Below are positions 1 through 51,080 of a stretch of 51,080 nucleotides of DNA, piece by piece. The translations under genes were made by a program, and so were the position numbers. The notes under the pieces are model-generated. The model did no database searches. It was given only the letters and a program-made list of their open reading frames with translations, and had not been told where the DNA came from. The stretch covers positions 1 through 51,080 of the forward strand of contig NZ_JACJPY010000029.1 of the NCBI RefSeq assembly GCF_014696345.1, written 5' to 3'. The first letter of the stretch is position 1. Every line of letters starts with the position of its first letter. This DNA comes from Pseudanabaena cinerea FACHB-1277. Lineage in GTDB: Bacteria; Cyanobacteriota; Cyanobacteriia; Pseudanabaenales; Pseudanabaenaceae.

Positions 1-28
1 CGCGGCGCTTTTTTATGTATTCACTATA

Positions 29-514
29 TTAGAACAAACCTAAAGTTAATGACTTATCAATAGGTAGTGTAGAACCAATCCCCAAGTAGAGGGTAAAGGC
101 TGTGCCGAACAAGAATACAGCCATTGCCACAGGGCGACGGAAAGGATTTTGAAACTTGTTTACGTTCTCAATGAAAGGAATCAAGATCAAACCAACGGGT
201 ATCAAGCTTTGTAATAGTACGCCCAAGAGCTTGTTAGGAACGATGCGTAAAATTTGGAATGCAGGGTAAAGAAACCACTCAGGCAAAATTTCGAGAGGGG
301 TTGCAAAGGGATTTGCAGGTTCGCCAACCATAGTAGGGTCGAGAACTGCTAAACCAGTAATTAGGGCGATCGTGCCAGTAATAACTACAGGGAACATATA
401 GAGCAGGTCGTTAGGCCATGCGGGTTCGCCATAGTAGTTGTGACCCATGTTTTTTGCCAGTTTCTCGCGCAAAATGGGATCGTTCAAGTCGGGTAGCTTT
501 TCAGTCTTTGCCAT
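29..514 (-). CDS. petD: Cytochrome b6-f complex subunit IV
   Basis: Subunit IV of the thylakoid cytochrome b6f complex, which carries electrons from plastoquinol to plastocyanin or cytochrome c6 and pumps protons. The 161-residue length is normal for the family. The start [13 protein letters not shown] is typical, the quinol-site PEW motif is visible in [17 protein letters not shown], and three hydrophobic segments follow (about residues 37-57, 95-115 and 128-148). It lies 104 bases downstream of petB on the same strand, the usual petB-petD order, so the two are probably co-transcribed. The gene is complete; the bases beyond its stop run into the window edge, so its terminator cannot be seen in full. 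Confidence 0.97.
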
Positions 515-618
515 AGTTATTGCTCTACGTTACTGCAATTTATTTTTTAAATTATCTAATACAAAAATCTTAAACTGGGAACCCAGATAAGAAACCTTAC
601 AAAAAGCTTATCAAAAGC

Positions 619-1266
619 TTACAAAGGACCAGAAATGCCTTGCTTACGGATCATCAAGAAGTGAGCCAACATGAATACAGCAATTAACCAAGGCAATACG
701 AAGGTATGCAGGCTATAAAAACGGGTTAGGGTTGCTTGACCAACGCTTTGACCTCCACGCAATAGTTCGACAAGGGTTCCACCAACGACAGGAATCGCAT
801 CAGGTACACCCGATACAATTTTGACTGCCCAGTAACCAACTTGATCCCAAGGTAAGGAATAACCAGTTACCCCAAAGGTAACGGTGATGACAGCAAGGAT
901 TACGCCAGTGATCCAAGTTAATTCACGGGGTTTCTTGAAGCCACCAGTCAAGTAAACGCGGAAAACGTGCAGGATCATCATCAAAACCATCATGCTGGCT
1001 GACCAACGGTGAATCGAGCGAATCAACCAACCGAAATTAACATCGGTCATGATGTAGCGCACGGATTCAAAGGCTTCGGTGACGGATGGCTTGTAGTAAA
1101 AGGTCATCGCAAAGCCAGTAGCAAACTGGATCAAAAAGCAGGTAAGGGTGATACCACCAAGGCAATAGAAGATATTGACATGGGGAGGGACGTATTTGCT
1201 GGTAACGTCTTCGGCAAGCGCCCCGACTTCGAGGCGATCGTTAAACCAATCGTAAACTTTACTCAT
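619..1266 (-). CDS. petB: Cytochrome b6
   Basis: Di-haem cytochrome b6, the core electron-transfer subunit of the b6f complex. The 215 residues match the family exactly. Haem-ligating histidines are seen in the pairs [20 protein letters not shown] and [20 protein letters not shown]. The cysteine in NIFYCLGG is the known covalent attachment site for the extra haem c of b6f complexes. Four transmembrane helices are evident. The start [13 protein letters not shown] is the conserved family start. It is the first gene of petB-petD and is divergent from the M23 peptidase gene, with about 105 bases between the two start codons that must hold both promoters. Confidence 0.98.
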
Positions 1267-1371
1267 TTAATTGAAAAACCCAAGATTGCTGAACTAGTAA
1301 CAATTTTTTGATAGCTGTAACTTATTTTAATACTTATGACAGGTGTAGGCAAACCCAAAGGCAACTTTTTA

Positions 1372-2181
1372 ATGGTTTTTACTAAATATATATTACATTT
1401 CTTGAAAAAATTTGGTTTTTTAATATTCACCACCCAAGCGATGATGGGTGCTGCTTTGGCTCAGGGCTGCCCAGATTCATCTTTGCCTGCACAATTGGAG
1501 ATAAGTTTAGAAGCATATCCGCCAACACAGCGCGTTGGCGATTTATCAACATTGAGCCGCGATCGCCAATTAGTTTGGGCATTGCCAACGGACTTTACCG
1601 AGATTGCCCATTTCACTGGACAGGTGCATCAACTGGCAAACCATGAAGGGCTGGATTTTATTCATACCGATCCGTCAGTGGAGCAAGTGAGCGTGCGATC
1701 GGCGGCTGATGGCATCGTTGTCTATGTGCGCCATGATTGCCCACAATCTCAAGCCTTTGGCGACAACTTAGCTCAGCGCGACTGCGGCGGCGACTGGGGA
1801 AACCACGTTGTGATTAAACATCCTAATGGGCTATTCACCCGCTATGCTCATTTAGCTCCCGCCAGTATTCCAGTTTTGGTTGGGCAGCGCGTCAGCATTG
1901 GGCAACAACTTGGCAAGATGGGCAATTCGGGACGTAGTGATACGAGACATTTACATTTTGAATTAGGGGTGGCAATTAAGGTCAATCCCTGTGCGCCAGC
2001 CCAATCCTTTAATTATGTTTACGATCCGATCATTTTGTTTTGCAATAGCGCGATCGCCGATTTCCCCACAGCCAACCGCGATCGCCCCTCACCACTCCTA
2101 AAATGCGATCGCCTAAATTTCAAGATCAAAATCAACATTAAAAGCAATATTAAAAGCAATATTAAAAGCAATATTAAATAG
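1372..2181 (+). CDS. Secreted M23-family (LytM-like) metallopeptidase
   Basis: Probable peptidoglycan endopeptidase of the M23 zinc family, acting outside the cytoplasmic membrane. I prefer the ATG at 1372 to the upstream one at 1336 because it puts a signal-like hydrophobic stretch (YILHFLKKFGFLIFTTQ... ending ALAQ) at the N-terminus, giving 269 residues. The zinc motif HxxxD is NHEGLDF, the second histidine is in RYAHLAP, and the hallmark is RHLHFELG. The catalytic domain spans about residues 85-215. The last 15 residues are a low-complexity run of NIKS units, encoded by a 12-base tandem repeat near 2136-2178, which looks like slippage extending the C-terminus. It is the last ordinary gene before the AT-rich island. 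Confidence 0.85.
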   Translation: MVFTKYILHFLKKFGFLIFTTQAMMGAALAQGCPDSSLPAQLEISLEAYPPTQRVGDLSTLSRDRQLVWALPTDFTEIAHFTGQVHQLANHEGLDFIHTDPSVEQVSVRSAADGIVVYVRHDCPQSQAFGDNLAQRDCGGDWGNHVVIKHPNGLFTRYAHLAPASIPVLVGQRVSIGQQLGKMGNSGRSDTRHLHFELGVAIKVNPCAPAQSFNYVYDPIILFCNSAIADFPTANRDRPSPLLKCDRLNFKIKINIKSNIKSNIKSNIK

Positions 2182-2319
2182 CGATCGCCAACATCTAGTC
2201 CAATGGTTGAAGAAACTAAGCCCTGCCCAGTATAAAATTAGACATCAAAAGCAGCACAAAGCAATGCTGTCAGAAATATTTCTGTACCACCAAAAAAACT
2301 CAATAGGTTGTAACTCAAA

Positions 2320-2775
2320 ATGGATAGATTGAAGAAACTAAGAGAGAAATCGTTTGAAATAGAAGTTTGGCAGAAGCTGTTGTATCAATATCAAAATACT
2401 CGTATCCGAAAAAGGCTAGAAGCTGTCAAATATCTATATGAGGGCATGACCAGAAAAGAGGTAATGCTTGAGGTGAGATGCTCCAGACAAACTCTCATTA
2501 CTTGGATTGATATGTACTGTGTAGGTGGACTAGAGGGGCTGACCCAAGTCTCTGTCTCGAACAAACCAGAGCGGCTAAGTGGTGAACAAAAAGCTGAACT
2601 AAAAAGAATGCTGCTGGAAAATAAACCGATAGACTATGGTGTTGATCGGCAGATTTGGACTGGCAAGATAATTTCTGATGTTATCAAACAGAGATGGGAT
2701 GTGGATTTACGAGATAGTCGTATTTACGCAATACTAAAAGACATGGGTTTATCGCGTCAAAAAACACTTGACTAG
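2320..2775 (+). pseudogene. IS630-type transposase N-terminal fragment (HTH region only)
   Basis: A 151-residue reading frame resembling the DNA-binding front part of IS630-family transposases: an early helical stretch, a helix-turn-helix (TRKEVMLEVRCSRQTLITWI, about 48-67), a GGLEGL linker and a second winged-helix-like part ending LKDMGLSRQKTLD. Family members continue after this point into a DDE catalytic domain of roughly 200 residues. Here a stop follows at once and no DDE-like frame is seen in the next 170 bases, so the element is probably a remnant and cannot transpose alone. A small stand-alone DNA-binding protein is the alternative. I found no clear terminal inverted repeats. A 14-base direct repeat (TTGAAGAAACTAAG at 2207-2220 and 2329-2342) spans the start. 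Confidence 0.6.
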
Positions 2776-2824
2776 GAAATTGCCAAGAAAGAGAATTAAT
2801 AATCCACTCTTTTAATTGCCTATT

Positions 2825-2905
2825 GAATGATAGGATGCCTTACGTTACACTGGCGTGTATATTGCTTAGGGATGGGTTGTTATGCGATCACCAAACCATC
2901 CTACG
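2825..2905. repeat. Short palindromic intergenic repeat
   Basis: The segment contains GGATGGGTT at 2870-2878 facing AAACCATCC at 2893-2901, a nine-pair stem with one G-T wobble around a 14-base loop. It is preceded by taggatgccttacgttacac, the style of short hairpin repeats that are common between cyanobacterial genes. It overlaps the first codons of a possible upstream ATG (2882) for the following ATPase. That is a reason to place that gene's start at 2948 instead. Confidence 0.5.
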
Positions 2906-2947
2906 TTTAATCACTGTTTCAAAAAATCATTTTTAGAAAAAATATTT

Positions 2948-4186
2948 ATGCAGATTCATAGATTAGCTTTAAAAAACTTTAAATGCTTTAAAGAAGTAGA
3001 TGTTTCTTTCTCAAAAATAACTTTACTTACAGGTGAGAATAGTAGTGGTAAAAGCTCTTTAATATATGGAATATTAGCAGTATTGCAAAGTCTTAATTCA
3101 CAAAGTAAATCCTTTCCATTATATCTATCACTCAACGGTAAATATGTAAATATGGGAGGATATAAAGATGTTTCATTTAATCATAGTTTAAAGAATGATT
3201 TTGAAATTCATATAAATTTATCTGAAGACGATTTGAACTTCTCTGACATTAAAACTCTATGGCATTTTGATAAAATAAGTCACTCACCTAGATTGACACA
3301 ATTAAAGATCTCATCTTCAATTACTGAAATAAATGAAGTAATACAAAATGATGACTTGTCATACAGAGTAAGTAGTGATTACAAAACTGGAATTGTAGAT
3401 TCCGCAGATATAAATGATCTTTTTATTGAGCTATGTGAGGAATTAATACATTATTCAAATTATGGTTTCAATTTTATTAGTTCTTCTAGAGTTTCTCCTG
3501 ATCGTACGTATTATCAATCAATAGCAAATAATATGGTGAATAATTATGGAGAGGGATACATTGATCAAATTTTAGAATGGAATGATAATAAATCCAAAGA
3601 AATATATAAACTTGTTTCTGTCTTAAAGGATTTAAAGATTTTGTATGATATCAAGCCTAATAGATTGTCAGGCGGTAGATTTGAAATAAAAGTAAAAATA
3701 AAAAGTAAAAGTAAGTGGGAATCGTTAGTTGATGTTGGCTTTGGAATTAGTCAATTTTTACCAATTATTGTTGCTGATTTACAATTATCAGATGATTCAA
3801 CATTAATCATGTCTCAGCCAGAAATACATTTGCATCCATCTATACAAGCTAACTTAGGTGATTACTTAGTTAAAAAAGTTAATGAAGGAAATAAAGGCAA
3901 TACTATTTTTACATCTGATAGCGATTATTTGCCTAGCAGAAAAATCAGTAAAACTTATATTGTGGAAACTCATAGTGAATACTTGCTCAATAGAATGAGA
4001 TTGCTAATTGTTAAAGGAGAAATTCAGCCTAAAGATGTAGCAGTTTATTATTTTGAGAACTCGATTAAAGATGGCAGCATTGCTCATCGGATTGAATTTA
4101 CTAAAGATGGACAAATCTTAAATGCTCCTAAAGGATTTTTTGAGACGTATATGATTGATACGATGGATATTGCTCTGAATGCTTGA
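2948..4186 (+). CDS. DUF3696-like AAA/SMC-type ATPase, putative defence protein
   Basis: A 412-residue ATPase of the RecF/OLD-like group. Walker A is GENSSGKSS (residues 29-37), preceded by the typical LALKNFKCFKEVDVSF opening. A Walker-B-like LIMSQPEIHLHPSIQ and a later TYIVETHSEYLLNRM (H-loop region) follow. The C-terminus, with HRIEFTKDGQILNAPKGFF, matches the tail I associate with DUF3696. No nuclease (TOPRIM) domain is visible in the protein itself. The gene is very AT-rich (one counted 60-base line, 3181-3240, has 13 G/C) and has no HIP1 octamer, unlike its neighbours, which suggests recent transfer. The PIN-like gene starts 35 bases downstream on the same strand, so the two are likely one operon. 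Start chosen at 2948 because the upstream ATG lies in a repeat. A defence role is inference. Confidence 0.82.
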   Translation: MQIHRLALKNFKCFKEVDVSFSKITLLTGENSSGKSSLIYGILAVLQSLNSQSKSFPLYLSLNGKYVNMGGYKDVSFNHSLKNDFEIHINLSEDDLNFSDIKTLWHFDKISHSPRLTQLKISSSITEINEVIQNDDLSYRVSSDYKTGIVDSADINDLFIELCEELIHYSNYGFNFISSSRVSPDRTYYQSIANNMVNNYGEGYIDQILEWNDNKSKEIYKLVSVLKDLKILYDIKPNRLSGGRFEIKVKIKSKSKWESLVDVGFGISQFLPIIVADLQLSDDSTLIMSQPEIHLHPSIQANLGDYLVKKVNEGNKGNTIFTSDSDYLPSRKISKTYIVETHSEYLLNRMRLLIVKGEIQPKDVAVYYFENSIKDGSIAHRIEFTKDGQILNAPKGFFETYMIDTMDIALNA

Positions 4187-4221
4187 TAGATTTGATTTTT
4201 AAAGTTTAATAAAAATTTCTA

Positions 4222-4704
4222 ATGACTAGAAAAGATATATTTATCGATAACAATATAGCCAAAAACTTCTCTAATCCTCTTGATCCTGAGTACAAGCAGC
4301 TTATCAAATGGCTAATAGAATATAGCTCTAATCCCAAAAAGCATGATGACAACGCTCACTTAGTTGTTTCCAAAAAACTCATAGCTGAATATTACCGAAC
4401 GATGGGTCACGCCGCATCAGGCAATAATATCGCCGTAATTATTAATTTGTTAACTCAGCAAAGTCGATTAAATCGCATTAGTAACGAGCAAATCAAGGAA
4501 TTTAAGCAAAAGTACTTTACAAATAAAGTAAAACGGAAATTAACTTCCAATGAAGAAGATCGAGAGCATATTCCTGTAGTTTTGTTGTCCGATCGCAAAT
4601 ATGCCCTGACTTTAGATGAAAAATTTACAGAAGACCTGCTAAACTTTCCAAGCTTTGCCGCCACAGTAGGCAAAAAGCCATCCGATATTCCTTACGATAA
4701 ATAG
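4222..4704 (+). CDS. PIN-like domain protein, putative nuclease partner of the ATPase
   Basis: A 160-residue protein not recognised by name but with the residue layout of a PIN-like nuclease fold. An N-terminal strand ends in an acidic residue (IFIDNNIAKNF, Asp9), a mid-protein glutamate sits in LIAEYYR (Glu56), an acidic residue opens the late helix in EEDREHIPVVLLS (Asp113), and TLDEKF supplies Asp132. In PIN enzymes four such acids bind the metal for RNA or DNA cleavage. It follows the ATPase by 35 bases and shares its AT-rich composition, so it is probably the effector of that pair. It converges with the kinase/phosphatase gene, leaving 13 bases between them. Fold assignment is by motif only. 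Confidence 0.65.
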   Translation: MTRKDIFIDNNIAKNFSNPLDPEYKQLIKWLIEYSSNPKKHDDNAHLVVSKKLIAEYYRTMGHAASGNNIAVIINLLTQQSRLNRISNEQIKEFKQKYFTNKVKRKLTSNEEDREHIPVVLLSDRKYALTLDEKFTEDLLNFPSFAATVGKKPSDIPYDK

Positions 4705-4717
4705 ATTGATACCAAGC

Positions 4718-5563
4718 TTAAAAATCACCATAATCTACCTGCAAACAGGTCAACCCCAAATCACGCCATACGCGCACCACTTGGTCGCGATCGTCTAACA
4801 CAAAGGCAATATTGTATTTATCGAGCAGGAATTCATCGTAAATCTCCCTTTTGACGATGCTATCCTTCCGTAGATCGCCCGACTTTCGCATATGCAGTGC
4901 CTCAAAGGAAATATTGTGCTTCGCTAACCATGCAAGGGTTTGGGGCTTAAACTTATCCTCGCGACCTGACACAAAGATGATTGCTTTGCCAGAGGTTTCT
5001 AGAATGGAACGGATCGGCTCATTCACCGCGTCTAGTTCGCACTTTGCACCATCATAGGGACTGCGATCGCCTATGAGCGCCAGCGTACCATCGAGATCGC
5101 AGATAACCGCATCGGGCAGTTCAGGATTATAGGCAGGCTTGGGCGCTCTGGGGGGAGCAATAAATTGATTGTACATATCGCGAATTACCTTTTCACCCAC
5201 CGAGTTCGGACGCTGGCGATCGCGTTCCAGACAGGTTTCCAACGGCACATCCCGAAAATCGACAATTTCCAAATTTGCCAAACCCTTGATCAACTCCCGA
5301 ATCCTTGCCTCATGCTTGGGGGCTAGGTGCGTATTGTCAACAATGACGTGCTTGCCATTTTCCAAAGCCGCCTTAATGATCATGTCCTGAATATCAAGCA
5401 CAAACTTTTCATTGCCCTTGGAATGATAGGAATTGTCTAGCATTGCCCGCAGGTCATCTTTGTTCACCCGCTTAATGGCATTGGGGGACTGATCGACCTT
5501 GTTTTTTGCCCAAGTCGATTTTCCTGAAGCAGGTAAACCAATCGTAAAATAAACCGTCAACAT
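4718..5563 (-). CDS. T4 Pnkp-like polynucleotide 5'-kinase/3'-phosphatase
   Basis: A two-domain end-healing enzyme of the phage T4 PseT/Pnkp type, 281 residues against about 300 in T4. The N-terminal kinase has the P-loop GLPASGKST (residues 9-17) and a downstream VDNTH, equivalent to the kinase's nucleotide-handling region. An arginine-rich lid-like region is CLERDRQRPNS. The C-terminal phosphatase of the HAD type has CDLDGTLA with the nucleophile aspartate, VSGRED and LDDRDQVV. It would restore 5'-phosphate and 3'-hydroxyl ends on RNA or DNA. No ligase gene is adjacent. It is HIP1-containing and of native composition, so it probably predates the neighbouring island. A role in repairing damage made by the PIN-like protein is speculation. 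Confidence 0.85.
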   Translation of the reverse strand: MLTVYFTIGLPASGKSTWAKNKVDQSPNAIKRVNKDDLRAMLDNSYHSKGNEKFVLDIQDMIIKAALENGKHVIVDNTHLAPKHEARIRELIKGLANLEIVDFRDVPLETCLERDRQRPNSVGEKVIRDMYNQFIAPPRAPKPAYNPELPDAVICDLDGTLALIGDRSPYDGAKCELDAVNEPIRSILETSGKAIIFVSGREDKFKPQTLAWLAKHNISFEALHMRKSGDLRKDSIVKREIYDEFLLDKYNIAFVLDDRDQVVRVWRDLGLTCLQVDYGDF

Positions 5564-5612
5564 TTTGGTGATTTCTACTATAATTAAATACTAAGCCGCC
5601 AAGAGGTAAATC

Positions 5613-6581
5613 ATGTTTCTCACCCTTCCTAAGCCTGAAACCCATGCCGCGCCAGCCAAACCGCTAGATCTATTTCAGGCGATCGCCGATCTCAAGCAAG
5701 AACTAAATGCTGTAATCTTAGCGCACTATTATCAAGATCCTGATTTGCAAGACATCGCCGACTATATCGGCGACTCACTGGGGCTATCGCAAGCCGCCGT
5801 CAATTGCCAAGCCGATGTAATTGTTTTTTTAGGCGTACATTTCATGGCAGAGACTGCCAAGATCTTAAATCCGCAAAAATTAGTACTGCTGCCCGATTTA
5901 GATGCAGGCTGCTCCCTTGCCGATAGCTGTCCCCCCGATCGCTTTGCCGCTTTTAAAGCCGCTCACCCCGATCATTTGGTGATTTCCTACATAAATTGCT
6001 CGGCAGCGATCAAGGCACTGAGCGATATTATCTGCACCAGTGCCAATGCCGTGAAAATCGTTAACCAAATCCCCAAGGAGCAACCGATTATTTTTGCACC
6101 CGATCGCAATCTAGGGCGCTATGTCAGTCAGCAAACTGGGCGTGAAATGGTGCTATGGGACGGTGCTTGCATGGTTCATGAAATATTTTCCGAACGAAAA
6201 TTAGTGGATCTCAAAGTGCAGTATCCTAGCGCCGAAATTATTGCCCATCCTGAATGTGAAGAAAATATCTTGCGCCATGCGGATTTTATTGGCTCCACCA
6301 CAGGCTTACTGAAATATGTACAACGCAGCGATCGGCAAGCATTTATTGTTGTCACTGAATCTGGAGTAATTCACCAGATGCAAAAAGCCACGCCCACCAA
6401 GAAATTTATCCCTGCGCCCCCCACTAGCAATTGCGCCTGCAACGAATGCCCTTATATGCGCCTGAATACCTTAGAAAAAGTCTATCTGACCATGAAAAAC
6501 CGCACTCCTGAAATCACTCTTGATGAGTCAATTCGCCAAGCAGCGCTTAAGCCAATGCAAAGAATGCTAGAGATGTCCTAA
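5613..6581 (+). CDS. nadA: Quinolinate synthase
   Basis: NadA condenses iminoaspartate with dihydroxyacetone phosphate to make quinolinate, the second step of de novo NAD synthesis. Length 322 fits the family. Seen are the substrate-binding opening [25 protein letters not shown] and the three cysteines that hold the 4Fe-4S cluster, in [18 protein letters not shown] and CACNECPYM. The protein also keeps the [14 protein letters not shown] and TTGLLKY motifs. It is monocistronic, divergent from the kinase/phosphatase gene with about 49 bases between the starts, and closed by a strong hairpin just after the stop. Confidence 0.97.
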
Positions 6582-6583
6582 TA

Positions 6584-6621
6584 TCAAAACAAAAAATGGC
6601 AAAGCCATTTTTTGTTTTGAA
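6584..6621. terminator. Strong hairpin terminator after nadA
   Basis: A perfect 17-pair inverted repeat: TCAAAACAAAAAATGGC at 6584-6600, loop aaa, and its exact complement at 6604-6620. The stem has A-rich and T-rich ends in both directions, so it may stop transcripts from nadA and from the opposite strand. Confidence 0.8.
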
Positions 6622-6690
6622 AAACTTTACAGCCTCTTGATGCTTTGATTAATCCAGCCATATTTTTTAAGTAAGCGCAAAGCGCCCTAC

Positions 6691-7710
6691 CTACAGACGT
6701 TTACATACGATCCAGCGCAATTGGATTGGGGAATGATCGGCTAGGGGAAACACATCTTTTCCTGTTGACCAGCTTTCAAACCAGCTTGTGGGGGGCCAAG
6801 CCTCAGGGGGTAAATTACTGCGCTCAAAATCTAGTACCGCATCATTGGCAATGATTTCCATTGGCAAATTGTCGAGGGCATTGTGCAGGTCTTGATAGGT
6901 GAAGATGGTTGACCATGCTAATTCGGAAACTTGGCGATCGAGGGGCGATGGCTCATAGCCTTCGTTTGCCATAAATGCATTGAATAAGAGTAATCCGCCA
7001 TGCTGGAGATAGTCGCAAGCCTTGGCAAGCAATAGCCGCAGTTGGTCAGCATCACGAAAGTGGGAAGTTACTTCACAGCAGATTGCTAAGTTATAGGCAA
7101 GGGTCTTGAGGCGGGTCAAGGGGTTGAGAATGTCACAGGCGATGACGTTAACGGGTAGGTTCTCATTTTGGGCGATCGCCTGCAATTGTTCGGTAAAGGC
7201 TGGGGTCATTTCCAAAGCATCAACCTGATAGCCCATTCTGGCGAGGGGGAAGGTGTTGCGCCCAGTGCCAGCACCAATATCAACGATATAGGGATCGCGC
7301 CCTAGCTGTTCCTTAATTTGCGCGGCAAGTTCCATTACTTTAGCATCGGCATGACTGCCAAATAATGGCGGTTCCTTAGTTGCTGCCCAATTATTATATT
7401 GATCGGTGATGGAACCAATGGTGTAGGTGATGGTGTAGGTGATGCCAGTGTTGGGGGTTTGCGATGGTTCGTATCTGAAGACTAATTTGGATAGAGGCGA
7501 GGTGCGAAATCCTTCTTCTAATTTGCCTAGTAGCAGCGATCGCAGATGATCGTTTTCGGCGGGGCTGAAGGATTTGCCAAAGGTGTCAAATAGGGTCTGC
7601 AAACGCTCCATATATAAATCGATGAAGGCTGGCAAGCAGGGCATTTCCATCTCGCCACGAATGAAGGTGTTGCGGTGTAGTAAGGGCAGAAAATTTTGGA
7701 TTGTTTGCAT
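6691..7710 (-). CDS. Class I SAM-dependent methyltransferase, unknown substrate
   Basis: A 339-residue protein whose central part is a Rossmann methyltransferase. Motif I is YIVDIGAGTGRNTFPLA, motif II the acidic VDALEMTP, and motif IV/V the stretch ICCEVTSHFRD. The N-terminal ~110 residues form a helical extension (MQTIQNFLPLLHRN...) that I do not recognise. The frame is open upstream to 7848, but the first part of that extension is Ser/Arg/Lys-rich and does not look conserved, so I place the start at the ATG at 7710. The wording of motif I resembles TehB/UbiE-type small-molecule methyltransferases. No neighbour reveals the substrate. Confidence 0.75.
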   Translation of the reverse strand: MQTIQNFLPLLHRNTFIRGEMEMPCLPAFIDLYMERLQTLFDTFGKSFSPAENDHLRSLLLGKLEEGFRTSPLSKLVFRYEPSQTPNTGITYTITYTIGSITDQYNNWAATKEPPLFGSHADAKVMELAAQIKEQLGRDPYIVDIGAGTGRNTFPLARMGYQVDALEMTPAFTEQLQAIAQNENLPVNVIACDILNPLTRLKTLAYNLAICCEVTSHFRDADQLRLLLAKACDYLQHGGLLLFNAFMANEGYEPSPLDRQVSELAWSTIFTYQDLHNALDNLPMEIIANDAVLDFERSNLPPEAWPPTSWFESWSTGKDVFPLADHSPIQLRWIVCKRL

Positions 7711-7996
7711 AGCAAGGGAGGTATTGGTTGCTGATGAGTTTATAACATGGCGATCGCGCTTTGAAGAGGATATTTTAGTGAAAGCAGTAAAGGTCAAGCG
7801 GAGTTTATCGATGGCGGCGATTTGTGGGATTTGTTTGTGGGAGTTCATAGCTAAGTTAAAACTTGTATTAGCTATTTACATTGAGGGCGCTATTGCTTAG
7901 CATATTGCACTTGTATATTTTCTTAACTTAATTGGCTGCCATAGCTTAATTTTTGAGAATTTACCCCAGAGGCTAAGCGAGAATCTTGGAGGGATC

Positions 7997-9322
7997 TTGT
8001 TCGATCTATTAACCAACATTCTGATTTGGATCATTGCCATCCCGATCTTCATTATTCTATTCAAGGCAATTCCTAAGGATTGGTTTCGCCTATTTGGATT
8101 ATTGATTTTTACGGCTTTGGTGATCATCATCTTCGCCAACTTTCGGTTTGTGGATGATCCGATCCCTAGAATTGTTGTAGATTTTCTGGCATTTCCCTTT
8201 ACCTTAGTAGGTATCATTTTGCTATTGCTATTTGTTAACTATTGGCTCAGACTAAAGGATCTCAAGGTCAAAAGTGGTGACAAAGTAGATAATAAGGGGG
8301 CATCCGAAAAAATTGGGATCGTTACTAAAGAGATATTCATCGTCCTGTTGATCTTTGCGATCGCCACTAATAATGCCACCTCAGAATTATTCGTTTGTTA
8401 TGTTGAGCAGCAAGGAGCCAATGCGATCGAACAGTCCTATCGCCGCCCTGTCCTCAACCTGACTGAACAGGAGTTATTAGACTTTAGAAGTGGCATATTT
8501 GATCTAATCGTTGTTCTTGCCGAAAACCCACCCTACGAGCCAAGACTGCAAGAGGCGGTGCGGATTTGGACTTTGGCAAGTCAACAACAAAAGCCCTATA
8601 TTGTTTTGAGCGGCGGTCGTCATACCACCTATCCGCCCACCAAGGCTTACCCTTGTCTGATTGCGCCAGCAGCACCGCCTAGTCGCACCAAGGAAACAAT
8701 TAGAGATGAGATTGCCACCCGTGCTGGCTCACCAGACATAGGACTGCGTTACGACCCGCGCTACGAAAAATTTTTTACAGCCCGCACTGCACCATCGGAT
8801 GAGATCGCGCCAGTTGATCAAACAGAAGCCGATCTAATGTGTGGCGCATTGCTGAATATACCGAATATGGCGGGACTGCGCTCTTTTATTATTTTGGAAC
8901 CCACGGGGCGGACGGTACGCAGTAGTGGCGATGAGATCAGTCAACTCATCAAATCCCTAGAGAAAAACAAATTACTGCGTGAAGATACCCGCAACAGTCG
9001 CCGCATTTTATTAATCACTTCACCCATTGAAGCTTCTCGCGCTTTCCTGTCCTTTAGAAACCAAGAATTAAATGCCGCACTAACGATCGCCAGCTATCCG
9101 TCAGATAGTCATACAGATCTAGCAAAGCAATGCCCCTGGCCTATAGGTAAGCAGTTTTCCCTAAAGCCAAAATATTTTTTATTTGATGCCAAGAGTTTTG
9201 TACAGTCAGAACGAGTTTGGACTGAGGTCAAGGAGCTAGTTTTTTATACCCTCAGATTTTGGTTGCGACCTCCCCTCAGTGATGAACGTCCTTACTTTCC
9301 TAAGTCGCCGCCCACATCTTAA
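7997..9322 (+). CDS. Membrane protein with YdcF/ElyC-type DUF218 domain
   Basis: A 441-residue protein. Three hydrophobic helices lie at the N-terminus (about 5-25, 32-50, 60-82) and one more near 108-123. A soluble domain with the DUF218 pattern follows: DLIVVLAENPPYEPRLQEAV, YIVLSGG, an acidic EADLM, FIILEPTGRTVRSS and RRILLITSPIEASRAFLSF. Relatives (YdcF, SanA, ElyC) are tied to envelope integrity or bind nucleotides, but the exact role is unknown. The start is a TTG at 7997, supported by the Shine-Dalgarno-like TTGGAGGGA four bases upstream. The insertion between the SGG and E motifs is longer than in short YdcF proteins. It converges with the RNA-binding protein gene through a shared hairpin. 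Confidence 0.75.
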   Translation: MFDLLTNILIWIIAIPIFIILFKAIPKDWFRLFGLLIFTALVIIIFANFRFVDDPIPRIVVDFLAFPFTLVGIILLLLFVNYWLRLKDLKVKSGDKVDNKGASEKIGIVTKEIFIVLLIFAIATNNATSELFVCYVEQQGANAIEQSYRRPVLNLTEQELLDFRSGIFDLIVVLAENPPYEPRLQEAVRIWTLASQQQKPYIVLSGGRHTTYPPTKAYPCLIAPAAPPSRTKETIRDEIATRAGSPDIGLRYDPRYEKFFTARTAPSDEIAPVDQTEADLMCGALLNIPNMAGLRSFIILEPTGRTVRSSGDEISQLIKSLEKNKLLREDTRNSRRILLITSPIEASRAFLSFRNQELNAALTIASYPSDSHTDLAKQCPWPIGKQFSLKPKYFLFDAKSFVQSERVWTEVKELVFYTLRFWLRPPLSDERPYFPKSPPTS

Positions 9323-9350
9323 CCATGCCGCGCTTTAGGTGACATTACAA

Positions 9351-9381
9351 AAAAGGGTTCCGCACCGCGAAACCCTTTTTA
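9351..9381. terminator. Bidirectional hairpin terminator
   Basis: AAAAGGGTTCCGC pairs with GCGAAACCCTTTT around an ACC loop, with an A run before and a T run after. It sits between the convergent DUF218 and RRM genes and can serve both. Confidence 0.8.
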
Positions 9382-9382
9382 T

Positions 9383-9892
9383 TTATCTTGCTGCACCCTG
9401 TGCTTCTAGTAACTGCTGCTTGAGACGCTCTAGATCATTTGCCCAACGTGGGTCAGGCTGATGTGCTTCAGAAGTAGTACTGCTGCTAGATGCAGAATTG
9501 CTGGATTTCTTGTTATTGCTGCGTTTTTTACGCTTAGCGCTAGGCTTAGCAGGTGCAGCAACAGCGATCGCCTCATTATTATCACTAGCGACTGCATCTT
9601 CAGTGCTTTCATCAACATCTGAACCGTCTTCACCCTTACCTTTAGTGCGAGGCAAGGCTTTTTCTAGTTTCAGGACAGCGCCGTTGAAGTCATAGCCGTT
9701 GAACTTTTCGATCACAGTATCCGCTAACTCATCAGAGCCGACAGTTACAAATCCAAAGCCACGGCACTTACCAGTCTTACGATCAGTGATAACTTTGAGC
9801 GATACCGAATCACCTGATTCATTGAAAATTTTTTCTAGAGCTTGGCGATCTAATTCTGCTGGCAAGTTGCCAACATAAAGGCGAATGGACAT
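9383..9892 (-). CDS. RRM-type RNA-binding protein (cyanobacterial Rbp family)
   Basis: A 169-residue RNA-binding protein. One RNA recognition motif covers residues 1-80, with RNP2 as RLYVGNLP and RNP1 as CRGFGFVTV. Cyanobacterial Rbp proteins bind single-stranded RNA and many are induced by cold; some help localise photosynthesis mRNAs. The tail is longer than usual: an acidic part (about 90-105), then a Ser/Lys/Asn-rich stretch with SAKRKKRSNNKKSSNS, and a final amphipathic helix RWANDLERLKQQLLEAQ. The long AT-rich region upstream, with tandem repeats, may be a regulated leader. I cannot say which Rbp paralogue this is. Confidence 0.9.
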   Translation of the reverse strand: MSIRLYVGNLPAELDRQALEKIFNESGDSVSLKVITDRKTGKCRGFGFVTVGSDELADTVIEKFNGYDFNGAVLKLEKALPRTKGKGEDGSDVDESTEDAVASDNNEAIAVAAPAKPSAKRKKRSNNKKSSNSASSSSTTSEAHQPDPRWANDLERLKQQLLEAQGAAR

Positions 9893-10265
9893 GATGATAG
9901 AAAACCTCTACGCTATGAAATCTTCAGCAGGTGACTAGAGCCGCCGCTACAAAAACCTGTTTAAGAACCCGTTTAAGAAACTTTTTTTGCTAGTTATTGA
10001 TTAAAATACCTAGCCTAAATGCCTAGCCTTAAATAACTAGCCTTAAATAGTTAGTTTGAATTGGTGCTATGAACTTTGTGCAACCTGCGATTAATCTTTA
10101 AAATACGATACTTTTGTACCGCTTAACAACATAACATGAAATTGTTAATTTTCAAAACATATTGTAACTAAAGTATCAAAATTTTTATAATCCCTTGACT
10201 ATTAGATTTTGGGCAATGTACTATGTGCTTCCATAAATTTAAACAAAGAATTAAACAAAAAATTT
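9893..10265. other. Long AT-rich region upstream of the RRM gene with imperfect tandem repeats
   Basis: About 370 bases without a convincing gene. Between 10007 and 10060 a 13-14 base unit of the form tacctagcctaaa recurs about four times, getting less exact toward the right end. At 9958-9980 the motif GTTTAAGAA is present twice. The region probably holds the promoter and a long 5' leader of the RRM gene (minus strand), a known feature of cold-regulated Rbp genes. No terminator or riboswitch consensus was recognised. Confidence 0.5.
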
Positions 10266-10421
10266 ATGGAATTTATTGGAGCTTTGTTTATAATTGCTTC
10301 CGTATGGGCTTCGCAATGGCTGAATGATGCGGAAAAGAAGAAAGAGCAAGAGATCGAGAAAAGAGTGAAGGAAAAACTAAAGGATGAGCCTCATGTCAAT
10401 GTGAGGATCATTGATAAATGA
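10266..10421 (+). CDS. Small single-pass membrane protein, hypothetical
   Basis: A possible 51-residue peptide: a hydrophobic N-terminus (MEFIGALFIIASVWASQWL) followed by a highly charged helix rich in Glu and Lys (about 22-42). The pattern is that of a small membrane-anchored coiled-coil peptide. The frame is open upstream to 10209, but that part is poor in hydrophobic logic, and there is no clear ribosome site for either start. It lies alone between the RRM leader and the rhomboid gene. It may be spurious. Confidence 0.4.
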   Translation: MEFIGALFIIASVWASQWLNDAEKKKEQEIEKRVKEKLKDEPHVNVRIIDK

Positions 10422-10561
10422 TTCTCACAAAGGTAGGCGCAATTTATGAATTGCCCCTACCCATGAATCAGGGTTCCCAGTCCTTTTGCGTAAACCCTAA
10501 GTTAATTTAGGGTTGCCATGCCCCAAATCAGTATGATCAGTGTGTTGTCACTATATTTTTT

Positions 10562-11164
10562 ATGTGGGATCTTAAGGTTGTGAAAAAAAAGCTGCAATCA
10601 ATTGGGAAAGAGCTAAAAGAGCAGATTCAAATTTTAGCTGCGGTGACATTAATTTTTTGGGTGGTATTTATTATTGATCGAAGTTTTTGGAATGGCAATC
10701 TCAGTCAGTTTGGGATCATGCCTCGTCGCTTAATTGGGCTGCGGGGTATTTTATTTGCGCCGTTTCTCCATGGCAATTTCTATCATATTGCCTCAAACAC
10801 AGCCTCATTCTTGGTTTTAGGCTGGATGGTGATGCTCCGCAATACCAATGATTTTTATTTTGTGTCCGTGTTTACAGCGATCGCCTCAGGCTTAGGCACT
10901 TGGCTTGTGGGCAGCCCTTACTCGGTGCATATTGGTGCTAGTGGTGTGATTTTTGGCTATTTTGGTTATTTGCTATCGCGGGGCTATTTTGAAAAAAGCT
11001 TTGTGGCGATCGCCATTTCCATAACGATCGCGATGAGCTATGGCAGCCTCATTTGGGGGATATTGCCGACTCGCTCATATATTTCATGGGAGGGGCATCT
11101 GTTTGGCTTTATTGGTGGCGTATTGGCGGCGAGGATTTTGGCGGCAAAAACGAAAATCTCGTAA
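10562..11164 (+). CDS. Rhomboid-family intramembrane serine protease
   Basis: A 200-residue, six-helix membrane protease that cleaves transmembrane substrates within the bilayer. The catalytic serine is in GASGVIFGYFGY and the catalytic histidine in WEGHLFGFIGG. The family's HxxxN element is seen in HGNFYHIASNTASFLVLG. A short cytoplasmic N-terminus of about 25 charged residues precedes the first helix. Length is normal for the minimal bacterial type. The gene stands alone and ends at a clear hairpin terminator. Substrates cannot be guessed from the context. Confidence 0.92.
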   Translation: MWDLKVVKKKLQSIGKELKEQIQILAAVTLIFWVVFIIDRSFWNGNLSQFGIMPRRLIGLRGILFAPFLHGNFYHIASNTASFLVLGWMVMLRNTNDFYFVSVFTAIASGLGTWLVGSPYSVHIGASGVIFGYFGYLLSRGYFEKSFVAIAISITIAMSYGSLIWGILPTRSYISWEGHLFGFIGGVLAARILAAKTKIS

Positions 11165-11189
11165 AAATCATCATAAAGACCCCTCATAA

Positions 11190-11214
11190 AAAAAGACGCG
11201 AATGCGTCTTTTAT
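11190..11214. terminator. Hairpin terminator after the rhomboid gene
   Basis: AAAAGACGC and GCGTCTTTT face each other across a GAAT loop (11191-11212), followed by TATAT. It lies between convergent genes, and the A run on the left could also serve the minus-strand receiver gene. Confidence 0.8.
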
Positions 11215-11238
11215 ATATTTATGTTTTAGCTTGATAAA

Positions 11239-11616
11239 TTAGGCAACACTTTTAATTGCTTCTAACAAACTTTTGGTACAAGCTCCCTTTTCACAAAAGG
11301 CATCAATGACTGCACCATTGGCGATCGCCCTTGTTTTGCCACCATCGGCAGCCGAGTAAGCGACAATTTTGATGTGGGGATATTGATTTTTGATGGCTCT
11401 AGATGCATCCCATCCGTCCATTATCGGCATATGCAAGTCCATGACCACAACATCAGGCTCATGTCTACATACTTGGGCGATCGCCTCTTTACCATTATCA
11501 GCAACTACTACATTACCAATGCAAGATTGTAGAGAAAGCGCAAGTTTGAGGGTGCATCTAGTCAGTTCGTGGTCATCCACCACCAAAACGCGCAAAGTTT
11601 TTGTAGAAGATGTCAT
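11239..11616 (-). CDS. Single-domain response regulator (CheY-like receiver)
   Basis: A stand-alone phosphoacceptor receiver of about 125 residues. The acidic pocket is VLVVDDHE, the phosphorylated aspartate is in DVVVMDLHMPIMDG, the switch residues are VAYSAAD, and the lysine equivalent lies in FCEKGA. There is no output domain, so it acts through protein contacts. The frame continues upstream to 11682, but the ATG at 11616 (MTSSTKTLRVLVVDD) puts the receiver at the normal distance from the start. No histidine kinase is next to it. Sequence alone does not tell the pathway. Confidence 0.88.
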   Translation of the reverse strand: MTSSTKTLRVLVVDDHELTRCTLKLALSLQSCIGNVVVADNGKEAIAQVCRHEPDVVVMDLHMPIMDGWDASRAIKNQYPHIKIVAYSAADGGKTRAIANGAVIDAFCEKGACTKSLLEAIKSVA

Positions 11617-11751
11617 GGTAGGTTCGTTAAATAGGACTTGACAATTACGAGAATATGTAATTGAAGATACTACTTTCAACAATTTTTAGCTTCTATCGCA
11701 GGGACTAATACCTATTTTTCCAGTGCCATGGCGCTGAAAAAATAACAGAAC

Positions 11752-13246
<1,495 letters not shown>

Positions 13247-14266
13247 ATGACTTTGATTGCCGAACTTGATCATCAACTAAATCCACAGGCGATCGCTGAG
13301 ATCCTTCGCCAAGAGTTACAGAGCCTTAATCTTGAGGATGTGACCGTTGCTGCCGCCATTGTCGATAGCAATTTGGACTTACAAATTCGCTCAAATTCCG
13401 CCATTGACAAGGAAAAACTGCTGACATTAATCCATGGCAGACTTCAAGGTTTGTCGATAGAATCATTGGCAAAATTTAGGATTCATTGTTGGCGCAACTC
13501 AGAAATGGCAGAATCGCGCTGGCTATGGTCGGAGCAGTTTATGTTAAAAACCCTTGAAGTAGTACCTCAAGACATTGCAGCAGATGTTAATGGAGCGCGA
13601 TCACCAGAGCCGCAGCTTTCCAAAAATTCTGTATTACAGTCGGCGATCAGCCAGATTGCCAGTACTAATCCCAAAATGCAGCAGCAACTGTTAGCGTTGC
13701 AACAAGAGAATGTTAGTAATAGCGATCGCCTTGATCGATCCCCAATTGCCGAGCAGTCCATAGATACTAAACCTAGCCCAAATTTTCAAGGAGATGCTAG
13801 AAATGTAAATTTCTCATCGGATACCGCTCAAAGCTATTGGTACTTAGTATTAGTTGGTCTATCGATAGTGCTAATTGGTTTGGGCATTGGGGCAGTGGTG
13901 CGGACGCTAACGACAAAAACTACGGTTGCGACTCAGGGTTTGCCTGCTTCTGTGGTCACATTGCCATCAGCGATCGCCGAGCCGTCAACACCGCTAGAGG
14001 CTCCCGTCTCTGCTAGTCCTATGCCCTTGGCAGAATCTAGCCCTGTTAGTCCCATAGTCACATTGAGTAAATTTAATTTGGTGGAAAATGGCATGACGAT
14101 TGAGCAGGTGGAGCAAATATTTGGAGTGACAGGCAAAGTGATTGCGGAAACAAGCTCAGATGAATCCGTTGGCAGAGTATATTCTTGGCGCAACCCTGAA
14201 GGCAGCAATGCGATTATTGAGTTTAAAAATGGTCAGGTGGTTGCTAAGGCGCAAGCGGGTTTGTGA
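13247..14266 (+). CDS. Single-pass membrane protein with C-terminal SmpA/DUF3862-like domain
   Basis: A hypothetical protein of 339 residues. The N-terminal 90 residues form a small alpha-beta unit (LIAELDHQLNPQAIAEILR... to FRIHCWR). A low-complexity stretch follows, then one transmembrane helix (YWYLVLVGLSIVLIGLGIG, about residue 205), a Pro/Ser/Ala-rich linker and a C-terminal domain. That domain opens NGMTIEQVEQIFGVTGKVI and ends YSWRNPEGSNAIIEFKNGQ, the pattern of SmpA/OmlA- or DUF3862-type folds, which face the periplasm or outer membrane. The ATG at 13247 is preferred over a TTG at 13238 because the aggaag site is ten bases upstream of it but only two from the TTG. Function unknown. 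Confidence 0.7.
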   Translation: MTLIAELDHQLNPQAIAEILRQELQSLNLEDVTVAAAIVDSNLDLQIRSNSAIDKEKLLTLIHGRLQGLSIESLAKFRIHCWRNSEMAESRWLWSEQFMLKTLEVVPQDIAADVNGARSPEPQLSKNSVLQSAISQIASTNPKMQQQLLALQQENVSNSDRLDRSPIAEQSIDTKPSPNFQGDARNVNFSSDTAQSYWYLVLVGLSIVLIGLGIGAVVRTLTTKTTVATQGLPASVVTLPSAIAEPSTPLEAPVSASPMPLAESSPVSPIVTLSKFNLVENGMTIEQVEQIFGVTGKVIAETSSDESVGRVYSWRNPEGSNAIIEFKNGQVVAKAQAGL

Positions 14267-14302
14267 GGTGAAATCAAATGGCTACGCCATTTGATTTCAC
14301 CT
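14266..14302. terminator. Hairpin shared by two convergent genes, overlapping both stop codons
   Basis: A perfect 17-pair stem: AGGTGAAATCAAATGGC at 14266-14282, loop tac, and its complement at 14286-14302. Each arm includes one base of the stop codon of the adjacent gene. There is no T run, so it may protect 3' ends rather than terminate. Confidence 0.65.
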
Positions 14303-15285
14303 TAGAAGGGTTTCCAATCTGGCGATCGCAACATTTTAAAATGCTCTAGGCGTTGATGAAAATAACTGGGATCGAGTTTGCTATGGTTGTGGGCGATCGC
14401 GTACTTGACACTAATTGCCCATGACCAAATTTGAGCAACCTGCGTCAAAGATTGCATTGTACTTAATTCAATATTTTCAAGGGGCTGTACTAGTTGATAG
14501 CCATGTAAAAAGGCTTTGCGAACACTGGGACTAATACCAGCTTGCAGTGTGACTTGCAAAAACTTGGCAATGTCAAAGGCTCGCCACCCATATCCGCATT
14601 GGTCAAAGTCAAACAGGGTGATTTCGTTTGCTTCTGTAAAATGGACATTGCCACTATGGGGATCACCCCAACAGACTGCCCAGAGGGGTGCTTCGCGGGG
14701 TAGTTGACAGATTTGTTTTTTGATTTGGGCGATCGCCGCATTTAAATATGATTGTGCTGTAGATGATAGAAATGGCGACAGATCGAGCAGTGAATTGTCT
14801 AATAAATATTCAATAGTCAAGGCGGGGCGATCGGCATAGGTGCAAAAAGCATGGGAGGCTTGATGTAGTTTGGCTAGGGTTTCCCCTAGCTTTTGGGCTT
14901 GGGATTTATTGAGATCCCCTAGAGCAACCTTACCTGCCGCATAGGTAAATAAAGCTGCAAAACGTTTACCTTCTAAGGAATCGATCTCGATCGCTAATTT
15001 GTCGTCTTGGGTGGAGAGGGGATAGGCGACAGGAATTTGTTGTTGTTGCAAAAAACTGAGAAATTCTAACTCGAACTGAATATCAACATGGGTTCGCCAA
15101 TGGGCATGGGATATACGCAGGACATAGCGGCGATCCTCCGTTTCTACTAAGTAGATATCGCTCAGTCCCCGCATCCAGAAAACGCAGTTTTTGACAGGAG
15201 CGATCGCATAACGGGGCAGAAGTCTCGTGATGATGGCTTGGGGCGCAAGGGTGGAGTAACTGACGGGAAAGAGATGGTCAGACAT
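14302..15285 (-). CDS. Aminoglycoside phosphotransferase-family kinase
   Basis: A protein-kinase-like small-molecule kinase of 327 residues (APH/choline kinase/ThrB-II group). Visible are the ATP-site lysine region YVLRISH, the Brenner catalytic motif VCWGDPHSGNVHF and the metal-binding LFDFDQCGYGWRAFDIAKF. The long C-terminal helical part fits the family. The start is taken at the ATG at 15285 (MSDHLFPVSYS). The frame is open to 15333, but the extra 16 residues are not needed. Substrate unknown; homoserine-kinase-like or antibiotic-kinase-like activity cannot be separated from the sequence. Confidence 0.85.
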   Translation of the reverse strand: MSDHLFPVSYSTLAPQAIITRLLPRYAIAPVKNCVFWMRGLSDIYLVETEDRRYVLRISHAHWRTHVDIQFELEFLSFLQQQQIPVAYPLSTQDDKLAIEIDSLEGKRFAALFTYAAGKVALGDLNKSQAQKLGETLAKLHQASHAFCTYADRPALTIEYLLDNSLLDLSPFLSSTAQSYLNAAIAQIKKQICQLPREAPLWAVCWGDPHSGNVHFTEANEITLFDFDQCGYGWRAFDIAKFLQVTLQAGISPSVRKAFLHGYQLVQPLENIELSTMQSLTQVAQIWSWAISVKYAIAHNHSKLDPSYFHQRLEHFKMLRSPDWKPF

Positions 15286-15510
15286 ACCTGAAATATGCTG
15301 CAAAGACCTATCTGCAACGGGCATAGCGATCAATGAGTTGGTAACTTGGGACTAAGGCTGCAAAGCAATCCCCATTGCGAGATACAAGTTCTCGCGGCTT
15401 TAGGGTTTGTTGGCATATTTTTAGATATATCCGAGAGTGACAGTCAAAAGTGTTTATTAGCAACTAAATACCCAAAAAGATCCCCGAAAGATATTTTTGC
15501 ATAATAATTT

Positions 15511-15541
15511 TTACATAATTTTTACATAATTTCTGTATAAT
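15511..15541 (+). promoter_or_regulatory. Possible promoter for ccs1
   Basis: TATAAT at 15536-15541, directly preceded by TG, with a weak TTACAT at 15511-15516 (spacing 19). Two copies of atttttacataa lie across it. The rest of 15286-15654 shows no gene. Confidence 0.4.
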
Positions 15542-15654
15542 AGTTTTGCGTAAGCCCTATGTTTGAAAAGTTCCGCTCCCACTATCAACCAGACTTCAAC
15601 ACAGCCGATCTCTAGCTATAATCTTTAGATTATCGACAAGCATCTTATTAGCAA

Positions 15655-17046
15655 GTGTTCCCACAAATTCCATTGCAATTTCAGCAAATTAATCAACAAG
15701 TCAGCCTAAAGATGCAGCAAATTTGGCGGCATCAATTTGTGTCGCTATTAGCTAATCTCAAGGTGGCGATCGCCCTATTATTGCTAATTGCCCTATTTAG
15801 CATTTCTGGTACTGTGATTGAGCAGGGGCAAACCTTAGATTTTTACAAAGAAAATTATCCCGAACATCCCGCCCTATTTGGTTTTCTATCCTTTAAGGTG
15901 ATTTTGGCGATCGGGCTAAACCATGTTTATGGTAGCTGGTGGTTTCTCACCCTGCTCATTTTGTTTGGTTCTAGCCTCACCGCCTGTACTTTCAATCGTC
16001 AATTACCAATTCTTAAAGCGTCCAAACGTTGGTTTTATTATACGAAACCCCAAAGCTTTGCCAAACTGCCCCTAGCGACAGAAATTAGCAATGGTAATCT
16101 TCAGCAATTAGCGGACTGTCTTAAGGCGAGAAATTATCACGTTTTTCAAGAAGGCGATCGCCTCTATGGGCGAAAAGGTCTAATTGGGCGGGTTGGACCG
16201 ATTATTGTCCATGCCAGTATGTTGCTAATCCTGATTGGTTCTATTTGGGGATCGCTGACAGGCTTTATCGCACAGGAGATGGTTCCTAGTGGTAATACTT
16301 TTCAGGTCAATAATATTACAGAAGCGGGTATTTGGTCAGCTTCACGGGTTCCTAAGGATTGGTCAGTGCGCGTTAATCGGTTTTGGATTGATTACACTCC
16401 CAAAGGCAATATTGATCAGTTTTATTCCGACTTATCGGTACTAGATCGCGACGGACATGAGGTTGATCGTCAGACGATCCATGTCAATAAGCCTCTCAAA
16501 TATAAAGGTGTCACCTTCTATCAGGCAAATTGGGATATTGCCGCCGTGCGCTTCACGCTCAACAATAGCCCCATATTACAGTTGCCCGTTCGCAAATTAG
16601 AATCCACTACGGGCGGTAGGCAAGTTTGGGGAACATGGATTCCCACTAAACCCGACTTGAGTGCAGGAATTACCCTAATTACTCCCGACTTGCAGGGTAC
16701 TTTCTTGATCTATGACGAAGCAGGTAATCTCTTAACGACATTGCGAACTAATGGACAAATGGAAGTTAATGGCATTACGCTGACACTAAAGGAGGCGATC
16801 GGCAGTACGGGCTTACAAATCAAGGCAGATCCTGGTATTCCCATTGTCTATGCAGGTTTTGGACTATTGATGGCAGGTGTAATTATGAGCTATGTTAGCC
16901 ATTCACAGGTTTGGGCTTTGCAAGTGGGCGATCGCCTATACTTGGGGGGCAAGACCAACCGCGCCCAAGTTAGTTTTGAATCCGAATTAATTGATTTAGT
17001 GACAGATTCCAACCTGCATCTTCATACAGATTGCGCCATATCCTAA
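15655..17046 (+). CDS. ccs1: Cytochrome c biogenesis protein Ccs1 (ResB family)
   Basis: Ccs1/CcsB works with CcsA to deliver haem and attach it to c-type cytochromes in the thylakoid lumen (system II). The protein has three N-terminal membrane helices (about 33-53, 82-105 and 170-192 from the GTG start). They are followed by a large lumenal domain with [20 protein letters not shown], the conserved ResB signature. A last helix ([20 protein letters not shown]) completes the topology. Length 463 is normal. The GTG at 15655 has no strong ribosome site, and the ATG at 15712 is an alternative giving 444 residues. No ccsA is nearby. Confidence 0.93.
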
Positions 17047-17055
17047 CTCTGGAAT

Positions 17056-17931
17056 TTAGCGAACGCCCGCATAGGCACTGTAAATGCAGCGATCGCCTGC
17101 CTGTTCGCTTGGCTTTGCGTTGGGGACACTAACATAGAAATGCTGGATTCTGAGTAAGTTTTCCCATTCCCATAGCTTTGTGCCATCGTCATAGCTCTTG
17201 ATTGCCTTTGCCTTCCCAAAATTACGGCTATCTGTTTCCGTCAAATCTCGCGCCCTTAATTCCGCAATTAGCTGTGCAGATGTATCTATGGAGAGCGGCG
17301 TAATTATGGGATTTTGCCAAAACTGTTGGATCACGGCTGCCACCTGAGGATGATTTTTGAGCGTAGCATGGCGCAGTCCTTGCAACTGCACAACTTGAGC
17401 ATGGGCAAACTGCGAAGCACCAAGGGGAACAATGCCATCGGTATGATGCCCAATATCACTAATAATCGATAGAGTCGGAATTTTGGCGGCGATCGCTTCG
17501 GCAATGGGACGGCGATTTCTGCCTAGATCCCGCGCTATCAAGGGAAATATGCGTAGAGGATCAAATAAGCGCCCCAAATCTGAGCCACCCACGGGCGAAC
17601 CGATTAACACAAGGCTATGTACCCGTGGCCACCATTGAGGATTTCTCGACAATATCTCCAGCCAGATCAATCCCCCCATCGAATGCGCCACGATGCGCCA
17701 AGGTAGATCAGGATATGCGGCGATCGCGGTTTGGGCAGTCTGCTCGACATAGTTAATTAGCGGCGCGATCTTTAGCCAAGTATTAAGCCAACCAAGGTTA
17801 GGCGTATAGATAGGGATATCACCGTACCGATTAGCGATTGAGCGGGCAAGACTGTTAATATCGCGATCACGATCAGCCCAGCCATGCTGTCCAAATAATA
17901 CAAATCTTGACCCAAAACTTTCGTGAAGCAT
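17056..17931 (-). CDS. Alpha/beta-fold hydrolase (lipase-like)
   Basis: A 291-residue cytoplasmic hydrolase. The nucleophile elbow is AHSMGGLIW, the oxyanion-loop region is LFGQHGWADRDRD, an acidic residue sits in HHTDGIVPLG and the catalytic histidine is probably in LRHATLKNH. Together these make the usual Ser-Asp-His set. The wording suggests the triacylglycerol lipase/GPI-inositol deacylase-like branch. About 90 residues follow the core and are not recognised. It converges with ccs1 nine bases away and follows the degenerate receiver gene by 12 bases on the same strand, so those two may be an operon. Confidence 0.8.
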   Translation of the reverse strand: MLHESFGSRFVLFGQHGWADRDRDINSLARSIANRYGDIPIYTPNLGWLNTWLKIAPLINYVEQTAQTAIAAYPDLPWRIVAHSMGGLIWLEILSRNPQWWPRVHSLVLIGSPVGGSDLGRLFDPLRIFPLIARDLGRNRRPIAEAIAAKIPTLSIISDIGHHTDGIVPLGASQFAHAQVVQLQGLRHATLKNHPQVAAVIQQFWQNPIITPLSIDTSAQLIAELRARDLTETDSRNFGKAKAIKSYDDGTKLWEWENLLRIQHFYVSVPNAKPSEQAGDRCIYSAYAGVR

Positions 17932-17943
17932 TCCTAATCGCCC

Positions 17944-18564
17944 TTAGCGCCTAATGATCACCCCACGATACATTACTGCCCCCTTGGTATCAGCATCGGA
18001 CTTAGATTTATCGGACTTAGATTTATTTTTAGTAGTTGAACGGTTAGGAGCCTCAGCTTCATCCGCGATCGCTTCAGGGTTCTTTAGGCTTGCTTGAGAT
18101 GAATTATTACTGATTGTCCGCATAATCTTTTCCAGAGGAGAAGTATCTAGCGAACAACCTATCAATGCCGTCACCCTTGCCACCTCTGCAATCAAATTTT
18201 CTGAAGATAACCTTGGCAAAACATCCGATGCGCCCCGGCGCAATGCCCAGCTATGCTCAATGTCTTTGATCTTTTCCTGCCGAGGATTAAACAGGACTAT
18301 TTTAGTTTTAGAATTATTTTTGCTAGCCCATTGGCAGACCGAAGATGATTGCAACATCTCAGAGTTAGGACTTTTGATTGCCATATCCACCAGCAACAGG
18401 TCAGGCAAGTATTGCTGATCGCAGGTTTCGAGGTACTGCACAAGCTCTATAGAAGCTTTTTCCCAGATTACCTCTAGCTGCTGAGTAGCCAAAGCTGTCT
18501 GCCACAATTGTCCTTGCCCTTGGTCAGTGTGCATCATTAAAACAGCCTTTTTTTGCTCAGACAT
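17944..18564 (-). CDS. Receiver-like protein with basic linker and YRG tail
   Basis: A 206-residue protein whose first 130 residues follow the receiver fold: LMMHTDQGQGQLW in place of the usual acidic DD pair, LLLVDMAIKS with the phospho-acceptor-like aspartate, IVLFNPRQEK, and RRGASDVLPR near the end. The loss of the paired acids suggests it is not phosphorylated in the normal way. A Lys/Ser-rich linker (KNKSKSDKSKSD) leads to GAVMYRGVIIRR, a short tail resembling the YRG motif of small cyanobacterial DUF4278 proteins. The start is the ATG at 18564; a TTG at 18585 is also open. Probably co-transcribed with the hydrolase. Confidence 0.65.
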   Translation of the reverse strand: MSEQKKAVLMMHTDQGQGQLWQTALATQQLEVIWEKASIELVQYLETCDQQYLPDLLLVDMAIKSPNSEMLQSSSVCQWASKNNSKTKIVLFNPRQEKIKDIEHSWALRRGASDVLPRLSSENLIAEVARVTALIGCSLDTSPLEKIMRTISNNSSQASLKNPEAIADEAEAPNRSTTKNKSKSDKSKSDADTKGAVMYRGVIIRR

Positions 18565-18729
18565 AAGCGCTTTTTGTTTCCCCAATAAGGTTACTTTTTG
18601 AATTGCAAATTTAAATTGTGGAATTTTTCAAACTTTCTTTAACTAAATATTAACTTTTGCTGCGCCCTCATTTTGTACCCTACTTGACTAAAACCTTAAA
18701 AGATTTTGTGCTTTAACAGGAGCAAGTCT

Positions 18730-18795
18730 ATGTCGCGCTCGGATGTCGTATTTGTCCCTAGAGAAATCTTGGGAAGCGGCGCTCCCGCAAATTAG
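18730..18795 (+). CDS. Possible 21-residue peptide in the der upstream region
   Basis: A tiny frame, MSRSDVVFVPREILGSGAPA plus a final Asn, preceded eight bases upstream by AGGAG. It lies in the 370-base gap (18565-18934) between the receiver-like gene and der. The gap otherwise holds a GCGCAAAGCG repeat core at 18816-18826 and the der promoter. The ribosome site is the only strong evidence; the frame may be chance. Confidence 0.3.
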   Translation: MSRSDVVFVPREILGSGAPAN

Positions 18796-18865
18796 CAACT
18801 CTCTGGTTTTTAATTAAGCGCAAAGCGTTGATACAGTTGCTAATGTCTAAGTTGCTTAAGGACTA

Positions 18866-18895
18866 TTGACAATCAAAGTATAACATCGCTAAAAT
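18866..18895 (+). promoter_or_regulatory. Sigma70-type promoter of der
   Basis: TTGACA at 18866-18871 and TAAAAT at 18890-18895 with 18 bases between. A start near 18902 would give a leader of about 33 bases before the der ATG. Confidence 0.6.
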
Positions 18896-18934
18896 AGTGA
18901 GTTCGCAAATTTCTCCAAATCAAAGTTTAAAATC

Positions 18935-20293
18935 ATGTCGCTACCGATTGTTGCCGTTGTCGGTCGTCCCAATGTGGGCAAATCCACCCTTGTAAACCGT
19001 CTATCAGGTGAGCAATATGCGATCGTCTATGATGAACCGGGTGTGACCCGCGATCGCGTCTATCGAGAATGCTTTTGGGGAGCGCACGAATTTCAAGTGG
19101 TGGATACTGGCGGTCTCGTTTTTGATGATGAAACCGAATTTTTGCCGATGATTCGCGAACAGGCAGAGATTGCCATTCGGGAATCGGCGGCGGTTATTTT
19201 TGTTGTCGATGGATTAGCAGGGATTACCGATGCGGATGAGCAACTGGCGGGATGGCTAAGGCGACAAAATATTCCTGTACTTTTGGCGGTAAATAAATGT
19301 GAAGGTTCTAAGTATGGTCTTTCCCTTGCTGCCGAGTTTTGGAGTCTAGGCTTAGGTGAGCCGCTCGCTCTCTCAGGGATACATGGCAATGGTACTGGTG
19401 AATTATTAGATGAATTAGTTAAGCATTTGCCGCCACCCGAAGAAGTTTCATCGGATAGCGATGAAACGAAGGTTGCGATTATTGGTCGCCCCAATGTGGG
19501 CAAATCCAGTCTCCTAAATGCCTTTATCGGTGAAAATCGCAGCATCGTTAGCCCAATTTCGGGAACGACAAGGGATGCGATCGATATGTCGGTGGAACGT
19601 GATGGTAAAAAATATCGCTTGATCGATACGGCTGGTGTGCGCCGTAAAAAGCATATTGAGTATGGTATTGAATTTTTTAGTATCAACCGTGCTTTTAAGG
19701 CGATCGGGCGATCGGATGTGGTGCTGTTGGTGATCGATGCCCTTGATGGAGTCACCGATCAGGATCAAAAACTGGCGGGGCGTATCAACGATGAGGGTAA
19801 AGCCTGCGTGATTGTGGTCAACAAATGGGATGCGGTGGAAAAAGATTCTTACACTATCTATGACTACACTGCCGAGGTCAAAAGCCGCCTCATGTTTGTG
19901 GAGTATGCGCCAATTATCTTTGTCAGTGCGCTGACGGGGCAGAGAGTTACGCAAATTCTCGATCGCGTTGATATTGCCGCCGAGCAGCATCGCCGCCGCG
20001 TTCCTACAGCCATCTTAAATGAGGCACTCAATGAAGCGGTCACATGGCACGCCCCACCCACCAGTCGCGGCGGCAAGCAGGGGAAGGTTTATTACTGCAC
20101 CCAAATTTCCGATCAACCGCCAACAATTATTCTGTTTGTCAATGATCCCCATCGCTTCAACGACAATTACAAGCGCTATATCGAAAATCAATTCCGTAAG
20201 ACCCTTGGTTTTGAGGGCACGCCCCTGAGATTTATCTGGCGCGGCAAAAAAGATCGCGAGGTCGAAAAGTCCAAAAATTCAGCCTTAAGATAG
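18935..20293 (+). CDS. der: Ribosome-assembly GTPase Der (EngA)
   Basis: Der is an essential GTPase with two tandem G domains that helps mature the 50S ribosomal subunit. The first domain has [16 protein letters not shown] and NKCEG; the second has [20 protein letters not shown] and NKWDAV. A C-terminal KH-like domain contains [21 protein letters not shown], the usual Der ending. Length 452 is typical of cyanobacteria. It is driven by a clear promoter and ends at a hairpin. Several long frames on the opposite strand are composition shadows. Confidence 0.98.
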
Positions 20294-20295
20294 AA

Positions 20296-20331
20296 CCTAG
20301 AAAGCATTGCTTTCCCGCGCTTTCTGGTTTT
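20296..20331 (+). terminator. Probable der terminator
   Basis: CCTAGAAAGC and GCTTTCTGG can pair (one bulged base) around a 13-base loop, followed by TTTT. Confidence 0.6.
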
Positions 20332-20443
20332 CATCAAATTAAAAAAGCTACACCATTTTCTATTTGATATGATTAGACAAGAATGATTCTGTGGCGTGCG
20401 TGACTACCGATAATGTGTCTTGATCGATAATCGTTTTTAAGGA

Positions 20444-20563
20444 GTCTTCGCAGTCTTCGCCGCAGTAAACCAGACTAGCATCTGGGAACTTTAAGTTAGG
20501 CGAAGCGCTTCGGCTCCACCTGGTTTTACCGGGTCAAACAACTGAGGTGAGACGGCGTTGCGG
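20444..20563 (+). ncRNA. Putative structured RNA or leader of the downstream transporter gene
   Basis: The sequence folds by eye into a closed multi-branch structure. A closing stem CCGCA (20460-20464) pairs with TGCGG (20559-20563). Inside are the hairpin CCAGA/TCTGG (20470-20485), a small AACT/AGTT hairpin (20487-20497), the palindrome CGAAGCGCTTCG (20501-20512), and ACCTGG/CCGGGT with a five-base loop (20518-20534). A strong hairpin follows at 20575. I do not recognise any known family: it lacks tmRNA, SRP, RNase P, cobalamin, TPP or SAM landmarks. It could be a trans-acting RNA such as 6S, or a riboswitch-like leader for the folate/biopterin-type transporter that begins 56 bases past the terminator. 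Confidence 0.4.
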
Positions 20564-20574
20564 ATGATTTCCCA

Positions 20575-20614
20575 CAGAAAGGTGGCTTACAAAGTAAGTC
20601 ACCTTTCTGCGTTT
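20575..20614 (+). terminator. Strong hairpin between the RNA and the transporter gene
   Basis: A stem of about 16 pairs: CAGAAAGGTGGCTTAC, loop aaa, GTAAGTCACCTTTCTG, then cgTTTT. Placed in front of a gene it may be an attenuator, or simply the end of the upstream RNA. Confidence 0.75.
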
Positions 20615-20669
20615 TGAGGCAAAAGCTATACAGATGCTAATATTAATAAACATTCAAGTTTCTTAATAT

Positions 20670-22043
20670 TTGAGTAATCCTATTGTGCTAATCCAATCAG
20701 AGTGGCTCAAAAGCCTGCGAGGGCGCTCGTTTGACTTAGAGTTAGGGGCGATCGCTATTATTTATTTTGTGCAGGGGGCGATGACCCTCTCACAGCTTGC
20801 CGTTAGCTTTTTCCTTAAGGATGACCTTGGACTAAGCCCAACGGAAGTTGCCTCTATGGTGGGAATTACGATGCTGCCTTGGACAATCAAGCCACTGTAC
20901 GGATTAGTCTCTGATGGATTTCCTATATTTGGCTATCGTCGCCGCCCCTATTTGCTAATTTCTAGTGTTTTAGGAGTAGCCGCTTGGATCAGCATGGGGA
21001 CTTGGGTAAATACACCATTTTGGGCGATCGCCATGATTGCGATCGGGTCACTATCTCTTGCCTGTTCTGACGCGATTACCGATGCTCTGATCGTTCAACG
21101 CGCCAGACTGGAGCCAGAGGGCGATGCAGGATCTTTGCAGTCCTTTAGTTGGATCGCCTCATCCGTTGGCGGCATTATTGCCGCCTATCTCAGTGGCTAC
21201 TTACTAGAACATTTTGGCTCAAGATTCGTATTTGAATTCACCGCATTTCTGCCCCTATTGGTCGGCATTTCTGCCTTTGCGATCGCCGATCCGCCCATGT
21301 CAAATATCTTCATAGCTGAGGCGATCGATGGCTCCCCCAATTTAGCGCAATTGTCACGCAACTCCCAAATGTGGTTATCCCTAAAGCGCAACTTTGGACA
21401 ACTTCGCGAAGCCTTTACCAGTAAATCAATTTGGCTTCCAGCAGCCTTTCTCTTTTGCTGGCAAGCTACCCCCAGCGCCGACACCGCCTTTTTTTACTTC
21501 ACCACCAACGAGCTAGATTTTAATCCTGAGTTCTTAGGGACAATTCGCTTCTTTGGTAGTTGGGCTGGACTTTTAGGGGTTTGGCTATTTCAAAGATTTT
21601 TTAAGGGCGTATCCACCCGCAACATCTTTTTCTGGACAACAATTATTTCTACTTTGTTGGGTTTAACTAGTCTGCTATTGGTGACACACCTTAACCGCGA
21701 ACTTGGCATTGGCGATCGCTGGTTTAGTCTTGGCGACAACCTGATCCTGACCGTAGCAGGGCGCATAGCCTTCATGCCCGTACTAGTATTAGCCGCCAGA
21801 TTATGCCCAGAGGGCATCGAAGCCACCCTATTTGCATTGCTAATGTCGGTGTTAAATATTTCCGCCCTCTGCTCATTTCAACTGGGCGCAGGCTTAACCT
21901 ATATACTCGGAGTCACAGAGACAAACTTCGATAACCTCTGGATCTTGGTACTAATCGCTAACCTGTCCAGCCTATTACCCTTACCATTGCTGCATTGGCT
22001 GCCTGACGAAACAGCAAAAATTGCAAAAAAGACTGTGCCGTAA
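20670..22043 (+). CDS. Folate-biopterin (BT1) family MFS transporter
   Basis: A 457-residue polytopic membrane protein of the BT1/FBT group of the major facilitator superfamily. Family hallmarks are YFVQGAMTLSQLAVSFFLKDDLGLSP, PWTIKPLYGLVSDGFPIFGYRRRPY and ACSDAITDALIVQRAR; about twelve helices are evident. Cyanobacterial and plastid relatives move folates, although some family members have other substrates. The frame opens with a TTG at 20670. A GTG at 20685 is an equal candidate, as neither has a good ribosome site. It is preceded by the structured RNA and hairpin above, the only hint of regulation. No folate gene is adjacent. Confidence 0.88.
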   Translation: MSNPIVLIQSEWLKSLRGRSFDLELGAIAIIYFVQGAMTLSQLAVSFFLKDDLGLSPTEVASMVGITMLPWTIKPLYGLVSDGFPIFGYRRRPYLLISSVLGVAAWISMGTWVNTPFWAIAMIAIGSLSLACSDAITDALIVQRARLEPEGDAGSLQSFSWIASSVGGIIAAYLSGYLLEHFGSRFVFEFTAFLPLLVGISAFAIADPPMSNIFIAEAIDGSPNLAQLSRNSQMWLSLKRNFGQLREAFTSKSIWLPAAFLFCWQATPSADTAFFYFTTNELDFNPEFLGTIRFFGSWAGLLGVWLFQRFFKGVSTRNIFFWTTIISTLLGLTSLLLVTHLNRELGIGDRWFSLGDNLILTVAGRIAFMPVLVLAARLCPEGIEATLFALLMSVLNISALCSFQLGAGLTYILGVTETNFDNLWILVLIANLSSLLPLPLLHWLPDETAKIAKKTVP

Positions 22044-22150
22044 ATTACAGAACTCTAAAACTAGTAACACAAGTCACTTCCCTTTCCTTAAAACTTTAGT
22101 TACTATGGTTAATATAAACTCATCAACAAGTTTGCATTGGAGAAATTGAA

Positions 22151-22474
22151 ATGTTAGCGGCGGAATGTATTGATTCCAGAGCTACTGTGAAAGCTGCTGT
22201 AAGTGTAGAGGAAAAGCGCCGAACGACAACTCGCATAGCGATGCGAGTGCCAAGAAGCTGCTACGGCGAGCCAATTATTTCTCGCCTCTCTTGTGAGCAT
22301 GGTTTAACGGTAACGATTATCGCTGCACTTTTGGGTGAAAGCCCCGAAGAGGATGGCTGGTTTACCCTAGACCTAACTGGAACGACTCAAAAAATTCAGA
22401 GTGGCATTATTTACTTAGAAGAATTAGACCTAGAAATTTGGGACAAAACCACTATCGAAGACGAAAGTTGGTAA
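22151..22474 (+). CDS. NIL-domain protein
   Basis: A 107-residue protein whose residues 27-98 match the NIL domain: a beta strand RIAMRVPR, PIISRLSCEHGLTVTIIAALLG, FTLDLTGTTQKIQSGIIYLEELDLEIW. This is the ferredoxin-like fold found at the end of methionine-importer ATPases, where it senses substrate. Stand-alone copies occur across cyanobacteria without a firm function. The first 25 residues are unusual and charged. The gene stands alone and ends at a strong terminator. Confidence 0.82.
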   Translation: MLAAECIDSRATVKAAVSVEEKRRTTTRIAMRVPRSCYGEPIISRLSCEHGLTVTIIAALLGESPEEDGWFTLDLTGTTQKIQSGIIYLEELDLEIWDKTTIEDESW

Positions 22475-22485
22475 TCAAAATACAT

Positions 22486-22520
22486 AAAAAAGTTGCGGTG
22501 CATTGCGCCGCAACTTTTTT
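22486..22520. terminator. Rho-independent terminator after the NIL gene
   Basis: AAAAAGTTGCGG faces CCGCAACTTTTTT around tgcattgcg (22487-22520), with a T run at the right end. Confidence 0.88.
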
Positions 22521-22561
22521 ATTTCTCTAACAGAAACATAACGGCATAAAAATCAACCCCT

Positions 22562-22600
22562 AGATGTGCTTGGCGACACTTCGCGCCGCCAAGCACATCT
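22562..22600. repeat. Long perfect hairpin between convergent genes
   Basis: AGATGTGCTTGGCG at 22562-22575 and its exact complement at 22587-22600 enclose acacttcgcgc, whose loop carries the TTCGCGC piece seen in other intergenic hairpins here. It may terminate the peroxiredoxin transcript on the minus strand, though it has no clear T run. Confidence 0.65.
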
Positions 22601-22632
22601 GACATATCCTGAGCAAAGAAAGCTTTACTATG

Positions 22633-23274
22633 TTATTTATTGGGCTGAGGAGTCAGGCGCAAATATGGCTTGACAGGGTTAAAGCCCTTAGGAAATTTGA
22701 CCTTTGCCTCTTCATCGGATACAGAAGGCACAATTACGCAGTCGCCACCATCAGTCCAGTTTGCAGGGGTAGCAACACTATAATTATCGGTGAGCTGCAA
22801 TGAGTCAATGACTCGCAAAATCTCATCAAAGTTACGCCCAGTGCTGGCGGGATAGGTGAGAGTGAGCCTTAGCTTTTTGTTGGAGTCAATGATAAATACA
22901 GATCTTACGGTGAGCGTGTTACCTGTAGCCGAGTTGGGATGGATCATGCCATACAATTCGGAAACTTTTTTGTCTTCGTCAGCAAGAATGGGATAGTTCA
23001 GTTTTGTGGATTGGGTTTCTTCAATGTCGCCAACCCAACCCTTATGGGATTCAACCCCGTCAACACTCAAAGCGATCGCCTTAACGTTGCGCTGATCAAA
23101 TTCAGGCTTGAGCTTAGCAACAGTTCCCAATTCAGTTGTACAGACTGGCGTAAAGTCCTTGGGGTGTGAGAATAAAATAGCCCAGCTATTCCCAATCCAC
23201 TCATGAAAATTGATCACGCCATCGGTGGAGTCTTGGGAAAAATCGGGTACAGTATCGCCTAAACGCAATGTCAT
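22633..23274 (-). CDS. 1-Cys peroxiredoxin (Prx6 type)
   Basis: A thiol peroxidase reducing hydrogen peroxide and organic peroxides. The peroxidatic cysteine is in HPKDFTPVCTTELG (about residue 45), in the Prx6 form of the motif. The length of 213 and the extended C-terminal arm (WTDGGDCVIVPSVSDEEAK...FNPVKPYLRLTPQP) are diagnostic for the 1-Cys group. A second cysteine near the end of the arm (GGDC) is not in the 2-Cys resolving position. A small hydrophobic frame ends four bases upstream and might share its transcript. Confidence 0.95.
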   Translation of the reverse strand: MTLRLGDTVPDFSQDSTDGVINFHEWIGNSWAILFSHPKDFTPVCTTELGTVAKLKPEFDQRNVKAIALSVDGVESHKGWVGDIEETQSTKLNYPILADEDKKVSELYGMIHPNSATGNTLTVRSVFIIDSNKKLRLTLTYPASTGRNFDEILRVIDSLQLTDNYSVATPANWTDGGDCVIVPSVSDEEAKVKFPKGFNPVKPYLRLTPQPNK

Positions 23275-23278
23275 AGTT

Positions 23279-23530
23279 TTACTCTAAAGTATGTGAATTC
23301 GGTCTTATTGGGGGGATAGCACTTTGCAGCCACTCAAATTTCAAAGAATACCTAGGTTTATTTGTATCCTTACTGTCTTCCCCGTCCCAGCCTAAAAATA
23401 GACAGGAAAGCCCAAGGATTAGCGAGGCACCGCATCGCCAATTTTTGAGTGGGAAGGGAGTAGGAATGGCTGTAATCTTCAAGATTAAGAAAATAACGAC
23501 TAAACCTATAATGCGGTATTCCCAGTGCAT
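23279..23530 (-). CDS. Small membrane protein, hypothetical
   Basis: An 83-residue frame directly upstream of the peroxiredoxin gene. Two hydrophobic segments (YRIIGLVVIFLILKI and CGASLILGLSCLFLGW) are followed by a polar tail. The spacing to the next start is four bases, compatible with an operon, but no ribosome site precedes the ATG. A different frame is also open across part of the stretch. I do not recognise the protein, and it may not be real. Confidence 0.35.
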   Translation of the reverse strand: MHWEYRIIGLVVIFLILKITAIPTPFPLKNWRCGASLILGLSCLFLGWDGEDSKDTNKPRYSLKFEWLQSAIPPIRPNSHTLE

Positions 23531-23703
23531 TACTGTAGATTATGTCACCATTCTTCAAGCTTTTGCCAAAATTTAACTAGAGTTAATGATTAATCACCTG
23601 AGATCAACATTGAGATCAAAATTGCCTCTTGGACAAGATTGACATTGTGCAATCTTTACATCAGACTTAACTAAATCTACTTTGACTAAGATAATTACCG
23701 ACT

Positions 23704-23785
23704 GCGGAACTGGCGGAATTGGTAGACGCGCATGTTTCAGGTACATGTGTTGAAAGACTTGGGGGTTCAAGTCCCCCGTTCCGCA
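23704..23785 (+). tRNA. tRNA-Leu (anticodon CAG)
   Basis: Acceptor stem GCGGAAC (23704-23710) pairs with GTTCCGC (23778-23784), discriminator A at 23785. The anticodon stem is CATGT/ACATG with loop TTCAGGT, giving anticodon CAG, which reads CUG. A long variable arm (class II tRNA) and a T arm GGGGGTTCAAGTCCCCC are present. The 3' CCA is not encoded. Confidence 0.97.
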
Positions 23786-23843
23786 TTGCATTAGTACTAC
23801 CATGTTTTGCGAATTTACAGCAATTACTGATCGAACGAGCCAC

Positions 23844-23897
23844 CAGAAAAATATCGAAGGCGTTGTTTTGCTGCGACTTCGATATTTTTCTGTTTTT
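23844..23897 (+). terminator. Terminator after tRNA-Leu
   Basis: A perfect 16-pair stem: CAGAAAAATATCGAAG (23844-23859) and its complement (23877-23892), followed by TTTTT. Confidence 0.85.
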
Positions 23898-24076
23898 GGG
23901 TCTTAATCTCACAGCATTATTTCCTGATCTTTGCAATAATCACTGATTAATTTAACCTAGAGAAAAAGCCTGGAAACCTCATCAAGTATGGTTTTTGGTC
24001 TTTTTATGGTGATTTGATCAAAGGGCTTGAAAGAGGTTATAAAATTCTATTTAGAAAGTGTTACTTGAGGCTAGTC

Positions 24077-24871
24077 ATGTATCAACCAATTCATCCGCGA
24101 TCGCCTTTAGAGACAATGCCCACTATGTATGATTTACCAAGTGAATTGGTAGGAGAATCTGGTTTGCCCGATGAATTTCATTTGATACAGGCAGCTTTGT
24201 TGACAGAGACCTGCCAACCGATCGCTTATGCGCCAGAAGAAATTTTATTGGCAAGTGATCTTAATCTGTATTACGATCCTATTCATACTAATTGGTACAA
24301 GCGCCCCGACTGGTATATGGTCGTTGACCTGCCAAAAGTCTCACCAAAACCAGAAATGAGGCTGAGTTACCTCGTATGGCAAGAAGGAATTTCTCCTTTT
24401 TTGGTGGTTGAGTTGTTATCCCCTGGAACAGAGTCAGAGGACTTAGGGCGAAGATTACGTGAGATTAATCAACCACCCACTAAGTGGGAGGTTTACGAAC
24501 GGATTTTGCGAATTCCTTATTATGTTGTGTACGATCGCTATGAAAATAATCTACGTGTTTTTAAAATTTCAGGAGGTTTCTATGAGGCGATCGCCATATC
24601 GGACAACCGCCTTTGGATTGAAAACTTAGGGCTAGGCCTAGGTTTGTGGCAAGGCATTTATCGCAATTTCTCAAGTTTATGGTTGCGTTGGTATGATCGC
24701 ACGGGCTGGATACCAACCCTAGCAGAGCAATCTGAAGCCGAGAAGCAACGTGCTGAAGCTGAGAAGCAACGCGCTGAAGCTGAGAAGCAACGTGCTGAAG
24801 CTGAGAAGCAACGCGCGGATAAGTTAGCGGCATACTTGCGATCCCAGGGCATTAACCCTGAAAATCTATAG
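24077..24871 (+). CDS. Uma2-family putative endonuclease with coiled-coil tail
   Basis: A 264-residue Uma2 (DUF820) protein with the PD-(D/E)XK-like core: DLNLYYDP, KRPDWYMVVD, then SPFLVVELLSPGTESEDLG with the acidic and lysine-region residues, and YYVVYDRYENNLRVFK. Uma2 genes are hugely expanded in cyanobacteria and their function is not settled. Residues about 220-247 are four copies of the heptad AEKQRAE, encoded by a 21-base tandem repeat, forming a charged coiled coil before LRSQGINPENL. The start at 24077 (MYQPIHPRSPL) is preferred to the upstream ATG at 24014. Two decayed relatives occur elsewhere in the window, one of them with a nearly identical final motif. Confidence 0.88.
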   Translation: MYQPIHPRSPLETMPTMYDLPSELVGESGLPDEFHLIQAALLTETCQPIAYAPEEILLASDLNLYYDPIHTNWYKRPDWYMVVDLPKVSPKPEMRLSYLVWQEGISPFLVVELLSPGTESEDLGRRLREINQPPTKWEVYERILRIPYYVVYDRYENNLRVFKISGGFYEAIAISDNRLWIENLGLGLGLWQGIYRNFSSLWLRWYDRTGWIPTLAEQSEAEKQRAEAEKQRAEAEKQRAEAEKQRADKLAAYLRSQGINPENL

Positions 24872-25058
24872 CTTTTTATGAGATTTATTGGCTAATTGGC
24901 TGACAAAATTGCAAGTCCCTGTAGCGCGGGTATTCTGTCCACTTTTTTTTGGCGGGGGATTTGTCAGTCAATCAGGGTATTTGGGATTCAATTGTGTGCA
25001 AGGTGAAGTCAGAGCAATTCCCTATGTTTTGCTAATTATTGCTAAAGGATAACCAATT

Positions 25059-25115
25059 GTGTCTGCGGAAAATGCTGCTGGCAAATTATTAAAAGGCTTG
25101 GAGTTATTTGCATGA
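25059..25115 (+). CDS. Possible 18-residue leader peptide overlapping the rfbB start
   Basis: A GTG-initiated frame encoding MSAENAAGKLLKGLELFA. Its TGA overlaps the rfbB ATG (ATGA at 25112-25115), and AAAGGAT lies eight bases before the GTG. rfbB has its own GGAG site, so translational coupling is possible but unproven. The 240-base gap around it shows nothing else. Confidence 0.3.
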   Translation: MSAENAAGKLLKGLELFA

Positions 25116-26131
25116 ATCTAGTCGAAAAATTTCAAAAGGTGCTGATTACAGGGGGAGCAGGGTTTATAGGCTCTAATTATGTCCATTACGCCTTAAATCA
25201 GCATCCCACATGGGAAATTGTGGTGATCGATAAGCTCACCTATGCAGGAAATTTGGATAACCTCAAAGATGTCAGCGATCGCATTACTTTCATTCAAGGC
25301 GATATTGCCAATCCTGAAGATGTGGAAAAAGCTGTAAATGGTGTAGACGCGATCCTCAACTTTGCCGCCGAAAGCCATGTCGATCGGAGCCTGCGTGATC
25401 CAATTCCCTTCATCCGCACCAATATTGAAGGCACATTATTATTATTAGAAGCGGCGAGAAAACATCAAGTCAAACGTTTCCTCCATGTTTCCACCGATGA
25501 GGTGTACGGTGATCTCGTTGGTAGCGATCGCCATTCCCTTGAGTCCGATCCCCTAGCACCGCGTAGTCCCTATGCTGCATCCAAGGCAGGAGCCGAGCAT
25601 TTAGTCTTTTCCTATGGCATTAGTTATGGTTTAGATGTGGTGATTACCCGTGGCTCCAATACTTACGGACTATATCAGTATCCCGAAAAGATCATTCCGC
25701 TTTTTATCACCAATGCCCTAGAGTCAAAATCCTTGCCTATCTATGGCGATGGTTCTGCCGTTCGTGATTATCTTTATGTCGAGGATCATTGCTCAGGCAT
25801 TGACATAGTGCTGCATGCAGGTACAAGTGGTCATGCCTATAACCTTGGCGCACGCATGGAAGTCAATGGCATCGAGGTAGCCAAAACTATTTTAGGATTG
25901 CTCGATTGTCCCGAATCCTTGATGCAAGCCGTTAGCGATCGCCCAGGACATGACTACCGCTATTCTGTTGATCCTAGCGCCACTGAAACATTAGGCTGGC
26001 AGCGTCAATGGGACTTTCAGCGTGGCATGGCGCAAACGGTAGCTTGGTACAAACAAAACTGGGACTGGTGGCAAGCGGTCAAATCTAAAAAAGTATTTCA
26101 GGAGCATTACAACGAGTGGTACAACAAATGA
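25112..26131 (+). CDS. rfbB: dTDP-glucose 4,6-dehydratase
   Basis: RfbB/RmlB converts dTDP-glucose to dTDP-4-keto-6-deoxyglucose, the second step toward dTDP-rhamnose and other deoxysugars for surface polysaccharide. It is an extended SDR enzyme with the NAD motif ITGGAGFIGSNYVHY, the catalytic STDEVYGDL and YAASKAG, and the family's ESHVDRSLRDP. Length 339 is normal. A GGAG site lies eight bases before the ATG. It overlaps rfbA by four bases (ATGA), so the two are translationally coupled. rfbC and rfbD are not present here. Confidence 0.96.
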   Translation: MNLVEKFQKVLITGGAGFIGSNYVHYALNQHPTWEIVVIDKLTYAGNLDNLKDVSDRITFIQGDIANPEDVEKAVNGVDAILNFAAESHVDRSLRDPIPFIRTNIEGTLLLLEAARKHQVKRFLHVSTDEVYGDLVGSDRHSLESDPLAPRSPYAASKAGAEHLVFSYGISYGLDVVITRGSNTYGLYQYPEKIIPLFITNALESKSLPIYGDGSAVRDYLYVEDHCSGIDIVLHAGTSGHAYNLGARMEVNGIEVAKTILGLLDCPESLMQAVSDRPGHDYRYSVDPSATETLGWQRQWDFQRGMAQTVAWYKQNWDWWQAVKSKKVFQEHYNEWYNK

Positions 26132-27201
26132 AAGCATTGATTTTGTCAGGTGGTAAGGGGAAGAGACTCAGACCCTTTACCTACACAGGAGCCAAGCAAC
26201 TTGTGCCAGTAGCTAATAAACCGATTCTGTGGTACGGCATTGAAAGTATCGTGGCGGCTGGCATTCGTGACATTGGAATTGTTATTAGCCCTGAAACTGG
26301 GGAAGAAGTCAAAGCTAAAACGGGTAATGGCGATCGCTTTGGGGCAGATATCCAATATATTCTGCAATCAGAGCCGCTAGGACTTGCTCATGCCGTTGCG
26401 ATCGCGCAACAGTTTCTGCAAGATTCGCCTTTTTTGTTGTTTTTAGGAGATACCCTACTACAATCGCCCCTAGAGCCATTACTAACAAAATTTCAACAGC
26501 AACAGCTTGATTCTTTGTTATTGTTATGCGAAGTTAACGACCCCAGAGCTTTTGGTGTTGCCAAAATTGATGAAAACGGGAAGCTAGTGCAAATGCTAGA
26601 AAAGCCCAAAGATCCGCCTTCAAATCTAGCTCTAGTGGGTGTTTATTTTTTTAATACCTCAATCCATGCTGCGATCGCCTCAATTCATCCCTCGGCTAGG
26701 GGAGAACTTGAAATAACTGACGCTATTCAATATTTAATTGATACTAATAAAAAAGTTGAAGTTTCGATGCTTCAGGGATGGTGGCTAGATACAGGGAGGA
26801 AGGATGATATTCTAAGCGCCAATCAGATCATTCTTGACGATCTACTTACATCTCAAAATTTAGGAGAAGTGGACTCAACAAGTAGTATTAGTGGGCGGGT
26901 TCAAATAGGGATAGGTTCTAAAATCATTAACAGCAAGATTCGCGGTCCTGTAATCATCGGTGCAAACTGCCACATTGAACAGGCTTATGTTGGTCCCTAT
27001 ACCAGTGTTAGCGATCATGTGACCATCATAGACACCGAAATCGAACATAGCGTGATTTTAAATGACACCGTAATTACCGACATTCATCAGCGAATTGTGG
27101 ATAGTCTAATTGGACAAAGAGTGTCTATGAAAGTCTCTCCGAAGCGTCCACAAGCATTAAGGTTTATGCTCGGTGATGATTCTCAGGTGGAAATAATGTA
27201 G
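26128..27201 (+). CDS. rfbA: Glucose-1-phosphate thymidylyltransferase, long form
   Basis: Makes dTDP-glucose from glucose-1-phosphate and dTTP, feeding RfbB. The nucleotidyl-transfer motif is ILSGGKGKRLRPFTYTGAKQ, followed by LGDTLLQ and GWWLDTGRKDD. The 357 residues exceed the short RmlA (about 290) because of a C-terminal left-handed beta-helix region (VQIGIGSKIINSKI... VIIGANCHIEQAYVG), as in StrD-like long forms. The ATG at 26128 overlaps the rfbB stop. The encoded order, with enzyme two before enzyme one, is a little unusual. Confidence 0.93.
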   Translation: MKALILSGGKGKRLRPFTYTGAKQLVPVANKPILWYGIESIVAAGIRDIGIVISPETGEEVKAKTGNGDRFGADIQYILQSEPLGLAHAVAIAQQFLQDSPFLLFLGDTLLQSPLEPLLTKFQQQQLDSLLLLCEVNDPRAFGVAKIDENGKLVQMLEKPKDPPSNLALVGVYFFNTSIHAAIASIHPSARGELEITDAIQYLIDTNKKVEVSMLQGWWLDTGRKDDILSANQIILDDLLTSQNLGEVDSTSSISGRVQIGIGSKIINSKIRGPVIIGANCHIEQAYVGPYTSVSDHVTIIDTEIEHSVILNDTVITDIHQRIVDSLIGQRVSMKVSPKRPQALRFMLGDDSQVEIM

Positions 27202-27320
27202 CAGTAGCAGTAGGTAGGATGTCTGCACTACAAGGATTTCAAATTTTTTGGTTAGATATTTTGTCTGACAAGGCGCTCAAACACTTCTGTCATTTAATGG
27301 GTCTGCCGATTCCTTTGGGG

Positions 27321-27662
27321 CTAGCGTTGCCGTAAACCTTCTAGCTGCTTTAGCTGCTGTGATTGCTCCTGTAAACGCACAGACAAGCGATCGCCCACCA
27401 ATTCACATAGATCAAAAATGAACGGCTCGACAATTTCGTAATATACACTAACCCCTTGAGGAGTCCTAGAGACAATCCCTGACTGAGCTAATATCTTGAG
27501 ATGTTTTGAAACATTTGCTTGCCCCAGTCCCGTTTCTTCCATAATCTCAGTCACATTCTTGGAGCCTGATTTTAAAGAACACAACACTTGCAATCGGCTA
27601 AGCTCTGACAAAACCTTAAAGTAATCAGCAACTTGAGTTAGGGCAGATGGGTTAAAGGTCAT
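27321..27662 (-). CDS. ArsR/SmtB-family transcriptional regulator
   Basis: A 113-residue winged-helix repressor. The core is VADYFKVLSELSRLQVLCSL, then VTEIMEETGLGQANVSKHLKILAQSGIVSRTPQGVSVYYEI, the canonical ArsR recognition helix and wing. It lacks the CxC metal site of ArsR/SmtB sensors. Its single cysteine near the start (LQVLCSL) and one in DLCELVGD suggest that, if it senses anything, it does so by another site. No target operon is adjacent; it sits between rfbA and secA. Confidence 0.9.
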   Translation of the reverse strand: MTFNPSALTQVADYFKVLSELSRLQVLCSLKSGSKNVTEIMEETGLGQANVSKHLKILAQSGIVSRTPQGVSVYYEIVEPFIFDLCELVGDRLSVRLQEQSQQLKQLEGLRQR

Positions 27663-27954
27663 GGCGGCGGCAAAAGTTTAGCTTTACTTAATTATTCTGA
27701 TTCACTAACAAATATACAGCATATTGCCATATGGTAATACGCTTGAATTTAAAAATGTCTCAGACTCACTCCCTTCCCAGCCAAGAAACTTTCCCAGCTT
27801 AAAAATAGATTACGGAGATTACGGAAGTATCCTATTGAGGGCATAGATTCGGAAAACCGAAGTTTGTATTTTCACTAGTCGAGTAATATGTAATATAGCA
27901 ACTTGCTCAAAAGACCCTGTTTTTAATCGCATCCTCGTTATCTCCTCGTTATCT

Positions 27955-30762
27955 ATGTTTAACCTCAAAAATCTGATTGGCGATCCTAATAAACGCAAGC
28001 TAGACAAACTTCGTCCTGACGTGGCTCTGATCAATTCCTTAGCCCCAGAACTAGCGGCGCTAAGCGATCGCGACTTGCAAGCAAAAACAGGAGAATTTAA
28101 ACAAAGGCTAGAGAAGGGTGAAACCCTTGATGACCTTCTGCCTGAAGCGTTTGCAGTGGTGCGCGAGGCGGCGACAAGGGTTTTGGGGCTGCGGCACTAT
28201 GATGTGCAGATGCTCGGCGGTATGGTATTGCACCGAGGCGAGATCGCCGAAATGAAAACAGGGGAAGGCAAAACCCTAGTGGCAACTTTGCCAAGCTATC
28301 TCAATGCACTGACGGGGAAGGGTGTCCATGTTGTCACCGTTAATGATTATTTAGCGCGGCGGGATGCAGAGTGGATGGGGCAGGTGCATCGCTTTTTGGG
28401 AATGTCCGTAGGCTTGATCCAAAACTCGATGGAGCCAATCGAGCGCCGTAAAAACTATAGCTGTGACATCACCTATGCCACCAATAGCGAGCTAGGTTTC
28501 GACTACCTGCGCGATAACATGGCAACCAGTATCGAAGAGGTAGTACAACGCCCCTTTAATTATTGTGTGATTGACGAAGTTGACTCGATTTTGATCGATG
28601 AAGCAAGAACGCCTTTGATCATTTCAGGAATGGTGGAGCGTCCTACGGAGAAATATTTAGGAGCAGTAGAAATTGCTGACCAATTACAGCCCGAAACCCA
28701 CTACGAAGTTGACGAAAAGCAACGTAATGTGATCATGACCGATGAAGGTTTTGAATTGGCCGAAAAACTCTTAGGCGTGCAGGATCTCTTCGATCAGGCT
28801 GACCCTTGGGCGCACTATGTGTTTAACGCTCTCAAAGCTAAGGAACTATTTAAGCGCGATGTTAATTATATTGTCCGCGATCAAGAGGTAATTATTGTTG
28901 ATGAGTTTACGGGGCGGGTGATGCCTGGTCGCCGTTGGAGTGATGGTTTACATCAGGCGATCGAGGCGAAGGAAGGTGTGCCAATCGAAAATGAAACCCA
29001 AACCTTAGCCACGATTACCTATCAGAATTTCTTCTTGATCTATCCCAAACTTGGCGGCATGACTGGGACTGCCAAAACCGAAGAGGCGGAGCTAGGCAAG
29101 ATCTACAATCTAGAAGTTACCACAATGCCCACTAATCAAAAGAGTGGACGCGGTGACTGGTCGGATGTGGTATATAAAACCGAGGCAGCCAAGTGGCGGG
29201 CAGTTGCTGAAGAATGTCGCGAAATGCACGAAACGGGTCGCCCTGTGCTGGTAGGAACCACCAGTGTCGAAAAGTCGGAAATTCTTTCGCGCCTTTTGTC
29301 GGAGAAGGAAATCCCCCATAATTTGCTCAATGCTAAGCCTGAAAATGTGGAACGGGAAGCCGAAATTGTCGCTCAGGCGGGACGTAAAGGCTCAGTCACG
29401 ATCGCCACGAATATGGCAGGTCGTGGTACTGATATTATTCTTGGTGGCAATGCCGACTATATGGCAAGGCTAAAGGTGCGCGAGAACTTTATGCCGCAGA
29501 TTGTGCGCCCCGAAGATGATGATGACTTTACCAATGAGGGGCAGAGGATGTTTGGCGATCGCCCCCAAAAAGGGCAAGGTTTTGGCAGTCCGACAGAAGC
29601 CAAGGTGAAAAAGAATTGGAAAGTGTCCGATAGTCTTTATCCTTGCGAACTATCTCAGGATGCTCAAAAATTGCTCAAAGATGCAGTTAGTTTTGCAGTT
29701 GAGCAATTGGGAAGAATGAGCCAATCGGAACTAGAGGCAGAAGAAATGTTGGCGGTTGCCTCTGAAAAAGCCCCCACCGATGATCCTGTCATTCAAAAAC
29801 TGCGGGAGGCTTTTACTCTTATTAAACGGGAATATGAAGCAGTCACCAAGGCAGAGCATGAAGTGGTCACACAGTTGGGCGGACTGCACGTCATTGGCAC
29901 AGAGCGCCATGAGTCTCGCCGCGTTGACAATCAATTGCGTGGTCGTTGTGGTCGTCAGGGCGATCCAGGTTCAACCAGATTTTTCTTGAGTCTTGAAGAT
30001 AACCTGATGCGGATTTTTGCAGGCGATCGCGTGGCAGGATTGATGAATGCTTTCCGCGTAGAAGAGGATATGCCCATCAGTTCAGGAATGCTCACCAGCG
30101 CCCTTGAAAATGCTCAAAAGAAGGTGGAAACATACTATTACGACATTCGTAAGCAGGTGTTTGAATATGATGAAGTGATGAATAATCAGCGCCGTGCTAT
30201 TTATGCCGAGCGCCGCCGTGTCTTGGAAGGTGAGGATCTGCGCGATCGCGTAATTGAATATGCCGAACGCACCATGGATGATATTGTCAATGCCTATGTT
30301 AATCCTGAACTGCCACCCGAAGAATGGAATCTCGTGGCGATGGTGAAGAAAGTAAAAGAATTTGTAAATCTTTTACAGGATCTAGAAGCTGATCAACTAG
30401 ATGATATGTTTCTGCCCGAAATTCAAGCATTTTTGCGGGAAGAAGTCCGCCGTGCTTACGAAATCAAGGAAGCACAAGTGGAAGGGTTGCAAACAGGCTT
30501 AATGCGTCAAGCAGAACGCTTCTTCATTTTGCAACGCATTGATACCCTCTGGCGCGATCATTTACAAGCAATGGAGGCATTGCGGGAATCCGTTGGACTG
30601 CGGGGCTATGGACAAAAAGATCCCCTAATCGAATATAAGAGCGAGGGTTATGAAATCTTTTTGGATATGATGACCCAAATCCGCCGCGATGTGGTCTATT
30701 CACTCTTCGAGTTCGATCCACGTCCCAAACAATCCGACACCATTGAAGCGGAATTTGTTTAA
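27955..30762 (+). CDS. secA: Preprotein translocase ATPase SecA
   Basis: SecA drives export through SecYEG in the plasma and thylakoid membranes. Visible in order are Walker [32 protein letters not shown], the DEAD-like [34 protein letters not shown], the second helicase half [16 protein letters not shown] and [28 protein letters not shown], and the scaffold and wing domains. The C-terminal zinc-binding tail of proteobacterial SecA is absent, as in other cyanobacteria. Length 935 is normal. The ATG at 27955 ([16 protein letters not shown]) is the family start. Confidence 0.98.
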
Positions 30763-30812
30763 TCTGATCACGCACTGACAAAATAGAATTATCTAGAGTG
30801 AACTCCAAGAAG

Positions 30813-30848
30813 AAATGAAGACTCTGCTTAGCAGGGCTTTCATTTTTT
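30813..30848 (+). terminator. secA terminator
   Basis: AAATGAAGACTCTGCT and AGCAGGGCTTTCATTT form a stem with two imperfections, followed by TTTT. Between here and 31050 I see nothing supported apart from a 31-codon frame at 30948-31043 without a ribosome site. Confidence 0.75.
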
Positions 30849-31049
30849 CTTGGTTTGGATTTGATCGGTAATTTATAAAAAACCTTACCAGTTATATTGG
30901 ATTTTTAACTCGTCAAAATAACGTCATACTTTCATCTACGTTGTAATGCCATCTAATGCTGTTAGTACAGAGGCTTTAGCGCAGTTGTCACCCCATCAGC
31001 AAAAATACTCAAGGATGTTATTGGGCGATTACCATTACTAGTTCATCTA

Positions 31050-31192
31050 AGAGATTGTTTGAAAAGTCTGGACACTCGCTAGAAATACTGATTGATCCCC
31101 CCTAGCCCCCCTTACGAAAGGGGGGAAAAGATTAAAAAAGTCCCCCTTTATAAGGGGGATTTAGGGGGATCAAAACTTTTCAAACAGGCTCT
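31050..31192. mobile_element. MITE-like element with terminal and internal inverted repeats
   Basis: The ends AGAGATTGTTTGAAAAGT (31050-31067) and ACTTTTCAAACAGGCTCT (31175-31192) are inverted with 16 of 18 matches. Nested inside are TTGATCCCCC at the left with GGGGGATCAA at the right, and two small C5/G5 hairpins of the CCCCCCTT-acg-AAAGGGGGG and CCCCCTTTATAAGGGGG kind. There is no coding capacity. The ends have the look of non-autonomous cyanobacterial elements moved by an IS transposase. A TA precedes the left end but is not cleanly repeated on the right. Confidence 0.7.
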
Positions 31193-31260
31193 AAAAACCT
31201 AGTTGAGTGCAACGCTCTTAGTTTATACTGTCAAGGAATAAAAATTTGGTTTTATAAGGG

Positions 31261-32667
31261 ATGGATTTAAGAAAACAATCCGATCAGCAGTCTACCAAAC
31301 TAATTTTGATAGTGTTTGTAATAAGCACTCTGGTATTATTTCTTTTCGCTAGTTTAAGACATTCTCTATTTCAATCTGGGGCTTTAGATTTAGGCTTTTT
31401 TGATCAATGTATTTGGTTGCTGAGTCAAGGTATGATTCCAAGATCTTCTATAATAGACATCCATATTTTAGGTGATCACGCCGCCTTTATACTTTATCCA
31501 TTAAGTCTTTTTTATAAAATACATCCAGATATTCACTGGATCTTTTTGATTCACGCTATTACTATTTCATCTGGTATATTTCCCATAGTTAGTTTGTCTA
31601 GAGAAAAGGGATTAGATATTAAATATGTTTACTTAGTTATACTAATATATCTTCTATCTCCCGTTTTGTTCAATGCTAATTCAACATATGATTTCCATCC
31701 TGACATATTTGCAGTTCCATGTTTATTATGGTGTATTTTATGGGCGGAGAAGAATAAGCTAATTTACTTTTGTTTGACGTTATTGATATTAGTCAGTTGT
31801 AAAGCTGTTTTTTCATTGACAGCAATAGCCTTAGGAATATGGCTAGTTTTTAAGAACAAAAAGTTAATGGGAACTATTGCTATCACTATTGGAATAATAT
31901 GGTTTTTAATTGCAACTCAAATAGTAATGCCTATGGTTGGATCTGGAACAGGGCGTTTTATACATCGGTATAGTTCTCTAGGAGACTCTTATTTAGAAAT
32001 ATTAAAAAATTTATTTTTAAAGCCAGAATTGATTTTAAGTAAAGCCTTTTCAATTGATAGTCTAACATATTTGTTACTGTTATTTGTACCGTTTATCTGG
32101 TGCTTAAAATATGCAGATATAACATTGCTAATAATTATATTGCCAACCATAATAATGAGTATTTTATCAGATGATCCACAACAAAGATACTTAGCAAATC
32201 ATTATCCCTTGCCTATTGTGCCAATTTTAGTTGTGATGGTAATTTCTAGTATTAATAAATTTACACAACGGAAAAAATGGACTTATCGATTCATAATATT
32301 CTGGTCAGTGTTGGCATTTGTAACGATGTCGCGTTTAAATTTATTTACGGGTGAATATTTACAATCTTTAGATACTTGGCAAGCGAATAATGAGGCGATC
32401 GCTTTAGTGAAGACCAAGGGTAGTATTCTCACCACCCATGAAATTGCGCCCCATGTTACCCATCGCCCCCAAGTTAAGTTAGCCTTTTCTAATCTGAACC
32501 CTAATCTTGAGGAATTTGATTACATTTTGCTAAATACAAGACATCCTAGTTGGCAAAGTGATCGCAATTATATTTTAAGTTTAGTTGAGCAAGCGAGAAA
32601 TATACCTAGTTTAAAGCTTGAATACAATAAGGATGATGTTTATTTATTTAGTAAAAAGGATTTATGA
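31261..32667 (+). CDS. DUF2079 polytopic membrane protein
   Basis: A 468-residue protein with about ten transmembrane helices and the DUF2079 signature near the N-terminus: FQSGALDLGFFDQCIWLLSQG, then DHAAFILYPLSLFYKI and STYDFHPDIFAVP. The family resembles GT-C glycosyltransferases in layout, but activity is not established. The first 370 codons are strikingly AT-rich. The last 90 (from about 32385, TTHEIAPHVTHRP onwards) are soluble and richer in G/C, starting near a gcgatcgc site, which suggests mosaic origin or different constraint. It follows a MITE-like element by 68 bases and lies in a decayed neighbourhood. Confidence 0.88.
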   Translation: MDLRKQSDQQSTKLILIVFVISTLVLFLFASLRHSLFQSGALDLGFFDQCIWLLSQGMIPRSSIIDIHILGDHAAFILYPLSLFYKIHPDIHWIFLIHAITISSGIFPIVSLSREKGLDIKYVYLVILIYLLSPVLFNANSTYDFHPDIFAVPCLLWCILWAEKNKLIYFCLTLLILVSCKAVFSLTAIALGIWLVFKNKKLMGTIAITIGIIWFLIATQIVMPMVGSGTGRFIHRYSSLGDSYLEILKNLFLKPELILSKAFSIDSLTYLLLLFVPFIWCLKYADITLLIIILPTIIMSILSDDPQQRYLANHYPLPIVPILVVMVISSINKFTQRKKWTYRFIIFWSVLAFVTMSRLNLFTGEYLQSLDTWQANNEAIALVKTKGSILTTHEIAPHVTHRPQVKLAFSNLNPNLEEFDYILLNTRHPSWQSDRNYILSLVEQARNIPSLKLEYNKDDVYLFSKKDL

Positions 32668-32672
32668 TAGCT

Positions 32673-32837
32673 TCAGTCAGAAAATTGATCGGGATCTATG
32701 CCTTGCGATCGCAACATTGCTTCTAATCTTTCCGCCCTTTGTATGGCTTTTTCCTTAGCCAAACGTTCTTGCTCTTCGGGTAATGGGACGATCGCACCAT
32801 CAGCAGTGAAATAGCGCAATTGATGGTAGTGCTAAAT
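32673..32837 (-). pseudogene. Remnant of a Uma2-family gene (3' end only)
   Basis: Reading the minus strand gives LRYFTADGAIVPLPEEQERL, then AKEKAIQRAERLEAMLRSQG and IDPDQFSD before a stop. This is the typical last 45 residues of a Uma2 protein with its charged helix. The frame meets a stop at about 32838, and nothing of the catalytic core is left. The closing motif LRSQGIDPDQF parallels LRSQGINPENL of the intact Uma2 gene at 24.1 kb. Confidence 0.75.
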
Positions 32838-32841
32838 AGGT

Positions 32842-32874
32842 AAGGATGGGCGGCGCGAAGCGCCGCCCATCCTT
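32842..32874. repeat. Perfect palindromic hairpin, GCGCGAAGCGC core
   Basis: AAGGATGGGCGGCGC, loop gaa, and its 15-base exact complement. It belongs to the family of intergenic hairpins in this window sharing a GCGC-A/G-AAGCGC core, and lies right beside the Uma2 remnant. The remaining ~110 bases up to 32987 show nothing supported. Confidence 0.75.
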
Positions 32875-32987
32875 GCCGTACAAATCCTTTCCTTTTTAGG
32901 ACTACCCCTTTTTAGGTCTACCAAATTTTGAGTGTCAGCACAAAACATCTATGCTCAAAAGCTTTTTGAAGTTTTAAGTTAGCTTGA

Positions 32988-33485
32988 TCAAGAGCCGTTG
33001 GGTATCCGTTTCAAGAATTTTTGATCTGTATTTAAGCAGGCTTGCAATTCTGGCGATCGCCCTGTTGGGAAATTAGGATCGAGTTTATATTCAATGCCCT
33101 TGCTAACCATCCGTCCCACTAAATTACCAAATAGAATTTTGTCGCGACTAAAAGCAAATTGCTGAATTGCTAAGACACCAAATTCCTTAGTTACACTTGG
33201 AATGGTATAAACTTCGTAATCCATGCCCGTTTGATAGCGGGGGATCGTTAACTGCAAAGAAGCGATCATGGAGCCGTTGCTGGAAAACCCTTGATAGCAA
33301 ACCCGCACATCATCAGCGCTTTGTCCCTTGTTAATGCGCTTAGCTATTTGGATATAGCGCGAGCCGCCACCCCAATACACACCTTCGGCGATCGCCTGTA
33401 CTGCGTCAACTGCGATTGAAAATGTGGCGCAAGCGATCGCGAAGCCGAGGGGGAATATAAATTTATGGGAATATGAGATTTTCAT
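32988..33485 (-). CDS. Secreted hypothetical protein
   Basis: A 165-residue protein with a signal peptide (basic start MKISYSHKF, hydrophobic FPLGFAIACATFSIAV, small residues to about 33). The mature part begins EGVYWGGGSRYIQIAKR, has two well-separated cysteines (VCYQGF and LQACLN) that could form a disulfide, and shows no motif I recognise. The gene has HIP1 sites and native composition. It is divergent from the MFS transporter gene. Function unknown. Confidence 0.7.
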   Translation of the reverse strand: MKISYSHKFIFPLGFAIACATFSIAVDAVQAIAEGVYWGGGSRYIQIAKRINKGQSADDVRVCYQGFSSNGSMIASLQLTIPRYQTGMDYEVYTIPSVTKEFGVLAIQQFAFSRDKILFGNLVGRMVSKGIEYKLDPNFPTGRSPELQACLNTDQKFLKRIPNGS

Positions 33486-33588
33486 AACGGTTTATGGCTG
33501 CTTTAGTATATTCTATAAGCCCAAAGGGAAGTTGCGGCACAAAGCACCACAACTGATCGATCAACCACCAGTAATTGCAACCCTTGCC

Positions 33589-35061
33589 ATGAATAATCCT
33601 GAAAATTCATTCGACCCCGCCCCCTATGACCTCACTAGCACCAAACTCACCCTCAGCGAAAAGCTTGCCTATGGCGCAGGAGACTTGGGTACAGCAATTA
33701 CCACTAATTTGCTGTCCTTCTTTTTGCTGTTTTTCTTTACAAATGTGGCAGGTTTAGCGCCAGATCTGGCGGGGATGGTATTGCTAATTGGCAAGGTTTG
33801 GGATGCGGTCAATGATCCGATTGTGGGGATCTTGAGCGATCGCACCAAATCGAAAATGGGGCGGCGGTTGCCTTGGATGCTCTATGCAGCGATTCCCTTT
33901 GGGCTATCCTTTTTTGCCCAATGGCTAGTCCCTAGCACCGATAAAAATATTCTTTTTTGGTATTATGTGGCGATCGGCATTGTCTTCAATACCTTCTTTA
34001 CGGCGATCAACCTTCCTTACTCCGCCCTCACCCCTGAAATCACCCAAGATTATAACGAACGGACAACCCTCAACGGCTTCCGCTTTACCTTCTCCATTGG
34101 CGGCAGTATTCTATCTCTATTTCTGGCGCAATTAATCTTCGCCTTTTTTAAAAATCCTAACCCACAGGCAAATAGCTGTGATACGGGTGGCGCTCAGTAT
34201 GTGGCATTGGGAGCAGTCTGTGCGGTCATTTCCACTCTGTCAATCTATTGGTGTGTCTGGGGTATCAAAAAAAGAGCGATCGCCAGCGATCGGCAAAGAC
34301 GGCAAAACGATCTGAGCGAACCGAACACTGAAGTTGGTATTTGGGAACAATTAAAAATAGTCTTTAACAATCGCCCTTTTCTCTATGTAATTGGCATTTA
34401 CTTCTGTTCGTGGCTTGCCCTCCAGATTACCGCCTCGATTATTCCCTACTTTGTCGTCAACTGGATGGGACTTGGTGAGAATGATTTTATTTTGGTAACG
34501 ATCGCTGTCCAAGGTACAGCCCTATTGATGTTGTCCGTATGGGGGGCAATCAGCAAAAGATTTGGCAAAAAAGAAGCTTATTTCATGGGAGCAGGCATTT
34601 GGATCGTTGCCCAAGCAGGACTATTCTTTTTGCAACCAGGACAGGTCGCACTCTTGTATATTCTGGCGATCATGGCAGGTGCGGGTGTATCAACAGCCTA
34701 TCTGATTCCTTGGTCAATGATTCCCGATGTCACCGATCTTGATGAATTGCAGACAGGACAGCGCCGTGAAGGAATTTTCTATGCGTTTATGGTACTCTTG
34801 CAAAAATTTGGACTCGCCGCAGGTTTATTTCTCTTGGGGCAAGGACTAGCTTGGGCGAATTTTCAAGAGAAAGTGCCATGTCAACCTTCGCCAATTCAGC
34901 CTGATTCCGCTTTATTTGCCATCCGTTTAGCGATCGGTCCTTTACCGACGATCGCCTTAATCATCGGGCTAGGACTAGCTTATTTCTATCCGATTACCCG
35001 TGAAGCACATACTGAAATTTTGATGCGTTTATCTGAAAAGAGAAGATCTGGAAACCCTTAA
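33589..35061 (+). CDS. GPH-family (MelB-like) MFS sugar transporter
   Basis: A 490-residue, 12-helix symporter of the glycoside-pentoside-hexuronide group. The N-terminal signature LSEKLAYGAGDLGTAITTNL, the loop DPIVGILSDRTKSKMGRRLPWM and the central YSALTPEITQDYNERTTLNG are diagnostic. The frame is open from 33424, but the first 55 residues overlap the opposite gene, and the ATG at 33589 (MNNPENSFDPAPYD) fits. An ABC exporter starts four bases after its stop, so they form an operon. Substrate unknown; cyanobacterial members need not move sugars. Confidence 0.9.
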   Translation: MNNPENSFDPAPYDLTSTKLTLSEKLAYGAGDLGTAITTNLLSFFLLFFFTNVAGLAPDLAGMVLLIGKVWDAVNDPIVGILSDRTKSKMGRRLPWMLYAAIPFGLSFFAQWLVPSTDKNILFWYYVAIGIVFNTFFTAINLPYSALTPEITQDYNERTTLNGFRFTFSIGGSILSLFLAQLIFAFFKNPNPQANSCDTGGAQYVALGAVCAVISTLSIYWCVWGIKKRAIASDRQRRQNDLSEPNTEVGIWEQLKIVFNNRPFLYVIGIYFCSWLALQITASIIPYFVVNWMGLGENDFILVTIAVQGTALLMLSVWGAISKRFGKKEAYFMGAGIWIVAQAGLFFLQPGQVALLYILAIMAGAGVSTAYLIPWSMIPDVTDLDELQTGQRREGIFYAFMVLLQKFGLAAGLFLLGQGLAWANFQEKVPCQPSPIQPDSALFAIRLAIGPLPTIALIIGLGLAYFYPITREAHTEILMRLSEKRRSGNP

Positions 35062-35065
35062 AAAT

Positions 35066-36835
35066 ATGGCAAATTTACATCCACTATTGCGTCTCATCCG
35101 CTATGCTCGCCAATATAACCCACAAATCTGGTCAGCAACCATCTGTTCCATTCTCAATAAATTCTTCGATCTGGCTCCACCTGTTCTCATTGGGGCAGCG
35201 ATCGATTTGGTTTTAGAGAAGGAGAACATCTGGGCAAATCCTTTTGGGGTCAAGGGTTTGGCAATGCAGCTATTTGTATTATCAGCAATTAGCGGCGTGA
35301 TTTGGGCTTTAGAATCAATTTTTGAATATGCCTATGCCATGCAATGGCGCAACCTTGCCCAAACCGTGCAGCACGACCTGCGCCTCGACACCTATCAACA
35401 TTTGCAGGAGCTAGAACTAGCTTTTTTTGAAGATCGCAGTTCGGGCGGCTTGATGTCGATTGTGAGCGATGATGTCAATCAATTGGAGCGATTTCTCGAT
35501 GGCGGAGCCAATGAAGTGATTCAGGTGACCACAACTGTATTGCTAATTGGCGGTGCATTTTTTGTAATCACGCCCAATGTCGCTTGGTTAGCACTTTTGC
35601 CGATGCCTTTTATTTTGTGGGGTTCCATTTGGTTTCAGAAATTCTTAGCACCTCGCTATGCGGATGTCCGCGAAAAGGTGGGCTTATTAAATGGACAGTT
35701 AGCGAATAATATTGGGGGCATTACCACGATCAAAGCCTTTGTTACTGAGGACTATGAGCGCAAACGCATTGAAAAGGAGAGCAATCGTTATCGCCAAAGT
35801 AATCGCCATGCGATCGCCTATAGCGCGGCTTTTGTGCCATTAATTAGAATTTTAATTTTTATGGGATTTATCGCCATTCTCTACTATGGCGGTTTAGAAG
35901 TGCAAGCACAGAGGCTATCGGTGGGCAACTATTCCGTAATGATCTATCTGATTCAACGCTTACTCTGGCCATTAACCCGCCTTGGTGAAACCCTTGATCA
36001 GTACCAACGGGCAATGGCTTCCACTAATCGCGTTTTAGATTTGCTAGATACACCGATCGCCATTCACTCAGGTACGCAAAACCTGAAATATCCAGTTCAA
36101 GGACAAATTCAGTTGGAAAATGTCACCTTTGGCTATCAACCCAACTTCCCAATCGTGGAAAATCTTTCATTGACAATTGCCGCCAATAAAACCACAGCGA
36201 TCGTGGGGGCAACGGGTTCTGGCAAAAGCACCTTGGTGAAATTATTATTGAGATTATATGAAATTCAATCAGGCAAAATTCTCATAGATGACATCGATAT
36301 CCGGGATTTAGACCTGCGATCGCTGCGGGCGGCGATCGGTTGGGTCAGCCAAGATGTATTTTTATTTCATGGTTCCGTTTTAGAAAATATTGCCTATGGC
36401 TCCTTTGCTGCCACTGTGGAGCAAATTGTGGCAGCAGCAAAGATTGCCGAAGCCCATGAATTCATCCAAGATCTGCCCAAAGGTTACGATACGATTGTGG
36501 GCGAACGTGGCCAAAAACTTTCAGGCGGTCAACGTCAACGCATTGCGATCGCCCGTGCTGTCCTCCGCAATCCGCCCATTTTGATCATCGATGAAGCAAC
36601 CTCGGCAGTGGATAATGAAACGGAAGCCGCCATTCAAAAATCCTTAGAGCGCATCACCAAAAATCGCACTACCATCGCGATCGCCCATCGCCTCTCCACA
36701 ATTCGCAACGCCGATCATATCTACGTCATGGATCAAGGCAAAGTTGTAGAATCAGGCAACCACGATCAGCTAGTAGCCCTCAGTGGTATCTATACTAGCC
36801 TTTGGAATTTGCAAACAGGTCAAAGCATTTTCTAA
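35066..36835 (+). CDS. ABC transporter, fused membrane and ATPase domains (exporter type)
   Basis: A 589-residue half-transporter of the MsbA/lipid or multidrug exporter type. Six helices occupy about residues 20-310. The ATPase domain has Walker A GATGSGKST, Q-loop GWVSQDVFLFHG, signature LSGGQRQRIAIARA, Walker B ILIIDEATSAVD and the H-loop AHRLSTIR. It would act as a homodimer in the plasma membrane, exporting a lipophilic or drug-like molecule. It is four bases behind the MFS gene and likely in the same transcript, an uncommon MFS-ABC pairing whose purpose is not evident. Confidence 0.93.
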   Translation: MANLHPLLRLIRYARQYNPQIWSATICSILNKFFDLAPPVLIGAAIDLVLEKENIWANPFGVKGLAMQLFVLSAISGVIWALESIFEYAYAMQWRNLAQTVQHDLRLDTYQHLQELELAFFEDRSSGGLMSIVSDDVNQLERFLDGGANEVIQVTTTVLLIGGAFFVITPNVAWLALLPMPFILWGSIWFQKFLAPRYADVREKVGLLNGQLANNIGGITTIKAFVTEDYERKRIEKESNRYRQSNRHAIAYSAAFVPLIRILIFMGFIAILYYGGLEVQAQRLSVGNYSVMIYLIQRLLWPLTRLGETLDQYQRAMASTNRVLDLLDTPIAIHSGTQNLKYPVQGQIQLENVTFGYQPNFPIVENLSLTIAANKTTAIVGATGSGKSTLVKLLLRLYEIQSGKILIDDIDIRDLDLRSLRAAIGWVSQDVFLFHGSVLENIAYGSFAATVEQIVAAAKIAEAHEFIQDLPKGYDTIVGERGQKLSGGQRQRIAIARAVLRNPPILIIDEATSAVDNETEAAIQKSLERITKNRTTIAIAHRLSTIRNADHIYVMDQGKVVESGNHDQLVALSGIYTSLWNLQTGQSIF

Positions 36836-36968
36836 GGCGCGTAATTTTCTGAATTATTAAAACAATCTGAATTACATTGACACAAGCTCAAATAAGAAAT
36901 TATACTTATTAGCTAACCGCCAACATAAGTGCATTCCTAAAAACTTGGCGCAAATAACCTCCGTTACC

Positions 36969-37301
36969 ATGACCAATCCTGCCGAATCCAAACCTCCTAC
37001 AATTACGAACCTATCCATAGCCCTTTCTGAAAGAGAGCTACAAGTCATTGAGTTAGTGGCTGCGGGTCTTACCAATCAAGATATAGCCTTGCAGTTGGCA
37101 ATTAGCAAACGTACCGTAGATAATCACATTAGCAATATTCTCACCAAAACTCAAACTGACAATCGGGTTGCCCTAGTGCGCTGGGCTTTGCAATGGGGAA
37201 AGGTCTGTATTGATGAGGTCAACTGCTGTATGATCGGCACACCACCAATTAATCAAACAATTAACAAGATTCTAGAAAAACAGGAATTAGAAAGTGCTTA
37301 G
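36969..37301 (+). CDS. LuxR-type HTH regulator, PedR-like
   Basis: A 110-residue regulator with only a NarL/LuxR helix-turn-helix: LSERELQVIELVAAGLTNQD, then SKRTVDNHISNILTKTQTDN and ALVRWALQWGKVCIDEVNCC. The tail wording fits the small cyanobacterial PedR group, which responds to photosynthetic electron transport (redox) and lacks a receiver. The conserved cysteines at the end (VCIDEVNCC) suit a redox signal, known in PedR by thioredoxin interaction. The start is the ATG at 36969; an ATG at 36945 is also open. The downstream small gene overlaps its end by eight bases. Confidence 0.8.
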   Translation: MTNPAESKPPTITNLSIALSERELQVIELVAAGLTNQDIALQLAISKRTVDNHISNILTKTQTDNRVALVRWALQWGKVCIDEVNCCMIGTPPINQTINKILEKQELESA

Positions 37302-37575
37302 TGGGGAAATTGATCAAAATCTTCTAAGTGGTAATCAAGGCGATCGCCACCTCATTACCTATGCCCCTGAAATCACCCTAGCCATGTATCGCGAGTTAGC
37401 CTCTCACCTTGAGCAAGTTGATGGTGTAAATGTTGAGCTTGTGTGGCAAGGCGATCGCGAATTTAACTATTTGGGCAGTCAAATTGGCGGGCTGTATTTA
37501 ACCTATCCAGCCAATTGCCAAAATCAACAGGATTTAATCGAAAAAATTTTGAATCATTATGGTAACTGGCAATGA
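37294..37575 (+). CDS. Small hypothetical protein downstream of the PedR-like gene
   Basis: A 93-residue acidic protein starting at a GTG that overlaps the end of the regulator gene by eight bases, suggesting translational coupling. The body (LITYAPEITLAMYRELASHL, then EQVDGVNVELVWQGDREF and LGSQIGGLYLTYP) reads as a small alpha-beta fold. It ends IEKILNHYGNWQ. I do not recognise a family. The codon use and a HIP1-like gcgatcgc inside favour a real gene. A function with the regulator is possible, based only on the overlap. Confidence 0.65.
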   Translation: MLSGEIDQNLLSGNQGDRHLITYAPEITLAMYRELASHLEQVDGVNVELVWQGDREFNYLGSQIGGLYLTYPANCQNQQDLIEKILNHYGNWQ

Positions 37576-37610
37576 AGTGACTAAAGCTCATTTCATAGTG
37601 GAAAGAGATT

Positions 37611-38294
37611 ATGCAAAAGCGAATATTTACTGACTTTGATGGTCCAATCATGGATGTGTCAGAGCGCTATTATCAAGTCTATTTATACTGCGTCCAAAAA
37701 ATTCGCCAACAGGATCAGTCTATAAAAACTTTATCAAAAGCTGAATTCTGGGAATTAAAGCGATCGCAAGTCCCCGAAAAAGAAATAGCCATCATCTCTG
37801 GCTTTGAAGACGAGAAACAAGCGATTGCCTTCGCCCACCTGCGTCGTGCCACCGTCCATACCCATCCTTACTTCGCCCACGATCGCCTAATTCCTAGTGC
37901 TATCCCTGCCCTCGAGAAAGCCCAACAAGCAGGCATAGATCTAGCGGTAATGACCATGCGGCGGCGGCGCGAACTAGAACCTGTGCTGGATCAATATAAT
38001 TTAAGGCGCTTTTTTAATAGTGATCGCATTTTTTGTTTAGATGATGACTATGTTAAAACCGTAGATACACAGGACAAACCCAAATTGATGCAGCAAGCAC
38101 AGCAAACCTTACCGCCAGCGTCCCAACAATGGATGATCGGCGATACTGAGGCCGATATTTACGCTGCTCAAAGCTACAACATACCAGCGATCGCTGTTCT
38201 CAGTGGTATCCGCAATCAGCATCAATCAGAAAAATATCATCCTAGTCATATTTGCCCTGATCTATTTAGTGCAGTAAATTTCCTATTAGCCTAG
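37611..38294 (+). CDS. HAD-superfamily phosphatase-like hydrolase
   Basis: A 227-residue HAD enzyme. Motif I is FTDFDGPIMDVS with the nucleophile aspartate, motif II is AVMTMRRR (Thr), and motif III/IV is WMIGDTEADIYAAQ. A helical cap lies between residues 20 and 90, as in phosphoglycolate-phosphatase-like members. It probably removes a phosphate from a small metabolite; the substrate cannot be told. It starts 35 bases after the previous gene and may be the last of that transcript. A palindromic hairpin of the repeat family follows about 80 bases downstream. Confidence 0.87.
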   Translation: MQKRIFTDFDGPIMDVSERYYQVYLYCVQKIRQQDQSIKTLSKAEFWELKRSQVPEKEIAIISGFEDEKQAIAFAHLRRATVHTHPYFAHDRLIPSAIPALEKAQQAGIDLAVMTMRRRRELEPVLDQYNLRRFFNSDRIFCLDDDYVKTVDTQDKPKLMQQAQQTLPPASQQWMIGDTEADIYAAQSYNIPAIAVLSGIRNQHQSEKYHPSHICPDLFSAVNFLLA

Positions 38295-38372
38295 AGCAGT
38301 TAGCCTCAAGCAACTGCCAATTAATCGAAGCTAGTACAGCACTTTGCGCGAATTAGAAACCACTAAAACAGT

Positions 38373-38399
38373 TAAAAGCGGCGCGAAGCGCCGCTTTTA
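38373..38399. repeat. Perfect palindromic hairpin, GCGCGAAGCGC core
   Basis: TAAAAGCGGCGC, loop gaa, and its exact complement. It has the same core and loop as the hairpin at 32842 but a different outer stem. It lies between the HAD and nblA-like genes, which converge, and may terminate both. Confidence 0.75.
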
Positions 38400-38431
38400 G
38401 CTATCTTTATGGATTAGGATTACTCAAAAAA

Positions 38432-38605
38432 TTACATCCCCCCCAAAAGTTCTTGCTTAGCAATCTTTACCATCAAGGCTTGCTGACCTAAATAGAGCAT
38501 ATGCAGATCCGAAAGTAACTGTTTAGCAGACTCTAGATCAATATTTTGGATTTGCTGACAAAATACCATGTGGGTAAATTGCTTCTCAACAGGTAAATCA
38601 CTCAT
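38432..38605 (-). CDS. nblA: NblA-like phycobilisome degradation peptide
   Basis: A 57-residue gene: MSDLPVEKQFTHMVFCQQIQ, then NIDLESAKQLLSDLHMLYLG, then QQALMVKIAKQELLGGM. The size, the short N-terminus, an E-x-x-F helix, the loop before D-L-E-x-A-(K/Q)-x-L-L, and the second helix with its leading L-x-x-L-Y pattern fit the NblA family. NblA peptides dock on phycobiliproteins and recruit Clp protease when nutrients run short. AGAGG five bases before the ATG is a good ribosome site. It lies on the same strand as, and downstream of, apcC, with the apcC terminator between, so it probably has its own promoter. Its sequence departs from canonical NblA at several positions, so the call is probable rather than certain. 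Confidence 0.68.
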   Translation of the reverse strand: MSDLPVEKQFTHMVFCQQIQNIDLESAKQLLSDLHMLYLGQQALMVKIAKQELLGGM

Positions 38606-38789
38606 AAGTACCTCTTCTGCGGATCAAATAATCACATTAGCTGACATATTGTTGTCTCTTGACAGTAGATAAAAGCCACTATGTCAATACAACGTAACAA
38701 TACTTTAACTACCTTGAATAAACTGTATCACGATAAACATTTTTTTGAGATATACCCTAAGAAGCATTTTGATCGTCAATAGCTATAAC

Positions 38790-38823
38790 AAAAAGAGGGC
38801 AGCGCTTTGCGCTACCCTCTTTT
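38790..38823 (-). terminator. Terminator of the apc operon
   Basis: On the minus strand, AAAGAGGGT-AGCGC pairs with GCGCT-GCCCTCTTT around AAA (one mismatch), followed by TTTT. The core GCGCAAAGCGC-like loop is again that of the repeat family. Confidence 0.8.
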
Positions 38824-38842
38824 CTGTTGTTTTGATTGTTGA

Positions 38843-39046
38843 TTAAAGCAAACCAGTATTTGTGCCTTGTCTACCAGTTGCTAGTTCAACCTTGACAATT
38901 TTTCCGCCCATTTTCATGATGCGTTGCTGTTCAGCAAACCAATTGTCGTAAGGGACTAACTTTGTGAAATAGGTATTTTGCAACTCGCGCTGTGTACGAA
39001 TGCGGGTTTGGCTAGGTACACAAGCGGTGATTTTAAAAGTCCGCAT
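38843..39046 (-). CDS. apcC: Allophycocyanin core linker (Lc 7.8)
   Basis: A 67-residue linker that caps the allophycocyanin trimer in the phycobilisome core. The start MRTFKITACVPSQTRIRTQR and the central NTYFTKLVPYDNWFAEQQRI are diagnostic. It is the third gene of the apcA-apcB-apcC operon on the minus strand, about 240 bases after apcB, and ends at a strong terminator. Confidence 0.97.
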   Translation of the reverse strand: MRTFKITACVPSQTRIRTQRELQNTYFTKLVPYDNWFAEQQRIMKMGGKIVKVELATGRQGTNTGLL

Positions 39047-39287
39047 TGCGGCAATCTCCTTCAGAGCTTGTTATTTTAAAGGTTAATTCAAAGAAATACG
39101 CCGAGATGACGCAGTGAAATCAGAAACTAATTGCTTGATATATAGGTTAGCGGCGTGATAGGAGCAAAAAAACACCTACCACCGCCGCTTTAGAGTTATC
39201 AACTAAAAATTAATTAAATTTGTTTACAAAATTAATTAATTTCCAAAAATAAATCATTTTGCTATACAAGCAATCAGTTCAGAACAA

Positions 39288-39773
39288 TTAGCTCAAGCCA
39301 GAGCTGATGTAATCAAGGTAGATGCCTAGCTCTTTACCAGCATCAGAACCAACGATGCTAGCTGCTACTTCTTTGATAGCTTGAATTGCTTGAATGGTGG
39401 AAACTACAGGTACTCCAAGGGAGTTGTAGGTTTCTTTCAAGCCATTGAGTACGCGCTCATCAAGGATCGAAGCATCGCCAGCCAACATAGCGTAGGTGGC
39501 ATAGCGGAGGTAGTAGTCGAGGTCACGAATACAAGCTGCGTAGCGACGAGTGGTGTACATATTGCCACCGGGACGGGTGACATCCGAGTACAACAAGGAC
39601 TTAGCAACAGCTTCCTTGACAATGGTGGCAGAGTTAGCGGCGATCGCGGCGGAAGCACGCACACGAAGTTCACCAGTAGCGAAGTAGCCCTTTAGCTTTT
39701 CTAGGGAAGCAGCATCAAGGTACTTGCCTTGAACATCAGAAGAATTAATGACGGAGGTAATTGCGTCTTGCAT
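39288..39773 (-). CDS. apcB: Allophycocyanin beta subunit
   Basis: Beta subunit of allophycocyanin, the core antenna pigment protein, 161 residues. The bilin-binding cysteine is in [14 protein letters not shown], and the conserved asparagine that is methylated in beta subunits is in [10 protein letters not shown]. The start [20 protein letters not shown] and the end [11 protein letters not shown] are standard. It is second in the apc operon, 142 bases behind apcA. Confidence 0.98.
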
Positions 39774-39915
39774 TTTTGTATATTCTTTAGGTTTGCAATT
39801 AGTTTTTTGAATCAGCGATTCAGAATTCTGAATGAATTAAATTCTGTTTTTAAAGAAAGTCAACGGGTAAAAAAGATTGGCTGATTGGTAATTTCAATCA
39901 GTCATCCAATCGTTA

Positions 39916-40401
39916 TTACTGCATTGCACCGATAACGTAATCGAAGTAGTAACCAGCTTCGGCTGCATCTTCACCAGATAGCAAGGCAGCAGCAGCATTT
40001 TTCAAACCACGTACACCTTCAGCAACGGCAGGAATTGGAGTACCCAAGGAGTTGTACATTTCCTTAACGCCGACTAGACCAATTTCTTCGATGGGGGTAA
40101 CGTCACCAGATACGACTCCGTAGGTGATTAGGCGGAGATAGTAGTCGAGATCACGCAAGCAGGTTGCGGTCATTTGCTCACCATAGGCATTTCCACCAGG
40201 AGAAACAACGTCAGGGCGCTTTTGGAAAAGTTGATCGCCAGCTTGCTTAACGATACGTTCGCGGGATTCGGTCAAGGTTTGGGCAATGCGAAGACGGCGC
40301 TCACCAGAGCTTACAAAGCCCTTAATGCGATCTAATTCACCAGGGCTGAGGTAACGTGCTTCAGCATCTGCATTCACGATGGACTTCGTGACTACGCTCA
40401 T
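39916..40401 (-). CDS. apcA: Allophycocyanin alpha subunit
   Basis: Alpha subunit of allophycocyanin, 161 residues, binding one phycocyanobilin through the cysteine of [14 protein letters not shown]. The N-terminus [20 protein letters not shown] and the C-terminus [12 protein letters not shown] are standard. It is first in the operon. The anchor-linker gene apcE, often upstream of apcA, is not here; an M23 peptidase gene lies upstream instead. Confidence 0.98.
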
Positions 40402-40772
40402 TTAATTTTCTCCAATCAAAAATGTGAATAAAAACGGTTTATGTGATAGCTACCATGCAGAACCACTTGTTTAAGTTATACCTTATGGAAGATAACTTGA
40501 TCACAAAAGTGATTATTGCAATGGCAGGTTTCTTTTGTCAAAGCAATGATTACTAGAACATTTTGAAGCATTGCGTTGTCTATAGCCTTTCCTTTATAAC
40601 ACTTCTTAACAATTCAAGTTGCATACTCTCCTCTCAGGCTAAAAATACATGCTAAAAATCAAGGACTAGCAGTACGCTGCCATGCTAGCCCTTGATGGGG
40701 ACAGGGATATAGGGATTTCTCAATTAGCGCTGAAGATGTACAAGCGCTGATCACAGGTCTTTTGCGGGTTTT
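40402..40772. other. apcA upstream region
   Basis: About 370 bases between apcA and the LysM peptidase gene, which both point left. No gene is seen. A minus-strand tataaa lies at about 40593-40598, a possible -10 box roughly 190 bases before apcA, which would make a long leader. A small palindrome (TCACaaaaGTGA, 40500-40511) lies nearby. The highly expressed apc promoter must be here, but I cannot fix it. Confidence 0.4.
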
Positions 40773-41747
40773 TTATGATAGGACAAAGCGCTGCAATAGT
40801 GATAGGTAGGGGGCGACTGAGGCAATGCGATTGAGATAGGGGGCGGGGTCGAGGGCAATCCAGCCATCACCAGATGGGGCGAGAATTTCAAAATGCAGGT
40901 GCGGACCTGTGGAGCGTCCTGTGGAGCCGACAGCGCCTATTTGTTGACCTTGAGCCACTCTCTGCCCTTGGTAGACGTAAATGGCTTCGAGGTGGGCGTA
41001 GCGAGTGCCTGAAGCGCCATGATTAAGCTCGATGAGGTTGCCATAGCCACCACCCCAACCTGCAAATTCGACAAACCCTGATTTGGCGGCAAGGACGGGT
41101 GTGCCGAAGCCTGCGCCGAGGTCAATGCCGCTATGAAATGACCAAATCGCGGTAACTGGGTTCATGCGCCATCCATAATTGGAGGTGACGGGGACGGGGT
41201 AGGGTAGGGGATAGCCGCCTGATTGAAAGATGGTGGTGGAGTTTTCATTATGGGCGATCGCTGGTGGTTTAAATGGCACAGGATCGGGTTTCCAGACTGC
41301 CCCAGGTACAAACACGACCTTGGGACGGCGTTGACAGCCGTTGCGCTCAAAAAGTACATCAGCCCGAACATTATATTTTTTGGCAACGGTTGTGTAATTT
41401 TCTTCGTTTTTGAAACGATATACCAACCCATCCATGGGTGCGATCGCTAAGGTCTGCCCCACTTCAACAGTTCCATCCCGCACGTCTGGATTCATGCCCA
41501 TGAGGGTGGCAGTTTTAAGATTGTATTGCTTGGCGATCGATTCAAGGGTTTCGCCCTGCTTGACCTGATGCTGCAATAATTCATCTAGTGTTGGCTTACC
41601 ACAAAGTTCTTCAGCCTCTTGGGATTGAGTCTTTTCAGGAGAATTTGAAGGTGTTGAGGTGGCGGCGGCAGCAGCTTGGACGCTAAATCCTGAGGTGGCA
41701 AAGATGGGAATAGCGGCAATTAGGGATATTTTCCAAGATGGCTTCAT
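40773..41747 (-). CDS. LysM-M23 cell-wall metallopeptidase
   Basis: A secreted, 324-residue peptidoglycan hydrolase. The signal peptide is MKPSWKISLIAAIPIFATSG to about residue 30. Two LysM-type peptidoglycan-binding units follow (HQVKQGETLESIAKQYNLKT and YTTVAKKYNVRADVLFERNG). The M23 domain has FHSGIDLGAGFG, TRYAHLEAIYV and PHLHFEIL as zinc and catalytic residues. It is complete and typical for cyanobacterial NlpD/EnvC-like proteins, which split septa or remodel the wall. It is the second M23 enzyme of the window and the only one with LysM. Confidence 0.93.
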   Translation of the reverse strand: MKPSWKISLIAAIPIFATSGFSVQAAAAATSTPSNSPEKTQSQEAEELCGKPTLDELLQHQVKQGETLESIAKQYNLKTATLMGMNPDVRDGTVEVGQTLAIAPMDGLVYRFKNEENYTTVAKKYNVRADVLFERNGCQRRPKVVFVPGAVWKPDPVPFKPPAIAHNENSTTIFQSGGYPLPYPVPVTSNYGWRMNPVTAIWSFHSGIDLGAGFGTPVLAAKSGFVEFAGWGGGYGNLIELNHGASGTRYAHLEAIYVYQGQRVAQGQQIGAVGSTGRSTGPHLHFEILAPSGDGWIALDPAPYLNRIASVAPYLSLLQRFVLS

Positions 41748-41991
41748 GGATGGCTATTGACAAGGTTGAGAATGATTTTAGTAATTGTTGATATCTTTGT
41801 AGATGGCTTTAAGGTAACAATTTATAAAGAATTGCTAAATAAACTTTACATAACTAGCCAATTATATTCTCGCAGCGATCGCGTCATAATCAACCCATCC
41901 GATCTGGTGATTGCTCAAAAAGCGCCATCAAAAATCTGAATTTGGTTTCACAAAGCTTCATAATAATTATCGCTACATATTGAAATTAACT

Positions 41992-42849
41992 ATGAATAAT
42001 CTGGCTCTTTCTTTGCCAAGTGATATTAGCGAAGCCCAGTTGCAAGCATTTTTAGACGTTGCGACCGAGGCTGCCTGTGCCGCGGGGGCAATTCTTAAAT
42101 TTTATTGGGGGAATTTACAGGAAGTTACCGAAAAACGCCCAGGAGATTTGGTGACGATCGCCGATAAAGAGTCGGAGGCGATGGTGCTGCAAATCTTGCA
42201 AAGACATTTCCCTGAGCATGGCATTTTGGCCGAGGAGTCGGGTGTTTTGGGCAATCAACAAAGCCGATTTTTATGGGCGATCGATCCCCTTGATGGCACA
42301 ACTAATTTTGCCCATCAATATCCCTTCTCATCGGTATCGATCGCCTTGCTCATTGATGGTATTCCCTCTGTGGGCGCGGTGTACGATCCCTTCCGCGATG
42401 AAATTTTTCGGGCGGCAACAGGCTTAGGGGCAACCCGTAACCGCTTGCCGATGCGTGTTTCTAAGACTTCAGAACTCACGCGCAGTCTGTTAGTTACTGG
42501 CTTCGCCTACGATCGCACCCTCGTTGAAGATAATAATTATGCTGAATTTTGCCATTTTACCCATCTGACCCAAGGGGTGCGGCGCGGTGGATCGGCGGCG
42601 ATGGATCTTGCCTATGTTGCCTGTGGGCGCTTAGATGGTTATTGGGAGCGGGGACTATCGCTATGGGACTTGGCGGCGGGGGTGGTGTTGGTGCGTGAGG
42701 CGGGTGGTTTGGTGACTGCCTATGATGGCAGCGATCATGTTCCTAATTCGGGCAGGTTGCTGGCAACTAACGGGCATTTGCATGGTCAGATGGTGGCTGA
42801 GTTGGCATTAGTTAAGCCGTTACCTTTTAAGTTTCCCTTTGGCAGATAG
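41992..42849 (+). CDS. Inositol monophosphatase family phosphatase
   Basis: A 285-residue Mg-dependent phosphatase of the IMP/SuhB/FIG group. The metal-binding motifs are GILAEESG, AIDPLDGTTNFAHQYPFSS and WDLAAGVVLVREAGG. In bacteria such enzymes act on inositol-1-phosphate, histidinol-phosphate or related substrates; the specific one is not clear here. The ATG at 41992 is preferred to the frame opening at 41911, which gives an unlike N-terminal extension. It stands alone; the short divergent gap upstream shows no gene. Confidence 0.92.
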   Translation: MNNLALSLPSDISEAQLQAFLDVATEAACAAGAILKFYWGNLQEVTEKRPGDLVTIADKESEAMVLQILQRHFPEHGILAEESGVLGNQQSRFLWAIDPLDGTTNFAHQYPFSSVSIALLIDGIPSVGAVYDPFRDEIFRAATGLGATRNRLPMRVSKTSELTRSLLVTGFAYDRTLVEDNNYAEFCHFTHLTQGVRRGGSAAMDLAYVACGRLDGYWERGLSLWDLAAGVVLVREAGGLVTAYDGSDHVPNSGRLLATNGHLHGQMVAELALVKPLPFKFPFGR

Positions 42850-43020
42850 TGTCAACAATGTATGAATGATTTATCAGCAATTGCCAACCTGTGGCAGATT
42901 TGATTTGGTTGAGGCATAGTTAGGGGAAGGACAATTGTTGATTGTCATAATGCGAAAATAGTGGTAAAAGCAATAAAAATTTGTGATATTCTGAGTTTAA
43001 CAACTGTCAGGGAGTAAAAA

Positions 43021-43353
43021 ATGATTCGCTTGATCGGCTTGGGACTGTTCTTTTGGGGATTCTGGTTTATTGGACAAAATATTATTTTCACATCACGAAT
43101 CTCATTTTTTACATTTCGGGGCATCGCCGCAGGCGGAAGTATTATTTTGTTGATTGGGGGAATTTGCACATATTTGTTTGGTAGTGGCAGCAGCCGCAAT
43201 GCAGGTTTAGTGATGCTTTTCCTATCGATTGTTCTGATATTCATGGGCGGCGTGATTATCATTACACCAACTTCACTAGCTGAAGTATTTATCGGTATCG
43301 CTGCCATGATTTTTGGGGGCAGAATGATTACAAGCGGTCGCTATGATATTTAG
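43021..43353 (+). CDS. Small four-helix membrane protein, unknown
   Basis: A 110-residue hydrophobic protein with about four transmembrane helices (residues 3-21, 34-55, 63-82, 86-102) separated by short loops; the middle one has GSGSSRNAG. A GGGAG site lies six bases before the ATG. I do not recognise a family. A coiled-coil gene begins 24 bases after its stop on the same strand, so they may be expressed together. Confidence 0.7.
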   Translation: MIRLIGLGLFFWGFWFIGQNIIFTSRISFFTFRGIAAGGSIILLIGGICTYLFGSGSSRNAGLVMLFLSIVLIFMGGVIIITPTSLAEVFIGIAAMIFGGRMITSGRYDI

Positions 43354-43377
43354 ATATGATATTTAAAGGGTGTGAAT

Positions 43378-43728
43378 ATGACTTTTGAAGAGATGCAGGC
43401 GCTAATTACCCATATGCTGGCAGTCCAGAGGGAATTACAGGAAAGCCAGTTGCGGTATCAAGAAAGCCAGTTACGCGATCGCGAAGGTATTAATCGAAAT
43501 CATGAAGATATTTTGCTTTTAATTGAGCAAACTAAGCAGTTGGCGACAGTGCAGAGAAGCATCCAAGAAGATCAAATTCGCGATCGCCAAGATATCGAGT
43601 TACTTATACAGAGAGGTAAACAACAGGAAAAGATGATAGATCGCCTGATTGGTTATAGCCTGTCCTACGAGTCTGACAAGTTAGAACGCAAAAGGGCGGA
43701 GCGTAATCAAGCAGAGCGTAATCAATAA
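43378..43728 (+). CDS. Coiled-coil protein, unknown
   Basis: A 116-residue, almost wholly helical and charged protein. The unit QESQLR(Y/D) occurs twice near residues 22-36, followed by RDREGINRNHEDILLLIEQT and a later similar RDRQDIELLIQRGK. The end is a short repeat AERNQAERNQ. The pattern suggests a parallel coiled coil. No catalytic motif is seen. The start is at the ATG at 43378 rather than the GTG at 43372. This type of small coiled-coil protein is often next to Uma2-like genes, and a broken Uma2 gene is indeed next to it. Confidence 0.6.
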   Translation: MTFEEMQALITHMLAVQRELQESQLRYQESQLRDREGINRNHEDILLLIEQTKQLATVQRSIQEDQIRDRQDIELLIQRGKQQEKMIDRLIGYSLSYESDKLERKRAERNQAERNQ

Positions 43729-43758
43729 GTTTGTCAAATCGATTCTTGTTAGAAATGC

Positions 43759-44092
43759 TTAAAATTCCACATTTTCATAAATTTCTGCCAAACTAAGCTC
43801 GCTCCCCAACGATGATAATTGCAGTTGATTTTCTAACTGTGAATATTCCCTGAGAAGCCATTGATTAGCGCCCTGTTTTAGATAATGCTCAACATGGGGT
43901 TTGGTTTGGTCAATCAGTAGATATTCTTGAAAGCTAGGAATACTGAGATAATCGGCAAATTTTTCACCGCGATCATAGTTTTTGGTGGACTTTGATAGCA
44001 CTTCCACAATCAAGATCGGCTCTGTGACAGTATCCGATCACCCCTCCTGCAAAGCGATCGGGCGAGGCACAACCATCACATCGGGATACCAT
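43759..44092 (-). pseudogene. Broken Uma2-family gene
   Basis: On the minus strand the frame reads RWYPDVMVVPRPIALQEG, a TGA stop, then SDTVTEPILIVEVLSKSTKN and FADYLSIPSFQEYLLIDQ, ending SLAEIYENVEF. This is the middle and end of a Uma2 protein, with PDVMV and EPILIVEVLSKST as family marks. The first ~80 codons are missing; the fragment starts right at the stop codon of the M14 gene. The internal stop and lost front make it non-functional unless it restarts downstream. Confidence 0.82.
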
Positions 44093-45109
44093 CTAGCTTG
44101 TGAGTCTCTCCATCAGGTAACACAGGCAATCTTGGCGCACGATCGCCTCATTTAATGTGAGCATCGAAGGCATTACGGACTTTTTGAGAATAATTTCACC
44201 ATCTTGGATTGCAAAAAAGCGCTCGCTTTTTTCTACCCCATCTTCCCCAATCGCTAGTAAATAGGCATTCTCAGTTTTGACCTTGCCGAATGTTGTGCCA
44301 ATGGGTAATTCGCAAAAATTCAACTCATCCATCGCCGCAGGAAAGGTGATGTCATCGTTTGGGTTGGCACAAAAACTAAAGTTAAGTTCTGGGGGGATTT
44401 TGACGATCGCTACTGTGTGAAAGAGATTGATATCGGCGATCGCGGATTCGGGCAAATTGGCAAAGCTTTCTAAATTTAAACAGGTTTCCACATATGCCAA
44501 GGCGTGGGCAGTGCCATCAGGCAAGTCGGGCTGTCCGCATTCCACCACGATCGCGGGGCAGAACTCACCAAAGGCAAAAGACTGAACTGTTTTGGGGCTG
44601 GTGTAATAGACCACATTGCGATCAAATAGTCGCGCCAACTGCAATGAGTCACGATCTAGGCGCGTGATGCAACCGTAATGAGGATTGCGCCCCGTATTGT
44701 TATGAATATCGATGCTGGCAAACACACCCCGCGATCGCATTGCCGCGATCACCTGTTGCGCCATGATTTGCTCTGGCAATGGCTGCGGCGACATTTGCCA
44801 GATGCGGTTATAGTCGGGCTGATGTGCCAAATGTCTTTGCCTTTGCTGAGCCGCTTCCACATTGCCAATAAACAAGGACAGCGATCGCGGTAATCTTTGA
44901 TTTTGGTTGTAGTTCTGATATTTGCGAAGTAATTCACGCATTGCTAACCAACTCGTTGTTTCATTACCATGCAGCAGAATTGACACGAATAAAGACGGTT
45001 GGCGATCGCCTTGCAAATGAATTAGGGTCGGTTGTTTTAAAACTGCAAAAAGTTGATCAGCATCAAGGTCTAGTAAACCATCGGGTAGGCGATCGAGAAT
45101 AGTTAGCAT
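44093..45109 (-). CDS. Succinylglutamate desuccinylase/aspartoacylase-family hydrolase (M14)
   Basis: A 338-residue zinc hydrolase of the AstE/AspA branch of the M14 carboxypeptidase fold. Zinc ligands are in LLHGNETTSW (His, Glu) and the histidine of SIDIHNNTGRNPHYG, and the catalytic glutamate is in IVVECGQ. It would remove an acyl group from an amino acid or peptide. The start is the ATG at 45109 (MLTILDRLPDG); the 15 extra residues from 45154 look like hydrophobic chance coding. Its stop codon is directly followed by the broken Uma2 gene. Confidence 0.85.
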   Translation of the reverse strand: MLTILDRLPDGLLDLDADQLFAVLKQPTLIHLQGDRQPSLFVSILLHGNETTSWLAMRELLRKYQNYNQNQRLPRSLSLFIGNVEAAQQRQRHLAHQPDYNRIWQMSPQPLPEQIMAQQVIAAMRSRGVFASIDIHNNTGRNPHYGCITRLDRDSLQLARLFDRNVVYYTSPKTVQSFAFGEFCPAIVVECGQPDLPDGTAHALAYVETCLNLESFANLPESAIADINLFHTVAIVKIPPELNFSFCANPNDDITFPAAMDELNFCELPIGTTFGKVKTENAYLLAIGEDGVEKSERFFAIQDGEIILKKSVMPSMLTLNEAIVRQDCLCYLMERLTS

Positions 45110-45274
45110 AAAAAATATAGTCCATACAAAATAGACTGCAACGCTAAGCGCCACAGTCTATTTTGTAAGTTTAAATGCAGGATAAAGAATAATTGCACTT
45201 ATTAAAAAAAAAGAAAACGAGAATCTAGCTTATTTAATAATTTAAAATCTAGCAACCCAGAATTAAGAGTTCCT

Positions 45275-45298
45275 AATTCGTAATTGCTCAATTCGTAA

Positions 45299-45300
<2 letters not shown>
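45275..45300. repeat. Short direct repeat touching the psaC stop codon
   Basis: AATTCGTAATT occurs at 45275-45285 and 45290-45300. The last two bases of the second copy supply part of the psaC stop (TAA on the minus strand). Cyanobacterial genomes often carry such AATTCGTAATT runs between genes. Confidence 0.6.
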
Positions 45301-45577
<277 letters not shown>

Positions 45578-45698
45578 TTAGGCACGGGATGTTTAAAACC
45601 AAGTTTATCGTAGTGGTTTACATTCCATGCAGCGATCGCCATATAACTTAAAACAAATTAACAAATGGGCTAGAGCGTTTTGCGCTGGCTTATGCCAC

Positions 45699-46019
45699 TT
45701 ATTTACCACTAATTTTGGCTTTGTAGCCTAAGCTGAGCAGGATTTGTAAGATTTTTTGACTGTGATCGCCTTGGATCTCGATCGCTTGCTCCTTACAAGT
45801 ACCGCCCGATCCACATTGATTTTTAAGTTGCTTGGTGAGCTTGGTGAGTATTTCCTCGGTGGTTTGAAAGCCCGTAACCTCTGTGACGGTTTTGCCCCCC
45901 TTACCGTGTCTTGTCACCTGTACCCGCACATTTTGCTGTTGTGGCGGTAGATCTGTCCTGTCTTCTTCAGGTTGTTCATCAATGCCAAACTCACGGTACA
46001 CCACCCGACCTTTGCTCAT
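45699..46019 (-). CDS. SUI1/YciH-family translation factor
   Basis: A 106-residue protein of the SUI1 (eIF1-like) fold; bacterial YciH members may monitor start-site choice. Seen are VRVQVTRHGKGGKTVTEVTG, LTKQLKNQCGSGGTCKEQ and IEIQGDHSQKILQILLSLGY, the core of the domain. The first 35 residues are an acidic extension. It is separated from the coiled-coil gene upstream by a palindromic repeat, so it probably has its own promoter. Confidence 0.93.
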   Translation of the reverse strand: MSKGRVVYREFGIDEQPEEDRTDLPPQQQNVRVQVTRHGKGGKTVTEVTGFQTTEEILTKLTKQLKNQCGSGGTCKEQAIEIQGDHSQKILQILLSLGYKAKISGK

Positions 46020-46056
46020 AGTTTTTTAGTTCTTTAACTTTTAAACCAATGATATT

Positions 46057-46085
46057 AGAGGGGCGGCGCAAAGCGTCGCCCCTCT
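46057..46085. repeat. Palindromic hairpin, GCGCAAAGCG core
   Basis: AGAGGGGCGGCGC, loop aaa, GCGTCGCCCCTCT: 12 Watson-Crick pairs plus one G-T. It has the same core as the hairpins at 32842 and 38373 with different outer arms. It lies downstream of the minus-strand coiled-coil gene and may end its transcript. Confidence 0.75.
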
Positions 46086-46089
46086 ATCA

Positions 46090-46704
46090 CTATTCCACCC
46101 ATGCTGATCGCCATGCCAGCTCTGCTTCAGCAATAGTTTTTTGATGATATTTCTTATCTAGCTCATTGTGTAGATGATTTAGCCTTGCAGACAAGACTCG
46201 CAGTTCGCCGCGATAGGACATGACATAGCGATCAGTAAACTCAATTTCGGCTAAGCGAATGCTCATCTGCGGCTGAGATGGCTTTTGCTCCTTTTGATTT
46301 GTCGCCGCCTCTACCGATTCCAAAATTTTATGTTCCACCAATAACTGATTGAGTGCAGTCATCGTGGCATTTAAGCAATTGCCTAGCAATGTATCGAGGT
46401 TGTTTTGGTCATCACGTTCGCGGCGATCGCATTGCTCTAGCGCCTGTTGCATCTCTTCACTAAGAGCTTTGATCCTTTGGCGCAAATGCTCTTGCAATTG
46501 CTGGCGTTCTGATAGAGACAATGCCAGAAACGCGGTGGGGCGCTCATGGGTACAAAATTTAAATGCCGCCAATAATACTTGCTGCTGGACTGCCTTGGCG
46601 ATCGCCTGGGCATATTCCAGATGGATCGTATCAATGCGACTGCTGACATCAGCGATCGCCTGTTGAATATCCTGAATATCTTTTTCAATTCTTGCCAGCA
46701 TCAT
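46090..46704 (-). CDS. Coiled-coil protein, unknown
   Basis: A 204-residue, mostly helical protein: heptad-like stretches at the N-terminus (ARIEKDIQDIQQAIADVSSR) and in the middle (ERQQLQEHLRQRIKALSEEM). A short Gln/Ser/Pro-rich break lies near residue 140, and a final part begins IRLAEIEFTDRYVMSYRGEL and ends LAWRSAWVE. I do not recognise a family. Native composition with HIP1 sites suggests a long-resident gene. It lies 79 bases downstream of tsf on the same strand and could share its transcript. Confidence 0.75.
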   Translation of the reverse strand: MMLARIEKDIQDIQQAIADVSSRIDTIHLEYAQAIAKAVQQQVLLAAFKFCTHERPTAFLALSLSERQQLQEHLRQRIKALSEEMQQALEQCDRRERDDQNNLDTLLGNCLNATMTALNQLLVEHKILESVEAATNQKEQKPSQPQMSIRLAEIEFTDRYVMSYRGELRVLSARLNHLHNELDKKYHQKTIAEAELAWRSAWVE

Positions 46705-46783
46705 TACAGCCTATTGATAAGATTTTGTAGAGGAATTTTTGAGTGTGGCTTTGCGCCGATCAAAAATTCCTCATTGCTAAGAG

Positions 46784-47398
46784 TTACTCAGCGCTTAGAT
46801 CTTCGCCAACGACAAAGCGCACAAAGCGACGTACCTTCACGTTTTCGCTCAATTTTGCACCAGTTTGTTTAACCAACTCATCTACAGTAATGCTTTGATC
46901 TTTGATGTATGGCTGATCTAGCAAGCATAATTCTTTAAGACGCTTCTCAATGCGTCCTAATACAATCTTGTCACGGATTGCAGCAGGTTTGCTTGCCAAG
47001 TCTTCCTTACCTGATTCAACTTGCTTTTCCTTTTCGACAAATTCCGCAGGAATATCAGCAACACTGACATATTCGACATTAGGACAAGCGGCAATCTGCT
47101 TAGCTACGCTATCAGCTAGTTCTTTGAGTTCTTCACGGCGAGCGACAAAATCAGTTTCACAATTAACTTCCACTAGGACACCGATCCGACTGCCAAAGTG
47201 AATGTAGCTATGGACAATGCCTTCAGTCGCCGCCCGACTGGCTTTTTTGACCGCAGAGGCTAAGCCTTTTTGTCTTAGATATTCAGTTGCTTTGGTGAAA
47301 TCGCCTTCGGAGTCTACCAGCGCCGCTTTGCAATCTTTGATACCTGCACCAGTGCGGGCGCGGAGTTCTTGAATTTGTTGGGTTGTAATTTCTGCCAT
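46784..47398 (-). CDS. tsf: Elongation factor Ts
   Basis: EF-Ts exchanges GDP for GTP on EF-Tu. The N-terminal [20 protein letters not shown] and the core [20 protein letters not shown] are diagnostic. At 204 residues it is the short single-core form usual in cyanobacteria and plastids. The end is [15 protein letters not shown]. rpsB, the common upstream partner, is not in front of it here: the upstream region is a 330-base gap and then a divergent ATPase gene. Confidence 0.97.
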
Positions 47399-47726
47399 AT
47401 TAATAAACTTATTGAGGATTTTTGGGGCAACATTTAGAGGAGCATTGTTATTGTTGCTCGTTGCCGAAAATAGTTTTCAGAAACTATTTCTAAAATGTTT
47501 GCAGTAGTCTAACTTACCACAGTTCCAAGTCCATAGGGATTGCCGATCCTAAAATACCTTGTAATATTCTCTGCAATTTTAGTGCTTATGCAAAAATGAT
47601 GCAAATTCGCTTTTTCTAGTAAGGCTAGTTCATAAACTGACCTTACTATTGGGTCTTAAGCAAAAGAACCAATTATAATTACCAAATAATTATCTGAAAT
47701 CACTCCAAAAATTGGAGGTTAGCAAC
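47399..47726. other. Divergent promoter region between tsf and the orphan ATPase
   Basis: About 330 bases with no gene. It holds TATAAT near 47674 and the GGAGG ribosome site (47714-47718) of the right-hand gene. No ribosomal-protein leader or rpsB remnant was recognised. Confidence 0.45.
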
Positions 47727-48998
47727 TTGGTTAGCTTGTCACCAAATTCATTACCGCTTCAAGCCTGCAATCCTAGCCATAGTATTTACCCGATCAAATT
47801 AAGTGCGGAGCTTCCAGAAATCTCCAACCGTATAGATCGCGGCGATCGCCAAGACTATAATCAAAACCATAATCAAAACCATAATGTATATGTCGACCTA
47901 AGTGAGGCAAGGGGCGATGATGTTGTAAAGCGATTACGCAGGGGGATCGCCATGTCGCCTAACCGTCCAACCTTACAATTTCTGACGGGGGCGATCGGCA
48001 GTGGCAAAACTACAGAGCTATTGCGCCTTAGGCGCAGCCTAGAGAAGCAAGGATTTGTGGTGATTTACTGTATGGCGGATGAGTATTTGCCCTTAGGTGA
48101 TGTGCGCGTAACAGAGATTTGGATTTTGCTGTTATATCTGGTGACTCAACAGATGGAGCGTCAGGGGGCTTTGCCACTGTCCTATTTACCCAATGTGATC
48201 ACTAGAATTGGAGCAAAGATTCGTCTTAATGCTGACATAGTGGGCAATCTTGCCACCAATAACTCAAGTCATAGCGATGAAATCAGCTATACTTCTAGGC
48301 TAAGCAAAATTCTCAAATTCCTCCAAAAACATAGCCAACAACGCTTTCAGCTACGGCATTACCTAGAGTCGCCCCTAGAGCCAAAATTAAAGAGCTATTT
48401 GTCGATGGCGGCGGAAGAATTGGTGGGTAAAGAAATTGAGCGCTTGAAGCAGATGGGTAGAAAGGGGCTAGTCATTTTGTTGGATAATCTCGATCGCTTA
48501 TCTAAGGAGCAAGCACACCAAATTTTTGATGCGGGGGCTAAATATTTACAGCAGTTCCCTTGCCATACTGTCTATACATTGCCAGTTATGTCTCCCGTCC
48601 TCAATGATGTTGACACAAACGGCTTTAATAGTGATTCAGCCCGTAACTTCCATAGTTCGCGGACACTTCCCCATTTTGTTCTGCCTACATTGACTTTGCG
48701 CGATCACCAAGGAGAAATCAATCCCGATATTTTGAGGTTGCTGCGTCAGATAGTGTTAGCGAGGGTAATCCCACAGATTGCGCCTGAGCAAAGGCTTGAC
48801 CATCTCCCTCAAGCCTTTGCAGATCTAGAAACCCTAGATCATCTATGTATTGCCAGTGAAGGTCATCTTCCCCATTTAATTTCATTGCTGTATGGTTGCT
48901 GGCAATTACAGGAGCCACCTTTTATGAGGGAGGCGATCGCGGCGATCGTCACTGACTTTCACCATTATCGAGCTTACTCCTCTCCCACTCAGGGATGA
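47727..48998 (+). CDS. Orphan P-loop ATPase (KAP/STAND-like), unknown
   Basis: A 423-residue ATPase. Walker A is LTGAIGSGKTTELLRLRRSL, Walker B is LVILLDNLDRLS, and a third conserved region is HTVYTLPVMSP with a following strand and helix. The layout resembles KAP- or AAA-type signalling ATPases. The 210-residue C-terminal half has no recognisable domain. I place the start at the TTG at 47727 because GGAGG lies eight bases upstream of it; the frame is also open to a TTG at 47712, which is part of that site. Residues 43-54 are an Asn/His-rich run encoded by a short tandem repeat. No partner gene lies next to it. Confidence 0.7.
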   Translation: MVSLSPNSLPLQACNPSHSIYPIKLSAELPEISNRIDRGDRQDYNQNHNQNHNVYVDLSEARGDDVVKRLRRGIAMSPNRPTLQFLTGAIGSGKTTELLRLRRSLEKQGFVVIYCMADEYLPLGDVRVTEIWILLLYLVTQQMERQGALPLSYLPNVITRIGAKIRLNADIVGNLATNNSSHSDEISYTSRLSKILKFLQKHSQQRFQLRHYLESPLEPKLKSYLSMAAEELVGKEIERLKQMGRKGLVILLDNLDRLSKEQAHQIFDAGAKYLQQFPCHTVYTLPVMSPVLNDVDTNGFNSDSARNFHSSRTLPHFVLPTLTLRDHQGEINPDILRLLRQIVLARVIPQIAPEQRLDHLPQAFADLETLDHLCIASEGHLPHLISLLYGCWQLQEPPFMREAIAAIVTDFHHYRAYSSPTQG

Positions 48999-49186
48999 GA
49001 TATCCACCGTGCCGCTTATATAGATCCTTAGGATCTTTGGGCTTGAGTGCCACCAAGTGCTGTAAGCCAACGCAAAGCAGCGCGTCAGGATATGCCCCTG
49101 TCTCATCTTTTATTCGGCAATTCCCAAGGTGGTAATCTAAGAAATACCAACAAAACACAAAATAACCAAACATTTGGCAAACCAGA

Positions 49187-49894
49187 ATGCTTTCCCCACA
49201 TATCCATTTAGCACTGCATATCCCCGATGGCTACCTCAGCCTGCCCGTTAGTCTTATTACAGGCGCGATCGCGATTATTTTAATTGCCCTTTCCTTGACC
49301 CAAGTTCAATCAGAATATCAAGAACGCACTGTCCCTTTAATGGGGGTCAGCGCCGCTTTCATCTTTGCAGCACAGATGATCAACTTCCCAATTGTTGGTG
49401 GCACATCTGGACACTTAATGGGAGGAACCCTTGCCGCAATTTTACTGGGACCTTGGGCAGGTTCATTAGTAATGGCAGTGGTTTTTATTGTGCAAACAGT
49501 GGTTTTTCAAGATGGAGGGCTGACAGCATTGGGAGCCAATATTACGATCATGGGATTGGTTGGCACTTTTGGCGGTTACTATCTCTATCGACTGCTACGC
49601 AATCTCTTGGGGAGGCATACTTGGTTGGGCATGAGTGTTAGCACCGCGATCGCCTCATGGTTGAGCGTTGTGGTTGCCGCCGCAATTTGTGCTATTTTGC
49701 TTGCCATTTCTGATACTGTCCCCCTTGCTGTCGCCATGACCGCAATGCTGACTTGGCATTTGATGATTGGCATCGGCGAAGCAATGATCACCCTTGCTGT
49801 GGTTAGCTTTCTATGGCGCACCCGCCCCGATTTAATCTATGGCTCTCCCACCTCATTAGAAAGTTTAGAAAATTTGGAAAGTAAAGAAGATTAG
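49187..49894 (+). CDS. cbiM: CbiM/NikM-type energy-coupling-factor permease
   Basis: Substrate-binding membrane component of a cobalt or nickel ECF transporter, 235 residues with about six helices. The hallmark HIPDGYLS lies near the N-terminus, followed by the core FIFAAQMINFPIVGGTSGHLMGG, which binds the metal in the family. The usual partners CbiN, CbiQ and CbiO are absent here; purC follows. It may work with components encoded elsewhere. Extra residues before HIPDG (MLSPHIHLAL) differ from the common MHIPDG start and include two more histidines. No cobalamin or NiCo riboswitch was seen upstream. Confidence 0.88.
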   Translation: MLSPHIHLALHIPDGYLSLPVSLITGAIAIILIALSLTQVQSEYQERTVPLMGVSAAFIFAAQMINFPIVGGTSGHLMGGTLAAILLGPWAGSLVMAVVFIVQTVVFQDGGLTALGANITIMGLVGTFGGYYLYRLLRNLLGRHTWLGMSVSTAIASWLSVVVAAAICAILLAISDTVPLAVAMTAMLTWHLMIGIGEAMITLAVVSFLWRTRPDLIYGSPTSLESLENLESKED

Positions 49895-49928
49895 CGCTCT
49901 CTCCAAAGAAAGAATCCAAAAACATCCT

Positions 49929-49962
49929 AAAAGTTTCGCAGCGCGAAACTTTTCTAGTTTTT
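49929..49962 (+). terminator. cbiM terminator
   Basis: AAAAGTTTCG and CGAAACTTTT pair around CAGCG, then ctagTTTTT. A CAGCGCAAAGCGCT core of the repeat family follows at 49967-49980. Confidence 0.75.
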
Positions 49963-50027
49963 AAGTCAGCGCAAAGCGCTATAAAATAGTCACATCAACT
50001 AGGCATATTAACCCATAAGCAGATCCA

Positions 50028-50747
50028 ATGAGTGGAACCAAACTCTACGAAGGCAAAGCCAAAATTCTATTTACAACTGACGATCCGCAGATTTTGCGGT
50101 CACAATACAAGGACGATGCAACTGCATTTAATGCCCTGAAAAAAGGCACGATCGCCCATAAAGGCGAAATGAACTGTGCGATCGCCTCCCGTATATTCCA
50201 ATATTTAGAATCTCAAGGCATTGCCACCCATTTCATTCAGCAAATTTCTCCCCATGAGATGGAAGTAATTGCCGTCAAAATATTGCCAATCGAGGTTGTA
50301 GTTAGAAATATTGCCGCAGGAAGTATTTGCAAAAGGCTAGGGTTAGAGCAGGGGCAGCTCCTCAAACAGCCATTGGTGGAATTTTTCTATAAAAATGATG
50401 AATTGGGCGATCCTTTAATTACCGATGCCCACATTGAAATGCTAGAACTCGCCACCCCTGAGCAGGTGACGCAACTCAAACAGATTGCTCTCAGTATTAA
50501 TCAGCATTTGCAAGAATTTTTTAAACGTTGCGATCTAATTTTGGTGGATTTCAAGGTGGAAATGGGCATTGACCATCAAGGTAAACTTCTCCTTGCGGAT
50601 GAAATCAGTCCTGATACCTGCCGCCTCTGGGATCAAAATATTGCCGACCCCAGCGATCGCATCCTCGACAAAGATCGGTTTCGCCAAGATTTGGGCAATG
50701 TCGCTGAGGCATATCAAGAAGTTGCTAAGCGTGTATTACAGGCTTAA
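50028..50747 (+). CDS. purC: SAICAR synthase
   Basis: PurC joins aspartate to CAIR in purine synthesis, using ATP. The opening KLYEGKAKILFTTDDPQIL, the ATP-site GTIAHKGEMNCAIASRIF, KILPIEVVVRNIAAGSICKR and LADEISPDTCRLWD are all standard. Length 239 is normal. The start at 50028 (MSGTKLYEGKAK) fits the family. It ends at a strong hairpin terminator. Confidence 0.97.
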   Translation: MSGTKLYEGKAKILFTTDDPQILRSQYKDDATAFNALKKGTIAHKGEMNCAIASRIFQYLESQGIATHFIQQISPHEMEVIAVKILPIEVVVRNIAAGSICKRLGLEQGQLLKQPLVEFFYKNDELGDPLITDAHIEMLELATPEQVTQLKQIALSINQHLQEFFKRCDLILVDFKVEMGIDHQGKLLLADEISPDTCRLWDQNIADPSDRILDKDRFRQDLGNVAEAYQEVAKRVLQA

Positions 50748-50755
50748 AATCCCCA

Positions 50756-50817
50756 AAATATTTTTGCATATTGGTACAAAGCGGCGATATGCAAAAATAT
50801 TTCGCACTGTTTTTTTT
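50756..50817 (+). terminator. Strong purC terminator
   Basis: A perfect 16-pair stem: AAATATTTTTGCATAT (50756-50771) and its complement (50787-50802), with a run of eight T at 50810-50817. Confidence 0.88.
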
Positions 50818-50945
50818 AGAGATGATTGGGAAGTAATTCGGCTAGTTTGGCTTCACCGCAGCCGAAGTCACCGATCTGGAGATTGGTATAGTTTTGGAGC
50901 TTTTCGGCGATTTTTTCATAAGCAGCAATACCAGAAAATGGAGTG
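50816..50945 (-). pseudogene. Remnant of a methyltransferase-type gene
   Basis: Minus-strand reading gives GIAAYEKIAEKLQNYTNLQI, then GDFGCGEAKLAELLPNHL and a stop inside the purC terminator tail. GDFGCGEAKLAE is a strong SAM-binding motif I, of the wording I associate with Rrp8-like enzymes and the methyltransferase half of large helicase-methyltransferase proteins. Only about 40 residues are left, and the protein lacks everything after motif I. To the right the frame runs into a transposase fragment. Confidence 0.6.
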
Positions 50946-50951
50946 GGGGTA

Positions 50952-51080
50952 ATGGATAGAGGGTTTGCTAAGCTAAAATGCATTAAGAGATTAAATGAAC
51001 AGCAAGACCGCTACTTTGTGATAAGAGTAAAGAACAATATGAACCTAGAGTTACTAAATAATGGTAAGGCAATATTAGGG
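50952..51080 (+). CDS. IS4-like transposase fragment, cut by the window edge
   Basis: Frame MDRGFAKLKCIKRLNEQQ, then DRYFVIRVKNNMNLELL, open to the window end. DRGFA followed by a strand ending in a basic residue and KNN is typical of the second catalytic aspartate region of IS4-type DDE transposases. The residues before the ATG (IPENGVGV) also fit the family, and an in-frame stop lies at 50919-50921. The front of the enzyme is therefore missing here: either a truncated copy or an insertion remnant. Confidence 0.65.
   Translation, partial: MDRGFAKLKCIKRLNEQQDRYFVIRVKNNMNLELLNNGKAILG

Follow-up and report, generated by a model that had tools for sequence, protein, structure and literature searches.

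In the analyzed window (the whole stretch of 51,080 nucleotides), the interval between der and a gene for a BT1-family transporter carries a structured RNA on the same strand. The first-pass annotation described it as a set of nested stems with a 16-pair hairpin downstream, matching no known family, and considered a riboswitch-attenuator of the transporter, a discrete small RNA, or a partial repeat insertion. The features of this region are as follows:

18935–20293, + strand: der (EngA GTPase), the upstream neighbor; Pfam MMR_HSR1 (two stretches) and EngA KH-like domain
20292–20331, + strand: hairpin that overlaps the der stop codon and continues past it, a possible der terminator (z −3.81; 0 of 200 shuffles)
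20368–20373, + strand: TATGAT, resembling a −10 element, a possible 6S promoter; visual alignment places it opposite TATAAT/TATACT/TATAAA-like letters that are similarly spaced from the gene in 24 genus loci
20383–20570, + strand: 6S RNA gene (ssaA/ssrS); RF00013 match, covariation, and 40 of 50 projected pairs formed in the window
20388–20401, + strand: 5′ strand of the remaining closing stem, pairing with 20552–20564 (13 of 17 closing-helix pairs)
20470–20485, + strand: 6S apical hairpin (CCAGA/TCTGG); pairing and both-side changes
20470–20474/20481–20485, AACTTTAAGTT at 20487, palindrome at 20501–20512, and ACCTGG..CCGGGT from 20518, + strand: internal hairpins of the first-pass annotation; letters present
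20499–20512, + strand: 3′ side of an internal 6S helix, self-complementary in the window (CGAAGCGCTTCG), pairing with 20455–20461; six Rfam pairs and one that we added form
20552–20564, + strand: 3′ strand of the closing stem; pairing in the window and covariation
20575–20609, + strand: 16-pair hairpin followed by TTTT, a probable 6S terminator (z −5.71; 0 of 200 shuffles)
20670–22043, + strand: BT1-family transporter gene, the downstream neighbor; Pfam PF03092 (BT1), 440.8 bits

The Rfam scan of the window yielded a full-length covariance-model match to RF00013 (6S/SsrS RNA) at 20383–20570 on the + strand, scoring 60.4 bits (curated cut-off, 46.4 bits; E value, 1.4e-9) and covering model positions 1–187 of 187. 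It was the sole Rfam match at the gathering threshold across the 51-kb window. A focused permissive scan of 20250–20720 (E up to 1) returned this match again, plus three that scored under 20 bits and fell well short of their own cut-offs; none of the four belonged to a riboswitch family. The element is thus explained by 6S RNA, a family that the first-pass annotation itself had named for testing, and the statement that it matched no family is superseded; its start had been placed at 20400, 17 bases inside the model match. ARAGORN called a tRNA-Leu (CAG) at window positions 23703–23786, which was unconfirmed by the Rfam gathering scan, where no tRNA was listed.

The family search found this one RF00013 match and none besides in the genome of the window. 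A second 6S copy was also rejected at the level of DNA similarity, since the other four matches were only 15–18 bases long with E >1. RF00013 matches were present in 57 of the 58 genomes searched, 55 of them above the cut-off. The genus set comprised 26 genomes including that of the window; one of these (G015, 76% complete) had no 6S match, and another (G024, 6% contamination) had a second, sub-cut-off match on another contig. The latter (L055, positions 541–703 of contig C12, 46.1 bits) lies on a 15-kb contig without the genus context and possibly comes from a contaminant. The core of the window's gene (20391–20562) is 89.5%–97.7% identical to those of 24 genus relatives. Of the 32 genomes outside the genus, whose scores range from 35.0 to 106.6 bits, 28 score higher than the 60.4 bits of the window's gene.

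Covariation of the 6S RNA fold

The fold was evaluated on an alignment of 57 sequences (55 distinct), made without structure, onto which the Rfam fold was projected from the window. It takes 57 of the 58 matches, omitting one sub-cut-off match (L060, genome G056, 35.0 bits), while two others (L055 and L058) were kept though sub-cut-off. Both-side changes were found at 30 of 50 pairs, and 81.4% of cells were paired versus 39.8%–46.8% in slid controls. Cells with both-side changes numbered 267 versus 46–97, the covariation score was 0.284 versus at most 0.106, and none of 500 shuffles reached any of the five measures. The 17-pair closing helix was 90.7% paired with both-side changes at 10 of its 17 pairs, and the apical hairpin 20470–20485 was paired in 99.3% of cells with such changes at four of five pairs. 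Two of the seven projected helices were weakly paired across the alignment, namely helix 5 (54.5% of cells) and helix 3 (65.5%). The RNA therefore folds as the single long interrupted hairpin that defines the family, with a closing stem, a central bubble, and an apical stem-loop supported by covariation. The covariation check on relatives that the first-pass annotation had called for thus came out in favor of the 6S fold, and the RNA is a complete 6S RNA by sequence and structure.

Folding energy contributes little to this assignment. Taken by itself, the body 20383–20570 has an ordinary energy (z −1.34; equaled or bettered by 18 of 200 shuffles), and its minimum-energy fold was set aside as uninformative; addition of the downstream hairpin gives z −3.49. 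The significance of the main structure comes from the covariance-model match and covariation, not from energy.

The complementary stretches listed in the first-pass annotation are present, including the closing stem 20460–20464 (CCGCA) with 20559–20563 (TGCGG) and the internal hairpins, and its fold shares the apical hairpin with the 6S fold, the one element for which it was retained. Its closing stem, on the other hand, did not hold up: it is 83.7% paired across the alignment but lacks covariation support: two of its five pairs show both-side changes, each in a single sequence, and one pair fails in 27 of the 54 sequences that have letters there. The 3′ arm of this stem, TGCGG, is part of the 6S closing helix. 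Taken whole, the first-pass fold also beat its slid controls (79.1% of cells paired versus 23.9%–49.3%), its best-supported helix being the shared apical hairpin.

The palindrome CGAAGCGCTTCG at 20501–20512, in which the first-pass annotation had seen a possible repeat insertion, occurs exactly once in the 4.77-Mb genome, no further copies being found. All 25 genus sequences, that of the window among them, have letters in these columns, related but varying. All seven pairs with 20455–20461 form in 4 of these 25 sequences (the window, L033, L035, and L039), the other 21 breaking one or two, while the four-pair local hairpin drawn in the first-pass annotation is complete in three (the window, L033, and L039). 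The arm is therefore only partly conserved under either pairing, and it is a variable part of 6S RNA rather than a repeat. Hairpins with GGCGCGAAGCGCC cores lie around window positions 32855 and 38383, and similar ones follow der in some relatives; they may be the "repeat core" that was meant. The octamer GCGATCGC, known as HIP1, is very frequent, with 87 copies in the 51-kb window.

Gene ends and genomic position

The retained body starts with TCTGTGG (20388) and ends with GCGGA (20564). Beyond these limits the window's sequence diverges from that of the genus, and as a result the outer four closing-stem pairs (20384–20387/20565–20568) do not form; they are among the ten projected pairs unformed in the window. 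All four form in 23 of 24 genus relatives, the remaining one (L054) lacking a single pair. Among the 57 aligned rows, all four are broken elsewhere only in L055, the sub-cut-off sequence from the genome with 6% contamination, and other cyanobacterial rows miss up to three of the same pairs.

Upstream, a consensus scan found no full promoter for the 6S gene. When the 60 nt upstream were aligned with the upstream sequences of the 24 relatives, 1 of 200 shuffles attained the mean score, in a test where only the window's sequence was shuffled, the relatives are not independent, and any −10 element would raise the score; this is suggestive only of the promoter having moved along with the gene. The corresponding score of the 70 nt downstream was reached by 143 of 200 shuffles. 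The 16-pair hairpin 20575–20590/20594–20609 with its TTTT, correctly described in the first-pass annotation, stands about 60 bases ahead of the transporter TTG at 20670. It was not listed by the terminator pattern scan, which asks for five T in eight where only four T follow here, and no other copy of it was found in the genome at E <0.4. This hairpin probably ends 6S transcription rather than acting as a riboswitch switch.

The order DUF554 – 6S – tRNA-Met is typical of the genus, being found at all 24 other Pseudanabaena loci. In the main loci of these relatives, tRNA-Met (CAT, by ARAGORN) lies 67–158 nt past the 6S match, and DUF554 (Pfam; tblastn) lies upstream, ending within 255 nt in 23 of them and 1,378 nt away in L037. 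BT1 was absent from the fetched flanks (about 1.5 kb) of 6S at all 24. At 32 6S loci from other genera, no match to der, BT1, or DUF554 at E up to 1e-10 was found in flanks of about 1.5 kb, or less at contig ends, and der was not found in the fetched flanks of 24 genus BT1 loci, some of them shortened by contig ends (e.g., L079). Across all these loci, the order der – 6S – BT1 was met in the window only. On visual inspection, the tRNA-Met gene that follows 6S in the 24 genus loci (L032–L054 and L056; L055 excluded) seems to be served by a separate conserved promoter, TTGCAA..TATATTA-like. Several genus loci have no obvious terminator hairpin between 6S and tRNA-Met, and 6S may therefore be co-transcribed with tRNA-Met in such relatives.

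The genome of the window, a draft assembly of 179 contigs and 4.77 Mb with an estimated completeness of 99.99%, has a tRNA-Met-like stretch without 6S beside it (contig C91, nearer end 9 kb away) and DUF554 without adjoining 6S (contig C131, nearer end 3.8 kb away). The best BT1 identity among the closest available relatives is 87%. From this comparison of gene orders, the 6S gene appears to have been relocated in this lineage from the DUF554 – tRNA-Met site to the der – BT1 interval, and the changed place is real in the assembly, although an assembly error around the gene is possible. The BT1 transporter is probably a bystander. One tentative scenario, which we regard as possible but on balance doubtful, is that the lone 6S gene moved as a unit of about 180–200 bp and the old copy was lost, the RNA remaining functional with a shorter closing stem and a terminator gained after the move. 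The sequence ATGATT, repeated directly at the two ends of the retained body (20383–20388 and 20564–20569), would fit insertion with target duplication, if only weakly, because ATGATT also occurs at 20369 and is found 35 times on the window's + strand.

Alternative readings and comparison with known 6S RNAs

A cis-acting riboswitch-attenuator in the BT1 leader, where ligand binding to the nested stems would control the 16-pair terminator, is suggested by the same-strand position upstream of the transporter, the terminator-like hairpin 20575–20609 before the start codon, and the excess of the first-pass structure as a whole over slid controls. Yet the region is a complete 6S RNA, no riboswitch family was matched in 20250–20720 at E up to 1, and the closing stem proposed for such a switch is almost without compensatory change. 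The leader position is not conserved either, as the 24 genus relatives have DUF554 and tRNA-Met, and no BT1, in the fetched flanks of the RNA, and the 3′ flank of the window is no closer to theirs than shuffles are. We therefore rejected this reading, which is now extremely improbable, while the discrete small RNA proposed alongside it is borne out, on the sequence evidence, as 6S RNA. An insertion of a palindromic repeat into the intergenic region draws on the resemblance of CGAAGCGCTTCG to the GGCGCGAAGCGCC cores that other hairpins of the window contain. It was likewise rejected and has a practically negligible probability, given that the palindrome is single-copy and its columns are a variable 6S arm throughout the genus.

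That the gene is a degenerate, non-functional copy left after relocation, with the intact gene absent from the assembly, is very unlikely, though slightly less so. The broken outer four pairs, shared among the aligned rows only with L055, the new location, and the draft state of the assembly in 179 contigs speak for it. Against it stand the high identity of the core to genus relatives, a match above the curated cut-off, and the outer pairs (up to three) that other cyanobacterial rows also miss; in addition, this is the only 6S copy found in an assembly estimated to be nearly complete, and the tRNA-Met site lies well inside its contig without 6S. The best explanation of the whole is almost certainly that the locus holds the only 6S RNA gene found in this genome, relocated, with its outer four pairs lost and the transporter as a bystander. 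The family is already known, and this is an ordinary 6S gene whose location is the one unusual point. One candidate "unknown riboswitch" is thereby struck off, a routine Rfam scan being enough to detect a standard 6S gene. The locus is of limited interest, as a modest case of a small RNA gene, present in one copy, that moves without its neighbors. A limited search of parts of the open-licence literature found no report of relocation of a cyanobacterial 6S gene, or of 6S RNA together with Pseudanabaena.

Transcription of the 6S gene, now between der and BT1 instead of DUF554 and tRNA-Met and without the outermost four closing-stem pairs, would start from a promoter with the −10 element TATGAT (20368–20373) and end at the hairpin 20575–20609. 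By analogy with the family, the long interrupted hairpin would imitate an open promoter, and under nutrient limitation the RNA would bind RNA polymerase together with its housekeeping sigma factor, which is SigA in cyanobacteria. On recovery, the polymerase would copy the 6S template into a short product RNA and then be released. In PMC5721685, E. coli 6S RNA is described as an open-promoter mimic that binds polymerase during starvation and is released by product RNA synthesis, and in vitro work cited there indicates the same basic mechanism in cyanobacteria. Deletion of ssaA in Synechocystis is reported to delay recovery from nitrogen starvation and to slow SigA recruitment (PMC5721685).

The RNA resembles the RF00013 family in its full-length match above the cut-off and in its closing stem, internal bubble, upper helix, apical hairpin, and covariation, and differs from it in the unformed outermost four closing-stem pairs; in most rows outside this genus, the internal helix arm around 20500–20512 is shorter by about 5 nt. 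It shares family, phylum, and length range with cyanobacterial 6Sa/SsaA and Yfr7 of marine strains, which are discussed as probable cyanobacterial 6S members in PMC1242208; the Synechocystis ssaA locus (1,886,879–1,887,066) is 188 nt long (PMC5721685). The neighbors are different: 6Sa is reported to lie directly downstream of purK (PMC1242208), and the Synechocystis 6S gene is shown surrounded by slr1287, slr1288, and sll1166 (PMC5721685), whereas der and BT1 flank the gene in the window. Other Pseudanabaena 6S genes are the closest counterparts, with the core identity given above, but all 24 of them have DUF554 and tRNA-Met as neighbors and 23 form the four outer pairs, in contrast to the der and BT1 neighbors and the broken pairs of the window's gene.
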